A stretch of 64,000 nucleotides of DNA from the NCBI RefSeq assembly GCF_001866055.1, contig NZ_MLQS01000001.1, forward strand, positions 853,356-917,355, written 5' to 3'. Of this stretch, positions 1-64,000 are shown in pieces. This DNA is from Anaerobacillus alkalidiazotrophicus. GTDB taxonomy: Bacteria > Bacillota > Bacilli > Bacillales_H > Anaerobacillaceae. Positions within the stretch are counted from its first letter, which is position 1. Each line of letters starts with the position of its first letter. The position numbers were made by a program, and so were the translations under genes. The notes beneath the pieces were generated by a model. It made no database searches, was not told where the DNA came from, and was given only the letters and a program-made list of their open reading frames with translations.

Positions 1-1257
1 TTTAGTAATCATTTTCATAGCTTCGATTAGAAATGTTCCCGAACCTGCTGATGGATCGATAATGTATGGTAATGAACGGTTTTTATTTAACATATCAATC
101 GATAAATTATCTAACTCCAAACCATATAATAAAAATTGGACAATGTTATGTGGTGTAAAAAATTGTCCTTCAGTTTGTTTAAAACCTCTTCTAATAATTC
201 CTTCAAAGAAATTACCCAAAATGTCGGTTCCATCATTCATATTTGATAATGACTCTGTAAATGAATATTTCTCCAATTGTTGTACAGTAAAAGCCAAATT
301 CGAAAATGAGAACTTTTCCTCAGTTATAACATTGGACTTTTTCGCTTTTCTCTCTTCTATATTTAACCTTTGCACCAATGCTCTTCTATATAATTCATTA
401 ACCCTTTTAAAGACACTTTCTGGGTTCTCCTGTTCTGTATCATCGGGGTTTTCCTCAGATGAATATTGAAGCACTTGAAAAAGGTATTGTTCACCATCAT
501 TTCTTTCTTTCTCATCTTGTATTTTTGCTAATATAATATTAACAAGAGAAGAGAAAATCTCATTATCATCCGTTCCACCACCACCCCATAATACATTATG
601 TAGGGTTTCTCTTATTCCATCTAGTTCAAATAAACTAATATTTTTATATAAATCCTTTTTACCGTTTTTTACATATGGTTCTTTTAAAGCTTTTTCATAC
701 CTTGCAGGGAGTTTATCAGATGATGAAGGTTCATTGGCATCCTTCCAATCTTTATATGTTGGATACTTTTCTTTATCTATTATTACTACTTCATCTACAA
801 GCTCACCATTTCTCTCTACAACAGTATAGTAAACAAGATATTTAATAGGTTTTTCCTCATTGTTAGCAACTAAATATAACTGTTTCTCAATTGCTTCTTC
901 TTTTTCAATCTCATATTTAGATGGACTTTTTACTTCTATAAAGAAAAATATATTTTCATCCTTATCTTTAAGGAGAATGTCAATTCTTGGTTTATTATCT
1001 TTTTTTCTTCCTGCTGATTTGTACTCTCTTTCAAATTCAATAAGCTCAGGTCTATAATTTAACTCATTTACTAATTTCGAGGTCAAATAAGCTCTAACGA
1101 ACTCTTCATTCTCACTATTTTCAGGGAGTGTTTCTATTTTTCTAAACCTTTGCATAATCCTCTCGTCATAGTTAATAAGTCTCTCTGATTCAAAAATTTC
1201 AACAACATCTTCTTCAACCTTATCTAAATAATCAAGTATTAACTGACTCCAACTCAT
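1..1257 (-). CDS. Type I/IIG-like restriction-modification protein, HsdR_N plus N6 adenine methylase (3' end outside window)
   Basis: An open frame of 419 codons runs from ATG 1257 to the window edge without a stop. The start is preceded by an AGGGGG ribosome site. The N-terminal part has a PD-(D/E)XK-type nuclease signature: PRIDILL at about residues 90-96, then FIEVKSP about 15 residues on, as in HsdR N-terminal domains. The C-terminal part has QFFTPHNIV and then DPSAGSGTFLIEAM (motif I, the AdoMet-binding loop of N6 adenine methylases). The catalytic (N/D)PP(Y/F) motif would lie beyond the edge. Known families with this order are restriction-methyltransferase fusions. Inference: a host-defence or element-maintenance gene. 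Specificity and any HsdS partner cannot be seen. Confidence 0.8.
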   Translation of the reverse strand, partial: MSWSQLILDYLDKVEEDVVEIFESERLINYDERIMQRFRKIETLPENSENEEFVRAYLTSKLVNELNYRPELIEFEREYKSAGRKKDNKPRIDILLKDKDENIFFFIEVKSPSKYEIEKEEAIEKQLYLVANNEEKPIKYLVYYTVVERNGELVDEVVIIDKEKYPTYKDWKDANEPSSSDKLPARYEKALKEPYVKNGKKDLYKNISLFELDGIRETLHNVLWGGGGTDDNEIFSSLVNIILAKIQDEKERNDGEQYLFQVLQYSSEENPDDTEQENPESVFKRVNELYRRALVQRLNIEERKAKKSNVITEEKFSFSNLAFTVQQLEKYSFTESLSNMNDGTDILGNFFEGIIRRGFKQTEGQFFTPHNIVQFLLYGLELDNLSIDMLNKNRSLPYIIDPSAGSGTFLIEAMKMITK

Positions 1258-1400
1258 TTTTTATTAACCCCCTATATATAATGATTATTTTTATGTAATA
1301 AGAATTTTAAGCAGATTAGACAAATTTGGACAAATACTTCCCATCTTTAACTTTAGAATAACTCCCTCTTATTTGCAATTAATTTCGAAATAAATGGAAT

Positions 1401-1427
1401 AAAAAAACATCCACTCTTTAGTGAATG
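1401..1427 (-). terminator. Intrinsic terminator of the resolvase gene
   Basis: Read on the minus strand, CATTCACT and AGTGGATG form an 8-bp stem (one G-T pair) with a 4-nt loop, followed by a run of T. It starts 14 bases after the resolvase stop. Confidence 0.75.
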
Positions 1428-1440
1428 CTCCTTGCCTTAC

Positions 1441-1998
1441 TTATTTACTTACTCTCTTTCTAATCTCTCTATATAGAGTTGCTTTTGAAACACTTGTAAT
1501 TTCTTCTATTTCCTTTACTGTATACTGTTCTGTGTCATATAGCTTTATTGCCTTCTCCACCTGCCTGTTATCCTTCTTAGGTCTACCACCTTTACGCCCT
1601 CTTGCTCTAGCACTCTCTAGACCTGCTCTTGTACGTTCCGATATTAAATCCCGTTCCATTTCAGATAAAACAGCTAACATTTTAAACATTGCCTTACCAA
1701 CTGCTGTTGTTGTGTCTATGCTATCTCTAATGCTTACTAATTCAATTCCTCTTTCTTGGAGTTCTTCTGATAGTTCAATTAACCTCTTTGTAGAACGACC
1801 AAGTCTGTCCAATTTATAGACAACTAAAACATCTCCTTCTCTTGCGTACTCGATTAATTGGTTAAGTTGAAGTCTATCATCTTTCATTCCACTCATTTTT
1901 TCTTGATATATCTTTTCACATCCAGCTTTCTCTAAAGCGTCCAATTGTAAATCTAATGATTGCTCCTGTGTACTTACCCTTGCATATCCTATCTTCAT
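1441..1998 (-). CDS. Small serine recombinase (resolvase/invertase family)
   Basis: The 185-aa protein begins MKIGYARVST, with the catalytic serine at residue 9. It continues with YKLDRLGRS and MLAVLSEMERDLI, hallmarks of the Tn3-resolvase/Hin group, and ends in a helix-turn-helix (about residues 145-180) that would bind recombination subsites. ATG 1998 is chosen over the in-frame GTG at 2007 because that GTG lies inside the AAAGGTGG ribosome site. The usual role is resolving multimers or cointegrates, or inverting DNA. Two inverted repeats just upstream (2036-2084 and 2139-2170) are candidate target sites. Its presence beside a Rep gene suggests plasmid-like multimer resolution (inference). 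Confidence 0.9.
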   Translation of the reverse strand: MKIGYARVSTQEQSLDLQLDALEKAGCEKIYQEKMSGMKDDRLQLNQLIEYAREGDVLVVYKLDRLGRSTKRLIELSEELQERGIELVSIRDSIDTTTAVGKAMFKMLAVLSEMERDLISERTRAGLESARARGRKGGRPKKDNRQVEKAIKLYDTEQYTVKEIEEITSVSKATLYREIRKRVSK

Positions 1999-2035
1999 AT
2001 GTACCACCTTTAAATATCAATTTGTTACTTGCATT

Positions 2036-2084
2036 GTATCAAAAATGATAATTAAAGTAAATAAAGATACATTGTTTTTGATAC
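2036..2084. repeat. Inverted repeat upstream of resolvase, candidate recombination subsite
   Basis: GTATCAAAAA (2036-2045) is repeated in inverted orientation as TTTTTGATAC (2075-2084) with 29 bases between. It lies directly upstream of the resolvase gene, where resolvase sites and autoregulatory operators commonly occur. The assignment is by position and symmetry only. Confidence 0.45.
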
Positions 2085-2138
2085 GACTTTTGAAACTTAC
2101 TTTAGTCCATATTCATATATTTTCTTTATTTGTTTCGT

Positions 2139-2170
2139 ATTGTTTCAAAAACATTCGTTTTTGAAACAAT
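2139..2170. repeat. Perfect 14-bp inverted repeat, candidate resolvase site
   Basis: ATTGTTTCAAAAAC (2139-2152) and its exact reverse complement (2157-2170) flank a 4-base spacer. The core TTTCAAAA/TTTTGAAA resembles the half-sites at 2036-2084 and the single TTTTGAAAC at about 2088-2096, so three related subsites may form a res-like region. No T-run follows, so it is not a terminator. Confidence 0.45.
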
Positions 2171-2204
2171 AAAAAACAAAAAATCCCCTTAATTAAGAGG
2201 ATTT
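2171..2204 (-). terminator. Terminator downstream of rep
   Basis: The stem AAATCC..CTTAA / TTAAG..GGATTT (2181-2204, one internal mismatch) is followed on the minus strand by TTTTTTGTTTTTT. It would end the rep transcript before the resolvase gene. Confidence 0.65.
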
Positions 2205-2300
2205 CAATTAATTTTATGTTTGGAATTTAATTTAGATTGTGGGGTTGGTAGTGCTTATAGGTTATTAATGTTGGACTTTGCTTCCGATGGTAGAAATGCA

Positions 2301-2352
2301 CCCCTATAATTATCCTTACGTTGTCATACGTAAAACTATGTTAATTGAGGGG
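2301..2352. other. Nested hairpin region, candidate replication origin of the element
   Basis: An outer pair, CCCCTATAATT (2301-2311) and AATTGAGGGG (2343-2352), encloses a perfect inner stem, TTACGT (2316-2321) and ACGTAA (2328-2333). A CATACGT repeat recurs at 2367-2373. Rolling-circle-type elements of this kind often keep a structured origin beside rep, and this non-coding stretch directly follows the rep gene. No nick site has been matched to a known one, so this is inference. Confidence 0.35.
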
Positions 2353-2452
2353 AAGACCTTTGTGTTCATACGTGGAATATATTTAACAAGGTTCTGTGGG
2401 TGTAACACTAGTTTGTGTTATATGTTTCATAAAATCTAACTTTTATGTACTT

Positions 2453-3370
2453 CTATTTCTCCAGCGTTATGTAAAGCTGTTGTTGCTTAGTGCTTTGTTG
2501 TTTTATGTTTTTATTATACTCGGCTATTAATTCTTTTCTGTTTCTAATTGTACCATTTTTATAGTAATTTTTTTCCAATATTGTTTTTTCTCCAACTATT
2601 TCAACAAGTCTATTAAAACCTAATACTTTTTCTATATCGGCTACTTTCATTTTGTCTAAAGCTTTAAGTAAATCATTATCCTCGTGTTCCTCTTGACATT
2701 TAAGTAATTCATTTATTTTAAACTTCACGACTATGTATGTAAAAAATGCGTTAGTTATTAAATCGACTGCTTTTCTATCAATTGAATACTCTCTTAAATG
2801 ATAAATAGCTGGTCTTATTTCTAGTCTTAATATTCCCTTTGCTTGTTCTATTATATTTAGTGGCTCTTTTTTGTTAATACATTCTTTTTCTTTATCGTAA
2901 AAACAGATTGAGCTACTTTTATTTTTAAAAATAACTGTTTCATTTTCGTTATATGTTATTTTTGTCCTTTTAGATAAATTCTTTTTATTAATTTCAGATA
3001 TGTATGCTCCCACATTATCGACTTTAAAATTATATGATATGTCTAAACGCTTCACTTTCCATTGCTCTATATTAACGTCGATATTGAAGTGTTCCTTTAG
3101 TGTCGTATGTAACTTAATCCAAAATTCACTAATATCTATCTCCGTTAGCATTTCAGTATTCGTACCATAAACCATTTTTGGAATAGATAATTGCATTTCA
3201 AGTATTTTTTTTTGCAAATTGTATTTATAATTTATCCTCTCTTTTAAAAAAGAATATTTACTTATGAAACTTCCATCATCATTATCTAAATATGTAAATG
3301 GAATTATTCCTTCTAATTGGTTTGGGTTTATGTCTATGTCATAAGCTACTAATGTTACCGTATCAAACAT
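2453..3370 (-). CDS. Phage/plasmid replication protein, gene II/X (Phage_CRI-like) family
   Basis: The 305-aa protein has the pattern of gene II/X-type replication initiators: KRLDISYNF near residue 118, CFYDKEKE near 165 and LRLEIRPA near 190. These proteins nick one strand to start rolling-circle replication in filamentous phages and in some integrative elements of Gram-positive bacteria. ATG 3370 follows a good AGGAGG site. A 46-aa ORF lies just upstream on the same strand, and both probably share the promoter at 3639-3668. A Rep in a chromosomal element implies that the excised form can replicate or be mobilised (inference). I rely on motif order, not on a search. Confidence 0.75.
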   Translation of the reverse strand: MFDTVTLVAYDIDINPNQLEGIIPFTYLDNDDGSFISKYSFLKERINYKYNLQKKILEMQLSIPKMVYGTNTEMLTEIDISEFWIKLHTTLKEHFNIDVNIEQWKVKRLDISYNFKVDNVGAYISEINKKNLSKRTKITYNENETVIFKNKSSSICFYDKEKECINKKEPLNIIEQAKGILRLEIRPAIYHLREYSIDRKAVDLITNAFFTYIVVKFKINELLKCQEEHEDNDLLKALDKMKVADIEKVLGFNRLVEIVGEKTILEKNYYKNGTIRNRKELIAEYNKNIKQQSTKQQQLYITLEK

Positions 3371-3473
3371 TCCTACTTTCCTCCTAACTTTTAATATTTT
3401 GAAGTCTTTTTACATGTGTTACTAGAAACAAAGCACATTCATGCTACCTATCCGATTGAAATCATGCTACTTT

Positions 3474-3614
3474 TCATGCTGTTTTTATACTGATTTCTTC
3501 TTCTAATCCTTTATTTTCTTCTATTAATGTATCAAGAAGAATTAAGGAAAGCTTTTCTATAAAAAGATTCAACGAGTTATCGTCATTTACAAATTTTTTA
3601 ATTTCTTTTTCCAT
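3474..3614 (-). CDS. Small hypothetical protein (46 aa) of the element
   Basis: A short frame begins at ATG 3614, nine bases after a strong AGGAGGG site; another ATG at 3620 is too close to that site. The product is 46 aa, acidic (MEKEIKKFV at the N-terminus, GLEEEISIK near the end) and probably helical. I do not recognise a family. It is the first gene after the leftward promoter and lies upstream of rep, the position where integrative elements often carry an excisionase or copy-control protein. That role is only inference. The last bases overlap one of the ATGCT repeats. Confidence 0.5.
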   Translation of the reverse strand: MEKEIKKFVNDDNSLNLFIEKLSLILLDTLIEENKGLEEEISIKTA

Positions 3615-3638
3615 TTTCATTCCCTCCTTTCAAAATTA

Positions 3639-3668
3639 ATTGTAGCATACTCATGCTACCTTTGTCAA
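3639..3668 (-). promoter_or_regulatory. Leftward sigma-A promoter with embedded operator
   Basis: On the minus strand TTGACA (3663-3668) and TACAAT (3639-3644) are 18 bases apart. The spacer holds the GTAGCAT/ATGCTAC dyad. The promoter would drive the 46-aa ORF and rep and be blocked when the dyad is occupied. Confidence 0.75.
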
Positions 3669-3687
3669 TATTTTATGCTACTTTATG

Positions 3688-3716
3688 TTGACTTATATGC
3701 TACTAAATGCTATAAT
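3688..3716 (+). promoter_or_regulatory. Rightward sigma-A promoter of the XRE/recombinase operon
   Basis: TTGACT (3688-3693) and TATAAT (3711-3716) have a 17-base spacer. ATGCTAC at 3697-3703 and ATGCTAT at 3707-3713 lie in the spacer and over the -10, which suggests autorepression. The XRE start codon is about 30 bases downstream. Confidence 0.75.
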
Positions 3717-3746
3717 TTAATTATCTTACAAAAGGAGTGCTTAAAA

Positions 3747-4349
3747 ATGAGTGGAATTAATTTCGGTAGTGAATTAAAAAAAATAAGAAAATCAGCAGGT
3801 ATCTCATCTAAGGTGCTATCACAAAAAGTAAATAAGGCTGTTACTTATGTATCTCAATTAGAAAGGGGATTAATTAAGAAACCTGATTTTCATACTTGTT
3901 TACAAATATTATTAGAACTTGGCTTTAATGAAAATGAAGCCAAAAAGACACTTAATTATTTTGATATTAAATCATCCGAACAAGAAAAAGCTGAGTTAGA
4001 AGGGATTATTAAACAAGCAGAAAGCAGTTATGAAGAAGAAATCCTAAAGTATAAAACAGGCTTTTACAGTAATAAAATAGAGAAAATATCGAATAAAAAT
4101 GAGGAAGTTATTGCCCAACTTAGGAAGAACTTAGATTTATTTGTATTACATGACCTCTCAAGAGCCGATAAAGTGCTATCTAATCTGATTTCTATCTTCG
4201 AAAATGAGGAGAAATTTGATTTCTTTTGTTCTGTATTTGAAAATAACTTCTCTAACTTATCTCAAACGGAAAAAGCAAATTTAGTTTCTATGATTACAAA
4301 CTATGTTAGAAAGGCAAATACAGAAAGGATTTTAAATTTAGATGAATGA
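3747..4349 (+). CDS. XRE-family helix-turn-helix regulator
   Basis: A 200-aa protein. ATG 3747 is chosen because AAAGGAG lies just upstream; a longer frame from 3675 would begin inside the promoter. Residues about 6-60 match an XRE/Cro-type helix-turn-helix (GSELKKIRKSAGISSKVLS, then VSQLERGLIKKP). The rest is charged and helical with no recognised domain. It lies 17 bases upstream of the large serine recombinase and is probably co-transcribed with it. With shared operators between divergent promoters, the likely job is to hold the leftward rep operon off and limit its own operon, like a phage repressor (inference). Confidence 0.85.
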   Translation: MSGINFGSELKKIRKSAGISSKVLSQKVNKAVTYVSQLERGLIKKPDFHTCLQILLELGFNENEAKKTLNYFDIKSSEQEKAELEGIIKQAESSYEEEILKYKTGFYSNKIEKISNKNEEVIAQLRKNLDLFVLHDLSRADKVLSNLISIFENEEKFDFFCSVFENNFSNLSQTEKANLVSMITNYVRKANTERILNLDE

Positions 4350-4366
4350 ATTAAGGAGGAATATAA

Positions 4367-5926
4367 ATGAAAAAAGTTGTTTTATATGTACGTGTTTCAA
4401 CAGAAGAGCAAGCAGAAGAAGGTTTTTCAATTAATGGACAAATAAAGGTATTGGAGGATTATTGCCAAAGAAACAAGTTACAAATAGTAAGTACATATAA
4501 AGATGAAGGCTTTAGTGGAAAATCCCTTGATAGACCTTCCCTTAAAGAATTACTTAAAGACTGTGAAAGTGAAGAATTTGACATGGTTATGGTGTGGAAA
4601 ATAAACAGGTTATCACGTAAACAGCTTGATTTTCTAACAATTGTTGACTACTTAGAAAAGCATGACATTAGTCTTTTTAGTTTTAGTGAAAATATTGATG
4701 CTTCTACCTCTGTTGGAAAAGCAATGTTTCAAATGATGGGCAGTTTTGCTGAGCTGGAGAGAAATCAAATAGTTGAAAATGTAAAAATGGGAATGACACA
4801 AAGAGCAAAAGAAGGAAAATTTAATGGTGGAAGTGTTTTAGGCTTTTCCTCAAAGGATAAACGCTTAATTATAAATAATAATGAAGCAAACCTTGTTAAA
4901 TATATATTTGATTTATATATTAGTGGCAAAGGATATAAAGCAATAGCAAATAAGTTAAATCATGAAGGTTACAAAACAAAACGTAATTCTAACTTTTCTA
5001 TTAATTCTATAAAAACAATTATTACAAATCCTATGTATGCTGGCTTCATTCGCTTTAATCAAGTTGAAAATTGGAGTGAAAAAAGAAGAAAAGGTAAGGG
5101 TAATAACATGATTTTGGAAAAAGGCGAACATGACCCAATTATTAGTATGGAAATATGGGAAAAAGCTCAGAAAATAAATGAACAAAAATCACATAAACCA
5201 TCTAAAACATTTACAGGACACTTCCCACTTACAACCCTTTTACGCTGTCCAAAATGTGGACATGGAATGATTGGTCATAAAACTAAAAGGAGTAAAAACA
5301 GTAAGGAATACTTACGTTATTATCAATGTGGGAATTACCGTAACAAAGGAAGTGCAGTTTGCAATTCAAATTTAATAAAGGCTGATGAAGTTGAAATGTT
5401 TATTTTCAAAAAACTAGAAGAAATAACATCTAAACCAATTGTGCTTAAATCCATTGTTGGGAAGGTAAATGAAAAAATAATAACTCTAAAAGAGCCAATC
5501 AAAGAACGACTTAATTACATTTTAGAAAAAATTAAACAAGTAGACAAAAGTATAAATAAGTTTCTTACAATTATTGAGAAAACATCTAATCCCCTTGAGC
5601 CAATATTAGATAAGCTTTCAGAGCTTGATAAAGAAAAAAAAGTATTACTAGAGCAAAAAGTACAATTAGAGTATGAGCTTAATAAACCTACTGTAAGGGA
5701 GATTTCATTAGAGCAATTACAAAATGTGTTAAGCACTTTTTCAAAAATACTCCCTAATGTTGCACCTGAAAAGCAAAAGGATTTACTCCACTCAATCATT
5801 AATAAAATTACCGTCAATGAAGGAGATAAACCAGAAAAAAGAAGTGTCAAAGACATTGAATTGTACTTTGACGCTTCTAAAAATAATAACTATGTGCTTA
5901 CTTATGGTATGGTTCACCCCGATTAA
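4367..5926 (+). CDS. Large serine recombinase (integrase) of the rlmH element
   Basis: The 519-aa protein follows AAGGAGGAATATAA. The resolvase domain has YVRVSTEEQ with catalytic Ser11, KINRLSR and SFAELERN. A Recombinase domain follows (about 165-270), then a zinc ribbon ([21 protein letters not shown]) and a coiled coil (about 370-450), the layout of phage and SCC-type large serine integrases. The gene runs into the reverse strand of rlmH, so its last nine codons (LTYGMVHPD) and stop lie in host rlmH sequence. This places the attachment core at or near 5898-5926 and makes the protein's end depend on integration. It should catalyse att x att recombination at rlmH. Confidence 0.92.
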
Positions 5927-6377
5927 TCCGAAACGCACGATATACCTGTTCCACTAAGATCAACCTCATCAATTGGTGTGGAAAGGTCATTTTTGAAAAG
6001 GAAAGCGCAGCATCGGAACGCTGCATAACCGCTGTACTTAATCCAAGAGAGCCACCAATAATAAAGGTAACTTTGCTACGTCCGTAAGTCGCAAGCTTGT
6101 CTAGTTCCTTAGCCAGTTTTTCTGAACCCCACATTTCTCCTTCGATTGCTAACGCAATGACGTATGCATCTTGAGACACTTTAGCTAAAATACGCTCTCC
6201 TTCTTTTTCTTTTACTTGAAGCATTTCCGCTTCACTTAATTGTTCAGGAGCTTTTTCATCTGGAACTTCAACGATTTCTACCTTCGCATAAGAACCTAAA
6301 CGCTTTATATATTCATTAATTCCATTTTTTAAGTATTTCTCTTTTAACTTACCTACCGTTATAATTGAGATATTCAC
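5898..6377 (-). CDS. rlmH: 23S rRNA (pseudouridine1915-N3)-methyltransferase RlmH
   Basis: The 159-aa SPOUT methyltransferase methylates pseudouridine 1915 in helix 69 of 23S rRNA. Features seen are [12 protein letters not shown] at the N-terminus, the FIIGGSLGL knot region and the conserved tail [20 protein letters not shown] 6377 is chosen because it follows AGGTGGGG by about ten bases and gives the length known for Bacillus; a frame from 6392 would start inside that site. The 3' end is intact and overlaps the integrated element's recombinase by 29 bases. This is the orfX locus of SCC biology. The upstream region is rich in DnaA boxes. Confidence 0.95.
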
Positions 6378-6401
6378 AGTTTTTTTCCCCACCTAAAAAT
6401 G

Positions 6402-6684
6402 TTATCCACATAGTTTATCCACATATCCACAGAAACCATATGTTTTTATCCACTTATTTTGTAAATAGCCTTGTCTGTACAAAAATGACACGTTGTGGAT
6501 AACTCATTTTTCGCTTCTATTTTTTCCAAGACCGGTGCAACTTCTTGTTCATCGACAACAATATCCATTGCTAGTTCGACATGGTTTTCACAACAATAAT
6601 ACACGTTTTTCTCTCCTTCGACGATAAATTTTCTAATTCGTAATCATTATCCCATTTTAACGGTTTTCCACAACATTATCCACA
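6402..6684. promoter_or_regulatory. DnaA-box cluster upstream of rlmH
   Basis: Four perfect TTATCCACA boxes lie at 6402-6410, 6415-6423, 6494-6502 (minus strand) and 6676-6684. Near matches lie at 6423-6431 and 6446-6454. That is far denser than chance and about 45 kb from oriC. Bacillus chromosomes are known to carry DnaA-box clusters outside oriC that bind or titrate DnaA. The role here is inference. Confidence 0.65.
6446..6604 (-). CDS. CxxH/CxxC small zinc-motif protein (BA_5709 family)
   Basis: A 52-aa frame starts at GTG 6604 after AAGGAG. It begins MYYCCENHVELAMD (CxxH) and has TTCHFCTDKA (CxxC) near the end, matching the small CxxH/CxxC family normally found next to rlmH and the HtrA protease in Bacilli. 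The pairs could hold one zinc ion; the function is unknown. One DnaA box (6494-6502) lies within its coding sequence. Position and motifs make it a real gene despite its size. Confidence 0.8.
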   Translation of the reverse strand: MYYCCENHVELAMDIVVDEQEVAPVLEKIEAKNELSTTCHFCTDKAIYKISG

Positions 6685-6802
6685 GATCATTAAAATTCCA
6701 CAAAAATTATTGCTATTTCTGCTTATACACAACTATTAGCTCGCATTTTAGTTTTCCACAATTAACAGGGAAATAATAATGAAATAGGTATTCAACACAA
6801 AA

Positions 6803-6837
6803 GAAAGCCTATCAGCAAAATAAACTGGTAGGCTTTC
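6803..6837 (-). terminator. Terminator of htrC
   Basis: A 13-bp stem (GAAAGCCTATCAG / CTGGTAGGCTTTC, one G-T pair) is followed on the minus strand by CTTTTG, nine bases after the protease stop. Confidence 0.7.
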
Positions 6838-6846
6838 AACTATTAA

Positions 6847-8067
6847 CTATAATGTTTGCTTCGTTAACGTAAATGTTACGGTGTGCTTCTTACCCTCTCG
6901 GTAAAATGTAACCTCAAGGTCATCTCCAATGTTCTTTTTCGTATATAAAAATTTACGTAAGTCATGTGTGTCTTGGACTTTTTGTCCATCTAGCTCTACA
7001 ATTACATCATATTGATCTAGACCTGCACGATCTGCTGGACTCATTGGTTCGACTCTTTCTAATATAACACCCGCTTTCACATCATCAGGTAACTTAAACG
7101 TTTCTCTCCAATGGTAACTTGGGACTTCTGAAAGAGAACGAATGACAATACCCATTTGCGGACGTTGAACTTCACCGTACTGCTCAAGATCTTCAATAAC
7201 AGGAACAGCAATAGCACTAGGAATAGAAAAACCTATTCCTTCAACAGATCCGGCAATCTTCATAGAATTAATACCAATGACCTGTCCTTGAATATTTATC
7301 AGAGCTCCACCACTATTACCTGGGTTAATAGCTGCATCTGTTTGTAAAACCTCTGCTTCCCAGTCAACACGCCCATCTTTATTTAAATCAACCGGAACAC
7401 TTCTTTCAGTCGCACTAATAATTCCTTGTGTAACCGTACGAGAAAACTGTAATCCTAATGGGTTACCAATAGCAATCGCAGGTTCTCCTACTCGCAATAG
7501 CTCGGAATTACCGAATTCTGCTACTGTTTCAACATCGTCAGCTGAAATCCTTAGTACGGCTAAATCAGTTATAATATCTGCTCCAAGTAGTTCTGCTGAA
7601 ACTCTTGAACCATTACTTAAACTCACTTCTATTTGTTGTGCTCCATCTATAACATGCTGATTTGTCACAACATAGGCATGACCATTATTTTTCTTATAAA
7701 TAACTCCAGACCCAGTTCCTTCTCCTTGTGTTGTTGACCAAAAATTTGATTGTTTTAAATTAATAACACCTACAACTGCATCTGAAACACGTTCTACCGC
7801 TTCTGTTATATCTGAATTAACGGTTATATTTAATGTACTATCTACCTGCGAGGAAGCTGGTATCAGTTCTGGTTGAGTAGTTTCAGCGCTTTGGCCTTTT
7901 GGAACTACTTCATAAGGTAGCAACCCATAGCTGGAGAGAAATGGAACAGAAAAGATGACAAGCAAAGCTCCAACTACTGAACTAAAGAAAGCTGTAACTC
8001 CTATCCCTTTTACATTTTTTCGTTTACTTCTTGTTTCTGTTTGATAATGCTCATCGTAATATCCCAC
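6847..8067 (-). CDS. htrC: HtrA/DegP-like membrane serine protease (YyxA/HtrC)
   Basis: A 406-aa protease. One membrane segment at about residues 24-46 places the catalytic domain outside the cell. The triad is visible: His138 (VTNQHVIDG), Asp168 (ITDLAVLRI) and Ser252 (INPGNSGGA). A PDZ domain fills about 295-400. GTG 8067 follows GGAGGGT. HtrA proteases degrade or refold damaged exported proteins. It follows the wal operon as in other Bacilli, with about 110 bases and a weak hairpin between, so it may be partly co-transcribed. Confidence 0.93.
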   Translation of the reverse strand: MGYYDEHYQTETRSKRKNVKGIGVTAFFSSVVGALLVIFSVPFLSSYGLLPYEVVPKGQSAETTQPELIPASSQVDSTLNITVNSDITEAVERVSDAVVGVINLKQSNFWSTTQGEGTGSGVIYKKNNGHAYVVTNQHVIDGAQQIEVSLSNGSRVSAELLGADIITDLAVLRISADDVETVAEFGNSELLRVGEPAIAIGNPLGLQFSRTVTQGIISATERSVPVDLNKDGRVDWEAEVLQTDAAINPGNSGGALINIQGQVIGINSMKIAGSVEGIGFSIPSAIAVPVIEDLEQYGEVQRPQMGIVIRSLSEVPSYHWRETFKLPDDVKAGVILERVEPMSPADRAGLDQYDVIVELDGQKVQDTHDLRKFLYTKKNIGDDLEVTFYREGKKHTVTFTLTKQTL

Positions 8068-8171
8068 CTGGTACCCTCCTTATTATATTATCCAAAATAT
8101 AATTTACCAAATTTCATGAAAAAATCCAGTATTTCATTTAAGATTTTTTATTTTTCCTGTATTCCCGAAAA

Positions 8172-8190
8172 TTGAGGTTTTAAACCTCAA
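8172..8190 (-). terminator. Hairpin at the end of the wal operon
   Basis: A TTGAGGTTT..AAACCTCAA palindrome overlaps the walJ stop codon and is followed on the minus strand by TTTTCG. The T-run is short, so termination may be partial. Confidence 0.5.
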
Positions 8191-8974
8191 CTAACTCAGT
8201 AGGTTTAGCTGGATCTGTATCAAATAACTTTAGAGATTTTCCTACTTCAAACCCTTGTTCAGCTAAAGTTTGTTTTACAGTCAAGTGAGCCAAATCCTTC
8301 ATATTATTATCTTGACTCAAATGAGCCAAATACACACGAGTTGACTTCGTACCAATTACCTCTGCCATAGCAAGTGCTGCATCTTCATTGGAAACATGTC
8401 CAACATCACTTAAAATACGTCTTTTTACACTCCAAGGATATTTCCCCATTCGTAACATGTTCATATCATGGTTCGATTCGAATATATAGACATCTGAATC
8501 TTTAATTGTTCCCTTCATACGTTCACTGACATATCCAGTATCCGTAATAACTGAGAGCTTTTTTCCTTCATGATGAAACACATAAAACATCGGCTCTGCT
8601 GCATCATGTGAAACACCAAAAGACTCAATATCTAAGTCTTCAAAACTTTTCGTTTCTTCCATATGAAAAATAAACTTTTGATCAGTTGAAATGTTTCCTA
8701 AAGCAGGCTCCATTGCTTTCCAAGTTTTTTCATTGGCGTATATCGGAATTTGATATTTTCTTGCTAGTATACCAACCCCTTTTATATGATCACTATGTTC
8801 ATGCGTAACTAATATTGCATCCAATTTACTTGGACAACAGTCAATCTTCTTAAATAATTGATCCATCGCCTTTCCACTTAAACCTGCATCAACTAAAACT
8901 CGCTTTTTTTCGGTAGCAACATAAATGGCATTACCTGAGCTGCCACTTGCTAATACACTGAATGTTAAACTCAT
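8180..8974 (-). CDS. walJ: Metallo-beta-lactamase-fold hydrolase WalJ (YycJ)
   Basis: A 264-aa cytoplasmic protein with the metal motif HEHSDH at residues 58-63 and a second histidine pair in GVSHDAAEP and AHLSQDN, typical of the YycJ/WalJ exonuclease-like group. It is the last gene of walRKHIJ. Family work links it to coordination of cell division with DNA replication. It starts at ATG 8974 after GAGGAG, 15 bases downstream of walI. Confidence 0.93.
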
Positions 8975-8989
8975 CTATGCTTCTCCTCA

Positions 8990-9787
8990 TTATTGTATAT
9001 TTTGAATGGCGCCATCGATCGCATTTACATAATAAACCTGTTCATTTACACCAATATTCCACATTGGCGCAAAAACCTGAACCTCCCCTTGAGGTGGCTT
9101 AAAAAAACTATAATAACTTAACTCAACCTTTGTGATTACACTATCTGGCGGAATAAGCTGTTGGTTAAATAGTTTTTCAATTGCTCTCATACTTGAAAGC
9201 AGCTCTTGTTCCTTCCCTGGAGGGTGGATTGGTTGAATCGTTAAATAATTTTGTTCATACATAACAACTTCAAAGTCATTGTTTAGTTGCAAAAGAAGCG
9301 GTAATCGTCCACTTTCATAATTATCAACTTTTTTGCCTTGATACGTTTGATAAAAAAACACTTGCTTTAACTTAGAATCATAATGACTAAAACGATAATG
9401 TTGACCAAAATTTATATGTTGTAGAACAAACCCTTTTGCTTGCTCTTGAATGGGCCCATCTTTTTGCCTGAAAGAATGCGGATTATTTAAACTGACTACT
9501 ATTCCATCATCATTGACTTCCACAACTTTTTGGGAATTTCTTTTCCTCTCGATTTCTTTATCCAAAGGCACTTCAACTGAACCACTTATATAAGTTCCGG
9601 TAAGCTGTTCGTCAAACAACTCTGCCTCAATGACAATATTCATTTCCGAAAGCCGTTCTTGTATCGTAGCTTCTAATAGAAAATTAATATTGCTAGCATC
9701 TCTTTTTTCATTTAGCTGATAACCTAGGAAAATATTAAGCAATAAAAAAGTAATAATGAAAATTGTTTTTGCCCTACTCCAATCCAT
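8990..9787 (-). CDS. walI: WalI (YycI), regulator of the WalK kinase
   Basis: A 265-aa protein with one N-terminal membrane helix (about residues 7-24, IFIITFLLLNIFLGYQL) and an extracytoplasmic domain of the YycI fold. With WalH it forms a membrane complex that restrains WalK. Its start overlaps the end of walH by 14 bases, so the two are translationally coupled. It is weakly conserved in sequence; the assignment rests on size, topology and operon position. Confidence 0.9.
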   Translation of the reverse strand: MDWSRAKTIFIITFLLLNIFLGYQLNEKRDASNINFLLEATIQERLSEMNIVIEAELFDEQLTGTYISGSVEVPLDKEIERKRNSQKVVEVNDDGIVVSLNNPHSFRQKDGPIQEQAKGFVLQHINFGQHYRFSHYDSKLKQVFFYQTYQGKKVDNYESGRLPLLLQLNNDFEVVMYEQNYLTIQPIHPPGKEQELLSSMRAIEKLFNQQLIPPDSVITKVELSYYSFFKPPQGEVQVFAPMWNIGVNEQVYYVNAIDGAIQNIQ

Positions 9788-11141
9788 CGGTTATCGCCTC
9801 ACTATCTTCCCTATCATTAACAACATTTACGACTTCCCAACTATTATTGTAATACATAAACCATCTCGGCTCTAAAATAACAAACGACTGCCGTTTAACC
9901 ATCATATACCCTACATTAATATCTGTTAATAAATAAGGATTAAAATCCTCTATATTATTTATTGCTTTTATAACTTCATTACCCGATGGTAATCTCGTAG
10001 ACTCGCTGAGATTAATAGGTTCTTCGTCAACGAAAAACAGTGGCCGCTTATATTGTTCTATACGGTTTCCAGTCCCTCGTTGTAGTGTGATTTCGTATAA
10101 GTTATTTATCTCAAAAAAGTTGGCACGATATACCGGAATTCCATCAACAAAGAGTCGAAAAGTAATCTCATCCTTGCCACCTACTGGTTTTACAGAATCA
10201 TAGTAATACGAATTAGTAAAGCCACCGTGACCATTCAAGAAATCCAGTCCAGTAAATAAAATATGTTTATCATTTCGGTCAATCCCATCACCAAAAAACG
10301 GATTAATATACTGCAAAACATTACCGTTATTTAATACATTCATCATTCTATTACCATCTGTGAAGGATTCTTCGCCATTTGACTGCAAATAGTTTTTTAC
10401 AAAGCTGGGATCACTAAATAATGATTGTTTAAAATGTTCAGCAGATATCGTTTTTGCTAAATACGTGCCACTATTTATCGTTAAATCATCTTCAGGTAAA
10501 AACACGGTTCCCATGAAGCCATTACCATAGTTAACAATATTATATGGGAATACTTCATAGTAACTTCCGTTTTTACCATCAACCGTTATATCTACTCTAA
10601 AGCTTTCTGTAGAAATATTTGTTATTGCATTAGCTACGACTTGCTCATTATTAGAAATGAACCGTGCATGAACTTGTTCTTTTCCATCAGTAGATTCAAT
10701 AAAAAAAACAATCCTATCTATATTTCTAATAAAACTACTTTTATTATTCTTGAATTGAAAAAACTCATTTAAGGCTTCAAATGGAATACTTGATGGAAAA
10801 ATAAATTCAATCCCTTTAAAATTCTCATCAATCTCTAAATCTATAAAATTAGTAGTAACAGTTATTTGTTCTACTGATACCCCATGATACTCATCATAAT
10901 ATTTTTGAATATACTCTGAGCTTCCAATGGGGGAAAATGATAAACCATCATTATAAAAAACAATTTGCTTTGGCCGAATTACTTGGTCTAAACCTTTTTC
11001 ATCGCCAATTTGAGTACGATCAATATATTCTGTACTCTGTAATATTCTATAATTCGGCTGGAAAATCCAAATTTGATAAGTTAAGAACACACTGAGTAAA
11101 ATTAAGAGCCATAGAATGACGGTTTTTACATGTTCCATCAT
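9774..11141 (-). CDS. walH: WalH (YycH), regulator of the WalK kinase
   Basis: A 455-aa protein with an N-terminal membrane anchor (about residues 6-24) and a large extracytoplasmic region matching YycH by size and position. It acts with WalI on the sensor kinase WalK. I choose ATG 11141, about nine bases after GGTGG, over a GTG at 11147 that overlaps the walK stop. The gene directly follows walK. Confidence 0.9.
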   Translation of the reverse strand: MMEHVKTVILWLLILLSVFLTYQIWIFQPNYRILQSTEYIDRTQIGDEKGLDQVIRPKQIVFYNDGLSFSPIGSSEYIQKYYDEYHGVSVEQITVTTNFIDLEIDENFKGIEFIFPSSIPFEALNEFFQFKNNKSSFIRNIDRIVFFIESTDGKEQVHARFISNNEQVVANAITNISTESFRVDITVDGKNGSYYEVFPYNIVNYGNGFMGTVFLPEDDLTINSGTYLAKTISAEHFKQSLFSDPSFVKNYLQSNGEESFTDGNRMMNVLNNGNVLQYINPFFGDGIDRNDKHILFTGLDFLNGHGGFTNSYYYDSVKPVGGKDEITFRLFVDGIPVYRANFFEINNLYEITLQRGTGNRIEQYKRPLFFVDEEPINLSESTRLPSGNEVIKAINNIEDFNPYLLTDINVGYMMVKRQSFVILEPRWFMYYNNSWEVVNVVNDREDSEAITDGLE

Positions 11142-11143
11142 TA

Positions 11144-12961
11144 TCACTCACCACCTTTATCTGCCGAATAAGGTAAAGTTAATGTAATCCTTGTGCCAAT
11201 ATTCCATTCACTATTAATCGAAATGCTCCCACCATGAGCCGAGACAATTTGTTTTGCTATCGCTAACCCAAGACCAGTTCCACCTAATTTTCGCGAACGA
11301 GCCTTATCAACACGATAAAAACGATCAAAAACTTGTGGCAAGTTTTCCGCTGGTATTCCTACTCCTTCATCATTAACACTTATACTTAATTCTTTTTCAT
11401 TTTCTTTTAAGGAGATCGTAATTTCCCCACCCTCAGGAGAGTACTTGATAGCATTTGACAAGATATTATCGAGAACTTGAATAACTTTATCCCGATCAAC
11501 AGTGGCAAAAGTCGTATGATTAGGTATATCTCTATGAAAATAAATCTTATCATTATCAGAAACTAACTCATAACGGTCAATGACACTATTTAATAATTTT
11601 GTCATATCAATCGTATCTAAATATAGGCGGTAGTCTTTACTATCCATCTTTGAAAGTTGCAGTAAATCGTTTACTAAACGAATCATTCGTTCTGTTTCAG
11701 TTTGAGCTACATTTAGAAATTTAGGAGCAATAGTTGGATCATGCAATGCGCCATCCTCAAGAGCCTCAAGATAACTTTTCATTGAAGTTAGAGGGGTTCT
11801 TAATTCATGGGATACATTTGCTACAAACTCTCGACGTTCCTGTTCGATTTTTTCCTCCTCAGTAACATCATGTATAACAGTAATAATTCCGTTATAACTA
11901 CCGTCTTCTTTTTGAATAACAGAGAAATTTGCCTCTAATAAATACTCTTTATCGTTCTCACTAAAATCTAACAACAAAGAACCAGGGTTTCGGTACAAAT
12001 CATCTATCGTTCTATCATCAAATACACGTAGTAATTCAACGATTGACTTACCTAAGACTTCCTCTTGGGAAACATTCAATAAATTCTCAGCCTGTTTATT
12101 CATTAATATAATGCTACCTTCTTTGTCCGAAGCAATAACCCCATCTGTCATATGGGAAAGAACTGAACTTAGCTTCCGCTTTTCCGCTTCTGTAGTAGCG
12201 TTTGCTTCTTTTAACTTCGTAGTTAGTTCATTAAACGTAATCGCTAACTGACCTATTTCATCTTTACCATAGACATGAACTTTTCTCGAAAAGTCTCCTA
12301 TCCCCAATACTTGAGCTTGTTTCCGCATATCTAATATGGGCCTTGTAATAGTTTGAGCTAAAAATATTCCTAAACCACCAGTAATGACTAAAGCAATCAA
12401 TGTACCCGTCATTAATATTTGATTTATTTGTTGCATTTGTTCATATATTTCTTCTATTGAAGCCTCGATATAAACTGCTCCAATCGTTTCATTATTTGAA
12501 ATAACAGGTATAGCTAAAACCCGCATTCTATGTCCTGTTGTTTGATCACGGAGAATATCTCTATCTTTTGTTCCAAGTAAAGCTCTTTTCACACGTACTT
12601 CTGTCGTTCTCTGCCCAACAACGTGGCGCTTTTGAAAATTAGAAACACTTAAAACTACTTTGTGCTTATCAATAACCTGTACTTCTGCATTCTCAATCGA
12701 AAAGAACTCTCGCAATAACACATCGATATCAGCATTTAAACTAGACGTCGTTTCATCTCTATTTTTTTTCATTTCTTGTTCAACGTTATAAGCCAATAAA
12801 TTTGCCCGTTCTTCTAACATTTCAAAATGATTTTCTACAAGTTGCTCTTCTAACTGTTTTGTAAAATAAACGCCAATCACTTGCATCGCTATTAAAATCA
12901 ATAATACGTATATAATAACTATTTTTACTTGAATCGATTTAAAAAAACCGACTTTATGCAT
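11144..12961 (-). CDS. walK: Essential sensor histidine kinase WalK (YycG)
   Basis: A 605-aa kinase. Two membrane segments (about 13-33 and 181-203) flank an extracytoplasmic sensor loop. Then come a HAMP domain, a PAS domain (DGVIASDKEGSIILMN), HisKA with the phosphorylated histidine in NVSHELRTPL, and an ATPase domain with N, G1 and G2 boxes (NAIKYS, VNDEGVGIP, GGTGLGLAI). It senses cell-wall state at the septum and phosphorylates WalR. It starts two bases after the walR stop, confirming the operon. Confidence 0.97.
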   Translation of the reverse strand: MHKVGFFKSIQVKIVIIYVLLILIAMQVIGVYFTKQLEEQLVENHFEMLEERANLLAYNVEQEMKKNRDETTSSLNADIDVLLREFFSIENAEVQVIDKHKVVLSVSNFQKRHVVGQRTTEVRVKRALLGTKDRDILRDQTTGHRMRVLAIPVISNNETIGAVYIEASIEEIYEQMQQINQILMTGTLIALVITGGLGIFLAQTITRPILDMRKQAQVLGIGDFSRKVHVYGKDEIGQLAITFNELTTKLKEANATTEAEKRKLSSVLSHMTDGVIASDKEGSIILMNKQAENLLNVSQEEVLGKSIVELLRVFDDRTIDDLYRNPGSLLLDFSENDKEYLLEANFSVIQKEDGSYNGIITVIHDVTEEEKIEQERREFVANVSHELRTPLTSMKSYLEALEDGALHDPTIAPKFLNVAQTETERMIRLVNDLLQLSKMDSKDYRLYLDTIDMTKLLNSVIDRYELVSDNDKIYFHRDIPNHTTFATVDRDKVIQVLDNILSNAIKYSPEGGEITISLKENEKELSISVNDEGVGIPAENLPQVFDRFYRVDKARSRKLGGTGLGLAIAKQIVSAHGGSISINSEWNIGTRITLTLPYSADKGGE

Positions 12962-12963
12962 AA

Positions 12964-13668
12964 TTAATTCCCCTCATGGTTCTTTAAATAGTACCCGACT
13001 CCCCTACGTGTAATAATCCAAGTAGGATGACTAGGATTATCCTCTACCTTTTCCCTTAAACGCCTTACAGTTACATCGACAGTGCGAACATCACCAAAGT
13101 AATCATATCCCCACACTGCTTGCAATAAATGCTCACGAGTCATAACTTGTCCGATATGTTTTGCTAAATAATAGATTAACTCAAATTCACGGTGTGTTAA
13201 TTCGATAGCTTCCCCACGTTTGGTAACCTGATACGCATCAGGGTGAATGGTCAGCGAACCTATATTCAACTCTTTTTTTTCAGGTAATACTTCTTCTGGT
13301 TGCTGTTGGTGACGTCTTATATTAGCTTTAACCCTCGCTAACAACTCCCTAGTGCTGAATGGCTTTGTTACATAGTCATCTGCTCCGAGTTCAAGACCTA
13401 ATACTTTATCTATCTCAGAATCTTTAGCTGTGAGCATAATAATTGGCATATCATATTTTTTTCTGACTTCCCGACATACTTCCATACCGTCTTTCAGTGG
13501 TAACATAATATCTAGTAAAATTAAATCAGGTACTAAACTCGCAACTTTTTTTACCGCTTCTTCCCCATCATAAGCACACTCAACAAAAAAGCCTTCTTTT
13601 TCTAGACTAAACTTCAAAATATCTGCAATCGGCTGCTCATCATCAACTACTAAGATTTTCTTCACCAT
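12964..13668 (-). CDS. walR: Essential response regulator WalR (YycF)
   Basis: A 234-aa OmpR/PhoB-type regulator with a receiver domain (phospho-acceptor Asp53 in LILLDIMLP, Lys in TKPF) and a winged-helix DNA-binding domain (about 135-230, [16 protein letters not shown]). It controls autolysin and wall-metabolism genes. First gene of the wal operon, with a GGGAG site upstream. It lies just downstream of a secreted M23 peptidase gene, which may be a target. Confidence 0.97.
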
Positions 13669-13719
13669 TTTATTTTCAACTCCCAGTTTTTATAGAAAGT
13701 GTCTGATTTGACTGTTTCA

Positions 13720-13749
13720 AATATATTACTCTAGTGATTTAAGTCTCAA
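13720..13749 (-). promoter_or_regulatory. Possible promoter of walRKHIJ
   Basis: On the minus strand TTGAGA (13744-13749) and TATATT (13720-13725) are 18 bases apart, about 50 bases before walR. Confidence 0.4.
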
Positions 13750-13805
13750 CTATATTTTATCATATTATAAAAGCTTTTTTGCCCACTACAATCTGGTTAG
13801 CATAT

Positions 13806-13889
13806 AAAAAGTCTGGCAACTACAACTATCGACGTAACACGACAAAACATTTGTTTTCATCACGTCTACACAAGTTGAAGTTACCAGAC
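13806..13889 (-). terminator. Very long terminator hairpin after the M23 peptidase gene
   Basis: A 17-bp outer stem (15 of 17 paired; GTCTGG..CCAGAC, 13811-13827 and 13873-13889) encloses a 45-base interior with further GACGT/ACGTC pairing. On the minus strand it is followed by TTTTTAT. It separates the peptidase gene from walR. The length is unusual for a plain terminator. Confidence 0.65.
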
Positions 13890-13940
13890 CTCGAATGTAT
13901 ATTATTTTCATTACTTAAAGGCTACAAACCCCTATACAAA

Positions 13941-15455
13941 TTATCTATTTAAAAAATCCATTGGATTTTTTAGTTCTCCATTTTGATAAACCTCAAAATG
14001 TAAATGGATACCAGTTGAATTACCAGTTGTACCCATCACACCAATCTTTTGTCCTCGAGCAACAGTTTGCCCTACTTTGACATCCATTGAAGCCAAATGA
14101 GCATATAACGTTCTCATACCATTATTATGATTAATAATAATTTTGTTGCCATAGCCGCCATCCCATCCAGCAAAAGTAACGGTACCATTATCGGCTGCTA
14201 AAATATTATAATTGGATGGTCTTGCAATATCGATTCCTCTATGAAATCTACCCCAACGCATTCCTTGATAACTAGAAATATATCCACCTACTGCAGGCCA
14301 TGCTAATTGTCCAGTACCTCTTGATGGGGTTACTTTTGTTCCACGTAATACTACTCGATTTACTGGTTCTTTTGTTACATTTTCACTAACAATTGTTCTT
14401 TCAATCGTTCTACCGTTTTCCCGGGTAATACTATAACTAACTACTCGTTCACCTTTTTGTCCTTCTTGTTGGACTTTCGTTTCACCACGCGACATATTAG
14501 CATCGTCTTTTGTTTCTGTCTGAAATGGTATATCTTCTTTAACTTTTGAAGCTTCTTCAATAATTACTTTTACGATCGGTTTATATACAGTAACATTTAA
14601 TTCATCACCAATTTGTAACAATGTATCTTGTGTAACTTTTGGATTTAAAGCAAGGATTTCATCCATTGAAAGATTGCTTTCTTCAGCAATTGTTCCAAGT
14701 ACATCACCTGGTTCAACAACATAAACATCATCTTCTAATGTGCCTAAATTAATTTGTTTTACAGCATCCTCTACTGAAAGTATTTCCTCAGGATTTACGA
14801 CAGCTTCACCAGATTCAATATCCTTTGATAACTTAATATCTAAGATAATCTTCTCTCCAACAGAAGGGTTTCTATCAAGCTCGTCATTTTCTTTTGCTTC
14901 CTGGAAATCTTTTAATTCTTCTTTTGAAACATATTGAAGCATTAACTTTTCAATTACCTCTAGGTACTCATCTTCACTACTCACATACGCAATTTCTTCA
15001 CCCTCGACCTCTAGGGATATAGATTCAGCCTTCACACTTAACCTATTTTCTAATTTTTCTAACGTATCATCAGTATTAGTCCTAGCATTAAAAACAAGTT
15101 CAGGAATCATGTCAATCTCTTGCCCGATAACCAATGTCAGGTCTTCATAACTACCACTAAATTCTTGTAAAATATCATTCTTTAATTTTGTAACTAAAGA
15201 ACTATCATTTACTGAACCGACTCTATTCCCATCAATATAAATGTGATAGATCGATTGTAAACCATTATTTTCGACCTCTTCTTGAGCGTTAACAAAACCA
15301 GTATGTAAGTTTGTTGCTAGTAGTGCTGTACATAGTCCTGCTCCAATGACTTTTTTATATTTATTAGTGAATGTTTTCAATAAATTAAGGTTTGTTTTTG
15401 TCTTACCTATTAAGCCTTTTGGTAGACGATCTAACCAGTGCTTATAGTGTTTCAT
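13941..15455 (-). CDS. Secreted M23 peptidase with LysM and G5 domains
   Basis: A 504-aa protein. An N-terminal membrane or signal segment (about 35-55, VIGAGLCTALLATNLHTG) is followed by a variable region, a LysM domain (about 245-290, YVVEPGDVLGTIAEESNL), a G5 domain (about 300-375) and an M23 endopeptidase domain (about 385-504) with zinc ligands in HRGIDIA and HLHFEVY. Such enzymes cut peptidoglycan cross-bridges or stem peptides. It is next to walR, whose regulon in Bacilli contains wall hydrolases; I found no clear WalR box upstream. ATG 15455 follows AGGAGGAG. Confidence 0.92.
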   Translation of the reverse strand: MKHYKHWLDRLPKGLIGKTKTNLNLLKTFTNKYKKVIGAGLCTALLATNLHTGFVNAQEEVENNGLQSIYHIYIDGNRVGSVNDSSLVTKLKNDILQEFSGSYEDLTLVIGQEIDMIPELVFNARTNTDDTLEKLENRLSVKAESISLEVEGEEIAYVSSEDEYLEVIEKLMLQYVSKEELKDFQEAKENDELDRNPSVGEKIILDIKLSKDIESGEAVVNPEEILSVEDAVKQINLGTLEDDVYVVEPGDVLGTIAEESNLSMDEILALNPKVTQDTLLQIGDELNVTVYKPIVKVIIEEASKVKEDIPFQTETKDDANMSRGETKVQQEGQKGERVVSYSITRENGRTIERTIVSENVTKEPVNRVVLRGTKVTPSRGTGQLAWPAVGGYISSYQGMRWGRFHRGIDIARPSNYNILAADNGTVTFAGWDGGYGNKIIINHNNGMRTLYAHLASMDVKVGQTVARGQKIGVMGTTGNSTGIHLHFEVYQNGELKNPMDFLNR

Positions 15456-15649
15456 GGTTCTCCTCCTACGCTACTTTGTTCAATTTTTTTTATATTAGTA
15501 ATATTAATGTTTTAATCATAAACTTCATACAACCTATTGTATTGTAACACATCTAGCTTAAAACGGTTTGATAAACTTATAATCGTAATATAACTGTATA
15601 ATTATTGTTATTATTTAACAGATACCTTATGTTCCCGTACCCAAAAAAT

Positions 15650-15679
15650 AAAAGTCTACCAAATAAATGATAGACTTTT
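15650..15679 (-). terminator. Terminator of the tRNA operon
   Basis: AAAAGTCTA and TAGACTTTT form a stem. On the minus strand it is followed by a T-rich tract (TATTTTTT), 14 bases after tRNA-Thr. Confidence 0.8.
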
Positions 15680-15692
15680 ATGTACAATAGAG

Positions 15693-15765
<73 letters not shown>

Positions 15766-15784
15766 ATACTATTAATTTATTTAG

Positions 15785-15860
<76 letters not shown>

Positions 15861-15892
15861 ACTATATTAGTCAAAAATACTAAAAACAAAAA

Positions 15893-15968
15893 TGGCGGAC
15901 CCGACCGGGATCGAACCGGCGATCTCCTGCGTGACAGGCAGGCATGTTAACCGCTACACCACGGGTCC
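15893..15968 (-). tRNA. tRNA-Asp (GTC)
   Basis: Acceptor stem with GGACCCG at the 5' end, anticodon GTC in CTGTCAC, T arm GTTCGATCC, encoded CCA; 76 nt. Confidence 0.97.
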
Positions 15969-15971
15969 ATT

Positions 15972-16330
<359 letters not shown>

Positions 16331-16452
16331 ATTTTTTGACGTGTCCACTATTTCTTCTTATAGTGACACTTCAAATCGTTACTTTGATCTTAACGTGCCG
16401 ACAAGAACTATTATAACCACTTCCGTCTTGTTTTACAACAACAACTTAAAAT

Positions 16453-16527
16453 TGGTGACCCGTACGGGATTCGAACCCGTGTTACCGCCGTGAAAGGGCG
16501 GTGTCTTAACCGCTTGACCAACGGGCC
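16453..16527 (-). tRNA. tRNA-Glu (TTC)
   Basis: Acceptor stem with GGCCCGT at the 5' end and ACGGGTC before the discriminator, anticodon TTC in CTTTCAC, T arm GTTCGAATC, encoded CCA; 75 nt. Confidence 0.96.
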
Positions 16528-16538
16528 AAAGATGAAAA

Positions 16539-16614
16539 TGGTGAGCCATGAAGGATTCGAACCTTCGACCCTCTGATTAAAAGTCAGATGCTCTACCAAC
16601 TGAGCTAATGGCTC
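16539..16614 (-). tRNA. tRNA-Lys (TTT)
   Basis: Acceptor stem GAGCCAT/ATGGCTC, anticodon TTT in CTTTTAA, T arm GTTCGAATC, encoded CCA; 76 nt. First tRNA of the operon. Confidence 0.97.
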
Positions 16615-16634
16615 ATCTCTTAACGACAAGATTT

Positions 16635-16663
16635 ATAATATCATATCTAAAAAACAAATGCAA
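16635..16663 (-). promoter_or_regulatory. Promoter of the tRNA operon
   Basis: On the minus strand TTGCAT (16658-16663) and TATTAT (16635-16640) have a 17-base spacer. The -10 ends 20 bases before tRNA-Lys. Confidence 0.7.
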
Positions 16664-16800
16664 CACTTTTTCCGAAAAAACTTTTTAAAAAATAATGTGA
16701 CTTGTTTTTGCAACACTTTTACTAGAATATACAATTACTAAATAAAAATCAAGTTTTTTTAAAAAAATTCTCTACCCTCTATATAAGAGTTCAATTGAAA

Positions 16801-16874
16801 TCAGTTGCTTGACTGAAGTGACCGAACTCGTAGACTGCTTGCACTAGACAGTTTCTAAGTTAGAAATTTATAAA
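16801..16874 (+). repeat. Dispersed repeat family A, partial copy 1
   Basis: This shares CAGTTGCTTG.CTGAAGTGACCGA, CTCGTAG and CTAGACAGTTTC.AAGTTAGAAATTTATAAA with the larger copies at 37739, 42249 and, in reverse, 58391 and 61383. Only one end of the element is present. With the family B element that follows, it accounts for most of the tRNA-Lys to purA gap. Confidence 0.7.
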
Positions 16875-16927
16875 GCTGAACTTCAATCAGTGAGGGTTTT
16901 ACTGCCCCTTAAAAGTGGAATAAATAA
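16871..16927 (+). repeat. Dispersed repeat family B, copy 1
   Basis: ATAAAGCTGAACTTCAATCA, then GTGAGGG, TTACTGCCCCTTAAAAGTGG and ATAAA. A near-identical segment occurs in reverse at 33433-33488. No frame and no known family recognised. Confidence 0.6.
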
Positions 16928-17003
16928 TTCTTATTTTTTTTTAAAAGAGCACGAGTTATTAATAAACTCGTACTCCAATTTAATCATTATTGAACTTGAG
17001 ATC

Positions 17004-18356
<1,353 letters not shown>

Positions 18357-18370
18357 TCAAAACCATAGTA

Positions 18371-18399
18371 AGTGTAACAATTTACTAAAGTAAAGTCAA
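18371..18399 (-). promoter_or_regulatory. purA promoter
   Basis: On the minus strand TTGACT (18394-18399) and TACACT (18371-18376) have a 17-base spacer. Confidence 0.75.
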
Positions 18400-18401
18400 T
18401 A

Positions 18402-18444
18402 AAATCCGAACGATTTATTAGTAATGTAATGATTTGTTCGTAAA
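18402..18444. promoter_or_regulatory. Pair of inverted PurBoxes (PurR operator)
   Basis: AAATCCGAACGATT (18402-18415) and, on the opposite strand, TTTACGAACAAATC (18431-18444) share the CGAAC core of Bacillus PurBoxes. They are inverted, 15 bases apart, and lie just upstream of the purA -35, as in known PurR-regulated genes. Expected effect: repression relieved by PRPP. Confidence 0.7.
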
Positions 18445-18618
18445 AACTTTTTCTATAAGAAAACATAAAAAAAATGTTGATTCGACTAAATGATCATTAT
18501 AAAAGACTCCATAATTGTTCTTCTCTTGTAGTATTTCGGTTAGATTTCCATATTGATACATAGTCATGCTCTATTTGGTTATCCTAAAGCACTATTTCCT
18601 TAATCCCAATTCAAAATT

Positions 18619-18652
18619 AAGGCTTAGAGATCATCTTTAATCCCTAAGCCTT
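18619..18652 (-). terminator. Terminator of the que operon
   Basis: A 9-bp stem, AAGGCTTAG/CTAAGCCTT, with a 16-base loop, 30 bases after queF. The T-tract is modest on both strands. Confidence 0.6.
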
Positions 18653-18681
18653 TTAACTAAATGCTATACTCAGCAGCTTGA

Positions 18682-19173
18682 TTACCTATTATCAACTTTT
18701 TCTGGGTACATGTCATGGTTAAACATTCGTTGCTTTGCCATCTCTTCAAACATTGTTCCTTTTTTCCCATAGTTTGCGTAAGGATCAATTGAGATACCAC
18801 CTCGTGGCGTGAATTTCCCCCATACTTCAATATACTTCGGATCCATCAACTCAATTAGATCTTTCATAATAATGTTGATACAATCTTCATGGAAGTCCCC
18901 TTGGTTACGGAAACTAAAAAGATAGAGCTTTAACGATTTACTTTCAACCATTTTTTCACTAGGTATATATGAAATATAGATCGTTGCGAAATCAGGTTGA
19001 CCTGTTTTTGGGCAAAGGCTTGTAAATTCAGGACAATTAAATTTTACCCAATAATCATTGTCTAGATGCTTATTCTCAAAAGTCTCTAAAATTGATTTAT
19101 CATATTCGAATTTATATTCGACATTTTGGTTACCTAACAAAGATACACCTTCTAATTCATGATCTTTTCTCAA
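18682..19173 (-). CDS. queF: NADPH-dependent 7-cyano-7-deazaguanine reductase (preQ1 synthase)
   Basis: A 163-aa protein of the short QueF type. Catalytic Cys54 is in [11 protein letters not shown], and [10 protein letters not shown] carries the conserved Glu/His. It reduces the nitrile preQ0 to preQ1, the base inserted into tRNA by Tgt. It starts at TTG 19173, nine bases after AAAGGAG. Last gene of queCDEF, three bases after queE. Confidence 0.96.
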
Positions 19174-19176
19174 TGT

Positions 19177-19902
19177 TTACACTCCTTTTTTATTACCCCA
19201 AAGTAACGTATGAAGTTGTGGTAATACTCTTACATTATTGAATTCTGGATCAACGACAACTTTACTAACAAGCCATTCTAATTTTTGAATTAACATTAAA
19301 GCAAGTCGTTCGTTACTCTCATCAGATAAATCTTCATTCCCTACCTGTAAATAAAAAGGTACTGCAGGAAATTTTTTATGAACATTCTTTGCATATTGTA
19401 AATCTTTATCATTAAAAATAACTACTTTTATACTAACGTGCCCATTATCTATTCTTTTAGTTAAGAGTTGTAATATATCCTCTAATCTATCAAAATCTGT
19501 CTTCATACCACTGCTAGGGGGCTTAGGTGAAATCGTTAAATCGTCAATCTCAACCATCCAATCTTGCCAAACACTACCTTGTGTTTCTAGACCAACCTTG
19601 AAATTTTTCTCCTTTAGTAAACGAATAAGAGTGCTCAATGACTTAATAAGAGCTGGATTCCCCCCTGAAATCGTCACATGTTCAAAATTATCGAGTCCTA
19701 TTTTCTCTAATTCTCTAAAGATCTCTTCAGCATTCATCATCGTAATGTCTTCTTTGCCACTGCCATCCCAAGTAAAAGCAGAATCACACCAAGAGCATTG
19801 GTAATCACAACCTGCCGTTCTAATAAAAATAGTTTTTTTACCAATAACGGCCCCTTCACCTTGAATGGTTGGACCGAAAATTTCAATGACTGGTATTTTC
19901 AT
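19177..19902 (-). CDS. queE: 7-carboxy-7-deazaguanine synthase (radical SAM)
   Basis: A 241-aa radical SAM enzyme. The cluster motif CDYQCSWC (Cx3Cx2C) and the substrate region GPTIQGEG are clear. It rearranges carboxy-tetrahydropterin to 7-carboxy-7-deazaguanine in the queuosine pathway. ATG 19902 overlaps the queD stop as ATGA, so the two genes are coupled. Confidence 0.95.
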   Translation of the reverse strand: MKIPVIEIFGPTIQGEGAVIGKKTIFIRTAGCDYQCSWCDSAFTWDGSGKEDITMMNAEEIFRELEKIGLDNFEHVTISGGNPALIKSLSTLIRLLKEKNFKVGLETQGSVWQDWMVEIDDLTISPKPPSSGMKTDFDRLEDILQLLTKRIDNGHVSIKVVIFNDKDLQYAKNVHKKFPAVPFYLQVGNEDLSDESNERLALMLIQKLEWLVSKVVVDPEFNNVRVLPQLHTLLWGNKKGV

Positions 19903-20387
19903 TCCATCCACTCTCTTCTAGCTTCTGCATAGCTCGTTGGTGTTTCAAATAAACGAACAAACTCAACTCGTGGCTTTAACGTCTTGAATTGACTGTCTTT
20001 CAAATAGTCAGCCATTTTTTCATAAATCCATACAACCATATTTTCTGCTGTTGTATTCATAAGCGGTAATGTCTCATTTAAATATCTATGATCTAAATAA
20101 ATTTCAATTTGTTCTTTCCAGATTTTCTTAATATCACCAAAATCAATGGCAATACCAATTTCATCTGTTAGCGAACTAATTCCAAAAACGACTTTATACG
20201 TATGACCGTGTAGGTTCTTACATTTACCTTCATAATGATGAAGATGATGAGCTGCATCAAATGTGAACTCTTTACTTACTAGGACTCGTTTATTATGATA
20301 TCTTAGCTGTTCTTTTTGAATATCTTCACCAAACTTTTGAAGCTTATCGACAATACGAAAACCAAATAAGTTATGACTGTTACACAT
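19899..20387 (-). CDS. queD: 6-carboxy-5,6,7,8-tetrahydropterin synthase
   Basis: A 162-aa member of the 6-pyruvoyl-tetrahydropterin synthase fold. The zinc histidines lie in [20 protein letters not shown]. It turns dihydroneopterin triphosphate into carboxy-tetrahydropterin. The N-terminus is about 35 residues longer than short QueD forms, a form I recall from other Bacillus species. The start overlaps queC by eight bases. Confidence 0.94.
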
Positions 20388-21045
20388 TGGCTGCTCCTCC
20401 TTTTTGCTCCTCTAAATGCTTACGTAATCCTTCTTTACGGAGCTTACAAGCTGGGCACTCACCGCACCCGTCACCAATAATACCGTTGTAACAAGTTAAC
20501 GTTTTTTCTCTTACATATTCAAAGGCACCTAGTTTATCAGCAAGGGCCCATGTTTCTTTTTTATCAATCCACATTAATGGTGTATGAATGACAAACTGAT
20601 AGTCCATCGATAAATTTAACGTGACATTTAAAGATTTTATAAACACGTCACGGCAATCTGGGTACCCTGAAAAATCTGTTTCACATACACCTGTAATTAT
20701 ATTTTTTATTCCTTTGGCTTTTGCCATGATAGCTGCAAACGATAGAAAGAGATGATTCCTACCATCTACAAATGTTGAAGGTAATTCTCCTTCTCCACCT
20801 TCTTTTATCTCTATGTCACTTCTAGTTAATGCATTTGAAGTGAGTTGATTTAAAAGACTCATATCTATAACCGTATTTTCTACACCTAGATCACTAGCAA
20901 TTGCCTTTGCAACATCAATTTCTTTATTATGCCTTTGGTTATAATCAAACGTTACCGTTTCGACTACATCAAAGTTTTTCAGTGCCCAAAATAGACAAGT
21001 AGTCGAATCTTGTCCACCACTAAACACCACCAATGCTTTTTTCAT
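20380..21045 (-). CDS. queC: 7-cyano-7-deazaguanine synthase (preQ0 synthase)
   Basis: A 221-aa ATP-dependent enzyme with the PP-loop [11 protein letters not shown] at the N-terminus and a zinc site ([17 protein letters not shown]) near the end. It converts carboxydeazaguanine to preQ0. First gene of queCDEF. Its ribosome site lies inside a preQ1 riboswitch, so product preQ1 should shut off translation of the operon. Confidence 0.96.
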
Positions 21046-21054
21046 ATTTAAACA

Positions 21055-21098
21055 CTCCTTAGTTTTTTTTAACGAGAGGAGATCGCGAACTCTCGATT
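21055..21098 (-). promoter_or_regulatory. preQ1-I riboswitch of queCDEF
   Basis: On the minus strand a GAGAG..CTCTC stem with a TTCGCGA-containing loop is followed by an A-rich strand (AAAAAAAACTAA) and AGGAG. This is the compact preQ1-I layout, an H-type pseudoknot whose 3' strand runs into the Shine-Dalgarno. Translational control is inferred from that overlap. Confidence 0.85.
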
Positions 21099-21187
21099 TT
21101 ATTAAGAAAATTTTATAATCTTCTATAAGACTCTTCTTAGAAAATGCCTCTCACTATTTTACATACTCGCTCCCATAAACACAAGAT

Positions 21188-21215
21188 GTCCCCTCTAGAA
21201 TATACTGGAGGGGAC
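21188..21215. terminator. Hairpin between dnaB and queC
   Basis: GTCCCCTC and GAGGGGAC form a GC-rich 8-bp stem 120 bases after dnaB. It lacks a clear T-run, so it may be an attenuating hairpin. Between it and dnaB, 21216-21335 holds a segment resembling repeat family A (GATTGAAGTCAGTGGC), too decayed to be sure. Confidence 0.4.
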
Positions 21216-21335
21216 TGCAAAATATGCTATTTAAACTACTCGTAACGCTCTGAGGCAAACTTCCTCGTCACATAGCTGCACGATGTAATCCATGAAGTAA
21301 CTCACGATGTGATTGAAGTCAGTGGCTACGCCATC

Positions 21336-22700
21336 CTAGGCCCCTGCTGGGATGTTATTTTCATCGAAACGTCGTTCTAAGTTAACGAATTTATTATACT
21401 CTTTCACAAAAGCTAGTTCGACGGTGCCTACTGGACCATTCCTTTGCTTGGCAATAATAATTTCAATAATATCTTTATTTTCGGATTCCTTATCATAGTA
21501 ATCATCGCGATAAAGGAATGCTACGATATCGGCATCCTGCTCAATACTTCCCGATTCACGAATATCTGACATCATTGGGCGCTTATCTTGACGCGATTCA
21601 ACTCCACGGGAAAGCTGTGAAAGGGCAATAACAGGAACTTCTAATTCCCTCGCAATTGCTTTTAATGTTCTGGAAATCTCAGAAACTTCCTGTTGACGAT
21701 TTTCACCACTTCTACCATCTCCTCGAATAAGTTGTAGGTAGTCGATCAAAATCATCCCTAAACCTTTTTCCTGTTTTAATCGTCGGCACTTTGCACGGAT
21801 ATCGTTTACTTTAACACCAGGAGTGTCATCAATATAAATACCTGCTTTAGAAAGACTCCCCATTGCCATTGTCAACTTCGTCCAATCTTCTTCTATAAGA
21901 GATCCTGTACGTAGTCGCTGTGCGTCGATATTTCCCTCTGCACAAATCATCCTCATAACAAGCTGAGATGCCCCCATCTCTAAACTAAAAATAGCTACAT
22001 TTTCATCCGTTTTAGTTGCTACATTTTGTGCTATGTTTAAAGCAAAAGCAGTCTTACCTACAGAAGGTCTCGCTGCAACAATGATTAAGTCATTTCGTTG
22101 AAAACCAGCTGTCATTCTATCAAGTTCAGAAAATCCTGTTGGGATCCCTGTGATATCACCTGTTCGATGCTGAAGCTGCTCAATATTATCATATGCTTCA
22201 ACGAGCACGTCCTTAATTGAAATAAACGCACTCGTATTCTTTTTATGTGAAACTTCTAAAATCGTTTTCTCTGCTTCATTTAATATTGCATCAACTTCTT
22301 CTTCTTCAGCATAACCTTCAGCTGCAATTGTAGTGGCAACACGAATTAAACGTCTTAATATAGACTTCTCTTCAACGATTTTACTATAGTACTCAACATT
22401 TGCAGCTGTAGGTACACTACCTGCTAGATCACTTAAATAAGATACTCCCCCGATTTCTTCTAGCCACTTTCTATCTTGAAGTTCTGCTGTAACAGTGACA
22501 AGATCAACAGGCTCTCCTCTTTCAGCTAAGTTTATCATCACACTGTAAATTCGCTGATGTGCTGCACGGTAAAAGTCCTCTGATGTCAATCGCTCTGATG
22601 CTGTGACAAGTGCCTCCGGTTCTAAAAATATTGCCCCTAGAACAGCTTGTTCTGCTTCAACGTTTTGCGGCGGAGTGCGGTCAGCAAATAATTCACTCAT
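21336..22700 (-). CDS. dnaC: Replicative DNA helicase (DnaB type; Bacillus name DnaC)
   Basis: A 454-aa hexameric helicase that unwinds DNA at the replication fork. It has an N-terminal domain (about 5-110) and a RecA-like motor with Walker A ARPSVGKTAF, Walker B MILIDYLQL and SQLSRGVE. It is called dnaB in most bacteria and dnaC in Bacillus subtilis. It follows rplI as in other Firmicutes. Confidence 0.97.
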   Translation of the reverse strand: MSELFADRTPPQNVEAEQAVLGAIFLEPEALVTASERLTSEDFYRAAHQRIYSVMINLAERGEPVDLVTVTAELQDRKWLEEIGGVSYLSDLAGSVPTAANVEYYSKIVEEKSILRRLIRVATTIAAEGYAEEEEVDAILNEAEKTILEVSHKKNTSAFISIKDVLVEAYDNIEQLQHRTGDITGIPTGFSELDRMTAGFQRNDLIIVAARPSVGKTAFALNIAQNVATKTDENVAIFSLEMGASQLVMRMICAEGNIDAQRLRTGSLIEEDWTKLTMAMGSLSKAGIYIDDTPGVKVNDIRAKCRRLKQEKGLGMILIDYLQLIRGDGRSGENRQQEVSEISRTLKAIARELEVPVIALSQLSRGVESRQDKRPMMSDIRESGSIEQDADIVAFLYRDDYYDKESENKDIIEIIIAKQRNGPVGTVELAFVKEYNKFVNLERRFDENNIPAGA

Positions 22701-22770
22701 GATGGTTCCACCTACCCTTTTTAATGTAAGATCTAGAATGATTGAAAAGTGATACCGTTACTTTATTGCA

Positions 22771-23214
22771 TTATCCTTCAATTACATGCACTTTAATTGT
22801 TGCTGTTACTTCTGGGTGTAATTTAACCGGAACATTGGTATAACCTAGTGCACGAATTGGTTCATCTAATTCGATTTTACGTTTATCTACTTTCTTTTTC
22901 ATTTTACCAAGTGTATCAGCAATTTGTTTACTTGTGACAGCTCCGAAAAGACGGCCACCTTCACCAGATTTTGCTTTAATTTCTACAGTAAGTTTCTCTA
23001 ATTCATCTTTATAGGCTTTTGCTTCATTTAACTTTTCTTCGGCACGCTTTTCTTCGCCTTGCTTTTTCACTTCTAATGTTTTTAAGTTTCCTGAAGTTGC
23101 TTCAGAAGCTAGTTTATTTGGAAGTAAATAGTTTCTTGCATATCCTTCCGAAACATTTTTGACTTCACCTTTTTTCCCTTTACCTTTTACATCTTGAAGA
23201 AAAATTACTTTCAT
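22771..23214 (-). CDS. rplI: 50S ribosomal protein L9
   Basis: A 147-aa protein beginning [18 protein letters not shown], the L9 signature, with the long connecting helix and a C-terminal rRNA-binding domain. It binds 23S rRNA near the L1 stalk. Its start overlaps the gdpP stop by four bases. Confidence 0.98.
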
Positions 23215-25181
23215 GATTCTTTTCCCCCTTCAAAGTATTGATCTATTTTTTCTTTTAATAATTCTTCCGCTTCATCTACTGAAATGCCTTCAAGTTGTGT
23301 TGCAGCGTTTGATAAATGACCGCCACCATCAAGCATTTCCATAATTAATTGCACATTGACGTTTCCTAATGATCTAGCACTAATACCGATCGTATCATCT
23401 TTTCGTTTTGAAATAACAAACGAAGCCACGATACCATTCATTGAGAGTAGCGTATCTGCAGCTTGTGCAATCAGCACTTGACTGCAAACTTTATCCGAAC
23501 TTCCTTTAGCAATCGCAACACCATTACGGTAAATATGCGCATTCTCAATAAGACGAGATCGTTTAATATACTGATCTAAGTCTTGTTTAAGAAGTTTTTG
23601 AACCAAAGCAGTGTCTGCTCCTTGTGATCTTAAATAGGACGCTGCATCAAATGTTCTAGAGCCTGTTCTAACTGCAAAACTTTTCGTATCAACAATAATT
23701 CCCGCTAATAACGAAGTTGCTTCTAACAAATCGAGTTTTGTTTGTTTAGGCTGGTATTCAAGAAGTTCTGTCACTAGCTCAGCTGTTGATGATGCATAAG
23801 GCTCCATATAGACTAAAACTGACTCTTCAATAAATTCTTCACCACGGCGGTGATGATCTATCACAATTACACGATCAATTGTTTCCAAGACTTTCGGCTC
23901 AATCACTAGCGAAGGCTTATGTGTATCAACTACAACTAAAAGAGTATCATTCGTTACCTCTTCTAAAGCTTCTGTAGGAGTAATAAAATGCGCCCATAAG
24001 CGATCATGTCTCTCTACTTCCTCCATTAACTTCCTTACGTCCCTACTAATATTTTCAGGGTCTAAAATAATATATCCTTCTTTACCATTTAGTTGCGCTA
24101 ATTTTAGTACACCAATAGCTGAACCTACCGCATCCATATCAGGATTTTTATGACCCATAATCATGACACGGTCACTTTCTAAAATGAAGTCACGAATTGC
24201 GTGGGAAATAACACGTGCTCTAACCCTAGTTCGTTTCTCTACAGCATTTGACTTTCCGCCATAAAAACGAACCTTACCGTTTTTTTGTTTAATAGCTACT
24301 TGGTCACCACCACGTCCTAGTGCCAAATCTAAACTTGATTGAGCAAGTAATCCAAGCTCTTGGAACGTTCCTTGCCCACTACCTACTCCAATACTTAGTG
24401 TAATAGGTATTTTTTCGCTAGAAGTAGCTTCTCTTACCTCATCGAGTAAATCAAATCTTGTTTCTTCAAGTTTTTCGAGAACTTCTTGGCGGAATATAGC
24501 TAGAAAACGATCTGATGACGTCCTTCTTAGAAAGACACCGTGTTCCTTTGACCAATTATTTAAAGTAGATGTAACTTGGCTCATTAACTTACTTCGAATT
24601 TGGTCTTCCATACCTTGTGTTACTTCATCATAATTGTCTAAGTAAATAATAGCAATAACAGTTTGTTCCTTTTCGTACAGCTTTTTCACATAAACTTCTT
24701 CTGTTATATCAAAAAAGTAGATCAGCCGTTCATCTCTCTTTATAAGAGCTCTAAAAACATTTTCGCCAATTTGAATGGAAGTCTCTTTTTCGTCACTGTC
24801 AATAACACTAAATAAATCTTCATCAATTTTAGTGATTGGTTGACCGATGCACTCTTCTTCTATAAATGAAGTAACCATAGGATTTACCCATTGGATTATT
24901 TTGTCTTCATTGTAGAGAAGCATACCGATCGGCATTTTCGTAACCGCTTCCTCCCCAGCCTTATTAACTCGATACGACAGTGTAGAAATATATTTTTCTA
25001 AATCTTTAACAAAATAATTTTTCGCTTGAATAGTATAGATAAGTCCGACCCCTAAACATAGAAAGCCGACTAGGCCAAAAATCCATTGATATAACGTTAA
25101 TATTCCAATAAAAATGGCTGCCACAGCAAACAAGGCGATGACATGATATCCGTGCCACCGTTTAAATAAGAACTCTGGCAT
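23211..25181 (-). CDS. gdpP: Cyclic-di-AMP phosphodiesterase GdpP (YybT)
   Basis: A 656-aa membrane protein. Two membrane helices (about 12-50) precede a PAS-like domain, a degenerate GGDEF domain (SSDRFLAIF in place of the active motif) and a catalytic DHH/DHHA1 module ([40 protein letters not shown]). It hydrolyses c-di-AMP to pApA. A c-di-AMP riboswitch and KtrAB potassium genes lie 2-4 kb upstream on the same strand, a functional grouping. Confidence 0.96.
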
Positions 25182-25192
25182 AATTTCAACTC

Positions 25193-26131
25193 CTACTCAT
25201 TTCGAGTTTTCATTCTTTTTCGAAGTTCGAATCCTAAATCAATTATACCTAAAATTCTATATATATAAAGAAGAAATGGGGCTATAATCGTAACAATTAT
25301 AATTATGATAGGAATTGATTTATTTAACTTCTTGGCATAACAGTAGTAAAATACGACTGCTAACCCTTGAATTGTCATGACAATTTCTAGTAAGGGAAAC
25401 AAATTCCACATGACAATATGAAGTGCGGTCCCTTCTTGTAGGCCAATAATCATTAAAATAGAAGCAACTAGATAATACCATAAAAATGACTTCGGAAATG
25501 ACCATTCTCTAAATGGTTTAAACTTAGGTACTTTCATACCAATTCTTTTTAATACTGCATATGCAATAAGTTGGATAAATAAGGCATAAAAAGCTCCAGT
25601 TGAAATAATAATAGATGGCGCTAGAACGATAAGCTGATTAGTAAAGTCGACAAGCTGAGCAAGCTGAGCACTTGGATCTTGTCCCAATGCAAGTAACATT
25701 GCTTCAGCAGCATTGATTGATTCAATCATTAACTCCTGAGTTGCTTTCACTGGATGAATATCAAATATAAGAATACTTAAAATGAAATAAAAAAGCAGAT
25801 TAACAATATACGCTAAACTACCTCCTAATAAGACAGTAAAGGCAGACTTTTTTCTTCTAAATAATTCCCCAACTACTAGCCCACCACTTCCAAAAAAGAT
25901 AGCACTAATAATTAATAATGGTCCCCCAATAATAAATGAAACAAATGAAGCTACAAAAAATAACAGTAAGCCAGGTTTCCACCCATTTCGTAAGGTATAA
26001 ATAATAAATGGTAGTGGTAGTATCCAAATTAAAACAGAACCCAGTACTGGCAAAATGACTGTCGTAAAAGCTATTAATGCAAATATTGCTGCAAATATCG
26101 CTCCTTCAGTCATTACCTTTGTGTTTTTCAA
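25193..26131 (-). CDS. yybS: DUF2232 membrane protein YybS
   Basis: A 312-aa polytopic membrane protein with about eight hydrophobic segments, matching the YybS/DUF2232 family, which is consistently found upstream of gdpP. Function is unknown; it resembles small-molecule uptake components in topology. TTG 26131 follows AGAGGGAAATAAGA. It ends 11 bases before gdpP, so the two are probably co-transcribed. Confidence 0.88.
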   Translation of the reverse strand: MKNTKVMTEGAIFAAIFALIAFTTVILPVLGSVLIWILPLPFIIYTLRNGWKPGLLLFFVASFVSFIIGGPLLIISAIFFGSGGLVVGELFRRKKSAFTVLLGGSLAYIVNLLFYFILSILIFDIHPVKATQELMIESINAAEAMLLALGQDPSAQLAQLVDFTNQLIVLAPSIIISTGAFYALFIQLIAYAVLKRIGMKVPKFKPFREWSFPKSFLWYYLVASILMIIGLQEGTALHIVMWNLFPLLEIVMTIQGLAVVFYYCYAKKLNKSIPIIIIIVTIIAPFLLYIYRILGIIDLGFELRKRMKTRNE

Positions 26132-26201
26132 TCTTATTTCCCTCTTTTCTCTAAATGACTAAATGATTTATCTAAACATAGGATCGTTTCTTTTAACCCC
26201 A

Positions 26202-26255
26202 AATATTTTTCTTACCCTTAACGTCTTTCTATTTGTTAAAGGTAAGAAAAATATT
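26202..26255. repeat. Long AT-rich palindrome between yybS and the second ktrA gene
   Basis: Arms of 15 bases (26202-26216 and 26241-26255) are exact reverse complements. Inner TTAAC/GTTAA pairs extend the stem. No T-run follows on either strand, so it is not a standard terminator. The rest of this 293-base gap shows nothing else. Confidence 0.6.
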
Positions 26256-26424
26256 ATATAGTAACGAACACCATTACCGTATGACTCGTTAATGAAATTT
26301 TTCTCATAAATAAGGTATGTTACTAGCATCTTCCCCTATCACCTTATAATATAAACAACCCTCAATAATTTTCACTATTTTAGCCTGTAAAAAGTAAAAT
26401 TCTACAATTGATTGTAACACACGA

Positions 26425-27081
26425 TTATAAACTCTCATCTTCAAATCGTTTTAAGTCATTGTTATGGCCTATTAGTATTAAAATATCTTTATCTAAAATG
26501 ATCTCGTCAGGAAGAGGCGTGATAATAACTTCTTCCCCTCGCTTAATCCCTAATATTGTACACCCATATTTAGCACGAATATCTAACTCAAATATCGTTC
26601 GATTTGCTACTTTATTTGAAGCTATTAGCTCCATTATACTGTAGTCAGGTGAGAGCTCAATATAGTCTATAATTTTCTCTGATACTAAATAATGAGCTAT
26701 TCTTACACCCATATCATGTTCAGGATGGATAATTCGGTCTGCACCAATTTTTTCAAGAACTTTATGGTGGTAGTTGTTTTGAGCTTTTACCCATACTTGG
26801 CTTACATTTAATTCTTTAAGTAAAAGTGTACAAAGAATACTAGCCTGAATATTATCACCAATTGCAACAATAACATGTTCGAAATTCCTAATTCCTAACG
26901 ATATCAGCGTATTTTCATCCGTCACGTTAGCAATAACAGCATGTGTTGAATAATTAGCAAATTCGTTAACTTTATCTTCATTTGTATCAATAGCTAGTAC
27001 TTCATGGCCCATTGAATAAAGTTCCTTACATACACTTCCACCAAATCTCCCTAATCCTATCACTGCAAACTGTTTTTTCAC
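26425..27081 (-). CDS. KtrA/KtrC-type potassium uptake regulator, second copy
   Basis: A 218-aa cytoplasmic RCK protein with a Rossmann domain (VIGLGRFGGSV) binding ATP/ADP or NAD(H), and a C-terminal RCK_C domain (about 135-218) of the type that binds c-di-AMP. By eye it is about three-quarters identical to the KtrA encoded at 28525, on the other side of ktrB. Such rings gate KtrB-type potassium transporters. The start follows a weak ribosome site. Two RCK genes flanking a single ktrB suggests a local duplication giving alternative subunits. Confidence 0.9.
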   Translation of the reverse strand: MKKQFAVIGLGRFGGSVCKELYSMGHEVLAIDTNEDKVNEFANYSTHAVIANVTDENTLISLGIRNFEHVIVAIGDNIQASILCTLLLKELNVSQVWVKAQNNYHHKVLEKIGADRIIHPEHDMGVRIAHYLVSEKIIDYIELSPDYSIMELIASNKVANRTIFELDIRAKYGCTILGIKRGEEVIITPLPDEIILDKDILILIGHNNDLKRFEDESL

Positions 27082-27167
27082 TTAGATCAACCCAATCCAT
27101 ACTTTTTATTGTCTCTCTTATTTTAAACATAATTTCGTTTTGAAAGAATATAAAAATCTAAATGTTT

Positions 27168-28523
27168 TTACCCGATAATTACTTTTTCCTTAGGATAATG
27201 ATAACGCTCAGTAGTTTCTGTTCCTCTCATTATAAATAGAAATGAGAAAATACCAATTCTACCAATAAACATCAGTATAATAATGACTTGTTTTCCAAGA
27301 ACGCTTAGCTCAGGAGTAATTCCCATTGATAATCCTGTTGTTCCAAAAGCTGAAGTAACTTCAAAAATAATATGCATTAACGGAAACGGTTCATATGCAG
27401 CTAAAATAATAATTGATAGCCCGCAAATAAAAGTAGCAACACAAATCACTACAAACGATTTTAAAATGTCTTCTTGGTCTAGTTCTCTATGAAATATTTT
27501 TACGGATTGTTTTCCACGAGCAAAAGAAAATATAGCTAACAATATAATAGCAAATGTCGTTGTACGAATTCCACCACCTACACTACTTGGAGAAGCTCCT
27601 ACAAACATGAGGAAACTTAACATCAGCTGTGTTGCAACGGAAAATTCACTAACATCCATAGTCGCTAATCCACCATTTCTAGTCGTAACAGATTGAAAGA
27701 GAGAATAAAAAAACTTCTCATGCCATGATTTATCTAATAAAAAATTTGACCAATCAAAAAGTAAAATAAAAAACATACCGAAAAATATTAAACTAAAAAA
27801 AGTAATCGTCGTTATTTTCGTAAATAATGAAAAACCGAACTTTTTCTTATTTCTTTTTGCCTTGATAAAATCCTTTACTTCAACTAATACTGGAAAACCA
27901 ATAGCACCAAGAGTGAGAAGAACAATATTAACGCTTTGAACAAAATAATCGTTAGCAAATGGAACTAATGACTCCCCAGTAATGTCAAACCCAGCATTTG
28001 TTGTAGCACTAACTGCTGCAAAAAAACCTTGGAGAAAAGCTTCTTGCCATGTTGAAAAATAAGTGAGGTAATATACCCCTAATATAATTGTACCAATTAA
28101 TTCAATGAATAAAATGAGTTTTAAAATTTCTTTCATTAATATTACTAAGCCTGAAAATGTTGCCCTATTTTGATCGGTCATAATTAAATGACGTTCTCTT
28201 AATCCAATCCTTTTCCCTAAAATAAGCCAAATAAATGTTCCAAGAGTCATAATACCGATACCACCAAATTGAAGCACAAACGCTAAAATGAATGTACCAG
28301 GAACACTAAACGTATCCGCTGTTGAAACAACGGTTAAACCAGTCACACTAACTGCACTAACTGCAGTAAATATTGTATCAATAAGACTTAACTCTACCCC
28401 TGGTTTTTGAACAATAGGTAAACGAAATAAGATCGTAGCGGTAAAAACGGCCCCGAGGTAAAACAAAACAATCATCTGTACAGAGGTTAGCCGAATGTTT
28501 AATCCTTTTTTATGAGTAAACAT
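27168..28523 (-). CDS. ktrB: Potassium uptake transporter KtrB
   Basis: A 451-aa Trk/Ktr/HKT-type membrane subunit with four M1-P-M2 repeats. Selectivity-filter glycines are seen in repeats such as AVSVTGLTVVS, ATTNAGFDI, TRNGGLATM and AFGTTGLSMG. It moves potassium, usually with sodium coupling, under control of a KtrA ring. ATG 28523 follows GAAGAGGGC at the end of ktrA; a TTG at 28544 would overlap ktrA. It forms an operon with ktrA behind the c-di-AMP riboswitch. Confidence 0.95.
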   Translation of the reverse strand: MFTHKKGLNIRLTSVQMIVLFYLGAVFTATILFRLPIVQKPGVELSLIDTIFTAVSAVSVTGLTVVSTADTFSVPGTFILAFVLQFGGIGIMTLGTFIWLILGKRIGLRERHLIMTDQNRATFSGLVILMKEILKLILFIELIGTIILGVYYLTYFSTWQEAFLQGFFAAVSATTNAGFDITGESLVPFANDYFVQSVNIVLLTLGAIGFPVLVEVKDFIKAKRNKKKFGFSLFTKITTITFFSLIFFGMFFILLFDWSNFLLDKSWHEKFFYSLFQSVTTRNGGLATMDVSEFSVATQLMLSFLMFVGASPSSVGGGIRTTTFAIILLAIFSFARGKQSVKIFHRELDQEDILKSFVVICVATFICGLSIIILAAYEPFPLMHIIFEVTSAFGTTGLSMGITPELSVLGKQVIIILMFIGRIGIFSFLFIMRGTETTERYHYPKEKVIIG

Positions 28524-28524
28524 T

Positions 28525-29181
28525 TTATAAGCCCTCTTCTTCAAATCGTTTTAAATCATTATTTTCCCCTACTATAATAATAATATCTTTTTCAATAACC
28601 ATTTGATCCGGAGTTGGAGAAACAATGACCTCGTCCCCTCTTTTTAAACCTAAGATTGTACAGCCAAATTTTGCTCGAATATTAAGTTGGGCAATTGTTC
28701 GTTGTGAAACCTTTTCAGTTGCCATCAGTTCAACGATGCTGTACTCAGGTGACAGTTCAATATAGTCAATGATCTTTTCTGAAACTAAATAATGAGCTAC
28801 TCTAATACCCATGTCATGTTCTGGGTGAATAATACGATCAGCACCAATTTTCTCAACGACTTTATGGTGGTATTGATTTTGAGCCTTTACCCAAACTTGC
28901 TTAATATTTAGTTCTTTTAAAAGTAACGTACATAAAATACTCGCTTGAATATTATCGCCGATTGCTACAATAACATGTTCAAAATTTCTAATTCCTAATG
29001 AAGTTAAGGTATTTTCATCGGTACCATTTGCAACAACTGCATGTGTTGACGTTTGAGCATAATTATTAACTCTTTCTTCATTTATATCTATTGCAAGAAC
29101 TTCATGACCCATTTTATATAATTCTTTACATACACTCCCACCAAAACGCCCTAGACCAATCACCGCAAATTGCTTTTTCAT
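28525..29181 (-). CDS. ktrA: Potassium uptake regulator KtrA
   Basis: A 218-aa RCK protein with GLGRFGGSV nucleotide-binding loop and C-terminal RCK_C domain. It gates KtrB in response to ATP/ADP and, in known homologues, is inhibited by c-di-AMP. ATG 29181 follows AAGGGAG; the longer frame from TTG 29202 would begin before this site. It lies directly behind the ydaO-type riboswitch and its terminator, and its stop is next to the ktrB start. Confidence 0.95.
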   Translation of the reverse strand: MKKQFAVIGLGRFGGSVCKELYKMGHEVLAIDINEERVNNYAQTSTHAVVANGTDENTLTSLGIRNFEHVIVAIGDNIQASILCTLLLKELNIKQVWVKAQNQYHHKVVEKIGADRIIHPEHDMGIRVAHYLVSEKIIDYIELSPEYSIVELMATEKVSQRTIAQLNIRAKFGCTILGLKRGDEVIVSPTPDQMVIEKDIIIIVGENNDLKRFEEEGL

Positions 29182-29213
29182 AGTAAAACTCCCTTTATTC
29201 AATTATCATAAAA

Positions 29214-29404
29214 CAAAAAAAGACCATTACAAAGAATGATCAATAGTGAATCTATTTGACCTTCCTTCTTCAAACGCTTACGAGGTTAGCTGTCGGGTTA
29301 GGGACTAAGAAGTATCCCTTCTTACAAGGTAAGATTCACCCCAAAAAGTCATGAACTGACTGGTAATGGTTCCCCCGCTCAATAGTTGATTTAGCGATTT
29401 ATAG
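29214..29404 (-). promoter_or_regulatory. c-di-AMP (ydaO-yuaA) riboswitch with terminator, upstream of ktrA
   Basis: The minus strand shows the conserved blocks of this class in order: AATCGCT, GAGCGGGGGAACCA, GGGGTGAATC, GGGATACTTCTTAGTCC, AACCCGACAGCTAACCTCGTAAGCG and GAAGGAAGG. A terminator follows: GATCATT/AATGGTC stem (29222-29241) and TTTTTTT. High c-di-AMP should stop transcription before ktrAB. Confidence 0.93.
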
Positions 29405-29490
29405 GTTTATGATATGTAAATTTACTCCTTACCTTACTTTTTGTCAATACATTTTTTCTAGTAATCAAACTGATTTGAACTTAAGTGTCA

Positions 29491-29592
29491 TAGCCCCCAC
29501 CTCTAAGCGTAGCGTAGGTGGGAACTTCCATTCAGGTGGAGTTGAGACTCCATCTGAATTTCCGATGTTTTAGCGAAGCTAGAACGAGTTCC
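29491..29592. repeat. Two-hairpin segment after the potassium channel gene, possible IS200/IS605-type remnant
   Basis: Two hairpins lie in tandem: CCCACCT/AGGTGGG (29496-29522) and TTCAGGTGGAGT/ACTCCATCTGAA (29531-29558), then TAGCGAAGCTAGAACGAG. The layout recalls the structured right ends of IS200/IS605 elements, but no transposase or TnpB frame is present. The match is from memory of the layout, not a search. Confidence 0.35.
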
Positions 29593-29593
29593 C

Positions 29594-30616
29594 TTATTGA
29601 GTAACCTTTTGATATGTATCCTTACTACAAATAATAAAAAACTCAGCATCAGTCGGTATCATTTCATCTAGCTTTGTTAGTATACTAAAATCGTTACGGT
29701 CTGCAAGTAAGTTTGCCCCTTCTTTTTTTAAATCCTCAAAAGCATCATTATAAGTTTTCCACTGTGCTCGTTTTTTTATCTTCCATAGGTCTACATCGTT
29801 TTTACTACTTAATAATTTCATGATAAGCTTCCCAGACCCTTTATGAACAGCTGACTTAGCCATAAGATCCGAAAGGGCTTCATCAGCTAAAATAAATTCG
29901 TCCACATTGGCATGTTCAAAATTTGGAATATGCTTCTCTTTTAATATCTCTACAATTGTATAGATTTCTTTGTTTATTTCAGTTGCATAACTCTCAATTG
30001 AAGAAACAATAATTAACGACTTACCATCTGCTGCAATTGGATCTAGTTCATTTGCACGTGTAAAAATTAATACAGATTTTGCATCGCGAATGTTAGCTTT
30101 TTCTAAAATATACTTTTCGGTTGCATCTCCATGAACAAAAAATACACTCTCATCTTCAAGGGGGGATTTTTTTGCATAATCTATTAAAACAAAGGTTGCC
30201 TTTTCATCAATCTGTTTTATTTCTTTTATAGCATGGTTAGCTTTATTTGACCAACCGATAATTACATAATGCCCTTTCCCCTTAAAGGTCAATTTACCTT
30301 CCTCCTTCAACTTCCGATATACACTAAATCCTTCAACAATCTTTCCAATTACAATTCCAATTAATCCAATGCCAAAAAAGTATAAGAATAATCCAAAAAG
30401 TCTTCCTTGTGTAGTTTGAGGTACAAAATCTCCATAACCTGTCGTAGTTACTGTTGTCATTACATACCAAAAAGCAATAAAAGGGGTTTGGAATGTTTCG
30501 GGTTCTAGCCACCAAGTAAAAAAAGAACTAAATACTAAAAAAATAATCGTCACTAATATTAATGTTACCTTTCTTATTTTCACAACAATCTTCATTAGTT
30601 CAAAAATCATTAACAT
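29594..30616 (-). CDS. Potassium channel with RCK (TrkA-N) domain
   Basis: A 340-aa protein. Two membrane helices flank a pore loop with the potassium selectivity filter TTTGYGDF (about residues 57-64). Then come a TrkA-N Rossmann domain (HYVIIGWSNKANHAI) and a C-terminal region. This is a ligand-gated K+ channel of the MthK/YugO type. ATG 30616 follows AGGGGGAG; the longer frame from 30676 adds 20 non-conserved residues. It lies upstream of the ktrA riboswitch and completes a potassium gene group. Confidence 0.9.
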   Translation of the reverse strand: MLMIFELMKIVVKIRKVTLILVTIIFLVFSSFFTWWLEPETFQTPFIAFWYVMTTVTTTGYGDFVPQTTQGRLFGLFLYFFGIGLIGIVIGKIVEGFSVYRKLKEEGKLTFKGKGHYVIIGWSNKANHAIKEIKQIDEKATFVLIDYAKKSPLEDESVFFVHGDATEKYILEKANIRDAKSVLIFTRANELDPIAADGKSLIIVSSIESYATEINKEIYTIVEILKEKHIPNFEHANVDEFILADEALSDLMAKSAVHKGSGKLIMKLLSSKNDVDLWKIKKRAQWKTYNDAFEDLKKEGANLLADRNDFSILTKLDEMIPTDAEFFIICSKDTYQKVTQ

Positions 30617-30665
30617 GGACTTTCTCCCCCTCTCTTTGATTATTCCCTTTCCATCCTTTAAATAT

Positions 30666-30705
30666 AAAAAAGGCACAGTAGATTGATCTCTACTGTGCCT
30701 TTTTA
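30666..30705 (-). terminator. Terminator of rpsF-ssb-rpsR
   Basis: A perfect stem (AAAAAGGCACAGTAGA and its complement, 7-base loop) eight bases after rpsR, with T-runs on both strands. Confidence 0.9.
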
Positions 30706-30712
30706 TTATATG

Positions 30713-30958
30713 TTATTCACCACTAACGTACGGTAATAAAGCGATTTGACGTGCACGCTTAATTGCAGTCGTTAATTGACGTTGGTACTTAGCAGAAGTT
30801 CCAGTTACACGACGAGGTAAAATTTTACCACGCTCAGAAATGAAACGCTTAAGTAGGTCAACGTTTTTGTAGTCGATTTTCGTGATTTTGTTTACTGTAA
30901 AGTAACATACTTTACGGCGTTTCGCACCACGGCCACCACGACGTCCTCCCATTGCCAT
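30713..30958 (-). CDS. rpsR: 30S ribosomal protein S18
   Basis: An 81-aa basic protein with the S18 signature [23 protein letters not shown]. It binds the 16S platform as a dimer with S6, whose gene is in the same operon. The N-terminus is rich in Gly/Arg. It ends the rpsF-ssb-rpsR operon. Confidence 0.98.
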
Positions 30959-31039
30959 TCAAAAAACCTCCTTTACTTAGAAATTTTATATTCGCACAAA
31001 GGGTTAATCCCTAAATAGTTTATTTAGAAAGCCAATGAT

Positions 31040-31555
31040 CTAAAATGGTAAATCATCATCTGAGATGTCAATTGGCTTGCCATCACTAGCAAATGGATCA
31101 TCAGAAAATGACTGACTACGCCCTTGATTTTGATTCTGGTTATTATTCGGATATCCACCTTGATTCGGAGTACCATAATAGTCTCCACCACCTTGGTTTC
31201 CACCAAATCCAGAAGAACCACTCGCACCACCAGAACCCTTTGATTCTAAAAATTGAACAGTGTCTGCGACAACTTCCGTAATGAAAACTTTCTTACCTTC
31301 GTTGTTTTCATAATTACGAGTTTGCAGTCGACCGTCAATTCCAGCTAAACTTCCCTTACGTAAATAGTTAGCAACATTTTCTGCTTGTTTGCGCCAAATT
31401 ACTACGTTAATAAAGTCAGCCTCTCTATTGCCTTGTTGGTTTGAAAACGGTCGATTAACAGCAAGTGTAATACTTGCCACCGCGATTCCGTTTGGCGTAT
31501 ATCTGAGTTCCGGATCTCTTGTTAGACGGCCTACTAGAACGACACGATTAAGCAT
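31040..31555 (-). CDS. ssb: Single-stranded DNA-binding protein
   Basis: A 171-aa protein with an N-terminal OB fold ([21 protein letters not shown]), a Gly/Asn/Gln-rich flexible linker (about 108-155) and the acidic tail ISDDDLPF that docks replication and repair partners. Essential SSB, in its usual place between rpsF and rpsR. Confidence 0.98.
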
Positions 31556-31585
31556 CAGAACCCCTCCCCATTTCCACTAGTTCTA

Positions 31586-31873
31586 TTATTCTTCGTTCTT
31601 TGTAATAAGTACGCGAATTACATCTTCGTTAATTTTTGTTAAACGATCGAATTCTGCGATTGCTGTTGGCTCAGCAGTTACGTTTAGTAATACATAGAAT
31701 CCTTCACGGAAGTCTTCAATCTCATATGCTAAACGACGCTTACCCATTTCTTCCACCTTATCAAGAGTAGCACCGTTATCAGTTAATACGTTGTTAAAAC
31801 GCTCGATAACTTCTTTCATTGCAGCCTCTTCCAAGTTTGGACGAATAATGTACATGATTTCATATTTACGCAT
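31586..31873 (-). CDS. rpsF: 30S ribosomal protein S6
   Basis: A 95-aa protein beginning [16 protein letters not shown], typical S6. It pairs with S18 on 16S rRNA. First gene of the operon, with a strong AAAGGAGGTG site. The leader may carry the S6-S18 feedback hairpin. Confidence 0.98.
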
Positions 31874-31892
31874 TTGTACGTCACCTCCTTTT

Positions 31893-31945
31893 GGTCTAAC
31901 GGCCCCTCATATTTCCGAGGAGCAAGGGGCAAGTAATAACATTTC
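31893..31945 (-). promoter_or_regulatory. Possible S6:S18 autoregulatory leader hairpin
   Basis: In the rpsF leader the minus strand holds GCCCCTTGCTCCTC..GAGGGGCCGTTAG: a CCTC/GAGG stem, then CCG. Known S6:S18 leaders present a CCG-containing hairpin that mimics the 16S site. The match is by position and short motif only. Confidence 0.4.
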
Positions 31946-32109
31946 CTAAAGTCATTTACTCGCATTTATCGATTATAGCAGAAACATCGCTACAAAACAA
32001 GCCTCTTCTTCATTAAACAAAATACCAAATTTTTATAGTCGTTTTCTCCTCCGTTTATTAAGGAGAAAAATTTTAATAACTTTATTCAACATCTAAACTC
32101 TCTTCGAAC

Positions 32110-33210
32110 TTAAACGTTAAATCTAAAGTGAATGACATCACCATCAGCTACGACATATTCTTTACCTTCAAGTCTAACTTTTCCTTTTTCTTTAGCAACT
32201 GCATGCGACCCAGCTTCAACTAAATCATCATAGGCTACCACTTCAGCTCGAATAAATCCACGTTCAAAGTCAGAATGTATAACTCCAGCAGCTTGTGGTG
32301 CTTTCGTTCCTTGACGGATTGTCCATGCACGAACTTCTTGAACACCAGCTGTAAAATATGTTGATAAGCCTAATAAATGATACGCAGCTTTTATTAACTG
32401 ATCTAAACCAGATTCCTTAATCCCTAACTCTTCAAGGAACATGGCTTTTTCATCAGCATCTAGTTCAGAAATTTCTTCTTCAATTTTTGCACAAACTACG
32501 ATTACCTCAGCATTTTCACCAGCTGCAAAATCTCTAACTTTTTGAACTAATGGGTTATCGTCTGCATCTAACAATCCGTCCTCGTTTACATTAGCTACAT
32601 ACAATACAGGCTTCATTGTTAACAAGTGCATGCCTTGTACAATTTTTTTCTGCTCATCAGTTAAATCAACACTTCGAGCTGGCTTTTCATTTTCAAATGC
32701 TTCTTTCAATAAGATTAAAATATCGTACTCTGCTATTGCATCTTTATCTTTTTGCTTCATTAATTTTTCAACGCGACTAATACGCTTGTCCACTGATTCT
32801 AAATCAGCAAGAATTAATTCAAGATTAATAACTTCAATGTCACGAATTGGATCAACGCTTCCTGACACATGAGTAATATTTTCATCTTCAAAACAACGAA
32901 CAACATGAGAGATTGCATCTACTTGACGAATGTGTGATAAAAATTTATTTCCAAGTCCTTCCCCCTTACTTGCTCCTTCAACAATTCCAGCTATATCCGT
33001 AAATTCAAATGCTGTCGGCACCACTTTCTTTGGTTGAACAAGTTCTGTTAACTTTGTTAAACGATGATCTGGTACCTCAACAATTCCAACGTTTGGATCA
33101 ATTGTACAAAATGGATAGTTTGCCGATTCAATACCTGCTTGAGTTATTGCATTAAATAATGTAGATTTACCTACATTAGGTAAACCAACAATTCCAGTTG
33201 TTAAAGCCAT
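32110..33210 (-). CDS. ychF: Redox-regulated ATPase YchF (Obg family)
   Basis: A 366-aa P-loop protein with G1 GLPNVGKSTLFN, DIAGIVEGA, the altered G4 NVNE that favours ATP over GTP, a coiled-coil insert and a C-terminal TGS domain (about 280-366). It interacts with ribosomes and is linked to stress responses. Known as yyaF in Bacillus subtilis, near rpsF. Confidence 0.96.
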   Translation of the reverse strand: MALTTGIVGLPNVGKSTLFNAITQAGIESANYPFCTIDPNVGIVEVPDHRLTKLTELVQPKKVVPTAFEFTDIAGIVEGASKGEGLGNKFLSHIRQVDAISHVVRCFEDENITHVSGSVDPIRDIEVINLELILADLESVDKRISRVEKLMKQKDKDAIAEYDILILLKEAFENEKPARSVDLTDEQKKIVQGMHLLTMKPVLYVANVNEDGLLDADDNPLVQKVRDFAAGENAEVIVVCAKIEEEISELDADEKAMFLEELGIKESGLDQLIKAAYHLLGLSTYFTAGVQEVRAWTIRQGTKAPQAAGVIHSDFERGFIRAEVVAYDDLVEAGSHAVAKEKGKVRLEGKEYVVADGDVIHFRFNV

Positions 33211-33360
33211 CTTCTAGTACACTTCCTTTATAAAATTAATAAAAACTGTGCTGCAAAATTGACAATTTATTATTACCTTATCGAATACTTTTTGATTTTC
33301 ACTTTTTCCTAAAATAAAAGAATTTTCTCAACCTCACAATTATATTGATTACAAAGGGAA

Positions 33361-33386
33361 AAAACAAGCTTTGTTAAGCTTGTTTT
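33361..33386 (-). terminator. Terminator of the yyaE gene
   Basis: A perfect 11-bp stem, AAAACAAGCTT/AAGCTTGTTTT, with a 4-base loop. The minus strand continues TTTTTTCCC. Confidence 0.75.
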
Positions 33387-33432
33387 CCCATAGTCGTCAT
33401 TGTTTTCTAGATTATGAGAAAATCAAGAAAAA

Positions 33433-33488
33433 TTTTATCCCACTCTTAAGGGACAGTAAGCCCCCCACTGATTGAAGTTCAGCTTTAT
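33433..33488 (-). repeat. Dispersed repeat family B, copy 2
   Basis: The reverse complement of this segment reads like 16871-16927: CATAAAGCTGAACTTCAATC, AGTGGGGGG, TTACTGTCCCTTAAGAGTGG, ATAAAATT. It starts a few bases after the yyaE stop. Confidence 0.6.
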
Positions 33489-33491
33489 GAG

Positions 33492-35486
33492 TTAAGTTAT
33501 CGAATCAACTTTTCTCAAACTTACTAAGCAATCATATTGAATACCACCTAGTCCAATTTGTGATTGACCTGAATTTGTCAGAATATTAACCGTACCACCA
33601 AATGACTTCCATCTTCCTTCATCAATATTAATTGTATCTGCATGAGATTTTGGTGTTATTTTTACAAACCCTTCAATTTGTCCCCTGTCATTAAATACGA
33701 TAACCTTATCTCGATCTTTTAACACGTGTTCATTAGCGATTACTTCAGATATTTCAACGACTACTTTGTCGTCATTAAGAAGATGAAAATGTTGAGAATG
33801 ATTCGATCTCGAGGGATGTTTTGATACTAAATGGTAAGGGTGCTTTTCTTTTTCAACTTCTAATGGATATTGAAAAGTTAACCTACCATCATAACCTTCC
33901 CTAGTAGCCATATTAGAGGTAAATTCATATTTTCCACTTGGTGTTTTAAAGCGAAAATCCTTCCATGGCACGTCCGGAATTGGTAGCTTTATAAACCCTT
34001 CTTTTTTTATTCGCTCTAAAGTAATCCCTTCTTTAACGAGAGATTTTAAACCGATAGATAAAAACTCATCACCACTATAAGCAAAATCTTTACCGAAACC
34101 TAACCGTTTAGCTAACTCTGTCCAAATCCAACGATCAGACTTTGATTCTCCTTTTGGTGAAACGAGCTTCGGTCCATAATTGACATAGCTATGATACATC
34201 GATGCATAATATATATCCTCTTCTTCAAAGACAGTTGTACACGGTAAAACATAATCAGCGAACTCAGCTGTATCTGTCATATACTGATCAATGACCACAA
34301 TTGTATCAATCGATAAAAAAGCTTTCTCTACTTGATTGGTGTCCGGTAATTGAGTGACCGGATTTCCTCTAGTAACAATAGCCATACGAATTGGTACACC
34401 TTCATTAGACAAGATTTTCTCTGCTTGATTCATTCTTGTAAACGTTCGTTTTTCTACTTTTTTGTCAGCTAAAGTTAAAGCATCCAATGAAAATGATTGT
34501 CCGACACTAAGGTTTCCGTAATTAGCACCACCACCAGAAATCCCTATGTTTCCACTTACTGCAACTAATGCATCTATTAATCTAATTGTATGTCCACCAT
34601 TTGCATATCTTTGTAAACCTAAACCTAAATATGTTGATGTAGGACCCTGAGAGTATTGTTTAGCTAGTAACGTAATCATATCCTTCTTCACTGATGTTTC
34701 TTCAACAATTTCATCTAAAGAATATTCGTCTAGTGTTCTCATAAAGTCGTTAAACCCATATGAATAATTTTCTATAAAGCTCCTATTTAGTACATTTAAC
34801 CTTTGTAGCTCTTTTATAATTCCAATTGCTAATAATCCATCCATGCCTGGACGTATCGATACATATGTATCAGCAATTTGGGCTGTTTTATGAAATAACG
34901 GGTCAATAACCGTTATATGAATTCCTCTTTTTTTTGCTTCTAACAAATGAGCAAACAAGTGAATATTTGTACTCGCTGCATTTCTTCCCCAAATAATCAC
35001 ATGTTTACTATTAAATAAATCTTCTGGAGCATGACTTTCGCTATTGCCAAAATCCCAAGTTTGCGCCTCAATCCCAGCTCCCCAACATAAACTACCGACT
35101 ACTTCTGTTAAACCACCATAACAAGTAAAAAATCGTTGATCTAAATTTTTTAGTAGCCCATTGTTTGAATAATCGTGACTATGAAGGACAGCTGTCGGCC
35201 CATAAGTTTCTTTTATGGAATGTAATTTTTCTGCTATTTCATCCAAGGCTTGTTGCCAAGAAATTTCTTTAAACTTACCCAATTCTTTTTTCAACGGTTT
35301 TGTTAGTCTCAAAGGAGAGTTCGTTCGTGCTTCTAACATCCTTCCTCTACTACAAATTTTCCCTTTTGTAATTGGGTGGTCTTTATTTCCATCGACTTTA
35401 ACAACAAGATCATTTTCAACCGTAACACGAAAACTACATGCATCCCAACAATTAAGGGGACAGGCTGATTTGTGTGTCTCCTTCAA
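33492..35486 (-). CDS. yyaE: Molybdopterin oxidoreductase (YyaE-like)
   Basis: A 664-aa enzyme of the DMSO-reductase superfamily. N-terminal cysteines (CPLNCWDAC, then CSRGR) bind a 4Fe-4S cluster. The large molybdopterin-binding domain and a C-terminal dinucleotide-binding domain (about 550-664, HLVSKHPSRSNHS) follow. There is no twin-arginine signal, so it should be cytoplasmic. The substrate is unknown. TTG 35486 follows GGGAGAGG. Beside ychF as in Bacillus subtilis. Confidence 0.9.
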   Translation of the reverse strand: MKETHKSACPLNCWDACSFRVTVENDLVVKVDGNKDHPITKGKICSRGRMLEARTNSPLRLTKPLKKELGKFKEISWQQALDEIAEKLHSIKETYGPTAVLHSHDYSNNGLLKNLDQRFFTCYGGLTEVVGSLCWGAGIEAQTWDFGNSESHAPEDLFNSKHVIIWGRNAASTNIHLFAHLLEAKKRGIHITVIDPLFHKTAQIADTYVSIRPGMDGLLAIGIIKELQRLNVLNRSFIENYSYGFNDFMRTLDEYSLDEIVEETSVKKDMITLLAKQYSQGPTSTYLGLGLQRYANGGHTIRLIDALVAVSGNIGISGGGANYGNLSVGQSFSLDALTLADKKVEKRTFTRMNQAEKILSNEGVPIRMAIVTRGNPVTQLPDTNQVEKAFLSIDTIVVIDQYMTDTAEFADYVLPCTTVFEEEDIYYASMYHSYVNYGPKLVSPKGESKSDRWIWTELAKRLGFGKDFAYSGDEFLSIGLKSLVKEGITLERIKKEGFIKLPIPDVPWKDFRFKTPSGKYEFTSNMATREGYDGRLTFQYPLEVEKEKHPYHLVSKHPSRSNHSQHFHLLNDDKVVVEISEVIANEHVLKDRDKVIVFNDRGQIEGFVKITPKSHADTINIDEGRWKSFGGTVNILTNSGQSQIGLGGIQYDCLVSLRKVDSIT

Positions 35487-35524
35487 CGTAACCTCTCCCA
35501 ACTAAATTATTTCTTAAAATACTA

Positions 35525-35725
35525 TTATTCAGAATGCTTTTCTAAAATCTTTTTTAACTTCCTTGTAAACTCTTTTCTTGGTATTAATACACTGTGATCA
35601 CAGCCTAAACACTTTATTCGAATATCCATCCCTAATCGAATAATTTTCCATCGATTTTCTCCACAAGGATGAGGCTTCTTCATCTCAACAACATCATTAA
35701 GCCCAAATTGTTTTTGATTCTCCAT
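35525..35725 (-). CDS. DUF951 family small protein (YyzM-like)
   Basis: A 66-aa protein with the DUF951 pattern: DVVEMKKPHPCGENRWKI, GMDIRIKCLGCDHSVLIPR, and a basic tail. The spaced cysteines (C, CLGC) may bind a metal. It is a conserved small Firmicutes protein of unknown function and may be co-transcribed with yyaE. Confidence 0.88.
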   Translation of the reverse strand: MENQKQFGLNDVVEMKKPHPCGENRWKIIRLGMDIRIKCLGCDHSVLIPRKEFTRKLKKILEKHSE

Positions 35726-35834
35726 TTAACACCCTCACTCCATTCTTAACAAAATCTATCTCTAAGCATTATAATCTATTCGTCATTATACAATACTATT
35801 TATTTTTCTACATTACTATTTATATAAAGGCAAA

Positions 35835-35861
35835 TAGGAGAACACACTACGTGTTCCCCTA
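35835..35861 (-). terminator. Terminator of the ykvI-type gene
   Basis: A TAGG.GAACAC/GTGTTC.CCTA stem four bases after the permease stop. The T-tract is short and interrupted. Confidence 0.5.
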
Positions 35862-35864
35862 GAA

Positions 35865-36887
35865 TTAGGTAACATTTGAATATTTTTTTACGATTGGGTA
35901 AAGAAGAATTGATGCTAATATATATAAATTTAATATTCCATAAAGTGGATATAATACTGCTATTAACGTAGAAAAACCAATCGTTGTTAAAGGAATCATG
36001 GTTAATAGGATCATTAATGCAAGCGTCCAAAGTGGAACTGAAACGTATTTTCTAAACCTTGTTGTTAACCCGAAAACCCCAGATGCCGCTGTTGTATAGA
36101 TAGCTACCCATAACAGAAAAGACATAACTAATACCATATAATATGGGTAGTGTTTCAAAATTGCAAATAAAGGAATTTCATAAAACATAATATCGTGCGC
36201 TACTTTTATTAGTGATTCATTATATAAAAAAGAAATCCCCCCTAGTACCACCCCACTACCTATACTCGCAATCCAAACTTCACCCTTTGTTTTTATTTCC
36301 TTTCCTATCCCTGCCAAAACTGCAACTAAAGGTAATATATTCAATGCAGTAAATGTAAAGGCGGCTGGCCAATTTCTTTGTTCATAAATAGTAAAATTAA
36401 TTGAAAAACCATCTAGCATTTGAAACGAAAATAGAATAACAATTAAAAATGTAATTAAGACTGGTATGATAAATGAGTTCATCGATGTGATTCCCTTTGT
36501 ATCCCAAACAAATAAAAGGACTAACAAACCAGCAATAATAATAATTCCAACCCAATATGGAAAGTTTAATACTTCTAGTGTTGCCCCTCCTCCAGCAAGC
36601 ATGATCACCGTGGTAGAAAATAAATATAAAATAATCATGTAATCATACAAACTAGTTAACTTCTTTCCCATAAGTAATTGCAATACAGGTATATAATGTA
36701 TCGTCTTTTGGCTATAGCATATACTCATTATTACAGCACAGCATATACTAAATAAAAATGTAAATAGAATGATAGCCACTCCACTCTCGTTGCCAAAAAA
36801 CTCCCACAATTCTCTTCCAGAAGCATATCCTGCGCCAATCATTGTTCCTATTATTAAAAACATCCATTTTAGTCCAGCCTTAATCAT
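35865..36887 (-). CDS. YkvI-type membrane protein (putative transporter)
   Basis: A 340-aa protein with about ten membrane helices. It begins AGLKWMFLIIGTMIGAGYASGRE, typical of YkvI proteins, which are distant members of the APC amino acid transporter superfamily. The substrate is unknown. It diverges from yyaC across a 99-base intergenic region. Confidence 0.85.
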   Translation of the reverse strand: MIKAGLKWMFLIIGTMIGAGYASGRELWEFFGNESGVAIILFTFLFSICCAVIMSICYSQKTIHYIPVLQLLMGKKLTSLYDYMIILYLFSTTVIMLAGGGATLEVLNFPYWVGIIIIAGLLVLLFVWDTKGITSMNSFIIPVLITFLIVILFSFQMLDGFSINFTIYEQRNWPAAFTFTALNILPLVAVLAGIGKEIKTKGEVWIASIGSGVVLGGISFLYNESLIKVAHDIMFYEIPLFAILKHYPYYMVLVMSFLLWVAIYTTAASGVFGLTTRFRKYVSVPLWTLALMILLTMIPLTTIGFSTLIAVLYPLYGILNLYILASILLYPIVKKYSNVT

Positions 36888-36986
36888 TAAAACGCATCCT
36901 TTCAGCGGTTTATTTTATAAGTAATGTATAGAAAGGAGAAAAAATTCGTATACTGTATACTACTATATAAGATGGGAGAGCATAGG

Positions 36987-37610
36987 ATGATTACACGTAA
37001 CTTCTTTAAAAAGAAGCAATTACCTTTTCGAGTTCATATCGATGAAAAAAATGCAGCCCATGACTTTGCTAATCAAATTCTACACTTGCTACCAAAACTA
37101 TCAAACAGAGATCTTGTTATCGTATGTATTGGGACTGATAGATCAACTGGCGATTCACTAGGACCTTTAATAGGTTCAAAGCTTATAGAAAATAAAACAA
37201 CCTCCTTTTATATTTACGGTACATTAGAAGACCCTGTTCACGCAGTTAATCTAGAAGAAAAAGTTGCTCAAATTTTCGAAAAGCACGATAACCCATTTGT
37301 GATCGGTATCGATGCTTGCCTAGGACGTTCAAGCAGTGTTGGAATTATGTCAATTGATGAAGGTCCAGTAAAGCCTGGAGCTGCAGTTAATAAAAAACTA
37401 CCACCAATTGGAGACATTCACATAACCGGCATTGTTAATGTTGCGGGATTTATGGAATATATGGTTCTTCAAAACACACGTCTACATTTTGTTATTAAGT
37501 TAGCTAGCAAAATTGCTGAGAGTATTGTCATTGCCGACCAACGATTAAATAAAGAAAGACAGCGTTCATTCTTAGATAAAGGAAAATCATCTTTGTTTAC
37601 TAACAATTAG
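36987..37610 (+). CDS. yyaC: Sporulation protein YyaC (putative GPR-like spore protease)
   Basis: A 207-aa protein with the fold of hydrogenase-maturation and GPR-like proteases: CIGTDRSTGDSLGPLIG near residue 45 and GIDACLG near 115. In Bacillus subtilis yyaC is expressed in the forespore under sigma-F. I choose ATG 36987, giving the known length; a frame from 36924 would begin in the promoter. It is the only plus-strand core gene left of oriC. Confidence 0.92.
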   Translation: MITRNFFKKKQLPFRVHIDEKNAAHDFANQILHLLPKLSNRDLVIVCIGTDRSTGDSLGPLIGSKLIENKTTSFYIYGTLEDPVHAVNLEEKVAQIFEKHDNPFVIGIDACLGRSSSVGIMSIDEGPVKPGAAVNKKLPPIGDIHITGIVNVAGFMEYMVLQNTRLHFVIKLASKIAESIVIADQRLNKERQRSFLDKGKSSLFTNN

Positions 37611-37620
37611 TAAACAAAGA
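37590..37620 (+). terminator. Hairpin spanning the yyaC stop codon
   Basis: A perfect 14-bp stem (TCTTTGTTTACTAA and complement) with a 3-base loop includes the TAG stop. Only a short T-tract follows. Confidence 0.6.
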
Positions 37621-37653
37621 TTTGCCTCTACAGTTATTCTTTCATTAGATCAA

Positions 37654-37892
37654 ACAAGAAAAGTGCCAACGCCTTGGTCACGAGTTGGAACTAGGCATCC
37701 TTCAACTTCACAATTTTTATATTTTCTTACCTTCCAATCAAGAAAAGCGCAAGCGCCTTGGTCACGAGCAGCTACTCCTGTGCCACTCCGTTTGCTCGTC
37801 GCAAAGCCGCTCTTTGGCTTCCGAAAAGACCTAAAGTGACCGAGTTCGTAGGCGCTGAAGCTGGACAGTTTCCAAGTTAGAAATTTATAAAT
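37654..37892. repeat. Dispersed repeat family A, truncated copy plus full copy
   Basis: 37654-37690 is a short piece (AAGAAAAGTGCCAACGCCTT, GGTCACGAG). 37739-37892 is a longer copy running from AGAAAAGCGCAAGCGCCTTG through CTCCGTTTGCTCGTCGCAA and GTGACCGAGTTCGTAGGCGC to AGTTTCCAAGTTAGAAATTT. The two ends are imperfect inverted repeats of each other. A long minus-strand frame through it is not a gene. Confidence 0.85.
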
Positions 37893-37908
37893 TCTGATTA
37901 TGAAAAAG

Positions 37909-37948
37909 GACAACTCACTACATGTATATGTAGTGGTTGTCTTTTTTT
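37909..37948. terminator. Bidirectional terminator between yyaC and the DUF554 gene
   Basis: GACAACTCACTACA and TGTAGTGGTTGTC form a 13-14-bp stem with a T-run of seven on the plus strand and CTTTTT on the minus strand. Confidence 0.85.
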
Positions 37949-38089
37949 ATTCTTACTATCTTTTATTCGTTTTAAAAACTAAAATATTTACTTACCAAAA
38001 GTTATAGTATCTAGTAACCTATTAGTTTGGTTATTATATATTAATTGAATTCATAGTTATCAAACAACCTACTATCGAAGTAACAATAT

Positions 38090-38797
38090 CTATATTTTAA
38101 AAAAGTTTAAGATTGTTACAATAATTGCTACAACAATAATTGCTGGCAATAAATTTGCAACTCGTATTTTAGTTATCCCTAGAATATTTAACCCTATCGC
38201 TAAGATCATTATCCCACCAGTCGCAGTCATTTCTACAATAAACATGTCCATTAAATCTTGTGAAACCATGTGCACAATTTGAGTTGCTAAAACGGCAATT
38301 GTCCCTTGATAAACCATAACTGGAATTGCTGAAAATAACACTCCAATACCGAGTGTACTCGTAAATAATATGGCAGAAAAACCATCGAGCATCGATTTCG
38401 TATATAAAACAGCATGATCATTTCTTAACCCACCGTCTAGTGCACCTACAATCGCCATAGCTCCAACCACATAAATTAAAGTTGCTGTAACAAAACCCTT
38501 CGCAAATGAGCCCTCTTCTTTTGCACCAGTTTTCATTTCCAACCATTTCCCTAAGCGATTTAATTTATCCTCAAGGTCCCACCGTTCTCCTAGAATCGCA
38601 CCTATCGATAAACTCCCTATCACAATTAAAAAGTTTTCACTCTTCAAACCCATTCCAACCCCAATTATGATGACAGCTAAAGCTATTGCTTGCATTACCG
38701 TTACTTTTACACGCTCAGGAATATTTCTAAGTTGTGTTCCAATTAAAGAGCCAACAATAATAACCAAACCATTAACAACTGTTCCTAATAAAGCCAT
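38090..38797 (-). CDS. DUF554 family membrane protein
   Basis: A 235-aa protein with six to seven membrane helices. The N-terminus LLGTVVNGLVIIVGSLIGT matches DUF554 (YdfK/YqgA-type) proteins of unknown function. It lies 10 bases after the desulfurase-like gene and is probably co-transcribed with it. Confidence 0.87.
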   Translation of the reverse strand: MALLGTVVNGLVIIVGSLIGTQLRNIPERVKVTVMQAIALAVIIIGVGMGLKSENFLIVIGSLSIGAILGERWDLEDKLNRLGKWLEMKTGAKEEGSFAKGFVTATLIYVVGAMAIVGALDGGLRNDHAVLYTKSMLDGFSAILFTSTLGIGVLFSAIPVMVYQGTIAVLATQIVHMVSQDLMDMFIVEMTATGGIMILAIGLNILGITKIRVANLLPAIIVVAIIVTILNFFKI

Positions 38798-38807
38798 TTT
38801 CTTTCTC

Positions 38808-39968
38808 CTATCCGACTAAACCCTCTTTTATCTCTTTAATCATTTCTATCCAACTATCGATTTCTTCAACAGTATTGTAAAGACCAAAACTTGCTCGTAA
38901 TGTTCCCCCAGCTAACGTACCTAACGTCTGATGTGCTAGAGGTGTACAATGCAGCCCTGCTCTTAACGCTACTTGATAGTGTTGATCAAAAATCATCGCT
39001 ATCTCTTGAGCATCCGTCCCATCTATGACAAATGGTATAACAGCTAGCCTCTCTTTATGACTATCTGGACCAAACACCGTTACTCCATCTAACGTTACCA
39101 ATTTATCTAATGCATATTTCGTTAAACGCCATTCATGTTTATAGATATTTTCAATTCCTACTTTATTCACTTCATCGATTCCGGCTGATAAACCTGCGAT
39201 TGCCGGGGTATTCAGTGTACCACTTTCATACCGATATGGAGTTTCGTTAGGTTGGTCATCATTTTCAGATTGACTACCAGTACCACCATGAATAAGTGGA
39301 ACTAATTCTGTACCTTTTTTTACAATTAATCCCCCCGTCCCTTGTGGGCCTAATAAACCTTTATGGCCTGGAAAGGCTAACATATCAATATGCATTTCTT
39401 CCATATTTATCGGAATAACCCCGGCAGTTTGAGCTGCATCAACCAAAAATGTTATTCCCTTTTCAAAACAAACTGAGCCAAGCATTTCAACTGGGAAAAT
39501 AGCTCCAGTTAAATTAGAGCCGTGACTTGAAACGACTAACCTTGTTTCAGGAGTAATCTCTTTTAATAATTGCTCTTTAGCGATACCTCCGTTGTGGTCA
39601 CTTTCTAAATAGGTGATCGTAATACCAACTTCCCTTTTTAAAAACTCTAAAGGACGTCTTACTGAATTATGCTCATACGTTGTCGAAATAACATGATCAC
39701 CCTTTTTTAAACCTAAACCTTTAATAGCTTGATTTAATGCATGAGTAGTATTTTGACAAAAAATTACGTTATTGGGATCCCTTTCACCAAATAGTTTTGC
39801 AACTTTCACTCTTGTTTCATAAATGATTGAAGCTGCTTTATTTGCCAACTGGTGCCCCCCTCTTCCTGGATTAGCACCATATTCATTTATTGCTTTTGCA
39901 ACAGCAAGAGCTACTGAAGCAGGTTTTGGAAATGAAGAAGCTGCCTGGTCAAAGTAAATGATTGTCAC
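38808..39968 (-). CDS. Class V aminotransferase, cysteine desulfurase family
   Basis: A 386-aa PLP enzyme. The cofactor lysine is in PGHKGLLGPQGTGG and a likely catalytic cysteine in GLHCTPLAHQTLG, placing it with the Csd-type subgroup in Firmicutes. It should take sulfur from cysteine or act on a related compound. GTG 39968 follows GGAGGGG. No Fe-S scaffold gene is adjacent, so its partner is unclear. Confidence 0.88.
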   Translation of the reverse strand: MTIIYFDQAASSFPKPASVALAVAKAINEYGANPGRGGHQLANKAASIIYETRVKVAKLFGERDPNNVIFCQNTTHALNQAIKGLGLKKGDHVISTTYEHNSVRRPLEFLKREVGITITYLESDHNGGIAKEQLLKEITPETRLVVSSHGSNLTGAIFPVEMLGSVCFEKGITFLVDAAQTAGVIPINMEEMHIDMLAFPGHKGLLGPQGTGGLIVKKGTELVPLIHGGTGSQSENDDQPNETPYRYESGTLNTPAIAGLSAGIDEVNKVGIENIYKHEWRLTKYALDKLVTLDGVTVFGPDSHKERLAVIPFVIDGTDAQEIAMIFDQHYQVALRAGLHCTPLAHQTLGTLAGGTLRASFGLYNTVEEIDSWIEMIKEIKEGLVG

Positions 39969-40006
39969 CTTTACCCCTCCTTTTTATTAAGTTTCCTTTC
40001 AAATAA

Positions 40007-40034
40007 AGAGGTAGACCTAATCGGTCATACCTCT
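40007..40034 (-). terminator. Terminator of soj-spo0J
   Basis: Stem AGAGGTA.ACC/GGTC.TACCTCT, followed on the minus strand by TTTATTTG. Confidence 0.7.
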
Positions 40035-40107
40035 AAAATAGTTTTGGTGAAATAAAACTTTTAGACACAAATAACAACTCTATTTCTGCGTCTATTAAAA
40101 ATGCGTT

Positions 40108-40959
40108 TTATTCATGACCTTCAATTAATGATAAAATCCTTTCCAAATCATCTTCGGAAAAAAATTGAATTTCAATCTTCCCTTTTTTCTTGTTTTTCTT
40201 AATAGTTACAGATGTACCGAAACGTTCTCTTAAAAATTCTTCTTTTTCTTTTATGAAAACTGAAGGCTCATCTTTTTTTCGCTTTGTTTCACGTGAAACA
40301 TTTTCATTTAAGTTTTGAATCAATTGTTCAAGTTGTCGAACATTTAGGCCTTCATCTATTACTTTCTTTAATAACAAGGGTAATTTTTCCTTATTTTTTA
40401 AACCTAATAGAGCTCGTCCATGCCCCATCGAAAGTTGCCCTTCTTCTACTAAATTTTGAATCTCTACAGGTAACTGCAATAAGCGAAGATGATTAGCAAC
40501 ATGGGGACGGCTTTTACCAACTCTAGTTGCTAGTTGTTCTTGAGTTACATTTAAATGTTTCATTAATTTATCGTAAGCAACAGCTTCTTCTATTGGGTTC
40601 AAATCTTCCCTTTGAAGGTTTTCGATTAATGCAAATTCCATCATTTTATCTTCAGTTAATTCTTTGATAATTACTGGGATTTTCTCTAATCCAGCTTCTA
40701 CAGCTGCACGATAACGACGTTCACCAACGACTATTTCATACCCTTTAATACTTTTTCTCACTAATAAAGGTTGCAGTATGCCGTGGTTTATAATAGATTC
40801 TTTCAACTCCGTAATTGACTCTTCAGAAAAAAACTTACGAGGTTGATATGGATTCGCTCTCAAATCTTTTAAGGGGATTTCTTTTACTTCTTCTTTTTTT
40901 TCATCGCCTGCTTCTGGAAAAAAGGCTTGGATGCCTTTTCCTAAACCACCTTTAGCCAT
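40108..40959 (-). CDS. spo0J: Chromosome partitioning protein Spo0J (ParB)
   Basis: A 283-aa CTP-dependent ParB clamp. It has the N-terminal CTPase/ParB domain ([26 protein letters not shown]), a helix-turn-helix that reads parS (about 135-185, [18 protein letters not shown]) and a C-terminal dimer domain. It loads at parS and recruits condensin at the origin. Its start overlaps soj by eight bases. A parS site lies inside the gene. Confidence 0.97.
40285..40300. promoter_or_regulatory. parS site within spo0J
   Basis: TGTTTCACGTGAAACA, the 16-bp palindrome bound by Spo0J, lies in the coding sequence as in Bacillus subtilis. Confidence 0.95.
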
Positions 40960-41713
40960 TTACCATCACTTCCTTTGCCAAATCTATATATACTTCTGCA
41001 CCTCTAGATTTCGGATCATAAGTGATAATTGGTTGTCCATGACTTGGCGCTTCACTTAAACGTACATTTCTTGGAATAATTGTTTGAAACACCTTTTCCC
41101 TGAAGTACTTCTTTACTTCATCAATAACTTGAATACCTAAATTCGTTCTAGCATCAAGCATTGTTAATAATACACCTTCAATTTCTAAGTCCGTATTTAA
41201 ATGTTTTTGAACTAACCTAACTGTGTTTAATAATTGACTTAACCCTTCAAGTGCATAGTACTCACATTGAACTGGAATCAAAACAGAACTTGCAGCTGTT
41301 AAAGAATTTATCGTAAGTAATCCTAAAGATGGTGGACAATCAATGATAATAAAATCATAATCTTGTTCAACAGACTCTAGCGCTCTTCTCAAACGTACTT
41401 CCCTTGATATAGTTGGAACTAGTTCGATTTCAGCGCCAGCTAACTGAATAGTTGATGGAATAATATGTAGTCCTTCTACTATTGTTTTAACGATCGCATC
41501 CTTTGGATTTATATCTTCGACTAAGATGTTATAAATACAATGTTCAACATCACCCTTATCAATGCCAATACCACTTGTTGTATTTCCTTGGGGATCAACG
41601 TCAATTAAAAGTACTCTTTTTCCTAAAGAAGCAAGGCAAGCACTTAAATTAACAGCAGTGGTTGTTTTACCAACTCCACCTTTTTGATTTGCAATAGCTA
41701 TTACTTTCCCCAT
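40952..41713 (-). CDS. soj: Chromosome partitioning ATPase Soj (ParA)
   Basis: A 253-aa ParA-type ATPase with deviant Walker [14 protein letters not shown] and Walker [12 protein letters not shown]. It works with Spo0J in origin segregation and regulates DnaA. ATG 41713 follows GAGGTAGGTG; the frame from 41752 adds 13 unlikely residues. Confidence 0.97.
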
Positions 41714-41948
41714 TTTTACACCTACCTCACATATCTTAATACCTACAAACATTCAACTATTGATGTTAATCAGAAAAGTTCAACTTTTCATCAATACCTA
41801 AACTCGAAAAACGTCCTTTTATGAAGAAACATCTTAAGGGAAAACTTAAATTGAGATTTTTTTAGCAGAAGAATAGAGAACCCTTTTCTCCATTATCTCT
41901 TGGCTTAGCACTAGGGGTAAGCCTATACTTTTTATACCGAAAAAACGA

Positions 41949-42001
41949 AGCTTAACTTTAATCTGTAGGATATTTTTCTTCCTGATTGAAAGTTAAACTT
42001 A
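41949..42001 (-). terminator. Possible long terminator hairpin between noc and soj
   Basis: An imperfect stem of about 18-20 bp (AAGTTTAACTTT..AAAGTTAAGCTT read on the minus strand), followed by CGTTTTTTCGG. The remaining sequence from 41714 to 42248 shows no gene. Confidence 0.5.
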
Positions 42002-42248
42002 TCCGACCATAAGGATTCCACCCTAAATAACAAATTACTTTCTCTTAATTTTCACAGTAGTTTGCTAGACCTTAAGAGTAGGATAAACCTAAAAAATTAC
42101 AATTGAAGTTGCACTTTTTTATTTTATCATGAAAATCTAAAAGTAAGTTGTTTTTTTAGACAAAAAAAAATAAATATGAACAAAATACTATTTTTTTCTA
42201 TACTAATTTTTCTAAATATCTTCATGCTTCCGAAAGTACAATAAAAAA

Positions 42249-42563
42249 CAAGAAAAGCGCAAGCGCCTTGGTCACGAGCAGCTGCTCCTGTGCCACTCCG
42301 TTTGCTCGTCGCAAAGCCGCTTCGTAGTAATCCAAGTAGTAGCTTCACTGGGGCGGCCTTTGACAGAAGCTGCTCTTTGGCTTCTTACGTGCTTCTGCGT
42401 CTTCAAGTACTGCTTCGTAGTAAGCTTCCTCGAAGCAAAGCAGCATGAAGCTAATCAACGAAGGATTTCAAGAGGTAATTGAAGTCAGTTGCTTGCCTGA
42501 AGTGACCGAGCTCGTAGGCCCTGAAGCTAGACAGTTTCCAAATTAATTTATAAATTCCGATTA
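42249..42563 (+). repeat. Dispersed repeat family A, long copy between soj and noc
   Basis: It starts AAGAAAAGCGCAAGCGCCTT like the copy at 37739 and ends CTAGACAGTTTCCAAATTAAT. The centre carries an extra segment (TTCGTAGTAATCCAAGTAGT and further CTTCG-rich blocks) shared in reverse with 58391-58673 and 61383-61628. It fills the middle of the 1.0-kb soj-noc gap; 42564-42716 shows nothing else. An open frame on its minus strand is spurious. Confidence 0.88.
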
Positions 42564-42716
42564 TGTTAAATAAACACGCGCCCACAAAAAATGACCCAAA
42601 CGAAAACAAACCTTCTTTCTCAGCTATTTAATGATAAAAAAACATATAGTTAACAGTTTTTAGGATCAAGTAAATAACTTTAAAATGAAGCTCTACTTCA
42701 GTTGAGTCACCTTTTA

Positions 42717-43583
42717 TTACTTTTTAGGTATTCTAATTGTAAATTGATAAAACTCTTCATGTTCTTCTTCATCTGTATCAATAGATAAACCACTTTTCAC
42801 TACCATATCAACAGATTGACGAATCGTATTCATTGCCAATCGCATATCTCGTGAAAATGCTTTTCGTGTAGGTTTCTTCTTTTTCACAGAACCTTCTAAT
42901 ACTTTTTTGACAAGTTCTTCTGTTTGCTTAACATTTAAATTTTTATCAATTACTTCCTGTAATACCTTTTCTTGAACTTCTACAATCTTTAATGAGATAA
43001 GTGCTCTAGCATGTCGTTCTGTAATTGAACGAGTTAAAATTGCTTCTTGAACTTTTTCAGGCAGTTGTAATAATCGAAGTTTATTAGCAATCGTTGACTG
43101 ACCTTTTCCAAGTCGTTGCGCCAAGCTTTCTTGTGTCAAACCATGTAATTCTAGTAATTTAGCGTACGCAACTGCTTCTTCAATAGCAGTTAAACCTTCA
43201 CGCTGTAAGTTTTCTATTAAGGCAACAGATGCAGTTTGTGAATCGTTAAATTCTTTCACAATAGCGGGAATACGTTCCCAACCTAATTTGGTAACTGCTC
43301 TCCAACGACGCTCGCCAGCTATAATCTCGAATTTACCATCTCTCTGACGAACAACAATCGGCTGAATAACACCATGAGTTCTTATTGTTTGCGCCAATTC
43401 ATCAATACGTTCATCAATAAAAACAGTACGTGGTTGGAAACGATTCGGTATAATATCCTTAACTAGAATTTGTTTAACCTCTTCATTCTCACTAATCTCT
43501 TCAATTTCCTCTATTTTCTCTACTTGTTCAATCATTTCTTCGCTCTTTTCATTAAAACCGAACAGGCGCGAAAACGGCTTCAT
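42717..43583 (-). CDS. noc: Nucleoid occlusion protein Noc
   Basis: A 288-aa ParB paralogue. It begins [13 protein letters not shown], the amphipathic membrane-targeting helix of Noc. The ParB/CTPase domain ([17 protein letters not shown]) and helix-turn-helix ([17 protein letters not shown]) follow. Noc blocks Z-ring assembly over the nucleoid. Position between soj and rsmG and the N-terminal helix separate it from Spo0J. Confidence 0.95.
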
Positions 43584-43760
43584 CTCGACACCACCTCTTG
43601 AAAACTACCTATCTATGCATATTCTAGATTAGAGATAGGAATTCCTTCTTTTCCTTTTATATTACCATGATAAATAACAATTGAGTAGCGTAGTTAGACA
43701 ATAATCATCATAGTTCTATTAAAATATGAAATTAAAAGTTGTGTTATTTCTTACCTCGGA

Positions 43761-43790
43761 ATAAGAATGTTTCACGTGAAACATTCTTAT
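43761..43790. promoter_or_regulatory. parS site within a perfect 30-bp palindrome
   Basis: TGTTTCACGTGAAACA (43768-43783) is the parS core. The symmetry extends exactly seven more bases on each side (ATAAGAA/TTCTTAT). It lies between rsmG and noc, a site also used in Bacillus subtilis. Confidence 0.95.
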
Positions 43791-43874
43791 TATAATTCAT
43801 CCTACTCCCCAATAGGTTATCTCCTCTCAAAAACGTATTAAGAGGAATTATAGAAAAACTAATTGAACTCCTAC

Positions 43875-44591
43875 TTATTGTAAAGGTTGCTTACTTGGCG
43901 TTCCTGGTTTTCTTGGATATTGCTTTGGTGTTGCCTTCCTTTTTTCTATAAAAACAAAGTGTCTAGTACTTTCTTCAAAAGGTAATAATAAACTTTCATT
44001 TGCGATAACTTCACCACCAAGTGTCGCAAATGCTTTCTTTGCATCTGTAATTTCATTAACTACTTCGGGTCCTTTCATAGCCAAAAAGGAACCACCAACT
44101 TTAGCTAACGGTAGACAAAGTTCTGCTAATACTGGCATTCTTGCCACTGCTCTAGCGATAACTAAATCATACTTTTCACGATGCTCTTTCTTTTTAGCAA
44201 ATGTTTCAGCACGATCATGGAAAAGCGAAACATCTGATAGACCTAAAGAATTAACTAAATGCTGTAAAAATGAAATCCGTTTATTTAAAGAGTCAACAAT
44301 TGTTACCTTCAAATGCGGAAAACAAATCTTTATCGGAATACTAGGGAATCCTGCTCCTGCACCTACATCAACTACATGAAGAGGTTTTGAAAAATCTTGA
44401 TAAAACGCTGCACTAATCGAATCATAAAAATGTTTTAAATAAACCCCATCTTCGTCAGTGATTGCTGTTAAATTCATTTTATTATTCCATTCAACCAACT
44501 CTTGAAAATAAGTATTAAATTGCTCCATTTGCGTATCATTAAGAGAAATTCCCTTTTCCTCAAGCATGGAATGAAATTGTTTTTTATTCAT
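43875..44591 (-). CDS. rsmG: 16S rRNA (guanine527-N7)-methyltransferase RsmG (GidB)
   Basis: A 238-aa Rossmann-fold methyltransferase with AdoMet motif [14 protein letters not shown]. It methylates G527 near the decoding site; loss gives low-level streptomycin resistance in other bacteria. ATG 44591 overlaps the mnmG stop by eight bases and gives the usual length. Confidence 0.96.
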
Positions 44592-46485
44592 GGGCACCAC
44601 TTTCTTTCGTTCTTTGTAATTTCCCTTGCTCTAAATAAATTAATAAAATAGAAATATCGGCCGGATTAACACCCGATACCCTTGAAGCTTGTCCTACTGA
44701 TAAAGGTCTTACTTCACTTAGTTTTTGGCGAGCTTCTGTTGCAAGACCTGAAATAGCATTATAATCGAGGTTTTCCGGTATTTTCTTATCATCCATTTTT
44801 CTCATTCGTTCAATTTGCTGTACTTGTTTCTCAATGTATCCAGCATATTTTATTTGAATTTCAACTTGTTCCGCCACTTCAGTGGAAACCTCTTGTTCAC
44901 TTGGGAAGAGGTTTTCAATAAATGCATAAGTGATTTCAGGTCGCTTCAATAAAACTGACGCTTTAAAGCCATCTTGCAGCGGCGAAGAACCTATTTCAAT
45001 TAATGCATCTTGCACTTCCTTCGTTGGTCTAACGGTAATTTGCTCAAGTCTTTCAATTTCCGATTTAATTGCAGCTTTTTTCTTAATAAAACGTTGGTAT
45101 CTTTCTTCAGGTATAAGCCCTACTTTATATCCAATTTCAGTAAGTCTTAAGTCTGCATTATCGTGCCGTAAAACTAAACGATGTTCTGCTCTTGAAGTAA
45201 GCAGTCGATAAGGTTCATTTGTTCCTTTTGTAACTAGGTCATCTACTAAAACACCAATATAAGCTTCCGATCGATCTAAAATAATCGGTTCTCTTCCAGA
45301 GGATTTTAGTGCAGCATTAATTCCTGCAAATAAGCCTTGACCTGCAGCTTCCTCGTAGCCCGATGTCCCATTTATTTGTCCTGCAGTAAATAGGTTTTCT
45401 ACTAACTTTGTTTCTAGCGTTGGCCAAAGTTGAGTAGGTACAACGGCATCATATTCAATTGCATAGCCAGGACGCATCATTTTTACATTTTCTAAACCTT
45501 TTAATGTTTTCAACATATCTAATTGTACTTCTTCTGGTAAACTCGTTGAAAAACCTTGAACGTATACTTCCGAAGTATTTCTTCCTTCAGGCTCAAGAAA
45601 AATCTGATGTCTCGGTTTATCACTGAAACGCACAATTTTATCTTCAATAGATGGACAGTATCTCGGACCCGTTCCTTCGATAACCCCTGAGTACATCGGT
45701 GAACGATGTAAATTTTGGTTAATGATTTCATGTGTTTTGTCAGTCGTATAAGTTAGCCAACATGGCAGTTGGTCTAAATGAAATTCCTTTGTTTCATATG
45801 AAAAAGCACGCGGAACGTCATCTCCAGGTTGAATCTCAGTTACACTATAGTCGATCGTGTCTCCTTGCACTCGAGGTGGTGTTCCTGTTTTGAATCTCAC
45901 TAAATTAAACCCATGCTCTTTCAAATCATAGGCTAAGTTTACAGATGGTTGTTGGTTATTCGGTCCACTTTCATAAGCTAAATCACCAAGAATGATTTTC
46001 CCACGTAAATACGTTCCTGTTGTAATGATGACTGCTTTCGCTTTATAAGTTGCGCCTGTATTTGTAACTACTCCCCTACATACTCCATCCTCAACAATTA
46101 GTTTTTCAACCATACCTTGGCGAAGTAATAAGTTTTCTTGTTCTTCGATCGTTTTTTTCATTTCATGTTGATACAAAAACTTATCCGCTTGAGCGCGCAG
46201 CGCACGTACAGCTGGACCTTTCCCTGTATTTAACATCCTCATTTGAATATGGGTTTTATCAATATTTCTTCCCATTTCACCACCAAGGGCGTCTATTTCT
46301 CTTACTACTATCCCCTTTGCCGGACCACCAACTGACGGATTACATGGCATATAGGCAACTGCATCTAAATTTAACGTTAATATCAACGTATTAGCGCCCA
46401 TTCTAGCTGCTGCAAGTCCTGCTTCAACACCAGCATGGCCTGCACCAACGACAATGACATCAAACTCTCCCGCTTGATATTGCAT
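44584..46485 (-). CDS. mnmG: tRNA uridine-34 modification FAD enzyme MnmG (GidA)
   Basis: A 633-aa flavoprotein with FAD-binding [12 protein letters not shown] at the N-terminus, the GidA signatures ([21 protein letters not shown]) and a helical C-terminus that contacts MnmE. It installs carboxymethylaminomethyl on wobble U34 with MnmE. ATG follows AGGAGG. Confidence 0.97.
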
Positions 46486-46526
46486 GTTTTTTCCTCCTAT
46501 TTCAAATAAAAATGTAGTACTTCCGT

Positions 46527-46551
46527 GCAGCTTTCATTCAAAGAAAGCTGC
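46527..46551. other. Hairpin between mnmE and mnmG
   Basis: A perfect 9-bp stem, GCAGCTTTC/GAAAGCTGC, with a 7-base loop and no T-run. It may stabilise the mRNA or attenuate read-through. Confidence 0.5.
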
Positions 46552-46564
46552 TGTATATCAACAC

Positions 46565-47941
46565 TTATTTCCCTAAGCAAAACTGTGAAAATAGCTGATC
46601 AATTAGACTTTCAGAAACTGTATCTCCAATAATCTCCCCTAATATTTCCCACGTTCTTGTAATATCAATTTGAACCATATCAATCGGTACATCGGATTCA
46701 AGTGCAAAAATTGCATCTTCAATCGTTTGCTTCGCTTGATGTAAAAGCGCAATATGTCTCGAATTAGATACGTACGTTAAATCTCCACCTTCAAGATTAC
46801 CTTGAAAGAATAACTTAGAAATTGCCTCTTCTAAATCATCAATTCCTTGGTCTTCTACTAACGAGGTAGTAACAATAGGTCTTCCACTCGCTAACTCTTC
46901 AACTTTAGTCATATCAATTTTCTGTGGAATATCTGTCTTGTTAACAATAATAATTGCATCCATTCCTTCAACTATTTGAAACAAACTTTCATCTTCGTTC
47001 GATAACGGTTCCCCAAAATTTAAAACGAGTAATACTAATTCTGCTTCCTTTACTACTTGCCTTGAACGTTCAACACCAATTTTCTCAACGATGTCTTCAG
47101 TTTCTCTAATACCAGCTGTATCTAGCAAACGTAATGGCACACCTCTTATGTTGACATATTCCTCTATAACGTCTCTTGTTGTTCCTGGAATATCTGTTAC
47201 AATTGCCTTTGTTTCATGGACAAGACTGTTAAGTAATGAAGACTTACCTACATTAGGTCGACCAATAATCACTGTGGACAACCCTTCTCTTAATATCTTC
47301 CCTTGCTCAGCAGTACCTAATATTTTATCTATTTCACTACTTACGTATCGAGCTTTTTCTTTGAGAAGTTGATTTGTCATTTCTTCAGCATCATACTCAG
47401 GATAATCAATATTTACCTCGACGTGTGCAACTGTTTCTAATAATGCTTGTCTTAACTTTTGGATTTTTGTCGAAAGGCGCCCTTCCACTTGTCCAATTGC
47501 GACGTTCATTGCTTTATCTGTTTTTGCTCGAATTAAGTCGATGACACCTTCTGCTTGTGAAAGGTCAATTCTCCCATTTAAAAAGGCTCGCTTCGTAAAC
47601 TCACCTGGTTCAGCTAGACGAGCTCCACTCCGTAAAACTTGTTGAAGTACCCGGTTAACTGAAACTAAACCACCATGACAATTAATTTCGACAATATTTT
47701 CTCTCGTAAACGTTCGAGGTGCTTTTAATACGGTTACCATCACTTCGTCAATTACTTGATTAGTGTTTTGATCAATAATGTGACCATAATGAATCGTATG
47801 ACTTTCTACCTCAACTAGAGATTTTCTACCTTTATATATTTTATCAACGACTTTTATCGCATCTTCACCACTTATTCGAACAATAGCTATTGCTCCTTCA
47901 CCCATTGCTGTTGATATTGCAGTAATTGTATCAAACTCCAT
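46565..47941 (-). CDS. mnmE: tRNA modification GTPase MnmE (TrmE)
   Basis: A 458-aa protein with a tetrahydrofolate-binding N-terminal domain, a helical domain with inserted G domain ([26 protein letters not shown]) and the conserved C-terminal CLGK whose cysteine is characteristic. It partners MnmG. ATG 47941 follows AGAGGTG; the frame from 47950 would start inside that site. Confidence 0.97.
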
Positions 47942-48093
47942 CTTTGTCACCTCTTACTTATCCATTGATCCTTTTATATGTACTTACATCTCTAACTAAA
48001 AAGAATACCACAGTATTTCTTTAATAAAAAGATTTTCCAATTTCTCTATCTTCATCTATTGTCCCCGTTTTTAGTAATAGTCAACCACAAAAC

Positions 48094-48204
48094 ATATCCA
48101 CAACTATAATCCTTAAAAATTATTTTACCAGATATCCAACTTTTCCACATGTGAATAACTATTTTATTTTTTTCGCACAGCAACTTTTAAAGCGCTGTGG
48201 ATAT
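48094..48204. promoter_or_regulatory. Weak DnaA-box group between jag and mnmE
   Basis: Three boxes with one mismatch each: ATATCCACA (48094), TTTTCCACA (48141) and TGTGGATAT (48196). They lie in the 547-base jag-mnmE gap, which otherwise shows only the jag terminator. Confidence 0.4.
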
Positions 48205-48433
48205 TTTTTACTACAATTAAACCAACGCCTGTATGGTTCTGCGTAAACTTTAAAAACCTCTGAGGTTATCGAATCAAAACAAAACAAAACTTTAATAAAT
48301 TTCGTCTATCCTTACTCATGATGACTACGTATTTTCTTTTACTTCTCCCTCTTAAGACGTTAAATAAAACGCAGTTTAACGTTTGGTAATATAGAATCTA
48401 ATAAAAACTTTTCAATATCACGCTTACCATACA

Positions 48434-48475
48434 AAAAAGCCCATACTAGTGGTCATCCACTAGTATGGGCTTTTT
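48434..48475 (-). terminator. Terminator of spoIIIJ-jag
   Basis: A perfect 19-bp stem with a TCAT loop (AAAAAGCCCATACTAGTGG and complement), 14 bases after jag, T-runs on both strands. Confidence 0.92.
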
Positions 48476-48488
48476 ACACTCTTTTCTA

Positions 48489-49112
48489 CTACATTTTAGC
48501 TGGAGCGACAACAATTCTGCGGTTCGGTTCTACTCCCTCAGAATAAGTCTTCACACCTTTTATATCTTGAAGAGCTGTATGAATAATTTTTCTTTCCAAT
48601 GCATTCATCGGTTCTAAAATAACTTCTTTTCTTGTTCTAACCGCTTTATTTCCTAAGCGTTTTGCTAACTGCTCAAGTGATTCTTTTCTACGGTCACGAT
48701 AATTTTCAGCATCTAAAACAATTCGGAGATATTGTTCTGAGTATCGATTAGCTACGAGATTCACTAAGTATTGTAATGAATCAAGAGTTTGACCTCTCTT
48801 TCCAATTAACACACCTAGTCCTGCACCTTTTAAGTCAAACAAGATTCCATCTTTTGTTTCACGTTGTTCTACTTCAATTGTCACACCCATATTAGCTGTT
48901 ACATCTTGTAGAAATTTAATCGCTTCCTCTGCTGCATCAGGTTTAATTTCCACTTCAACGACTGCTGGCTTTGTACCAATTAAACCTAGAAAACCTTTTT
49001 GAGGTTCTTCTAGAACTTGTATAGAGACTCTTTCTCTCGTTGTTTTTAATTGTGCAATTGCAGATTGGACAGCTTCATCAACAGTTTTACCCGAAACAGT
49101 TATTTTCTTCAC
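48489..49112 (-). CDS. jag: RNA-binding protein Jag/KhpB
   Basis: A 207-aa protein with a Jag N-terminal domain ([15 protein letters not shown]), a KH domain ([18 protein letters not shown]) and an R3H domain ([12 protein letters not shown] end). It binds RNA and is linked to cell elongation and sporulation. GTG 49112 overlaps the spoIIIJ stop (GTGA). Confidence 0.95.
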
Positions 49113-49882
49113 TTTTTCTTCGCTCCCCCTGTTTTAGCCCCAGCAACTTTCCCAACATTAGGACCAGTAATAAAGTACGTTTGAACAATCATAAAGATGT
49201 TACCAACTACCCAGTAAAGCGCAAGCGCTGATGGGAAAAATGCGGCAAATGCAATAATCATAATCGGCATTATATATAGTAACGCTTTCATCTGTGGGTT
49301 ATTTTCGATCATCATCATCTTTTGTTGAATAAACGTTGTCGCACCGGCAACTAACGGTAAAATATAAAATGGATCTGGTGCACCTAAGCTAAACCAAAGA
49401 AAACTATGCTCTGCAATCTCACCTGTACGAATAATTGCATGATAAAAAGCAAATAAAATTGGCATTTGAACAAATATAGGTAAACATCCAGCTAGTGGAT
49501 TTACGTTGTGTTCTTGGAATAATTTCATTGTTTCTTGTTGTAACTTTTGTTGTGTTTTTTGATCTTTCGCACTATATTTTTCTCTTAATTCTTTCATATG
49601 CGGTTGCAATGCTTGCATTGCTTTTGAACTCTTCGTTTGTTTAATCATTAATGGTAAAATTAATATACGAATCAAAATCGTTACAATAATAATCGATAAT
49701 CCATAGTTGTTATTAAAGAATACTGCTACTTCTTTAACTAACCATGATAATGGATAAACAAAATAACTTTCCCAGATACCAGTTTTATTCTCTGCTGTAA
49801 TCGGCACCTCTAAATTTCCACATCCAACAGCTAATAGAACAAAACCTAGTAGTAATGCGGCTAAACCGAATTTTTTCTTCAC
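49109..49882 (-). CDS. spoIIIJ: Membrane protein insertase YidC1/SpoIIIJ
   Basis: A 257-aa lipoprotein insertase. The signal peptide ends in lipobox LLAVGC, and five membrane helices follow with the insertase groove region [15 protein letters not shown]. It inserts membrane proteins and is needed for sigma-G activation in sporulation. GTG 49882 follows GGGAGG by eight bases; the longer frame from 49909 would mask the signal. Confidence 0.95.
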
Positions 49883-50037
49883 TACAATTTCCTCCCTGGA
49901 CTCCAACAAATTAAGTATATTTATATAAAACAGCCAAAGTAAATATAGCGTGTTTCACCAAAAAGTTTCATAAATTAAAGATACCTAAAATCTACCAATG
50001 AAACAAGCCTATTTATTGTTTCTTTGACCCTTTTCAA

Positions 50038-50253
50038 TTATTTATCTTTTTTATCAGGTACTGGATCAATTCCACCTGGATGAAAAGGATGGCATTTACT
50101 AATACGCTTAATAGTTAACCAACAGCCTTTGAATGGCCCAAAACGTTTGATAGCTTCTAATCCATAGTGAGAGCATGTTGGATAAAACCGACACGTCGGC
50201 AAAGTGAATCTTGATATGTATCTTTGGTAAAATAATATCATCCCTATCAACAT
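50038..50253 (-). CDS. yidD: Membrane protein insertion efficiency factor YidD
   Basis: A 71-aa protein with the YidD core [19 protein letters not shown] and [12 protein letters not shown]. It assists YidC-dependent insertion. ATG 50253 gives the family's usual N-terminus (a few residues before FYQRYIS). A GTG at 50283, overlapping the end of rnpA, would add ten residues and cannot be excluded. Confidence 0.93.
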
Positions 50254-50275
50254 ACCTTTGATCAACCTCAAAACT

Positions 50276-50626
50276 TTACTCACCCTTCTTTTTAAATGCA
50301 TAGCCCCGGAAAAAGACATGCGATATACTCTTCTTCATTTCATGAAAATCCATTTCAACACAAGGCTTTCTAGCAATTAGCAAGTAATCACATGACTGTT
50401 TGAGGTCATTTGAAAGTTGGAAAACACTTTCCCTCATTAATCGTTTAATTCGATTTCTTGTTACTGCATTACCTAACTTTTTGCTAACAGACACTCCTAA
50501 CCTTAAATGAGCTTGGTCCTTTTTTTCAAGTATATATAAAACAAATTGTCTATTGGCAACAGATTTTCCTTCTTTAAAAATTAGAGAAATTTCTTCATTT
50601 TTTTTAACACGATACTCTTTTTTCAT
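50276..50626 (-). CDS. rnpA: Ribonuclease P protein component
   Basis: A 116-aa basic protein with the RNR motif [15 protein letters not shown]. It supports RNase P RNA in trimming tRNA 5' leaders. It follows rpmH as in nearly all bacteria. Confidence 0.97.
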
Positions 50627-50862
50627 CCATTATACCCCATCAAAATTTTCAATTCCCTTCTTTAATTAAGTAAAGAGTTATTAGAACATCTATAGTTTCA
50701 TCATATCTAATATAGGGAATTCTAAACAATTTAATTAAGAAATTAAAGTATTATTGAGAAAAACTCGGCCTTTAGTCAAGCATTAACTAAACACCAAGTC
50801 TTTCTCAATCTATGTCGCATTATTTTCCACATTTATTTTAATTTTAATGTAAAAAGTGAAAA

Positions 50863-50885
50863 AAGACCACTGACAACCAGTGGCC
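50863..50885 (-). terminator. Terminator or attenuator of rpmH
   Basis: GACCACTG/CAGTGGCC stem touching the rpmH stop codon, followed on the minus strand by TTTTTT. It may reduce read-through into rnpA. 50627-50862 shows nothing else. Confidence 0.75.
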
Positions 50886-51022
50886 TATGCAGACAATACT
50901 TTTCTTCCTTTACGACGACGACGAGCTAAAACTTTACGGCCATTCGCAGTACTCATTCGCGCACGGAAACCGTGTACTTTTTTACGCTTACGATTATTTG
51001 GTTGGAAAGTTGGTTTTCCCAT
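50885..51022 (-). CDS. rpmH: 50S ribosomal protein L34
   Basis: A 45-aa very basic protein, [20 protein letters not shown] at the start and [14 protein letters not shown] at the end, the L34 signature. It has one residue more at the N-terminus than the Bacillus subtilis form I recall. GGGAGGTG precedes the ATG. It marks the left edge of oriC. Confidence 0.97.
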
Positions 51023-51263
51023 TTATTACACCTCCCTCGAGGAATTACTCAGTATAAGACAGTCTTGTAAATTATAAGGACTATACCCCCTAATTGTCAA
51101 GTCCCCTTAAGATATAACACTACAATGTAAATTTTTCTATTTCCTAGATTGATTCTAATACTTCCAACCGATCTAACAAAAAATATCACTTAGATAATAT
51201 TCGACATAAACTATCACTCATTCAAAAACCATGAATTTATATTTACATTTCTACTTTTCAGTC

Positions 51264-51525
51264 TGTGGATATCTTTTATGACATTTTCTCCCCCTCTTCC
51301 CCACTTATCGACATAATTCACACAGCATCTTGTGTTGTGGAAAACTTTTAAACACAAGGGGTTGAGTATTGTGGATAAGTGTTTAAAAACCATTGCTTAC
51401 TAAGGTTTTTTTTGATATTATAGTTATGTTTTCACTCGTGGATAAAAAAACAAACCCTAAAGTTTTCCACAGCCTGTGCATAAAGTTGTGGACACTTTTC
51501 CGAAGGTGTTAATTGCTTGTCCACA
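51264..51525. other. oriC, DnaA-box cluster upstream of dnaA
   Basis: One perfect box lies at 51370-51378 (TGTGGATAA). Close matches lie at 51264, 51305, 51336, 51437, 51463, 51487 and 51517. They sit between rpmH and dnaA, the incA/incB part of a bipartite Bacillus origin. DnaA bound here also represses its own gene. Confidence 0.85.
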
Positions 51526-51617
51526 GCATTGTTTATATACTTGAATTCTACACTTTTCTACTATAATATATAAATTTCCACAATGGATGTTAATTAAATA
51601 ATTATTCATTCGCATTC

Positions 51618-51650
51618 ACTCGGGTTGTACGTTTGTTATACAAGCCGAGT
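51618..51650 (+). promoter_or_regulatory. Hairpin in the dnaA leader
   Basis: ACTCGG.TTGTA and TACAA.CCGAGT form an 11-bp stem with one mismatch, about 50 bases before the dnaA start. No clear T-run, so not a standard terminator. Confidence 0.5.
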
Positions 51651-51702
51651 TTACTTGATTTGAAATTTGTTTTAATAATTTTTTAGGTAAGGAGGGAGCC
51701 TG

Positions 51703-53055
51703 TTGCAAAATATTAACGACTTATGGAAGAAAGCTTTAGAAGCTATGGAAGAAAAAGTGAGTAAACCTAGCTTCGATACTTGGTTAAAAGCAACCAAAGC
51801 CGAAATGATTCATAACGATACAATAACAATCACCGCTCCTAATGAATTTGCCAGAGACTGGTTAGAAAACCGTTATATTAATTTTATATCTGAAACGTTA
51901 CATGATATTACTGGAGCTGAATTAAAAGTTAAAATTGTTATACCTCAAAATATTGAAAATGATGATGATGAAATAGTTGAAAGTATAGCAAAAGTTCCAG
52001 ATAGTATCATGTCCAATAATGAAGAAATACCAAAAAATATGTTAAATCCGAAGTATACTTTTAATACTTTCGTTATTGGTGCGGGAAATCGTTTTGCCCA
52101 CGCAGCATCTTTAGCTGTTGCTGAAGCCCCGGCTAAAGCTTACAATCCTCTTTTTATTTACGGTGGAGTTGGTTTAGGAAAAACACATCTTATGCATGCA
52201 ATTGGGCATTATGTAATTGAGCACAACCCAAATGCTAAGGTTGTCTATTTATCTTCAGAAAAATTTACAAATGAGTTTATTAATTCAATACGTGATAACC
52301 GTGCAGTCAATTTTCGAAATAAATACCGAAATGTCGACGTTCTTTTGATAGATGATATTCAATTCCTTGCCGGAAAAGAACAAACACAAGAAGAATTTTT
52401 CCATACTTTTAATGCTTTACATGATGACAGTAAGCAAATTGTTATCTCTAGTGACCGACCACCAAAAGAAATTCCAACATTAGAAGATCGCTTACGGTCT
52501 CGGTTTGAATGGGGCTTAATTACAGATATTACACCACCAGATTTAGAAACTAGAATTGCTATTTTACGAAAAAAAGCAAAAGCAGAAAACCTAGATATTC
52601 CTAATGAAGTGATGCTATATATTGCAAATCAAATCGACACAAATATTAGAGAGTTAGAAGGAGCACTTATACGAGTCGTTGCTTATTCCTCCTTAATTAA
52701 TCAAGATATGAATGCCGATTTAGCTGCTGTAGCACTAAAAGACATCGTCCCTAATTCAAAACCAAAAGTAATAACAATTAGTGATATCCAGCGTGTAGTT
52801 GGTGAGCATTATAATATTAAGTTAGATGATTTCAAAGCGAAAAAAAGAACGAAAAATGTTGCATTCCCAAGGCAGATCGCTATGTATTTATCTCGAGAGA
52901 TGACAGAATTCTCACTACCTAAGATCGGAAGTGAATTTGGTGGACGAGATCATACAACCGTAATCCATGCACATGAGAAAATCTCAAAGATGTTGGGCAC
53001 TGATCATGAATTACAAAAACAACTTGAAGAAATTAAGGAACAATTAAAAATTTAG
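51703..53055 (+). CDS. dnaA: Chromosomal replication initiator DnaA
   Basis: A 450-aa protein with domain I (about 1-80), AAA+ ATPase with Walker [14 protein letters not shown] and Walker [10 protein letters not shown], and DNA-binding domain IV with the DnaA signature [15 protein letters not shown]. It binds DnaA boxes and opens oriC. The start is TTG after AAGGAGG, a rare codon that may limit synthesis. Confidence 0.98.
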
Positions 53056-53077
53056 AACAAAAAGCTTCAGGGGATAT

Positions 53078-53230
53078 TGTTGATAACTAGCTTACGGTTT
53101 TGCACAAGTTATCAACATGTGTAAAACATCTAAATTTCGACAAAAATCAAGGTTATCCACAAATTCACAGGCCCTATTACTATTACTACTATTTTTTATT
53201 AATAAAAATAATATATATGTCTATAAAAAA
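53078..53230. other. oriC, unwinding region between dnaA and dnaN
   Basis: DnaA boxes TGTTGATAA (53078), TTATCAACA (53109) and TTATCCACA (53153) are followed by a short GC stretch. Then come TAC/TAT trinucleotides (53175-53192, the DnaA-trio pattern) and an AT-only tract to about 53220. This is the layout of the Bacillus unwinding element. Confidence 0.88.
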
Positions 53231-53299
53231 ATGACTTCGTTTTAATCTAAGAAAAGAAAACTGCACACATTAAAAGGGTGACATTCAGGAGGGTATATA

Positions 53300-54442
53300 A
53301 TGCATTTCGTCATTAACCGAGATTATTTTGTTCATAGTGTTCAGCATGTTTCAAAAGCAATCTCGTCAAGAACAACAATTCCGATCTTAACAGGGATAAA
53401 AATTGTTGCAGATCATGAAGGGGTAACATTAACAGGAAGTGATTCGGATATATCAATTGAATGTTTTATACCCATTGAAGAGGAAGAAAAACAATTAGTT
53501 GAAATTATTCAAGAGGGAAGCATTGTTCTTCAAGCAAAAGTATTCACTGAAATTGTAAAAAAACTGCCAAATGATAAAATTGAATTAGTCGTACAGGATC
53601 AATTTTCCACTACTTTACGATCTGGCTCATCGGTTTTTAATTTAAATGGACTTGATCCAGAAGAGTACCCTCGCTTACCACAGATTGAAGAGGAAAATAC
53701 TTTTCAAATACAAAATGACTTATTAAAAAATCTAATTAGACAAACTGTCTTTGCGGTGTCGACTGCAGAAACTCGACCGATCTTGACAGGTGTAAACTGG
53801 CAAGTTGAAGATGATCAATTAATCTGTACTGCAACAGATAGCCATCGCTTAGCTATGAGAAAGACGATAATTGAACCCGCTTCAAATGAATTAAACTTTC
53901 AAAATGTAGTTATACCGGGTAAAAGTTTGAACGAGCTAAGTAAGATCATTGAAGATAATAACGACCTCTTAACGATTATTGTTACGGAAAACCAAATTTT
54001 GTTTAAATTTAAAAATTTGTTGTTTTTCTCAAGATTGTTAGATGGAAATTACCCAGCTACCAAGAATATGATTCCTCAACAGTCTAAAACTGAGATCATT
54101 TTAGAGACGAAAGGTTTTCAACAAGCGATCGAAAGAGCCCTTCTATTATCAAGAGATGGGAAGAATAATGTTGTGAATTTTAAAACGTTAGAAGATGAGC
54201 AGATTGAAATTACTTCCGTAACCCCTGAAATTGGAAGGGTTACTGAAAAGGTAAATACTAAACAATTAAGCGGCGAGGAACTAAGAATATCATTTAATGG
54301 AAAAAATATTATTGATGCGTTAAAGATTGTGGATAGTAGTGAAATTAAAATATCTTTTACCGGAGCAATGAGTCCGTTTTTAGTAAAACCAGTTGATAAT
54401 GAAAATTCCTTACATCTATTTTCACCAGTACGAACTTATTAG
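53300..54442 (+). CDS. dnaN: DNA polymerase III beta sliding clamp
   Basis: A 380-aa protein with three clamp domains, beginning MHFVINRDYFVHSVQHVSKA. It forms the dimeric ring tethering polymerase and other partners to DNA. AGGAGGG precedes ATG. Confidence 0.98.
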   Translation: MHFVINRDYFVHSVQHVSKAISSRTTIPILTGIKIVADHEGVTLTGSDSDISIECFIPIEEEEKQLVEIIQEGSIVLQAKVFTEIVKKLPNDKIELVVQDQFSTTLRSGSSVFNLNGLDPEEYPRLPQIEEENTFQIQNDLLKNLIRQTVFAVSTAETRPILTGVNWQVEDDQLICTATDSHRLAMRKTIIEPASNELNFQNVVIPGKSLNELSKIIEDNNDLLTIIVTENQILFKFKNLLFFSRLLDGNYPATKNMIPQQSKTEIILETKGFQQAIERALLLSRDGKNNVVNFKTLEDEQIEITSVTPEIGRVTEKVNTKQLSGEELRISFNGKNIIDALKIVDSSEIKISFTGAMSPFLVKPVDNENSLHLFSPVRTY

Positions 54443-54448
54443 AAAAAG

Positions 54449-54487
54449 TGCTACCCATTGTTCATCATCAACAGGGTAGCATTTTTT
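54449..54487 (+). terminator. Terminator of dnaA-dnaN
   Basis: TGCTACCC/GGGTAGCA stem with inner TGTT/AACA pairs, then TTTTTT. Confidence 0.88.
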
Positions 54488-54711
54488 ACGATGGTCTTTT
54501 TTACACTAGTTTGAATTGTGTTCACGCGGTGAGTTTAGTACAATATAAGTTAGGGGATAAATTTTTAAATTGATAAGAGTTAAGTTTTTCGACTATAAAC
54601 TCATTACTTTTCCAATTTGATTTTTATTATAATTTTCGTTATTTCCAAAGATACTAAATTTAAGAAAAAGTATTAGTGTTTTTCCTATAAAATGGAAAGA
54701 GGGTGGTTTAT

Positions 54712-54930
54712 TTGGAAACAAACGTTTATATATCGTCAGAATTTATCACATTAGGACAAATGTTAAAAGAAACAGGTATTATTGATACTGGTGGCATGGC
54801 TAAGTGGTTTTTAAGTGAGCATGAAGTATTTTTAAATAACGAGCTTGAAAACAGAAGAGGGAAAAAACTTTACAATGATGACATCATTACGATTCCAACT
54901 CACGGTACTTTTCGAATTGTTTCATCCTAA
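54712..54930 (+). CDS. yaaA: S4-domain RNA-binding protein YaaA
   Basis: A 72-aa protein with an S4-type RNA-binding fold: ITLGQMLKETGIIDTGGMAK and RRGKKLYNDD. Possible role in ribosome assembly in relatives. TTG 54712 fits AGAGGGTGG; the GTG at 54703 lies inside that site. Confidence 0.93.
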   Translation: METNVYISSEFITLGQMLKETGIIDTGGMAKWFLSEHEVFLNNELENRRGKKLYNDDIITIPTHGTFRIVSS

Positions 54931-54945
54931 AGCGAGGGAAATTCT

Positions 54946-56061
54946 TTGCATATAAATGAATTAACGTTAACTAATTACCGGAATTATCAAAAAGAGCAAA
55001 TTAATTTTGAAAATAATGTAAATGTCATACTAGGTGAAAATGCTCAAGGTAAAACAAATATTATGGAATCGATTTATGTTCTTGGTTTAGCGAAATCGCA
55101 CCGCACTTCACGAGATAAAGAACTTATCTATTGGGACTCAGAATATGCTAAAATAGAAGGTAGAATAGTCAAACGTACTGGCCCTTTATCGTTAGAAGTT
55201 ATTATTTCCAATAAAGGGAAAAAAGTAAAATTAAATAGTTTAGAACAACGAAAGTTAAGTGAATATATTGGTTCACTTAATATTGTTATGTTTGCACCTG
55301 AGGATTTAAATCTCGTAAAAGGAAGTCCTCAGGTGCGGCGTCGTTTTATAGATATGGAAATAGGACAAATAAACCCTGTATATTTATATAATTTAGGATT
55401 ATATCTGAAAATACTTCAACAAAGAAATCATTTGTTAAAAGAATTGCAAAGAAAAAAATCAGATAATGGATTACTAGATATTTTAACTGAGCAACTAATT
55501 CAAAGTGCGTCTAAAGTTGTTAAAAAGCGCTTTGAATTTCTTGGCATGCTAGAAAAGTGGGCAAAACCTATTCACCAAGATATAAGCAGAAATTTAGAAA
55601 ACCTAGTTATTCAATATAAACCGTCAATAAAGGTATCAGAAACGGCAGAATTGTCGAAAATAGAAGAGGTATTAGAAGAACAATTTGCCAAGGTGAAAGA
55701 TAAAGAAATTGAACGAGGGATTTCGTTAATCGGACCACATCGAGACGATATTGCCTTTTTTGTTAATGATAGAGATGTTCAAACGTACGGATCGCAAGGA
55801 CAACAGCGTACAACGGCTCTTTCTGTAAAAATGGCAGAATTAGAATTAATCTATGAAAAAATTGATGAATATCCAATTTTGTTACTAGACGATGTACTTT
55901 CAGAATTAGACGATTATCGTCAATCGCACTTATTGAACACTATTCAAGGTAAGGTACAAACCTTTGTTACAACAACTAGTGTGGATGGGATTGACCATCA
56001 AACATTAAAAGAAGCTTCGACATATATAGTACAAAAAGGAAACATCGAAAAGATGAAATGA
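54946..56061 (+). CDS. recF: DNA replication and repair protein RecF
   Basis: A 371-aa SMC-like ATPase with Walker [14 protein letters not shown], signature region [10 protein letters not shown] and Walker [12 protein letters not shown]. It loads RecA at gaps. TTG start 15 bases after yaaA. Confidence 0.96.
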
Positions 56062-56070
56062 GGTGGTTAG

Positions 56071-56328
56071 GTGTTTATTCATTTAGGTGGAGAAACTGTT
56101 ATTCGCTCTAAGGATGTTATTGCAATTTTAGATCGTCAAGTTAAAGAAACATCGGAAACTACTGAAGAATTTTTAAGTAATTGTATTGAGGCTGAGCAAG
56201 TGGAAGAAATACTAAAGGATATGACTAAGTCTATTGTAATTACAACCGATAAAATCTATCTTTCCCCTATTTCGTCTACGACCTTAAAACGAAGAGCGCT
56301 TTTTGTTTCAGATATTGAAGAAGTTTAA
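56071..56328 (+). CDS. remB: Extracellular matrix regulator RemB (YaaB)
   Basis: An 85-aa protein beginning MFIHLGGETVIRSKDVIAI, the RemB/YaaB (DUF370-like) pattern. In Bacillus subtilis it is needed for matrix gene expression. GTG start, nine bases after recF. Confidence 0.92.
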   Translation: MFIHLGGETVIRSKDVIAILDRQVKETSETTEEFLSNCIEAEQVEEILKDMTKSIVITTDKIYLSPISSTTLKRRALFVSDIEEV

Positions 56329-56412
56329 AAATGTAGAATGTAAAAGAATTAGAGTTCTAGGGAGGTTTTTCTCTCAATTAATTTATTTGTTTTAGTCTAC
56401 ATTCAAATTTAG

Positions 56413-58347
<1,935 letters not shown>

Positions 58348-58390
58348 TACTAATTTAGAATGTAAGAGTTTTTGTTTGATTTTTTTCAAG

Positions 58391-58673
58391 GTAAGAAAGT
58401 ATACAATTTCTAACTTAGAAACTGTCTAGCGCAAGCAGCCTACGAGCTCGGTCACTTCAGTCCTTTTCGGAAGCCGAAGAGCGACTTCTGCCAAAGGCCG
58501 CCCTAGTTGAAGCTACTACTTGGATTACTTCGAAGCGGCTTTGCTCCTGCGGTTACTCGTCGCACGGAAAACAATTGCTCCTGCGGTTACTCGTCGCACG
58601 GAAAACAATTGCTCTTGAGCAAACGGAGTGGCATAGGAGCAGCTGCTCGTGACCAAGGCGCTTGGGCTTTTCT
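58391..58673 (-). repeat. Dispersed repeat family A copy between gyrB and gyrA, with internal 34-bp tandem
   Basis: Reverse-oriented copy: CAAGGTAAGAAAGTATA, then AAACTGTCTAGC, CTACGAGCTCGGTCACTTCA, and at the far end GTGACCAAGGCGCTTGGGCT. A 34-bp unit starting TTGCTCCTGCGG repeats exactly at 58541-58574 and 58575-58608 and starts a third time. It fills most of the 479-base gyrB-gyrA gap. The plus-strand frame across it is not a gene. Confidence 0.9.
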
Positions 58674-58826
58674 AATGTATAAAATGGACAACTACTTTTA
58701 TGTTTTCAAAGATTGTTTTATTCCATCCAATGAGACACTATCTTTGTTATTTATGATTATATTTTAACAACCACATAAATGTAATGTGGTACTTCGTTGG
58801 ATAAAGGGAATTGGAGGTAAGACTCG

Positions 58827-61322
58827 ATGTCAGATCAACCTAGAGTAAAAGAAATAAATATTAGTCAGGAAATGAAAACGTCGTTCATGGATTATGCAAT
58901 GAGTGTAATCGTAAGTCGTGCTTTACCTGATGTAAGAGATGGTTTAAAACCAGTACACAGAAGGATTTTATATGCGATGAACGATTTAGGTATGACATCC
59001 GATAAAGCGTATAAAAAATCAGCTCGTATCGTTGGTGAAGTTATTGGTAAGTATCATCCGCACGGTGACTCTGCAGTTTATGAAACGATGGTTAGGATGG
59101 CACAAGACTTTAGTTACCGCTATATGTTGATTGATGGTCATGGTAACTTTGGATCGATTGATGGTGATGCAGCCGCTGCAATGCGTTACACAGAAGCGAG
59201 AATGTCAAAGATTTCAATGGAAATGATACGTGACATTAATAAAGACACGATTGATTATCAAGATAATTACGACGGCTCAGAACGTGAACCAATCGTACTA
59301 CCCGCACGCTTCCCTAACCTTTTAGTTAATGGTGCATCAGGGATCGCAGTCGGAATGGCAACAAATATTCCGCCGCATCAGTTAGGTGAAGTCATTGATG
59401 GGGTGCTTGCAGTTAGTTATAATCCAGAAATAACATTACCAGAATTAATGGAAGTTATTCCTGGTCCGGATTTCCCAACTGGTGCCGAAATTGTTGGTAT
59501 TTCTGGTATTCGACGTGCTTATCAAACTGGTAGGGGTTCAATCGTATTGAGAGCAAAGGCGTCTATTGAAGAGATGAGTGGCGGCAAGCAAAGAATTATT
59601 GTCTCTGAGATACCTTACCAAGTAAACAAAGCAAAACTTATTGAAAAAATTGCGGAGTTAGTTCGTGAAAAGAAAATTGACGGTATTACTGATTTACGTG
59701 ACGAAAGTGACCGTAATGGTATGCGAATTGTTATTGAGTTACGTCGAGATGCCAATGCTAATGTTCTACTAAATAACTTGTATAAGCAAACTGCCATGCA
59801 GACAAGCTTCGGTATTAATTTACTAGCACTTGTAGACGGACAACCGAAAGTTTTAAACTTAAAAGAATGTTTAGAGCATTATTTAGAACATCAAAAGGTT
59901 GTTATTCGACGTCGTACAGCCTTTGAATTAAGGAAAGCGGAAGCAAGAGCTCATATTCTCGAAGGCTTACGGATTGCCCTTGATCATCTTGATGAAGTGA
60001 TTGCGTTAATCCGTAGCTCTCAAACAACTGATATTGCAAGAGCTGGCTTAATGGAACAGTTTTCTTTAAGTTATGAGCAAGCGCAAGCGATTTTAGACAT
60101 GCGTCTGCAACGTCTTACTGGTTTAGAGAGAGATAAAATTGAAAATGAATATGCAGAACTAGTTAAGAGGATTGCTGAATTAAAAGCAATTTTAGCGGAT
60201 GAAGAAAAAGTACTAGAAATCATTCGTGAAGAACTGAATGAAATCAAAGATAGGTTTAATGACGAGAGAAAAACGATCATTTCTATTGATGAAGATAGTT
60301 TTGAAGATGAGGATTTAATTCCAAGATCAAATATCGTTATTACTCTTACTCACAATGGGTACATTAAGAGATTACCGATTACGACATACCGTAGTCAAAA
60401 GCGTGGTGGGCGTGGTATTCAGGGGATGGGAACAAATGATGATGATTTTGTAGAACACTTATTTACAACTAATACACACCACACGATATTATTTTTCACG
60501 AATAAAGGTAAAGTGTACCGACTAAAAGGTTATGAAATACCAGAGTTAGGTAGGACTGCTAAGGGTATTCCGATTATTAACTTATTACAAATTGAACAAG
60601 GTGAATACATTAGTACGGTTATACCAATTGAAGAATTTAACGAGAATTACTTATTCTTCATGACTAAACATGGTATAACAAAACGTACAGAGCTAGCTTC
60701 ATTTGCTAACATACGTAAAGGTGGACTTTTTGCGATTAATCTGCGTGATGAAGATGAATTACATGGTGTTCGCTTAACTGATGGTAATAAGGAGATTATT
60801 ATTGGTACTAAAAAAGGAATGTCAATACGTTTCCACGAAGAAGATGTTCGCTTAATGGGTAGAACTGCTGGTGGTGTTAAAGGGATTTCTTTACCGGAAG
60901 ATGACCAAGTAGTAGGAATGGATATAATTGAAAAAGGGTATGACGTATTGACAGTTACCGAAAAAGGGTATGGAAAGAAAACACCAGAAGAAGATTACCG
61001 TATCCAGAACCGTGGTGGTAAAGGAATTAGAACTTGTAATATTACCGAAAAAAATGGTAATGTAGTTTCATTGCGTGTCGTATCTGATGATAATGATTTA
61101 ATGATCATTACTGTAAGTGGGGTTATCATTCGTCTACATGTTGAAGATATTTCAAGAACAGGTAGAAATACGCAAGGTGTTCGGTTGATTCGAGTTGGCG
61201 AAGGTGAAGGTGTAGCAACCGTTGCTAAAGTTGACATCGATGAAGAATCTATGGAAACCGAAATGCTAGAAGAGGAAAATACAGAAGTAGAAAATACTGA
61301 GGTAGAAAATAGTGAAGATTAA
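58827..61322 (+). CDS. gyrA: DNA gyrase subunit A
   Basis: An 831-aa subunit. The catalytic tyrosine is in [11 protein letters not shown]. The quinolone-resistance region reads [17 protein letters not shown] (Ser and Glu retained, the susceptible type). The C-terminal beta-pinwheel has a GyrA-box QKRGGRG, so it should supercoil rather than only decatenate. The acidic tail (about 810-831) is repetitive ([12 protein letters not shown]). Confidence 0.98.
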
Positions 61323-61340
61323 GCTATAACCATAGACTTT

Positions 61341-61380
61341 AAAGACTTACCTACGCAAGTTGTGAGGTAAGTCTTTTTTT
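61341..61380 (+). terminator. Terminator of gyrA
   Basis: A 12-bp stem, AAAGACTTACCT/AGGTAAGTCTTT, and a long T-run. Confidence 0.93.
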
Positions 61381-61382
61381 TA

Positions 61383-61786
61383 CAAGGTAAAGTATAATAA
61401 TTTCGGAGTTGGAGGATGTCTAGCACAAGTAGCCTACGAGCTCAGTCACTTCAGTCAAGAAACTAACTTCAATTACCTCTTGAAATTCTTCGTTGATTAG
61501 CTTCATGCAGCTTTGCTCCTACGGTTACTCGTCGCACAAAACACTGCTTCGAGGAAGCTTACTACGAAGCAGCTTTGCTCTTGAGCAAACGGAGTGGCAC
61601 ATGAGCAGCTGATCGTGAGGCGCTTTATTACAAGGTAAGAGAGTATAAAGTTTCCAACTTAGCAACTGTCTAGCTTCAGCGCCTACGAGCTCGGTCACTT
61701 CAGTCCTTTTCGGAAGCCAAAGAGCGGCTTCCGAAAAGGACTGAAGTGCCTATCGCTCGTGACCAAGGCGCTTGCGCTTTTCTTAA
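61383..61786 (-). repeat. Dispersed repeat family A, two copies head to tail
   Basis: Copy one (61383-61628) and copy two (61630-61786) each start with ACAAGGTAA.A.AGTATA and end with the CAAGGCGCTT-type terminus (shortened in copy one). Copy two contains a perfect 23-bp inverted repeat (61696-61718 with 61726-61748, 7-base loop). They fill the gyrA to HD-GYP gap; 61787-61902 otherwise shows only leader sequence. Confidence 0.9.
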
Positions 61787-61902
61787 TAACACTAACAGGT
61801 GGTATAAAAATTTTTTCTTAATAGAGTAGTAGTGAAACTATTTATTATTCGCTATAATATAAAAATATAGGAAAAATTTATCAGTTTCTGGAGGAAGTGT
61901 AA

Positions 61903-62985
61903 ATGAAGGTCAAACCAAATCAGTTGGAGTTAGGTTGCATACTATCCAAAGATGTACTTACAATATCGGATGGAGTACTAATGCGTAAAAAAACAGTATT
62001 AACAGAGGAGTATATTCATGTTTTAAAGGCATTTTTAGTCGATGCGGTAGAAGTTGAAGCTACACTTGTTAACGGTCAACCTTTTACACCTAAAGAAGTT
62101 ATCGAGCCTGAAATTGAAGAAACTAAGAAAAGTAGTAATAAATCATTTATCGATCTCTATTTAGAAGCTGTTCAAACCTATACTGATATGTTTAAGAGTT
62201 GGCAAGCTGGAAGTAAAGTCGATATTTTAGGTATTCGTCAGATTCTTCTACCTCTACTAGATAAATTAGGAGAACAACCGAACGAGTTAATATCATTACA
62301 CCACTACGCAGCGAAAGAAGCCTATATTTTTCATCATGCAGTTACTCTAGGGTTACTTTCCGCGTATCTAGGGAAAAAATTAAATTATTCAAAGGCAGAG
62401 CAAATACAACTAGGTATTGCTGGTATGATGTCTGATAGTGGTATGGCTAAAATACCGTACCGTATATTAGAGAAGAAAGGTCCCTTGACTGCATTAGAAT
62501 ATGATGAAATAAAAAAACATCCATTGTATAGTTACCAGATGATTAAAGATGTACCTGGAATAACTGAAGCTGTCTTAGTTGGTATTCTTCAACATCATGA
62601 ACGCGAAGATAGTACAGGTTATCCTATGAAACTCCCATCTACCAAACTTCATAAATTTAGTAGAATAATAGCTGTTATAGATATTTTCCATGCAATGACT
62701 TCAGAGAGGCCTTATAAAGCAAAACAATCACCATACCGAGTTATCGAATTAATTATTAAAGATAACTTCGGAAAGTATGACCTTAATGTTGTAAGGGTGT
62801 TATGTAATTTAATAGCAAATTTTATCATTGGAGATAAGGTAAGGTTAAATAACAATGATATAGCTGAAGTTATTTTTATTGAACCACATGCTCCAACTCG
62901 CCCTATGGTTAAAGTTGAAGACACAGGTGAAATTATTAAACTAGCGAACAGAAGTGATTTGTACCTCGAAGAAGTAATTGTATGA
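61903..62985 (+). CDS. HD-GYP-like domain protein with altered catalytic motifs
   Basis: A 360-aa protein with the HD-GYP layout at about 125-300. The HD pair is replaced: the position normally reading LLHDIGK is MMSDSGMAK. HHEREDSTGYP keeps HHE and GYP but has S for the usual G. The first histidine region HHAVTLGLLSAY is present. Loss of a metal ligand suggests weak or no c-di-GMP hydrolysis; a binding or scaffold role is possible. GGAGGAAG precedes the ATG. Similar genes sit between gyrA and rrn in other Bacilli. Confidence 0.85.
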   Translation: MKVKPNQLELGCILSKDVLTISDGVLMRKKTVLTEEYIHVLKAFLVDAVEVEATLVNGQPFTPKEVIEPEIEETKKSSNKSFIDLYLEAVQTYTDMFKSWQAGSKVDILGIRQILLPLLDKLGEQPNELISLHHYAAKEAYIFHHAVTLGLLSAYLGKKLNYSKAEQIQLGIAGMMSDSGMAKIPYRILEKKGPLTALEYDEIKKHPLYSYQMIKDVPGITEAVLVGILQHHEREDSTGYPMKLPSTKLHKFSRIIAVIDIFHAMTSERPYKAKQSPYRVIELIIKDNFGKYDLNVVRVLCNLIANFIIGDKVRLNNNDIAEVIFIEPHAPTRPMVKVEDTGEIIKLANRSDLYLEEVIV

Positions 62986-63132
62986 TAAATAATTTCAATC
63001 CTAGATTATTATAAGTTTAAGTTCGAGCAAAAAAGTTATTGCATTACAACTTCTATTGTGATAAAGTATTCTTTATGTCCAACCGACAAATAAATAATTA
63101 AGTTTAAATTGAAAATTTAAATTTAATTATTG

Positions 63133-63161
63133 TTGACTAAGTTGATTGTAAGTGATATATT
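63133..63161 (+). promoter_or_regulatory. rrn promoter P1
   Basis: TTGACT (63133-63138), 17 bases, TATATT (63156-63161). Confidence 0.8.
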
Positions 63162-63205
63162 ATTAAAGTCGCTTCTTGATAAGTTAACAAAAAACAAAAA
63201 AGTTG

Positions 63206-63234
63206 TTGACAAAATGTTTTGTTAGTGGTAAGAT
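63206..63234 (+). promoter_or_regulatory. rrn promoter P2
   Basis: TTGACA (63206-63211), 17 bases, TAAGAT (63229-63234), with an A-rich UP-like stretch upstream. It lies 73 bases after P1, the tandem rRNA arrangement. Confidence 0.88.
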
Positions 63235-63278
63235 TAAGATCTTGTCTCAAGGCAAGGTTAAACAAGACGTTAGAAATT

Positions 63279-63292
63279 GTTCTTTGAAAACT
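63279..63292 (+). promoter_or_regulatory. rrn leader boxA antitermination site
   Basis: TGTTCTTTGAAAAC between P2 and 16S matches boxA of Bacillus rRNA leaders, where Nus factors bind. Confidence 0.75.
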
Positions 63293-63369
63293 GAACACAC
63301 AGCCAAGCGAATTATAGAGATAGTAAATATCTCGTCAATGAATTTAAATTTTGAGCTTTATCAAACACT

Positions 63370-63751
<382 letters not shown>

Positions 63752-64000
63752 AATTCGGTAATCCTGTGGGGACCCCTAGTCCAATCAGTGCTCTACCTCC
63801 AATACTCTTCCCTCGAGGCTAGCCCTAAAGCTATTTCGGGGAGAACCAGCTATCTCCGAGTTCGATTGGCATTTCACCCCTACCCACACCTCATCCCCGC
63901 ACTTTTCAACGTGCGTGGGTTCGGGCCTCCATTCAGTGTTACCTGAACTTCACCCTGGACATGGGTAGATCACACGGTTTCGGGTCTACGACCACGTACT
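63752..64000 (-). rRNA. 23S ribosomal RNA fragment, reverse orientation (assembly chimera)
   Basis: Read on the minus strand it gives 23S domain II sequence: CACGTTGAAAAGTGCGGGGA, GGTGAAATGCCAATCGAACT, GAGATAGCTGGTTCTCCCCG and GAGCACTGATTGGACTAGGG. A 16S gene cannot continue this way, so the join is best explained as misassembly. Confidence 0.95.

Follow-up and report, generated by a model that had tools for sequence, protein, structure and literature searches.

At the left of the window, a 64,000-nucleotide stretch of Anaerobacillus alkalidiazotrophicus DNA (contig NZ_MLQS01000001.1), lies what appears to be an SCC-like integrative element inserted at rlmH, of which the window holds the integrase end. 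Its large serine integrase gene (int) would span the element's own attachment site, attP. In the circular element, int would read through the whole of attP, and a conserved hydrophobic strand would form the C-terminus of its product. When attP recombines with the 3' end of rlmH, DNA would be swapped at a TC dinucleotide and the last int codons carried to the far end of the element. The integrated gene would gain a host-encoded end, three residues (HPD) followed by a stop that lies antisense to a conserved Ile-Asn pair of RlmH, and the incoming half of attP would rebuild the final rlmH codons. Because the exchange at TC moves the end of int, integration would alter the C-terminus of the integrase and excision would restore the original one.

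The evidence comes largely from relatives, which show the dyad symmetry of attP, both element ends, a conserved rejoined tail and silent change within that tail at the level of sequence. An int gene that spans attP and has its 3' end at the far end of the element is very probably the rule in this family. The window element is likely to be built in the same way, as its relatives indicate; its own far end falls outside the window, to the left of position 1. Whether the altered C-terminus also changes what the enzyme does is a question of function, on which our view is more tentative.

Results

The integrase gene ends inside rlmH

The int gene (4367-5926, forward strand) encodes 519 amino acids in its integrated-state reading frame, which is intact. 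Three Pfam domains above their cut-offs, Resolvase (PF00239), Recombinase (PF07508) and Zn_ribbon_recom (PF13408), make the product a large serine recombinase. On the reverse strand, rlmH (5898-6392) is also intact. Its 164-amino-acid product carries the SPOUT_MTase domain and ends in RGEPYHK followed by the stop. The two frames share 29 bp (5898-5926), and the int stop, TAA at 5924-5926, falls within rlmH, antisense to the TT of an Ile codon and the A of an Asn codon. An earlier prediction from the sequence alone had described both the 29-base overlap and the intact rlmH, and both descriptions hold.

Which of these bases belong to the element and which to the host? Judging from the 20 relatives described below, int codons up to V516 would be element DNA, and HPD with the stop (5915-5926, forward strand, antisense to RlmH codons I-N-R-G) would be host-derived. 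The rlmH stop and the codons for K, H, Y and P (5898-5912) would in turn be supplied by the element, and the Glu codon (5913-5915) spans the putative crossover. The original prediction had assigned the whole of LTYGMVHPD and the stop to the host. HPD and the stop do appear to be host sequence, but LTYGMV would belong to the element's half of attP, given the crossover seen in relatives.

The nearest genome compared, G001, is 94% identical to the window over rlmH to htrA. The match reaches exactly as far as the rlmH stop (5898) and ends there, with other DNA downstream of rlmH in G001. The integrase matches listed for G001 include none at rlmH, so this genome can be used as an empty-site comparator.

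Like SCC and other cassette chromosomes, the window element is inserted at the 3' end of rlmH. Among NCBIfam models, the integrase matches CcrB best, at 407.5 bits against a cut-off of 900, followed by CcrC (326.8 bits, cut-off 900) and CcrA (137.2 bits, cut-off 700). The likeness to SCC that had been suggested holds in part: CcrB is the closest model, but equivalog level is reached for none of ccrA, ccrB and ccrC.

Joined ends of relatives place the putative crossover at TC

We rebuilt attP in 20 related elements with both ends by joining the int-side flank to the far-side flank. A direct repeat of the rlmH end is present at both ends of these elements. Once joined, attP forms a 50-bp inverted repeat with imperfect arms, as in G1281 (ctttgtgcttacttatggtacggtt^CACCGTAATGTATCTAAGCACAAAG). 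The best dyad centre lies between the T and C of GGTTC in all 20 joined sites; the mean score there is 15.9 of 25 matches, compared with 5.2-8.6 at 24 other centres. Transferred to the window, this centre would place the 25-nt int-side half of attP at 5890-5914 (forward strand). The crossover would fall at the dinucleotide TC of 5914-5915 (forward strand), which reads GA in the sense of rlmH.

The int-side bases beside the core (for example CTATTTATGG or TCACTTATGA) track the integrase lineage. Beyond GGTTC, the near end continues as host rlmH and the far end as an arm specific to the lineage. Since the core-side bases follow the integrase and host rlmH begins only beyond GGTTC, the last rlmH codons appear to be element-derived. 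The far flanks of L011, L016, L118, L129, G604 and G698 read AACCTCATTTACTTATG, identical to the G001 site. At the near ends of the L002 group (L002, L113, L114 and L115), these codons even rewrite the conserved RlmH C-terminus YHK-stop to YIF-stop or YLV-stop.

In the L002 group, the nearest far-end candidates, 2-3 kb from int (L142, L146, L147 and L150), were rejected, as their joined attP had only 5-7 of 25 dyad matches; farther core copies for L114 and L113 (L143 and L148) gave 15 and 16. No convincing far end was found for L002 or L115, which were left out of the 20 pairs, as was L019, whose candidates (L153-L155) are ambiguous. A second far-end candidate for L129 (L156:584, score 11) was set aside. 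Two further elements stand outside the 20 pairs: G498, which has an in-frame stop in int, and G1044, in which int is followed by non-rlmH DNA (integrated tail HRIIYRAK) and the far end is doubtful. Within the 20 pairs, L018 and L163 have partial integrase frames, and the near end of L202 lies at a short rlmH fragment beside a second core copy.

Some sites carry more than one core. Tandem rlmH-end cores occur at G044:C11, G086:C11, G173:C1 and G1278:C1, much as in composite SCC islands; the two cores of G1278 are separated by a short fragment of the rlmH 3' end. At L103, in G004, two cores 3.4 kb apart lie 3' of rlmH (4186-4200 and 7598-7612 of that locus, in rlmH-sense orientation), and one search found no strong integrase match in that genome. 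This stretch may be what is left of an element, or a cassette that was mobilized in trans.

Relatives carry the displaced end of int at their far ends

When the int frame is read across the joined attP, the circular and integrated tails differ in 19 of 20 pairs; in the twentieth, L111, int stops before the site. In relatives, then, the end of the integrase does change on excision, as the original prediction had expected for the window. The rejoined tails end in FTVVI-stop in six pairs, FSVLF-stop in one and FTVTLxRV(N/K)-stop in six. In the six pairs of the window clade, the tails are 19 amino acids long in five (HRSNNKHKHAFENTIYIVI, HRNVSKHKGRFDHKVYICI, HRSIPKHKVRFDHKVYINI, HRIQPNNMVNFEHKVFISI and PRVVNKHKVINSTLIYISI) and 21 in one (HRTSPKNTVNSANIIFINILA), with a hydrophobic strand at the end. 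Outside the 20 pairs, G498 gives an 18-residue rejoined tail (HRTYPKHIVYDRMVRITI), and the candidate far end of G1044 gives a tail with no strand (HRNIYEREKTSALISTTK).

The far-arm pattern matched at 56 places, spread over 51 of the 397 genomes sampled from one order; reversed-pattern controls gave zero. Far ends of the FTVVI type account for 35 places and 13 haplotypes. The stop codon (TAA, TGA or TAG) is kept in 35 of 35, and the probability that all haplotypes would retain a stop is 0.003 (uncorrected for kinship). Relative to the commonest haplotype, 12 of 21 changes fall at third positions, which make up four of the ten free sites; the second-position changes are three, all TAA to TGA. 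In codons 2-5, the peptide is changed in four of 13 haplotypes against 9.8 expected under random placement (P = 5e-5, again with kinship uncorrected). One further haplotype of this type differs in codon 1. Flanks were fetched for 30 far-end loci, which we divided by tail into FTVVI-like and other. The stop is in place in each of the 18 FTVVI-like loci, and 11 of the other 12 stop directly after the attP arm (the exception is L231).

The tails of the window clade can be divided at the edge of the arm. Beyond it, codons with a single difference comprise 35 silent and 10 replacing changes (10 pairs from five sequences, with 53 multi-difference codons left out of the count). Inside the arm there are 12 silent and 18 replacing changes, no sign of coding constraint.

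Do integrases in protein databases carry the rejoined tail? It ends none of the 120 L007-type proteins listed (of 164); in 114 of these 120, the core is followed by other residues. The C-termini of P0151, P0205, P0227 and P0231 (FTVMYLNEV or FTVMYLSAVF type) are neither antisense rlmH nor the rejoined tail. These four are perhaps inserted beside the far end of another element.

Integrases with an uninterrupted C-terminus

The rejoined tails resemble, in sequence, the C-terminal strand of relatives that have no rlmH core. Among P0045-P0120, 76 of the 120 proteins listed of 205, 57 are core-free as judged by a text pattern, which overlooks a few cores. The last residue is Ile in 37 of the 57 and Ile, Val or Leu in 44 (for example RFTIVI, RFTIAI and NFDITI). 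Integrase loci with no rlmH nearby, of which 42 of 43 are readable, give a similar picture: 37 lack the core, 29 of them ending in Ile or Leu, and five carry it.

One database protein of the window clade, P0038, ends TVHRTYSKHIVLDRKVRIII, with TV-HRTYSKHIVLDRKVRIII at its close. As 14 of 18 tail residues are those predicted from the G498 far end, P0038 is a natural uninterrupted integrase, from a circle or a tandem copy. A circular form was not found among plasmids (four distant matches, the best 49% identical), phages or viral contigs (one 33% relative).

AlphaFold models were made of P0038, with 78 aligned sequences, and of the window protein, with the same set. The P0038 model (mean pLDDT 87) has a final strand at residues 537-540, preceded by a linker (514-533) with pLDDT below 50. 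Mean pLDDT is 65 over residues 531-540 and rises to 88 at the final residue, which makes the strand moderately sure. The window protein model (mean pLDDT 84) has no such final strand, and its residues 511-519 fall below 50. The P0038 model matches the structures of the SPbeta, A118, Bxb1 and phiC31 integrases to about residue 510, so the integrated form retains the known domains of large serine recombinases. The tail, which is barely tested by these matches, may lie outside the functional core of the modelled enzyme.

Other genes of the window element

Directly 5' of int is a gene for an XRE-family regulator (3675-4349, forward strand) with a homologue in six of seven related elements. A G2P-like (Phage_CRI) replication protein is encoded at 2453-3370 (reverse strand); blastp finds homologues (E 3.3e-5 or better) in four of the seven elements and none in G1278, G026 and G112. 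With this protein encoded beside the integrase and homologues in those four elements, the circular form may undergo rolling-circle replication. Next comes a small serine resolvase (1441-2007, reverse strand). It is 90% identical to one in the 5.8-kb G026 element, whereas the integrases of the two elements are only 60% identical; the sequences perhaps reflect a recent exchange of the resolvase module. The window edge cuts through a restriction-modification gene (HSDR_N_2 and N6_Mtase), whose first part occupies 1-1257 (reverse strand) and which is probably defence cargo. SCC is also recognized by a helicase neighbour; the genes adjoining int within the window are those for the XRE regulator, the replication protein and the resolvase, and the element continues to the left.

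There, left of position 1, we predict that TTAYTTATGRTAYGGTTC recurs and leads into an arm that pairs approximately with 5890-5914 and contains about AAGCACATAG. An in-frame tail of about 18-21 amino acids, with a hydrophobic strand and a stop at its end, should also be present.

Frequency and origin of the overlap

The loci surveyed were the best-scoring integrase matches from searches of relatives, of one order, of one class and of two families, with at most 20-30 from each and a bias to close relatives. L021 was added from one further search, in which 62 other loci had no rlmH, bringing the total to 87 with the window included. At 44 of the 87, rlmH lies within the fetched stretch. We counted 41 of these after dropping L110, a duplicate of L021, and L168 and L185, where a non-integrase open reading frame occupies the rlmH end.

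In 38 of the 41, the window among them, the integrase runs into rlmH, with overlaps of 29-450 bp. The largest, 231 bp in L172 and 450 bp in L186, call for caution since rlmH is poorly matched there (43 and 59% identity). An overlap unique to the window can be rejected, and the proposal that rlmH is the attachment gene, with the integrase at the junction, is supported. The other three integrases (L002, L111 and L179) stop before rlmH, so reading into it is not required.

The overlaps fall into two phases. In 30 of 38, integrase codons are exactly antisense to rlmH codons; the other eight, including the window, use a second phase, in which the stop pairs with the final two bases of an Ile codon (ATT or ATC) plus the A that comes next. 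Because this stop is antisense to the conserved Ile-Asn of rlmH, exactly three residues follow the core in 31 of 44 window-clade proteins (window included). Host-coded tails range from two to more than 45 residues and share no common end.

The integrase tree has 69 rows; L110, L168, L185, L186, L172, L018, L163 and frames under 400 amino acids were left out, and two long rows, L019 and L183, are unsure. The window clade comprises seven rows, including P0038, with support of 98/90. This clade, a second split set (the L004, L011 and L002 groups) and L019 all lie apart from the main relatives. The split label requires four changes on the tree, as forced by the starred branches. A single origin finds no support in these four changes and the two phases, which together suggest that the split arrangement arose more than once, although some deep branches are weakly supported.

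Discussion

What might the displaced strand do? It is possible, though we would not wager on it, that the C-terminal strand aids integration of the circular form and that its loss weakens the ability of newly made enzyme to repeat or reverse the reaction. The moderate, rather than high, confidence of the strand in the P0038 model slightly lowers our estimate. A slightly bolder version, in which attP itself acts as a protein switch, we regard as marginally more doubtful: the strand-bearing enzyme of the circle would be competent for integration, and the host-antisense residues acquired afterwards would report the integrated state and bias the reaction.

There is close to an even chance that the same anatomy involves no switch at all. 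Overlap of attP and int would serve compactness, the tail would be weakly selected and the integrated enzyme would work alike; this explanation competes with the switch over function only. It draws strength from the structural matches that end near residue 510 of the P0038 model, from host-coded tails of such varied length and ending, and from the three relatives that stop before the site. It accounts less well for the mostly silent changes and preserved stops of FTVVI-type tails, for the similar endings of relatives with no core and for the strand modelled, with moderate confidence, in the tail.

Three other explanations bear on the anatomy itself. The window element could be a dead remnant that has lost its far end and whose integrase merely abuts rlmH. 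Its far end does lie outside the window, and decay is seen among relatives, in the in-frame stop of G498 and the partial frames of L018 and L163. In the window, however, int, the XRE gene, rep and the resolvase gene are all open frames, and their homologues occur in elements of 5.6-12.3 kb with both ends recovered, which makes a remnant unlikely. We find it quite implausible that the far end is conserved only as DNA, for binding of integrase to attP, with the in-frame peptide as a by-product. Much of the short tails does lie within the 25-nt arm that binding must conserve, and window-clade tails show no silent bias there. Yet third positions are favoured and every stop is kept among FTVVI-type tails, the conserved strand and stop of the window clade lie beyond the arm, and in 11 of the 12 other far-end loci the stop comes immediately past the arm. 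Finally, the reading in which int, with its intact frame and recombinase domains, is complete when integrated, borrows its last nine residues and stop from the host attB and has no part elsewhere is scarcely tenable given the position of LTYGMV, which falls to the element's side of the crossover as placed in relatives, the conserved int tail at their far ends and the joining of both parts in P0038.

How does an int gene that spans attP compare with known systems? SCC of Staphylococcus, with its CcrB and CcrC recombinases, and the window element both have a large serine recombinase and insertion at the 3' end of rlmH. The last rlmH codons are repeated at the ends of SCC, as they are in the relatives of the window element. 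The ccr genes are internal to SCC and uncut by att. The window integrase gene, in contrast, straddles the junction.

The original prediction had seen in the window a strategy like that of SCC beyond the staphylococci. Such a strategy is not new, since rlmH islands with large serine recombinases have already been published from other bacteria (PMC6222049, PMC10061031). According to the available text on the Enterococcus cassette chromosome, that element uses the rlmH site, serine recombinases and dyad att sites, its circularization was shown by PCR, and six of 32 have a rolling-circle rep gene (PMC6222049). It differs in having two recombinases, ccrAB, and that text describes no split recombinase gene. 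Islands of Bacillota, as far as the accessible account goes, lie 3' of rlmH outside staphylococci, encode large serine recombinases, form tandem composites and carry restriction-modification cargo, and their second end was located by matching the final ~12 bp of rlmH (PMC10061031). They were chosen for Pol-SSB-helicase genes, and the same account does not mention a split recombinase gene.

The closest precedent for the split is archaeal. In the consulted sections of a review, SSV-type suicidal integrases have attP inside the gene, so that integration parts it to two ends, and such self-separation is said to be exclusively archaeal (PMC8371274). Those enzymes are tyrosine recombinases, and the separated C-terminal part bears the catalytic domain. 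The rlmH-type integrase is a serine recombinase from which no more than a short C-terminal tail is removed, with host residues taking its place. The window int, with its serine domains, is not a tyrosine recombinase of the SSV, pTN3 or pT26-2 type; separation of the gene by attP is seen in relatives (19 of 20 pairs), and the window shows the int side alone. In KplE1-type prophages, as covered in the available excerpt, att overlaps the integrase gene unit and ties expression to integration (PMC2951348). There the overlap is with the promoter, whereas in rlmH-type elements it is with the end of the coding sequence. Our literature search, confined to open-licence PMC papers, found no bacterial or serine self-splitting integrase, only the archaeal case. 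Given that result and the review's archaeal-only claim, the anatomy is best described as a mild serine-type counterpart of known self-disruption in a new setting, in which the part removed is small and possibly regulatory.

The rlmH-type serine integrases mildly contradict the view, as stated in the part of the review available, that self-disruption is confined to archaea (PMC8371274). Nor is the split type rare: a single far-end tail pattern occurs in those 51 of 397 sampled genomes of one order. There is also a practical consequence. Large serine recombinases have been mined from integrated elements with a gene caller, by the procedure given in the accessible text of PMC10083194. Mining of that kind would register a C-terminus altered by host sequence instead of the one with which the enzyme integrates; none of the 120 L007-type proteins listed has the rejoined tail. 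The system allows a direct test of whether the integrase C-terminus controls the direction of the reaction. If the switch is real, direction would be biased at that step with no separate factor. Bacteria and archaea would in that case have evolved self-disrupting integrases independently, in both recombinase superfamilies, and at rlmH this would probably have happened more than once, in two reading phases and at least two lineages.
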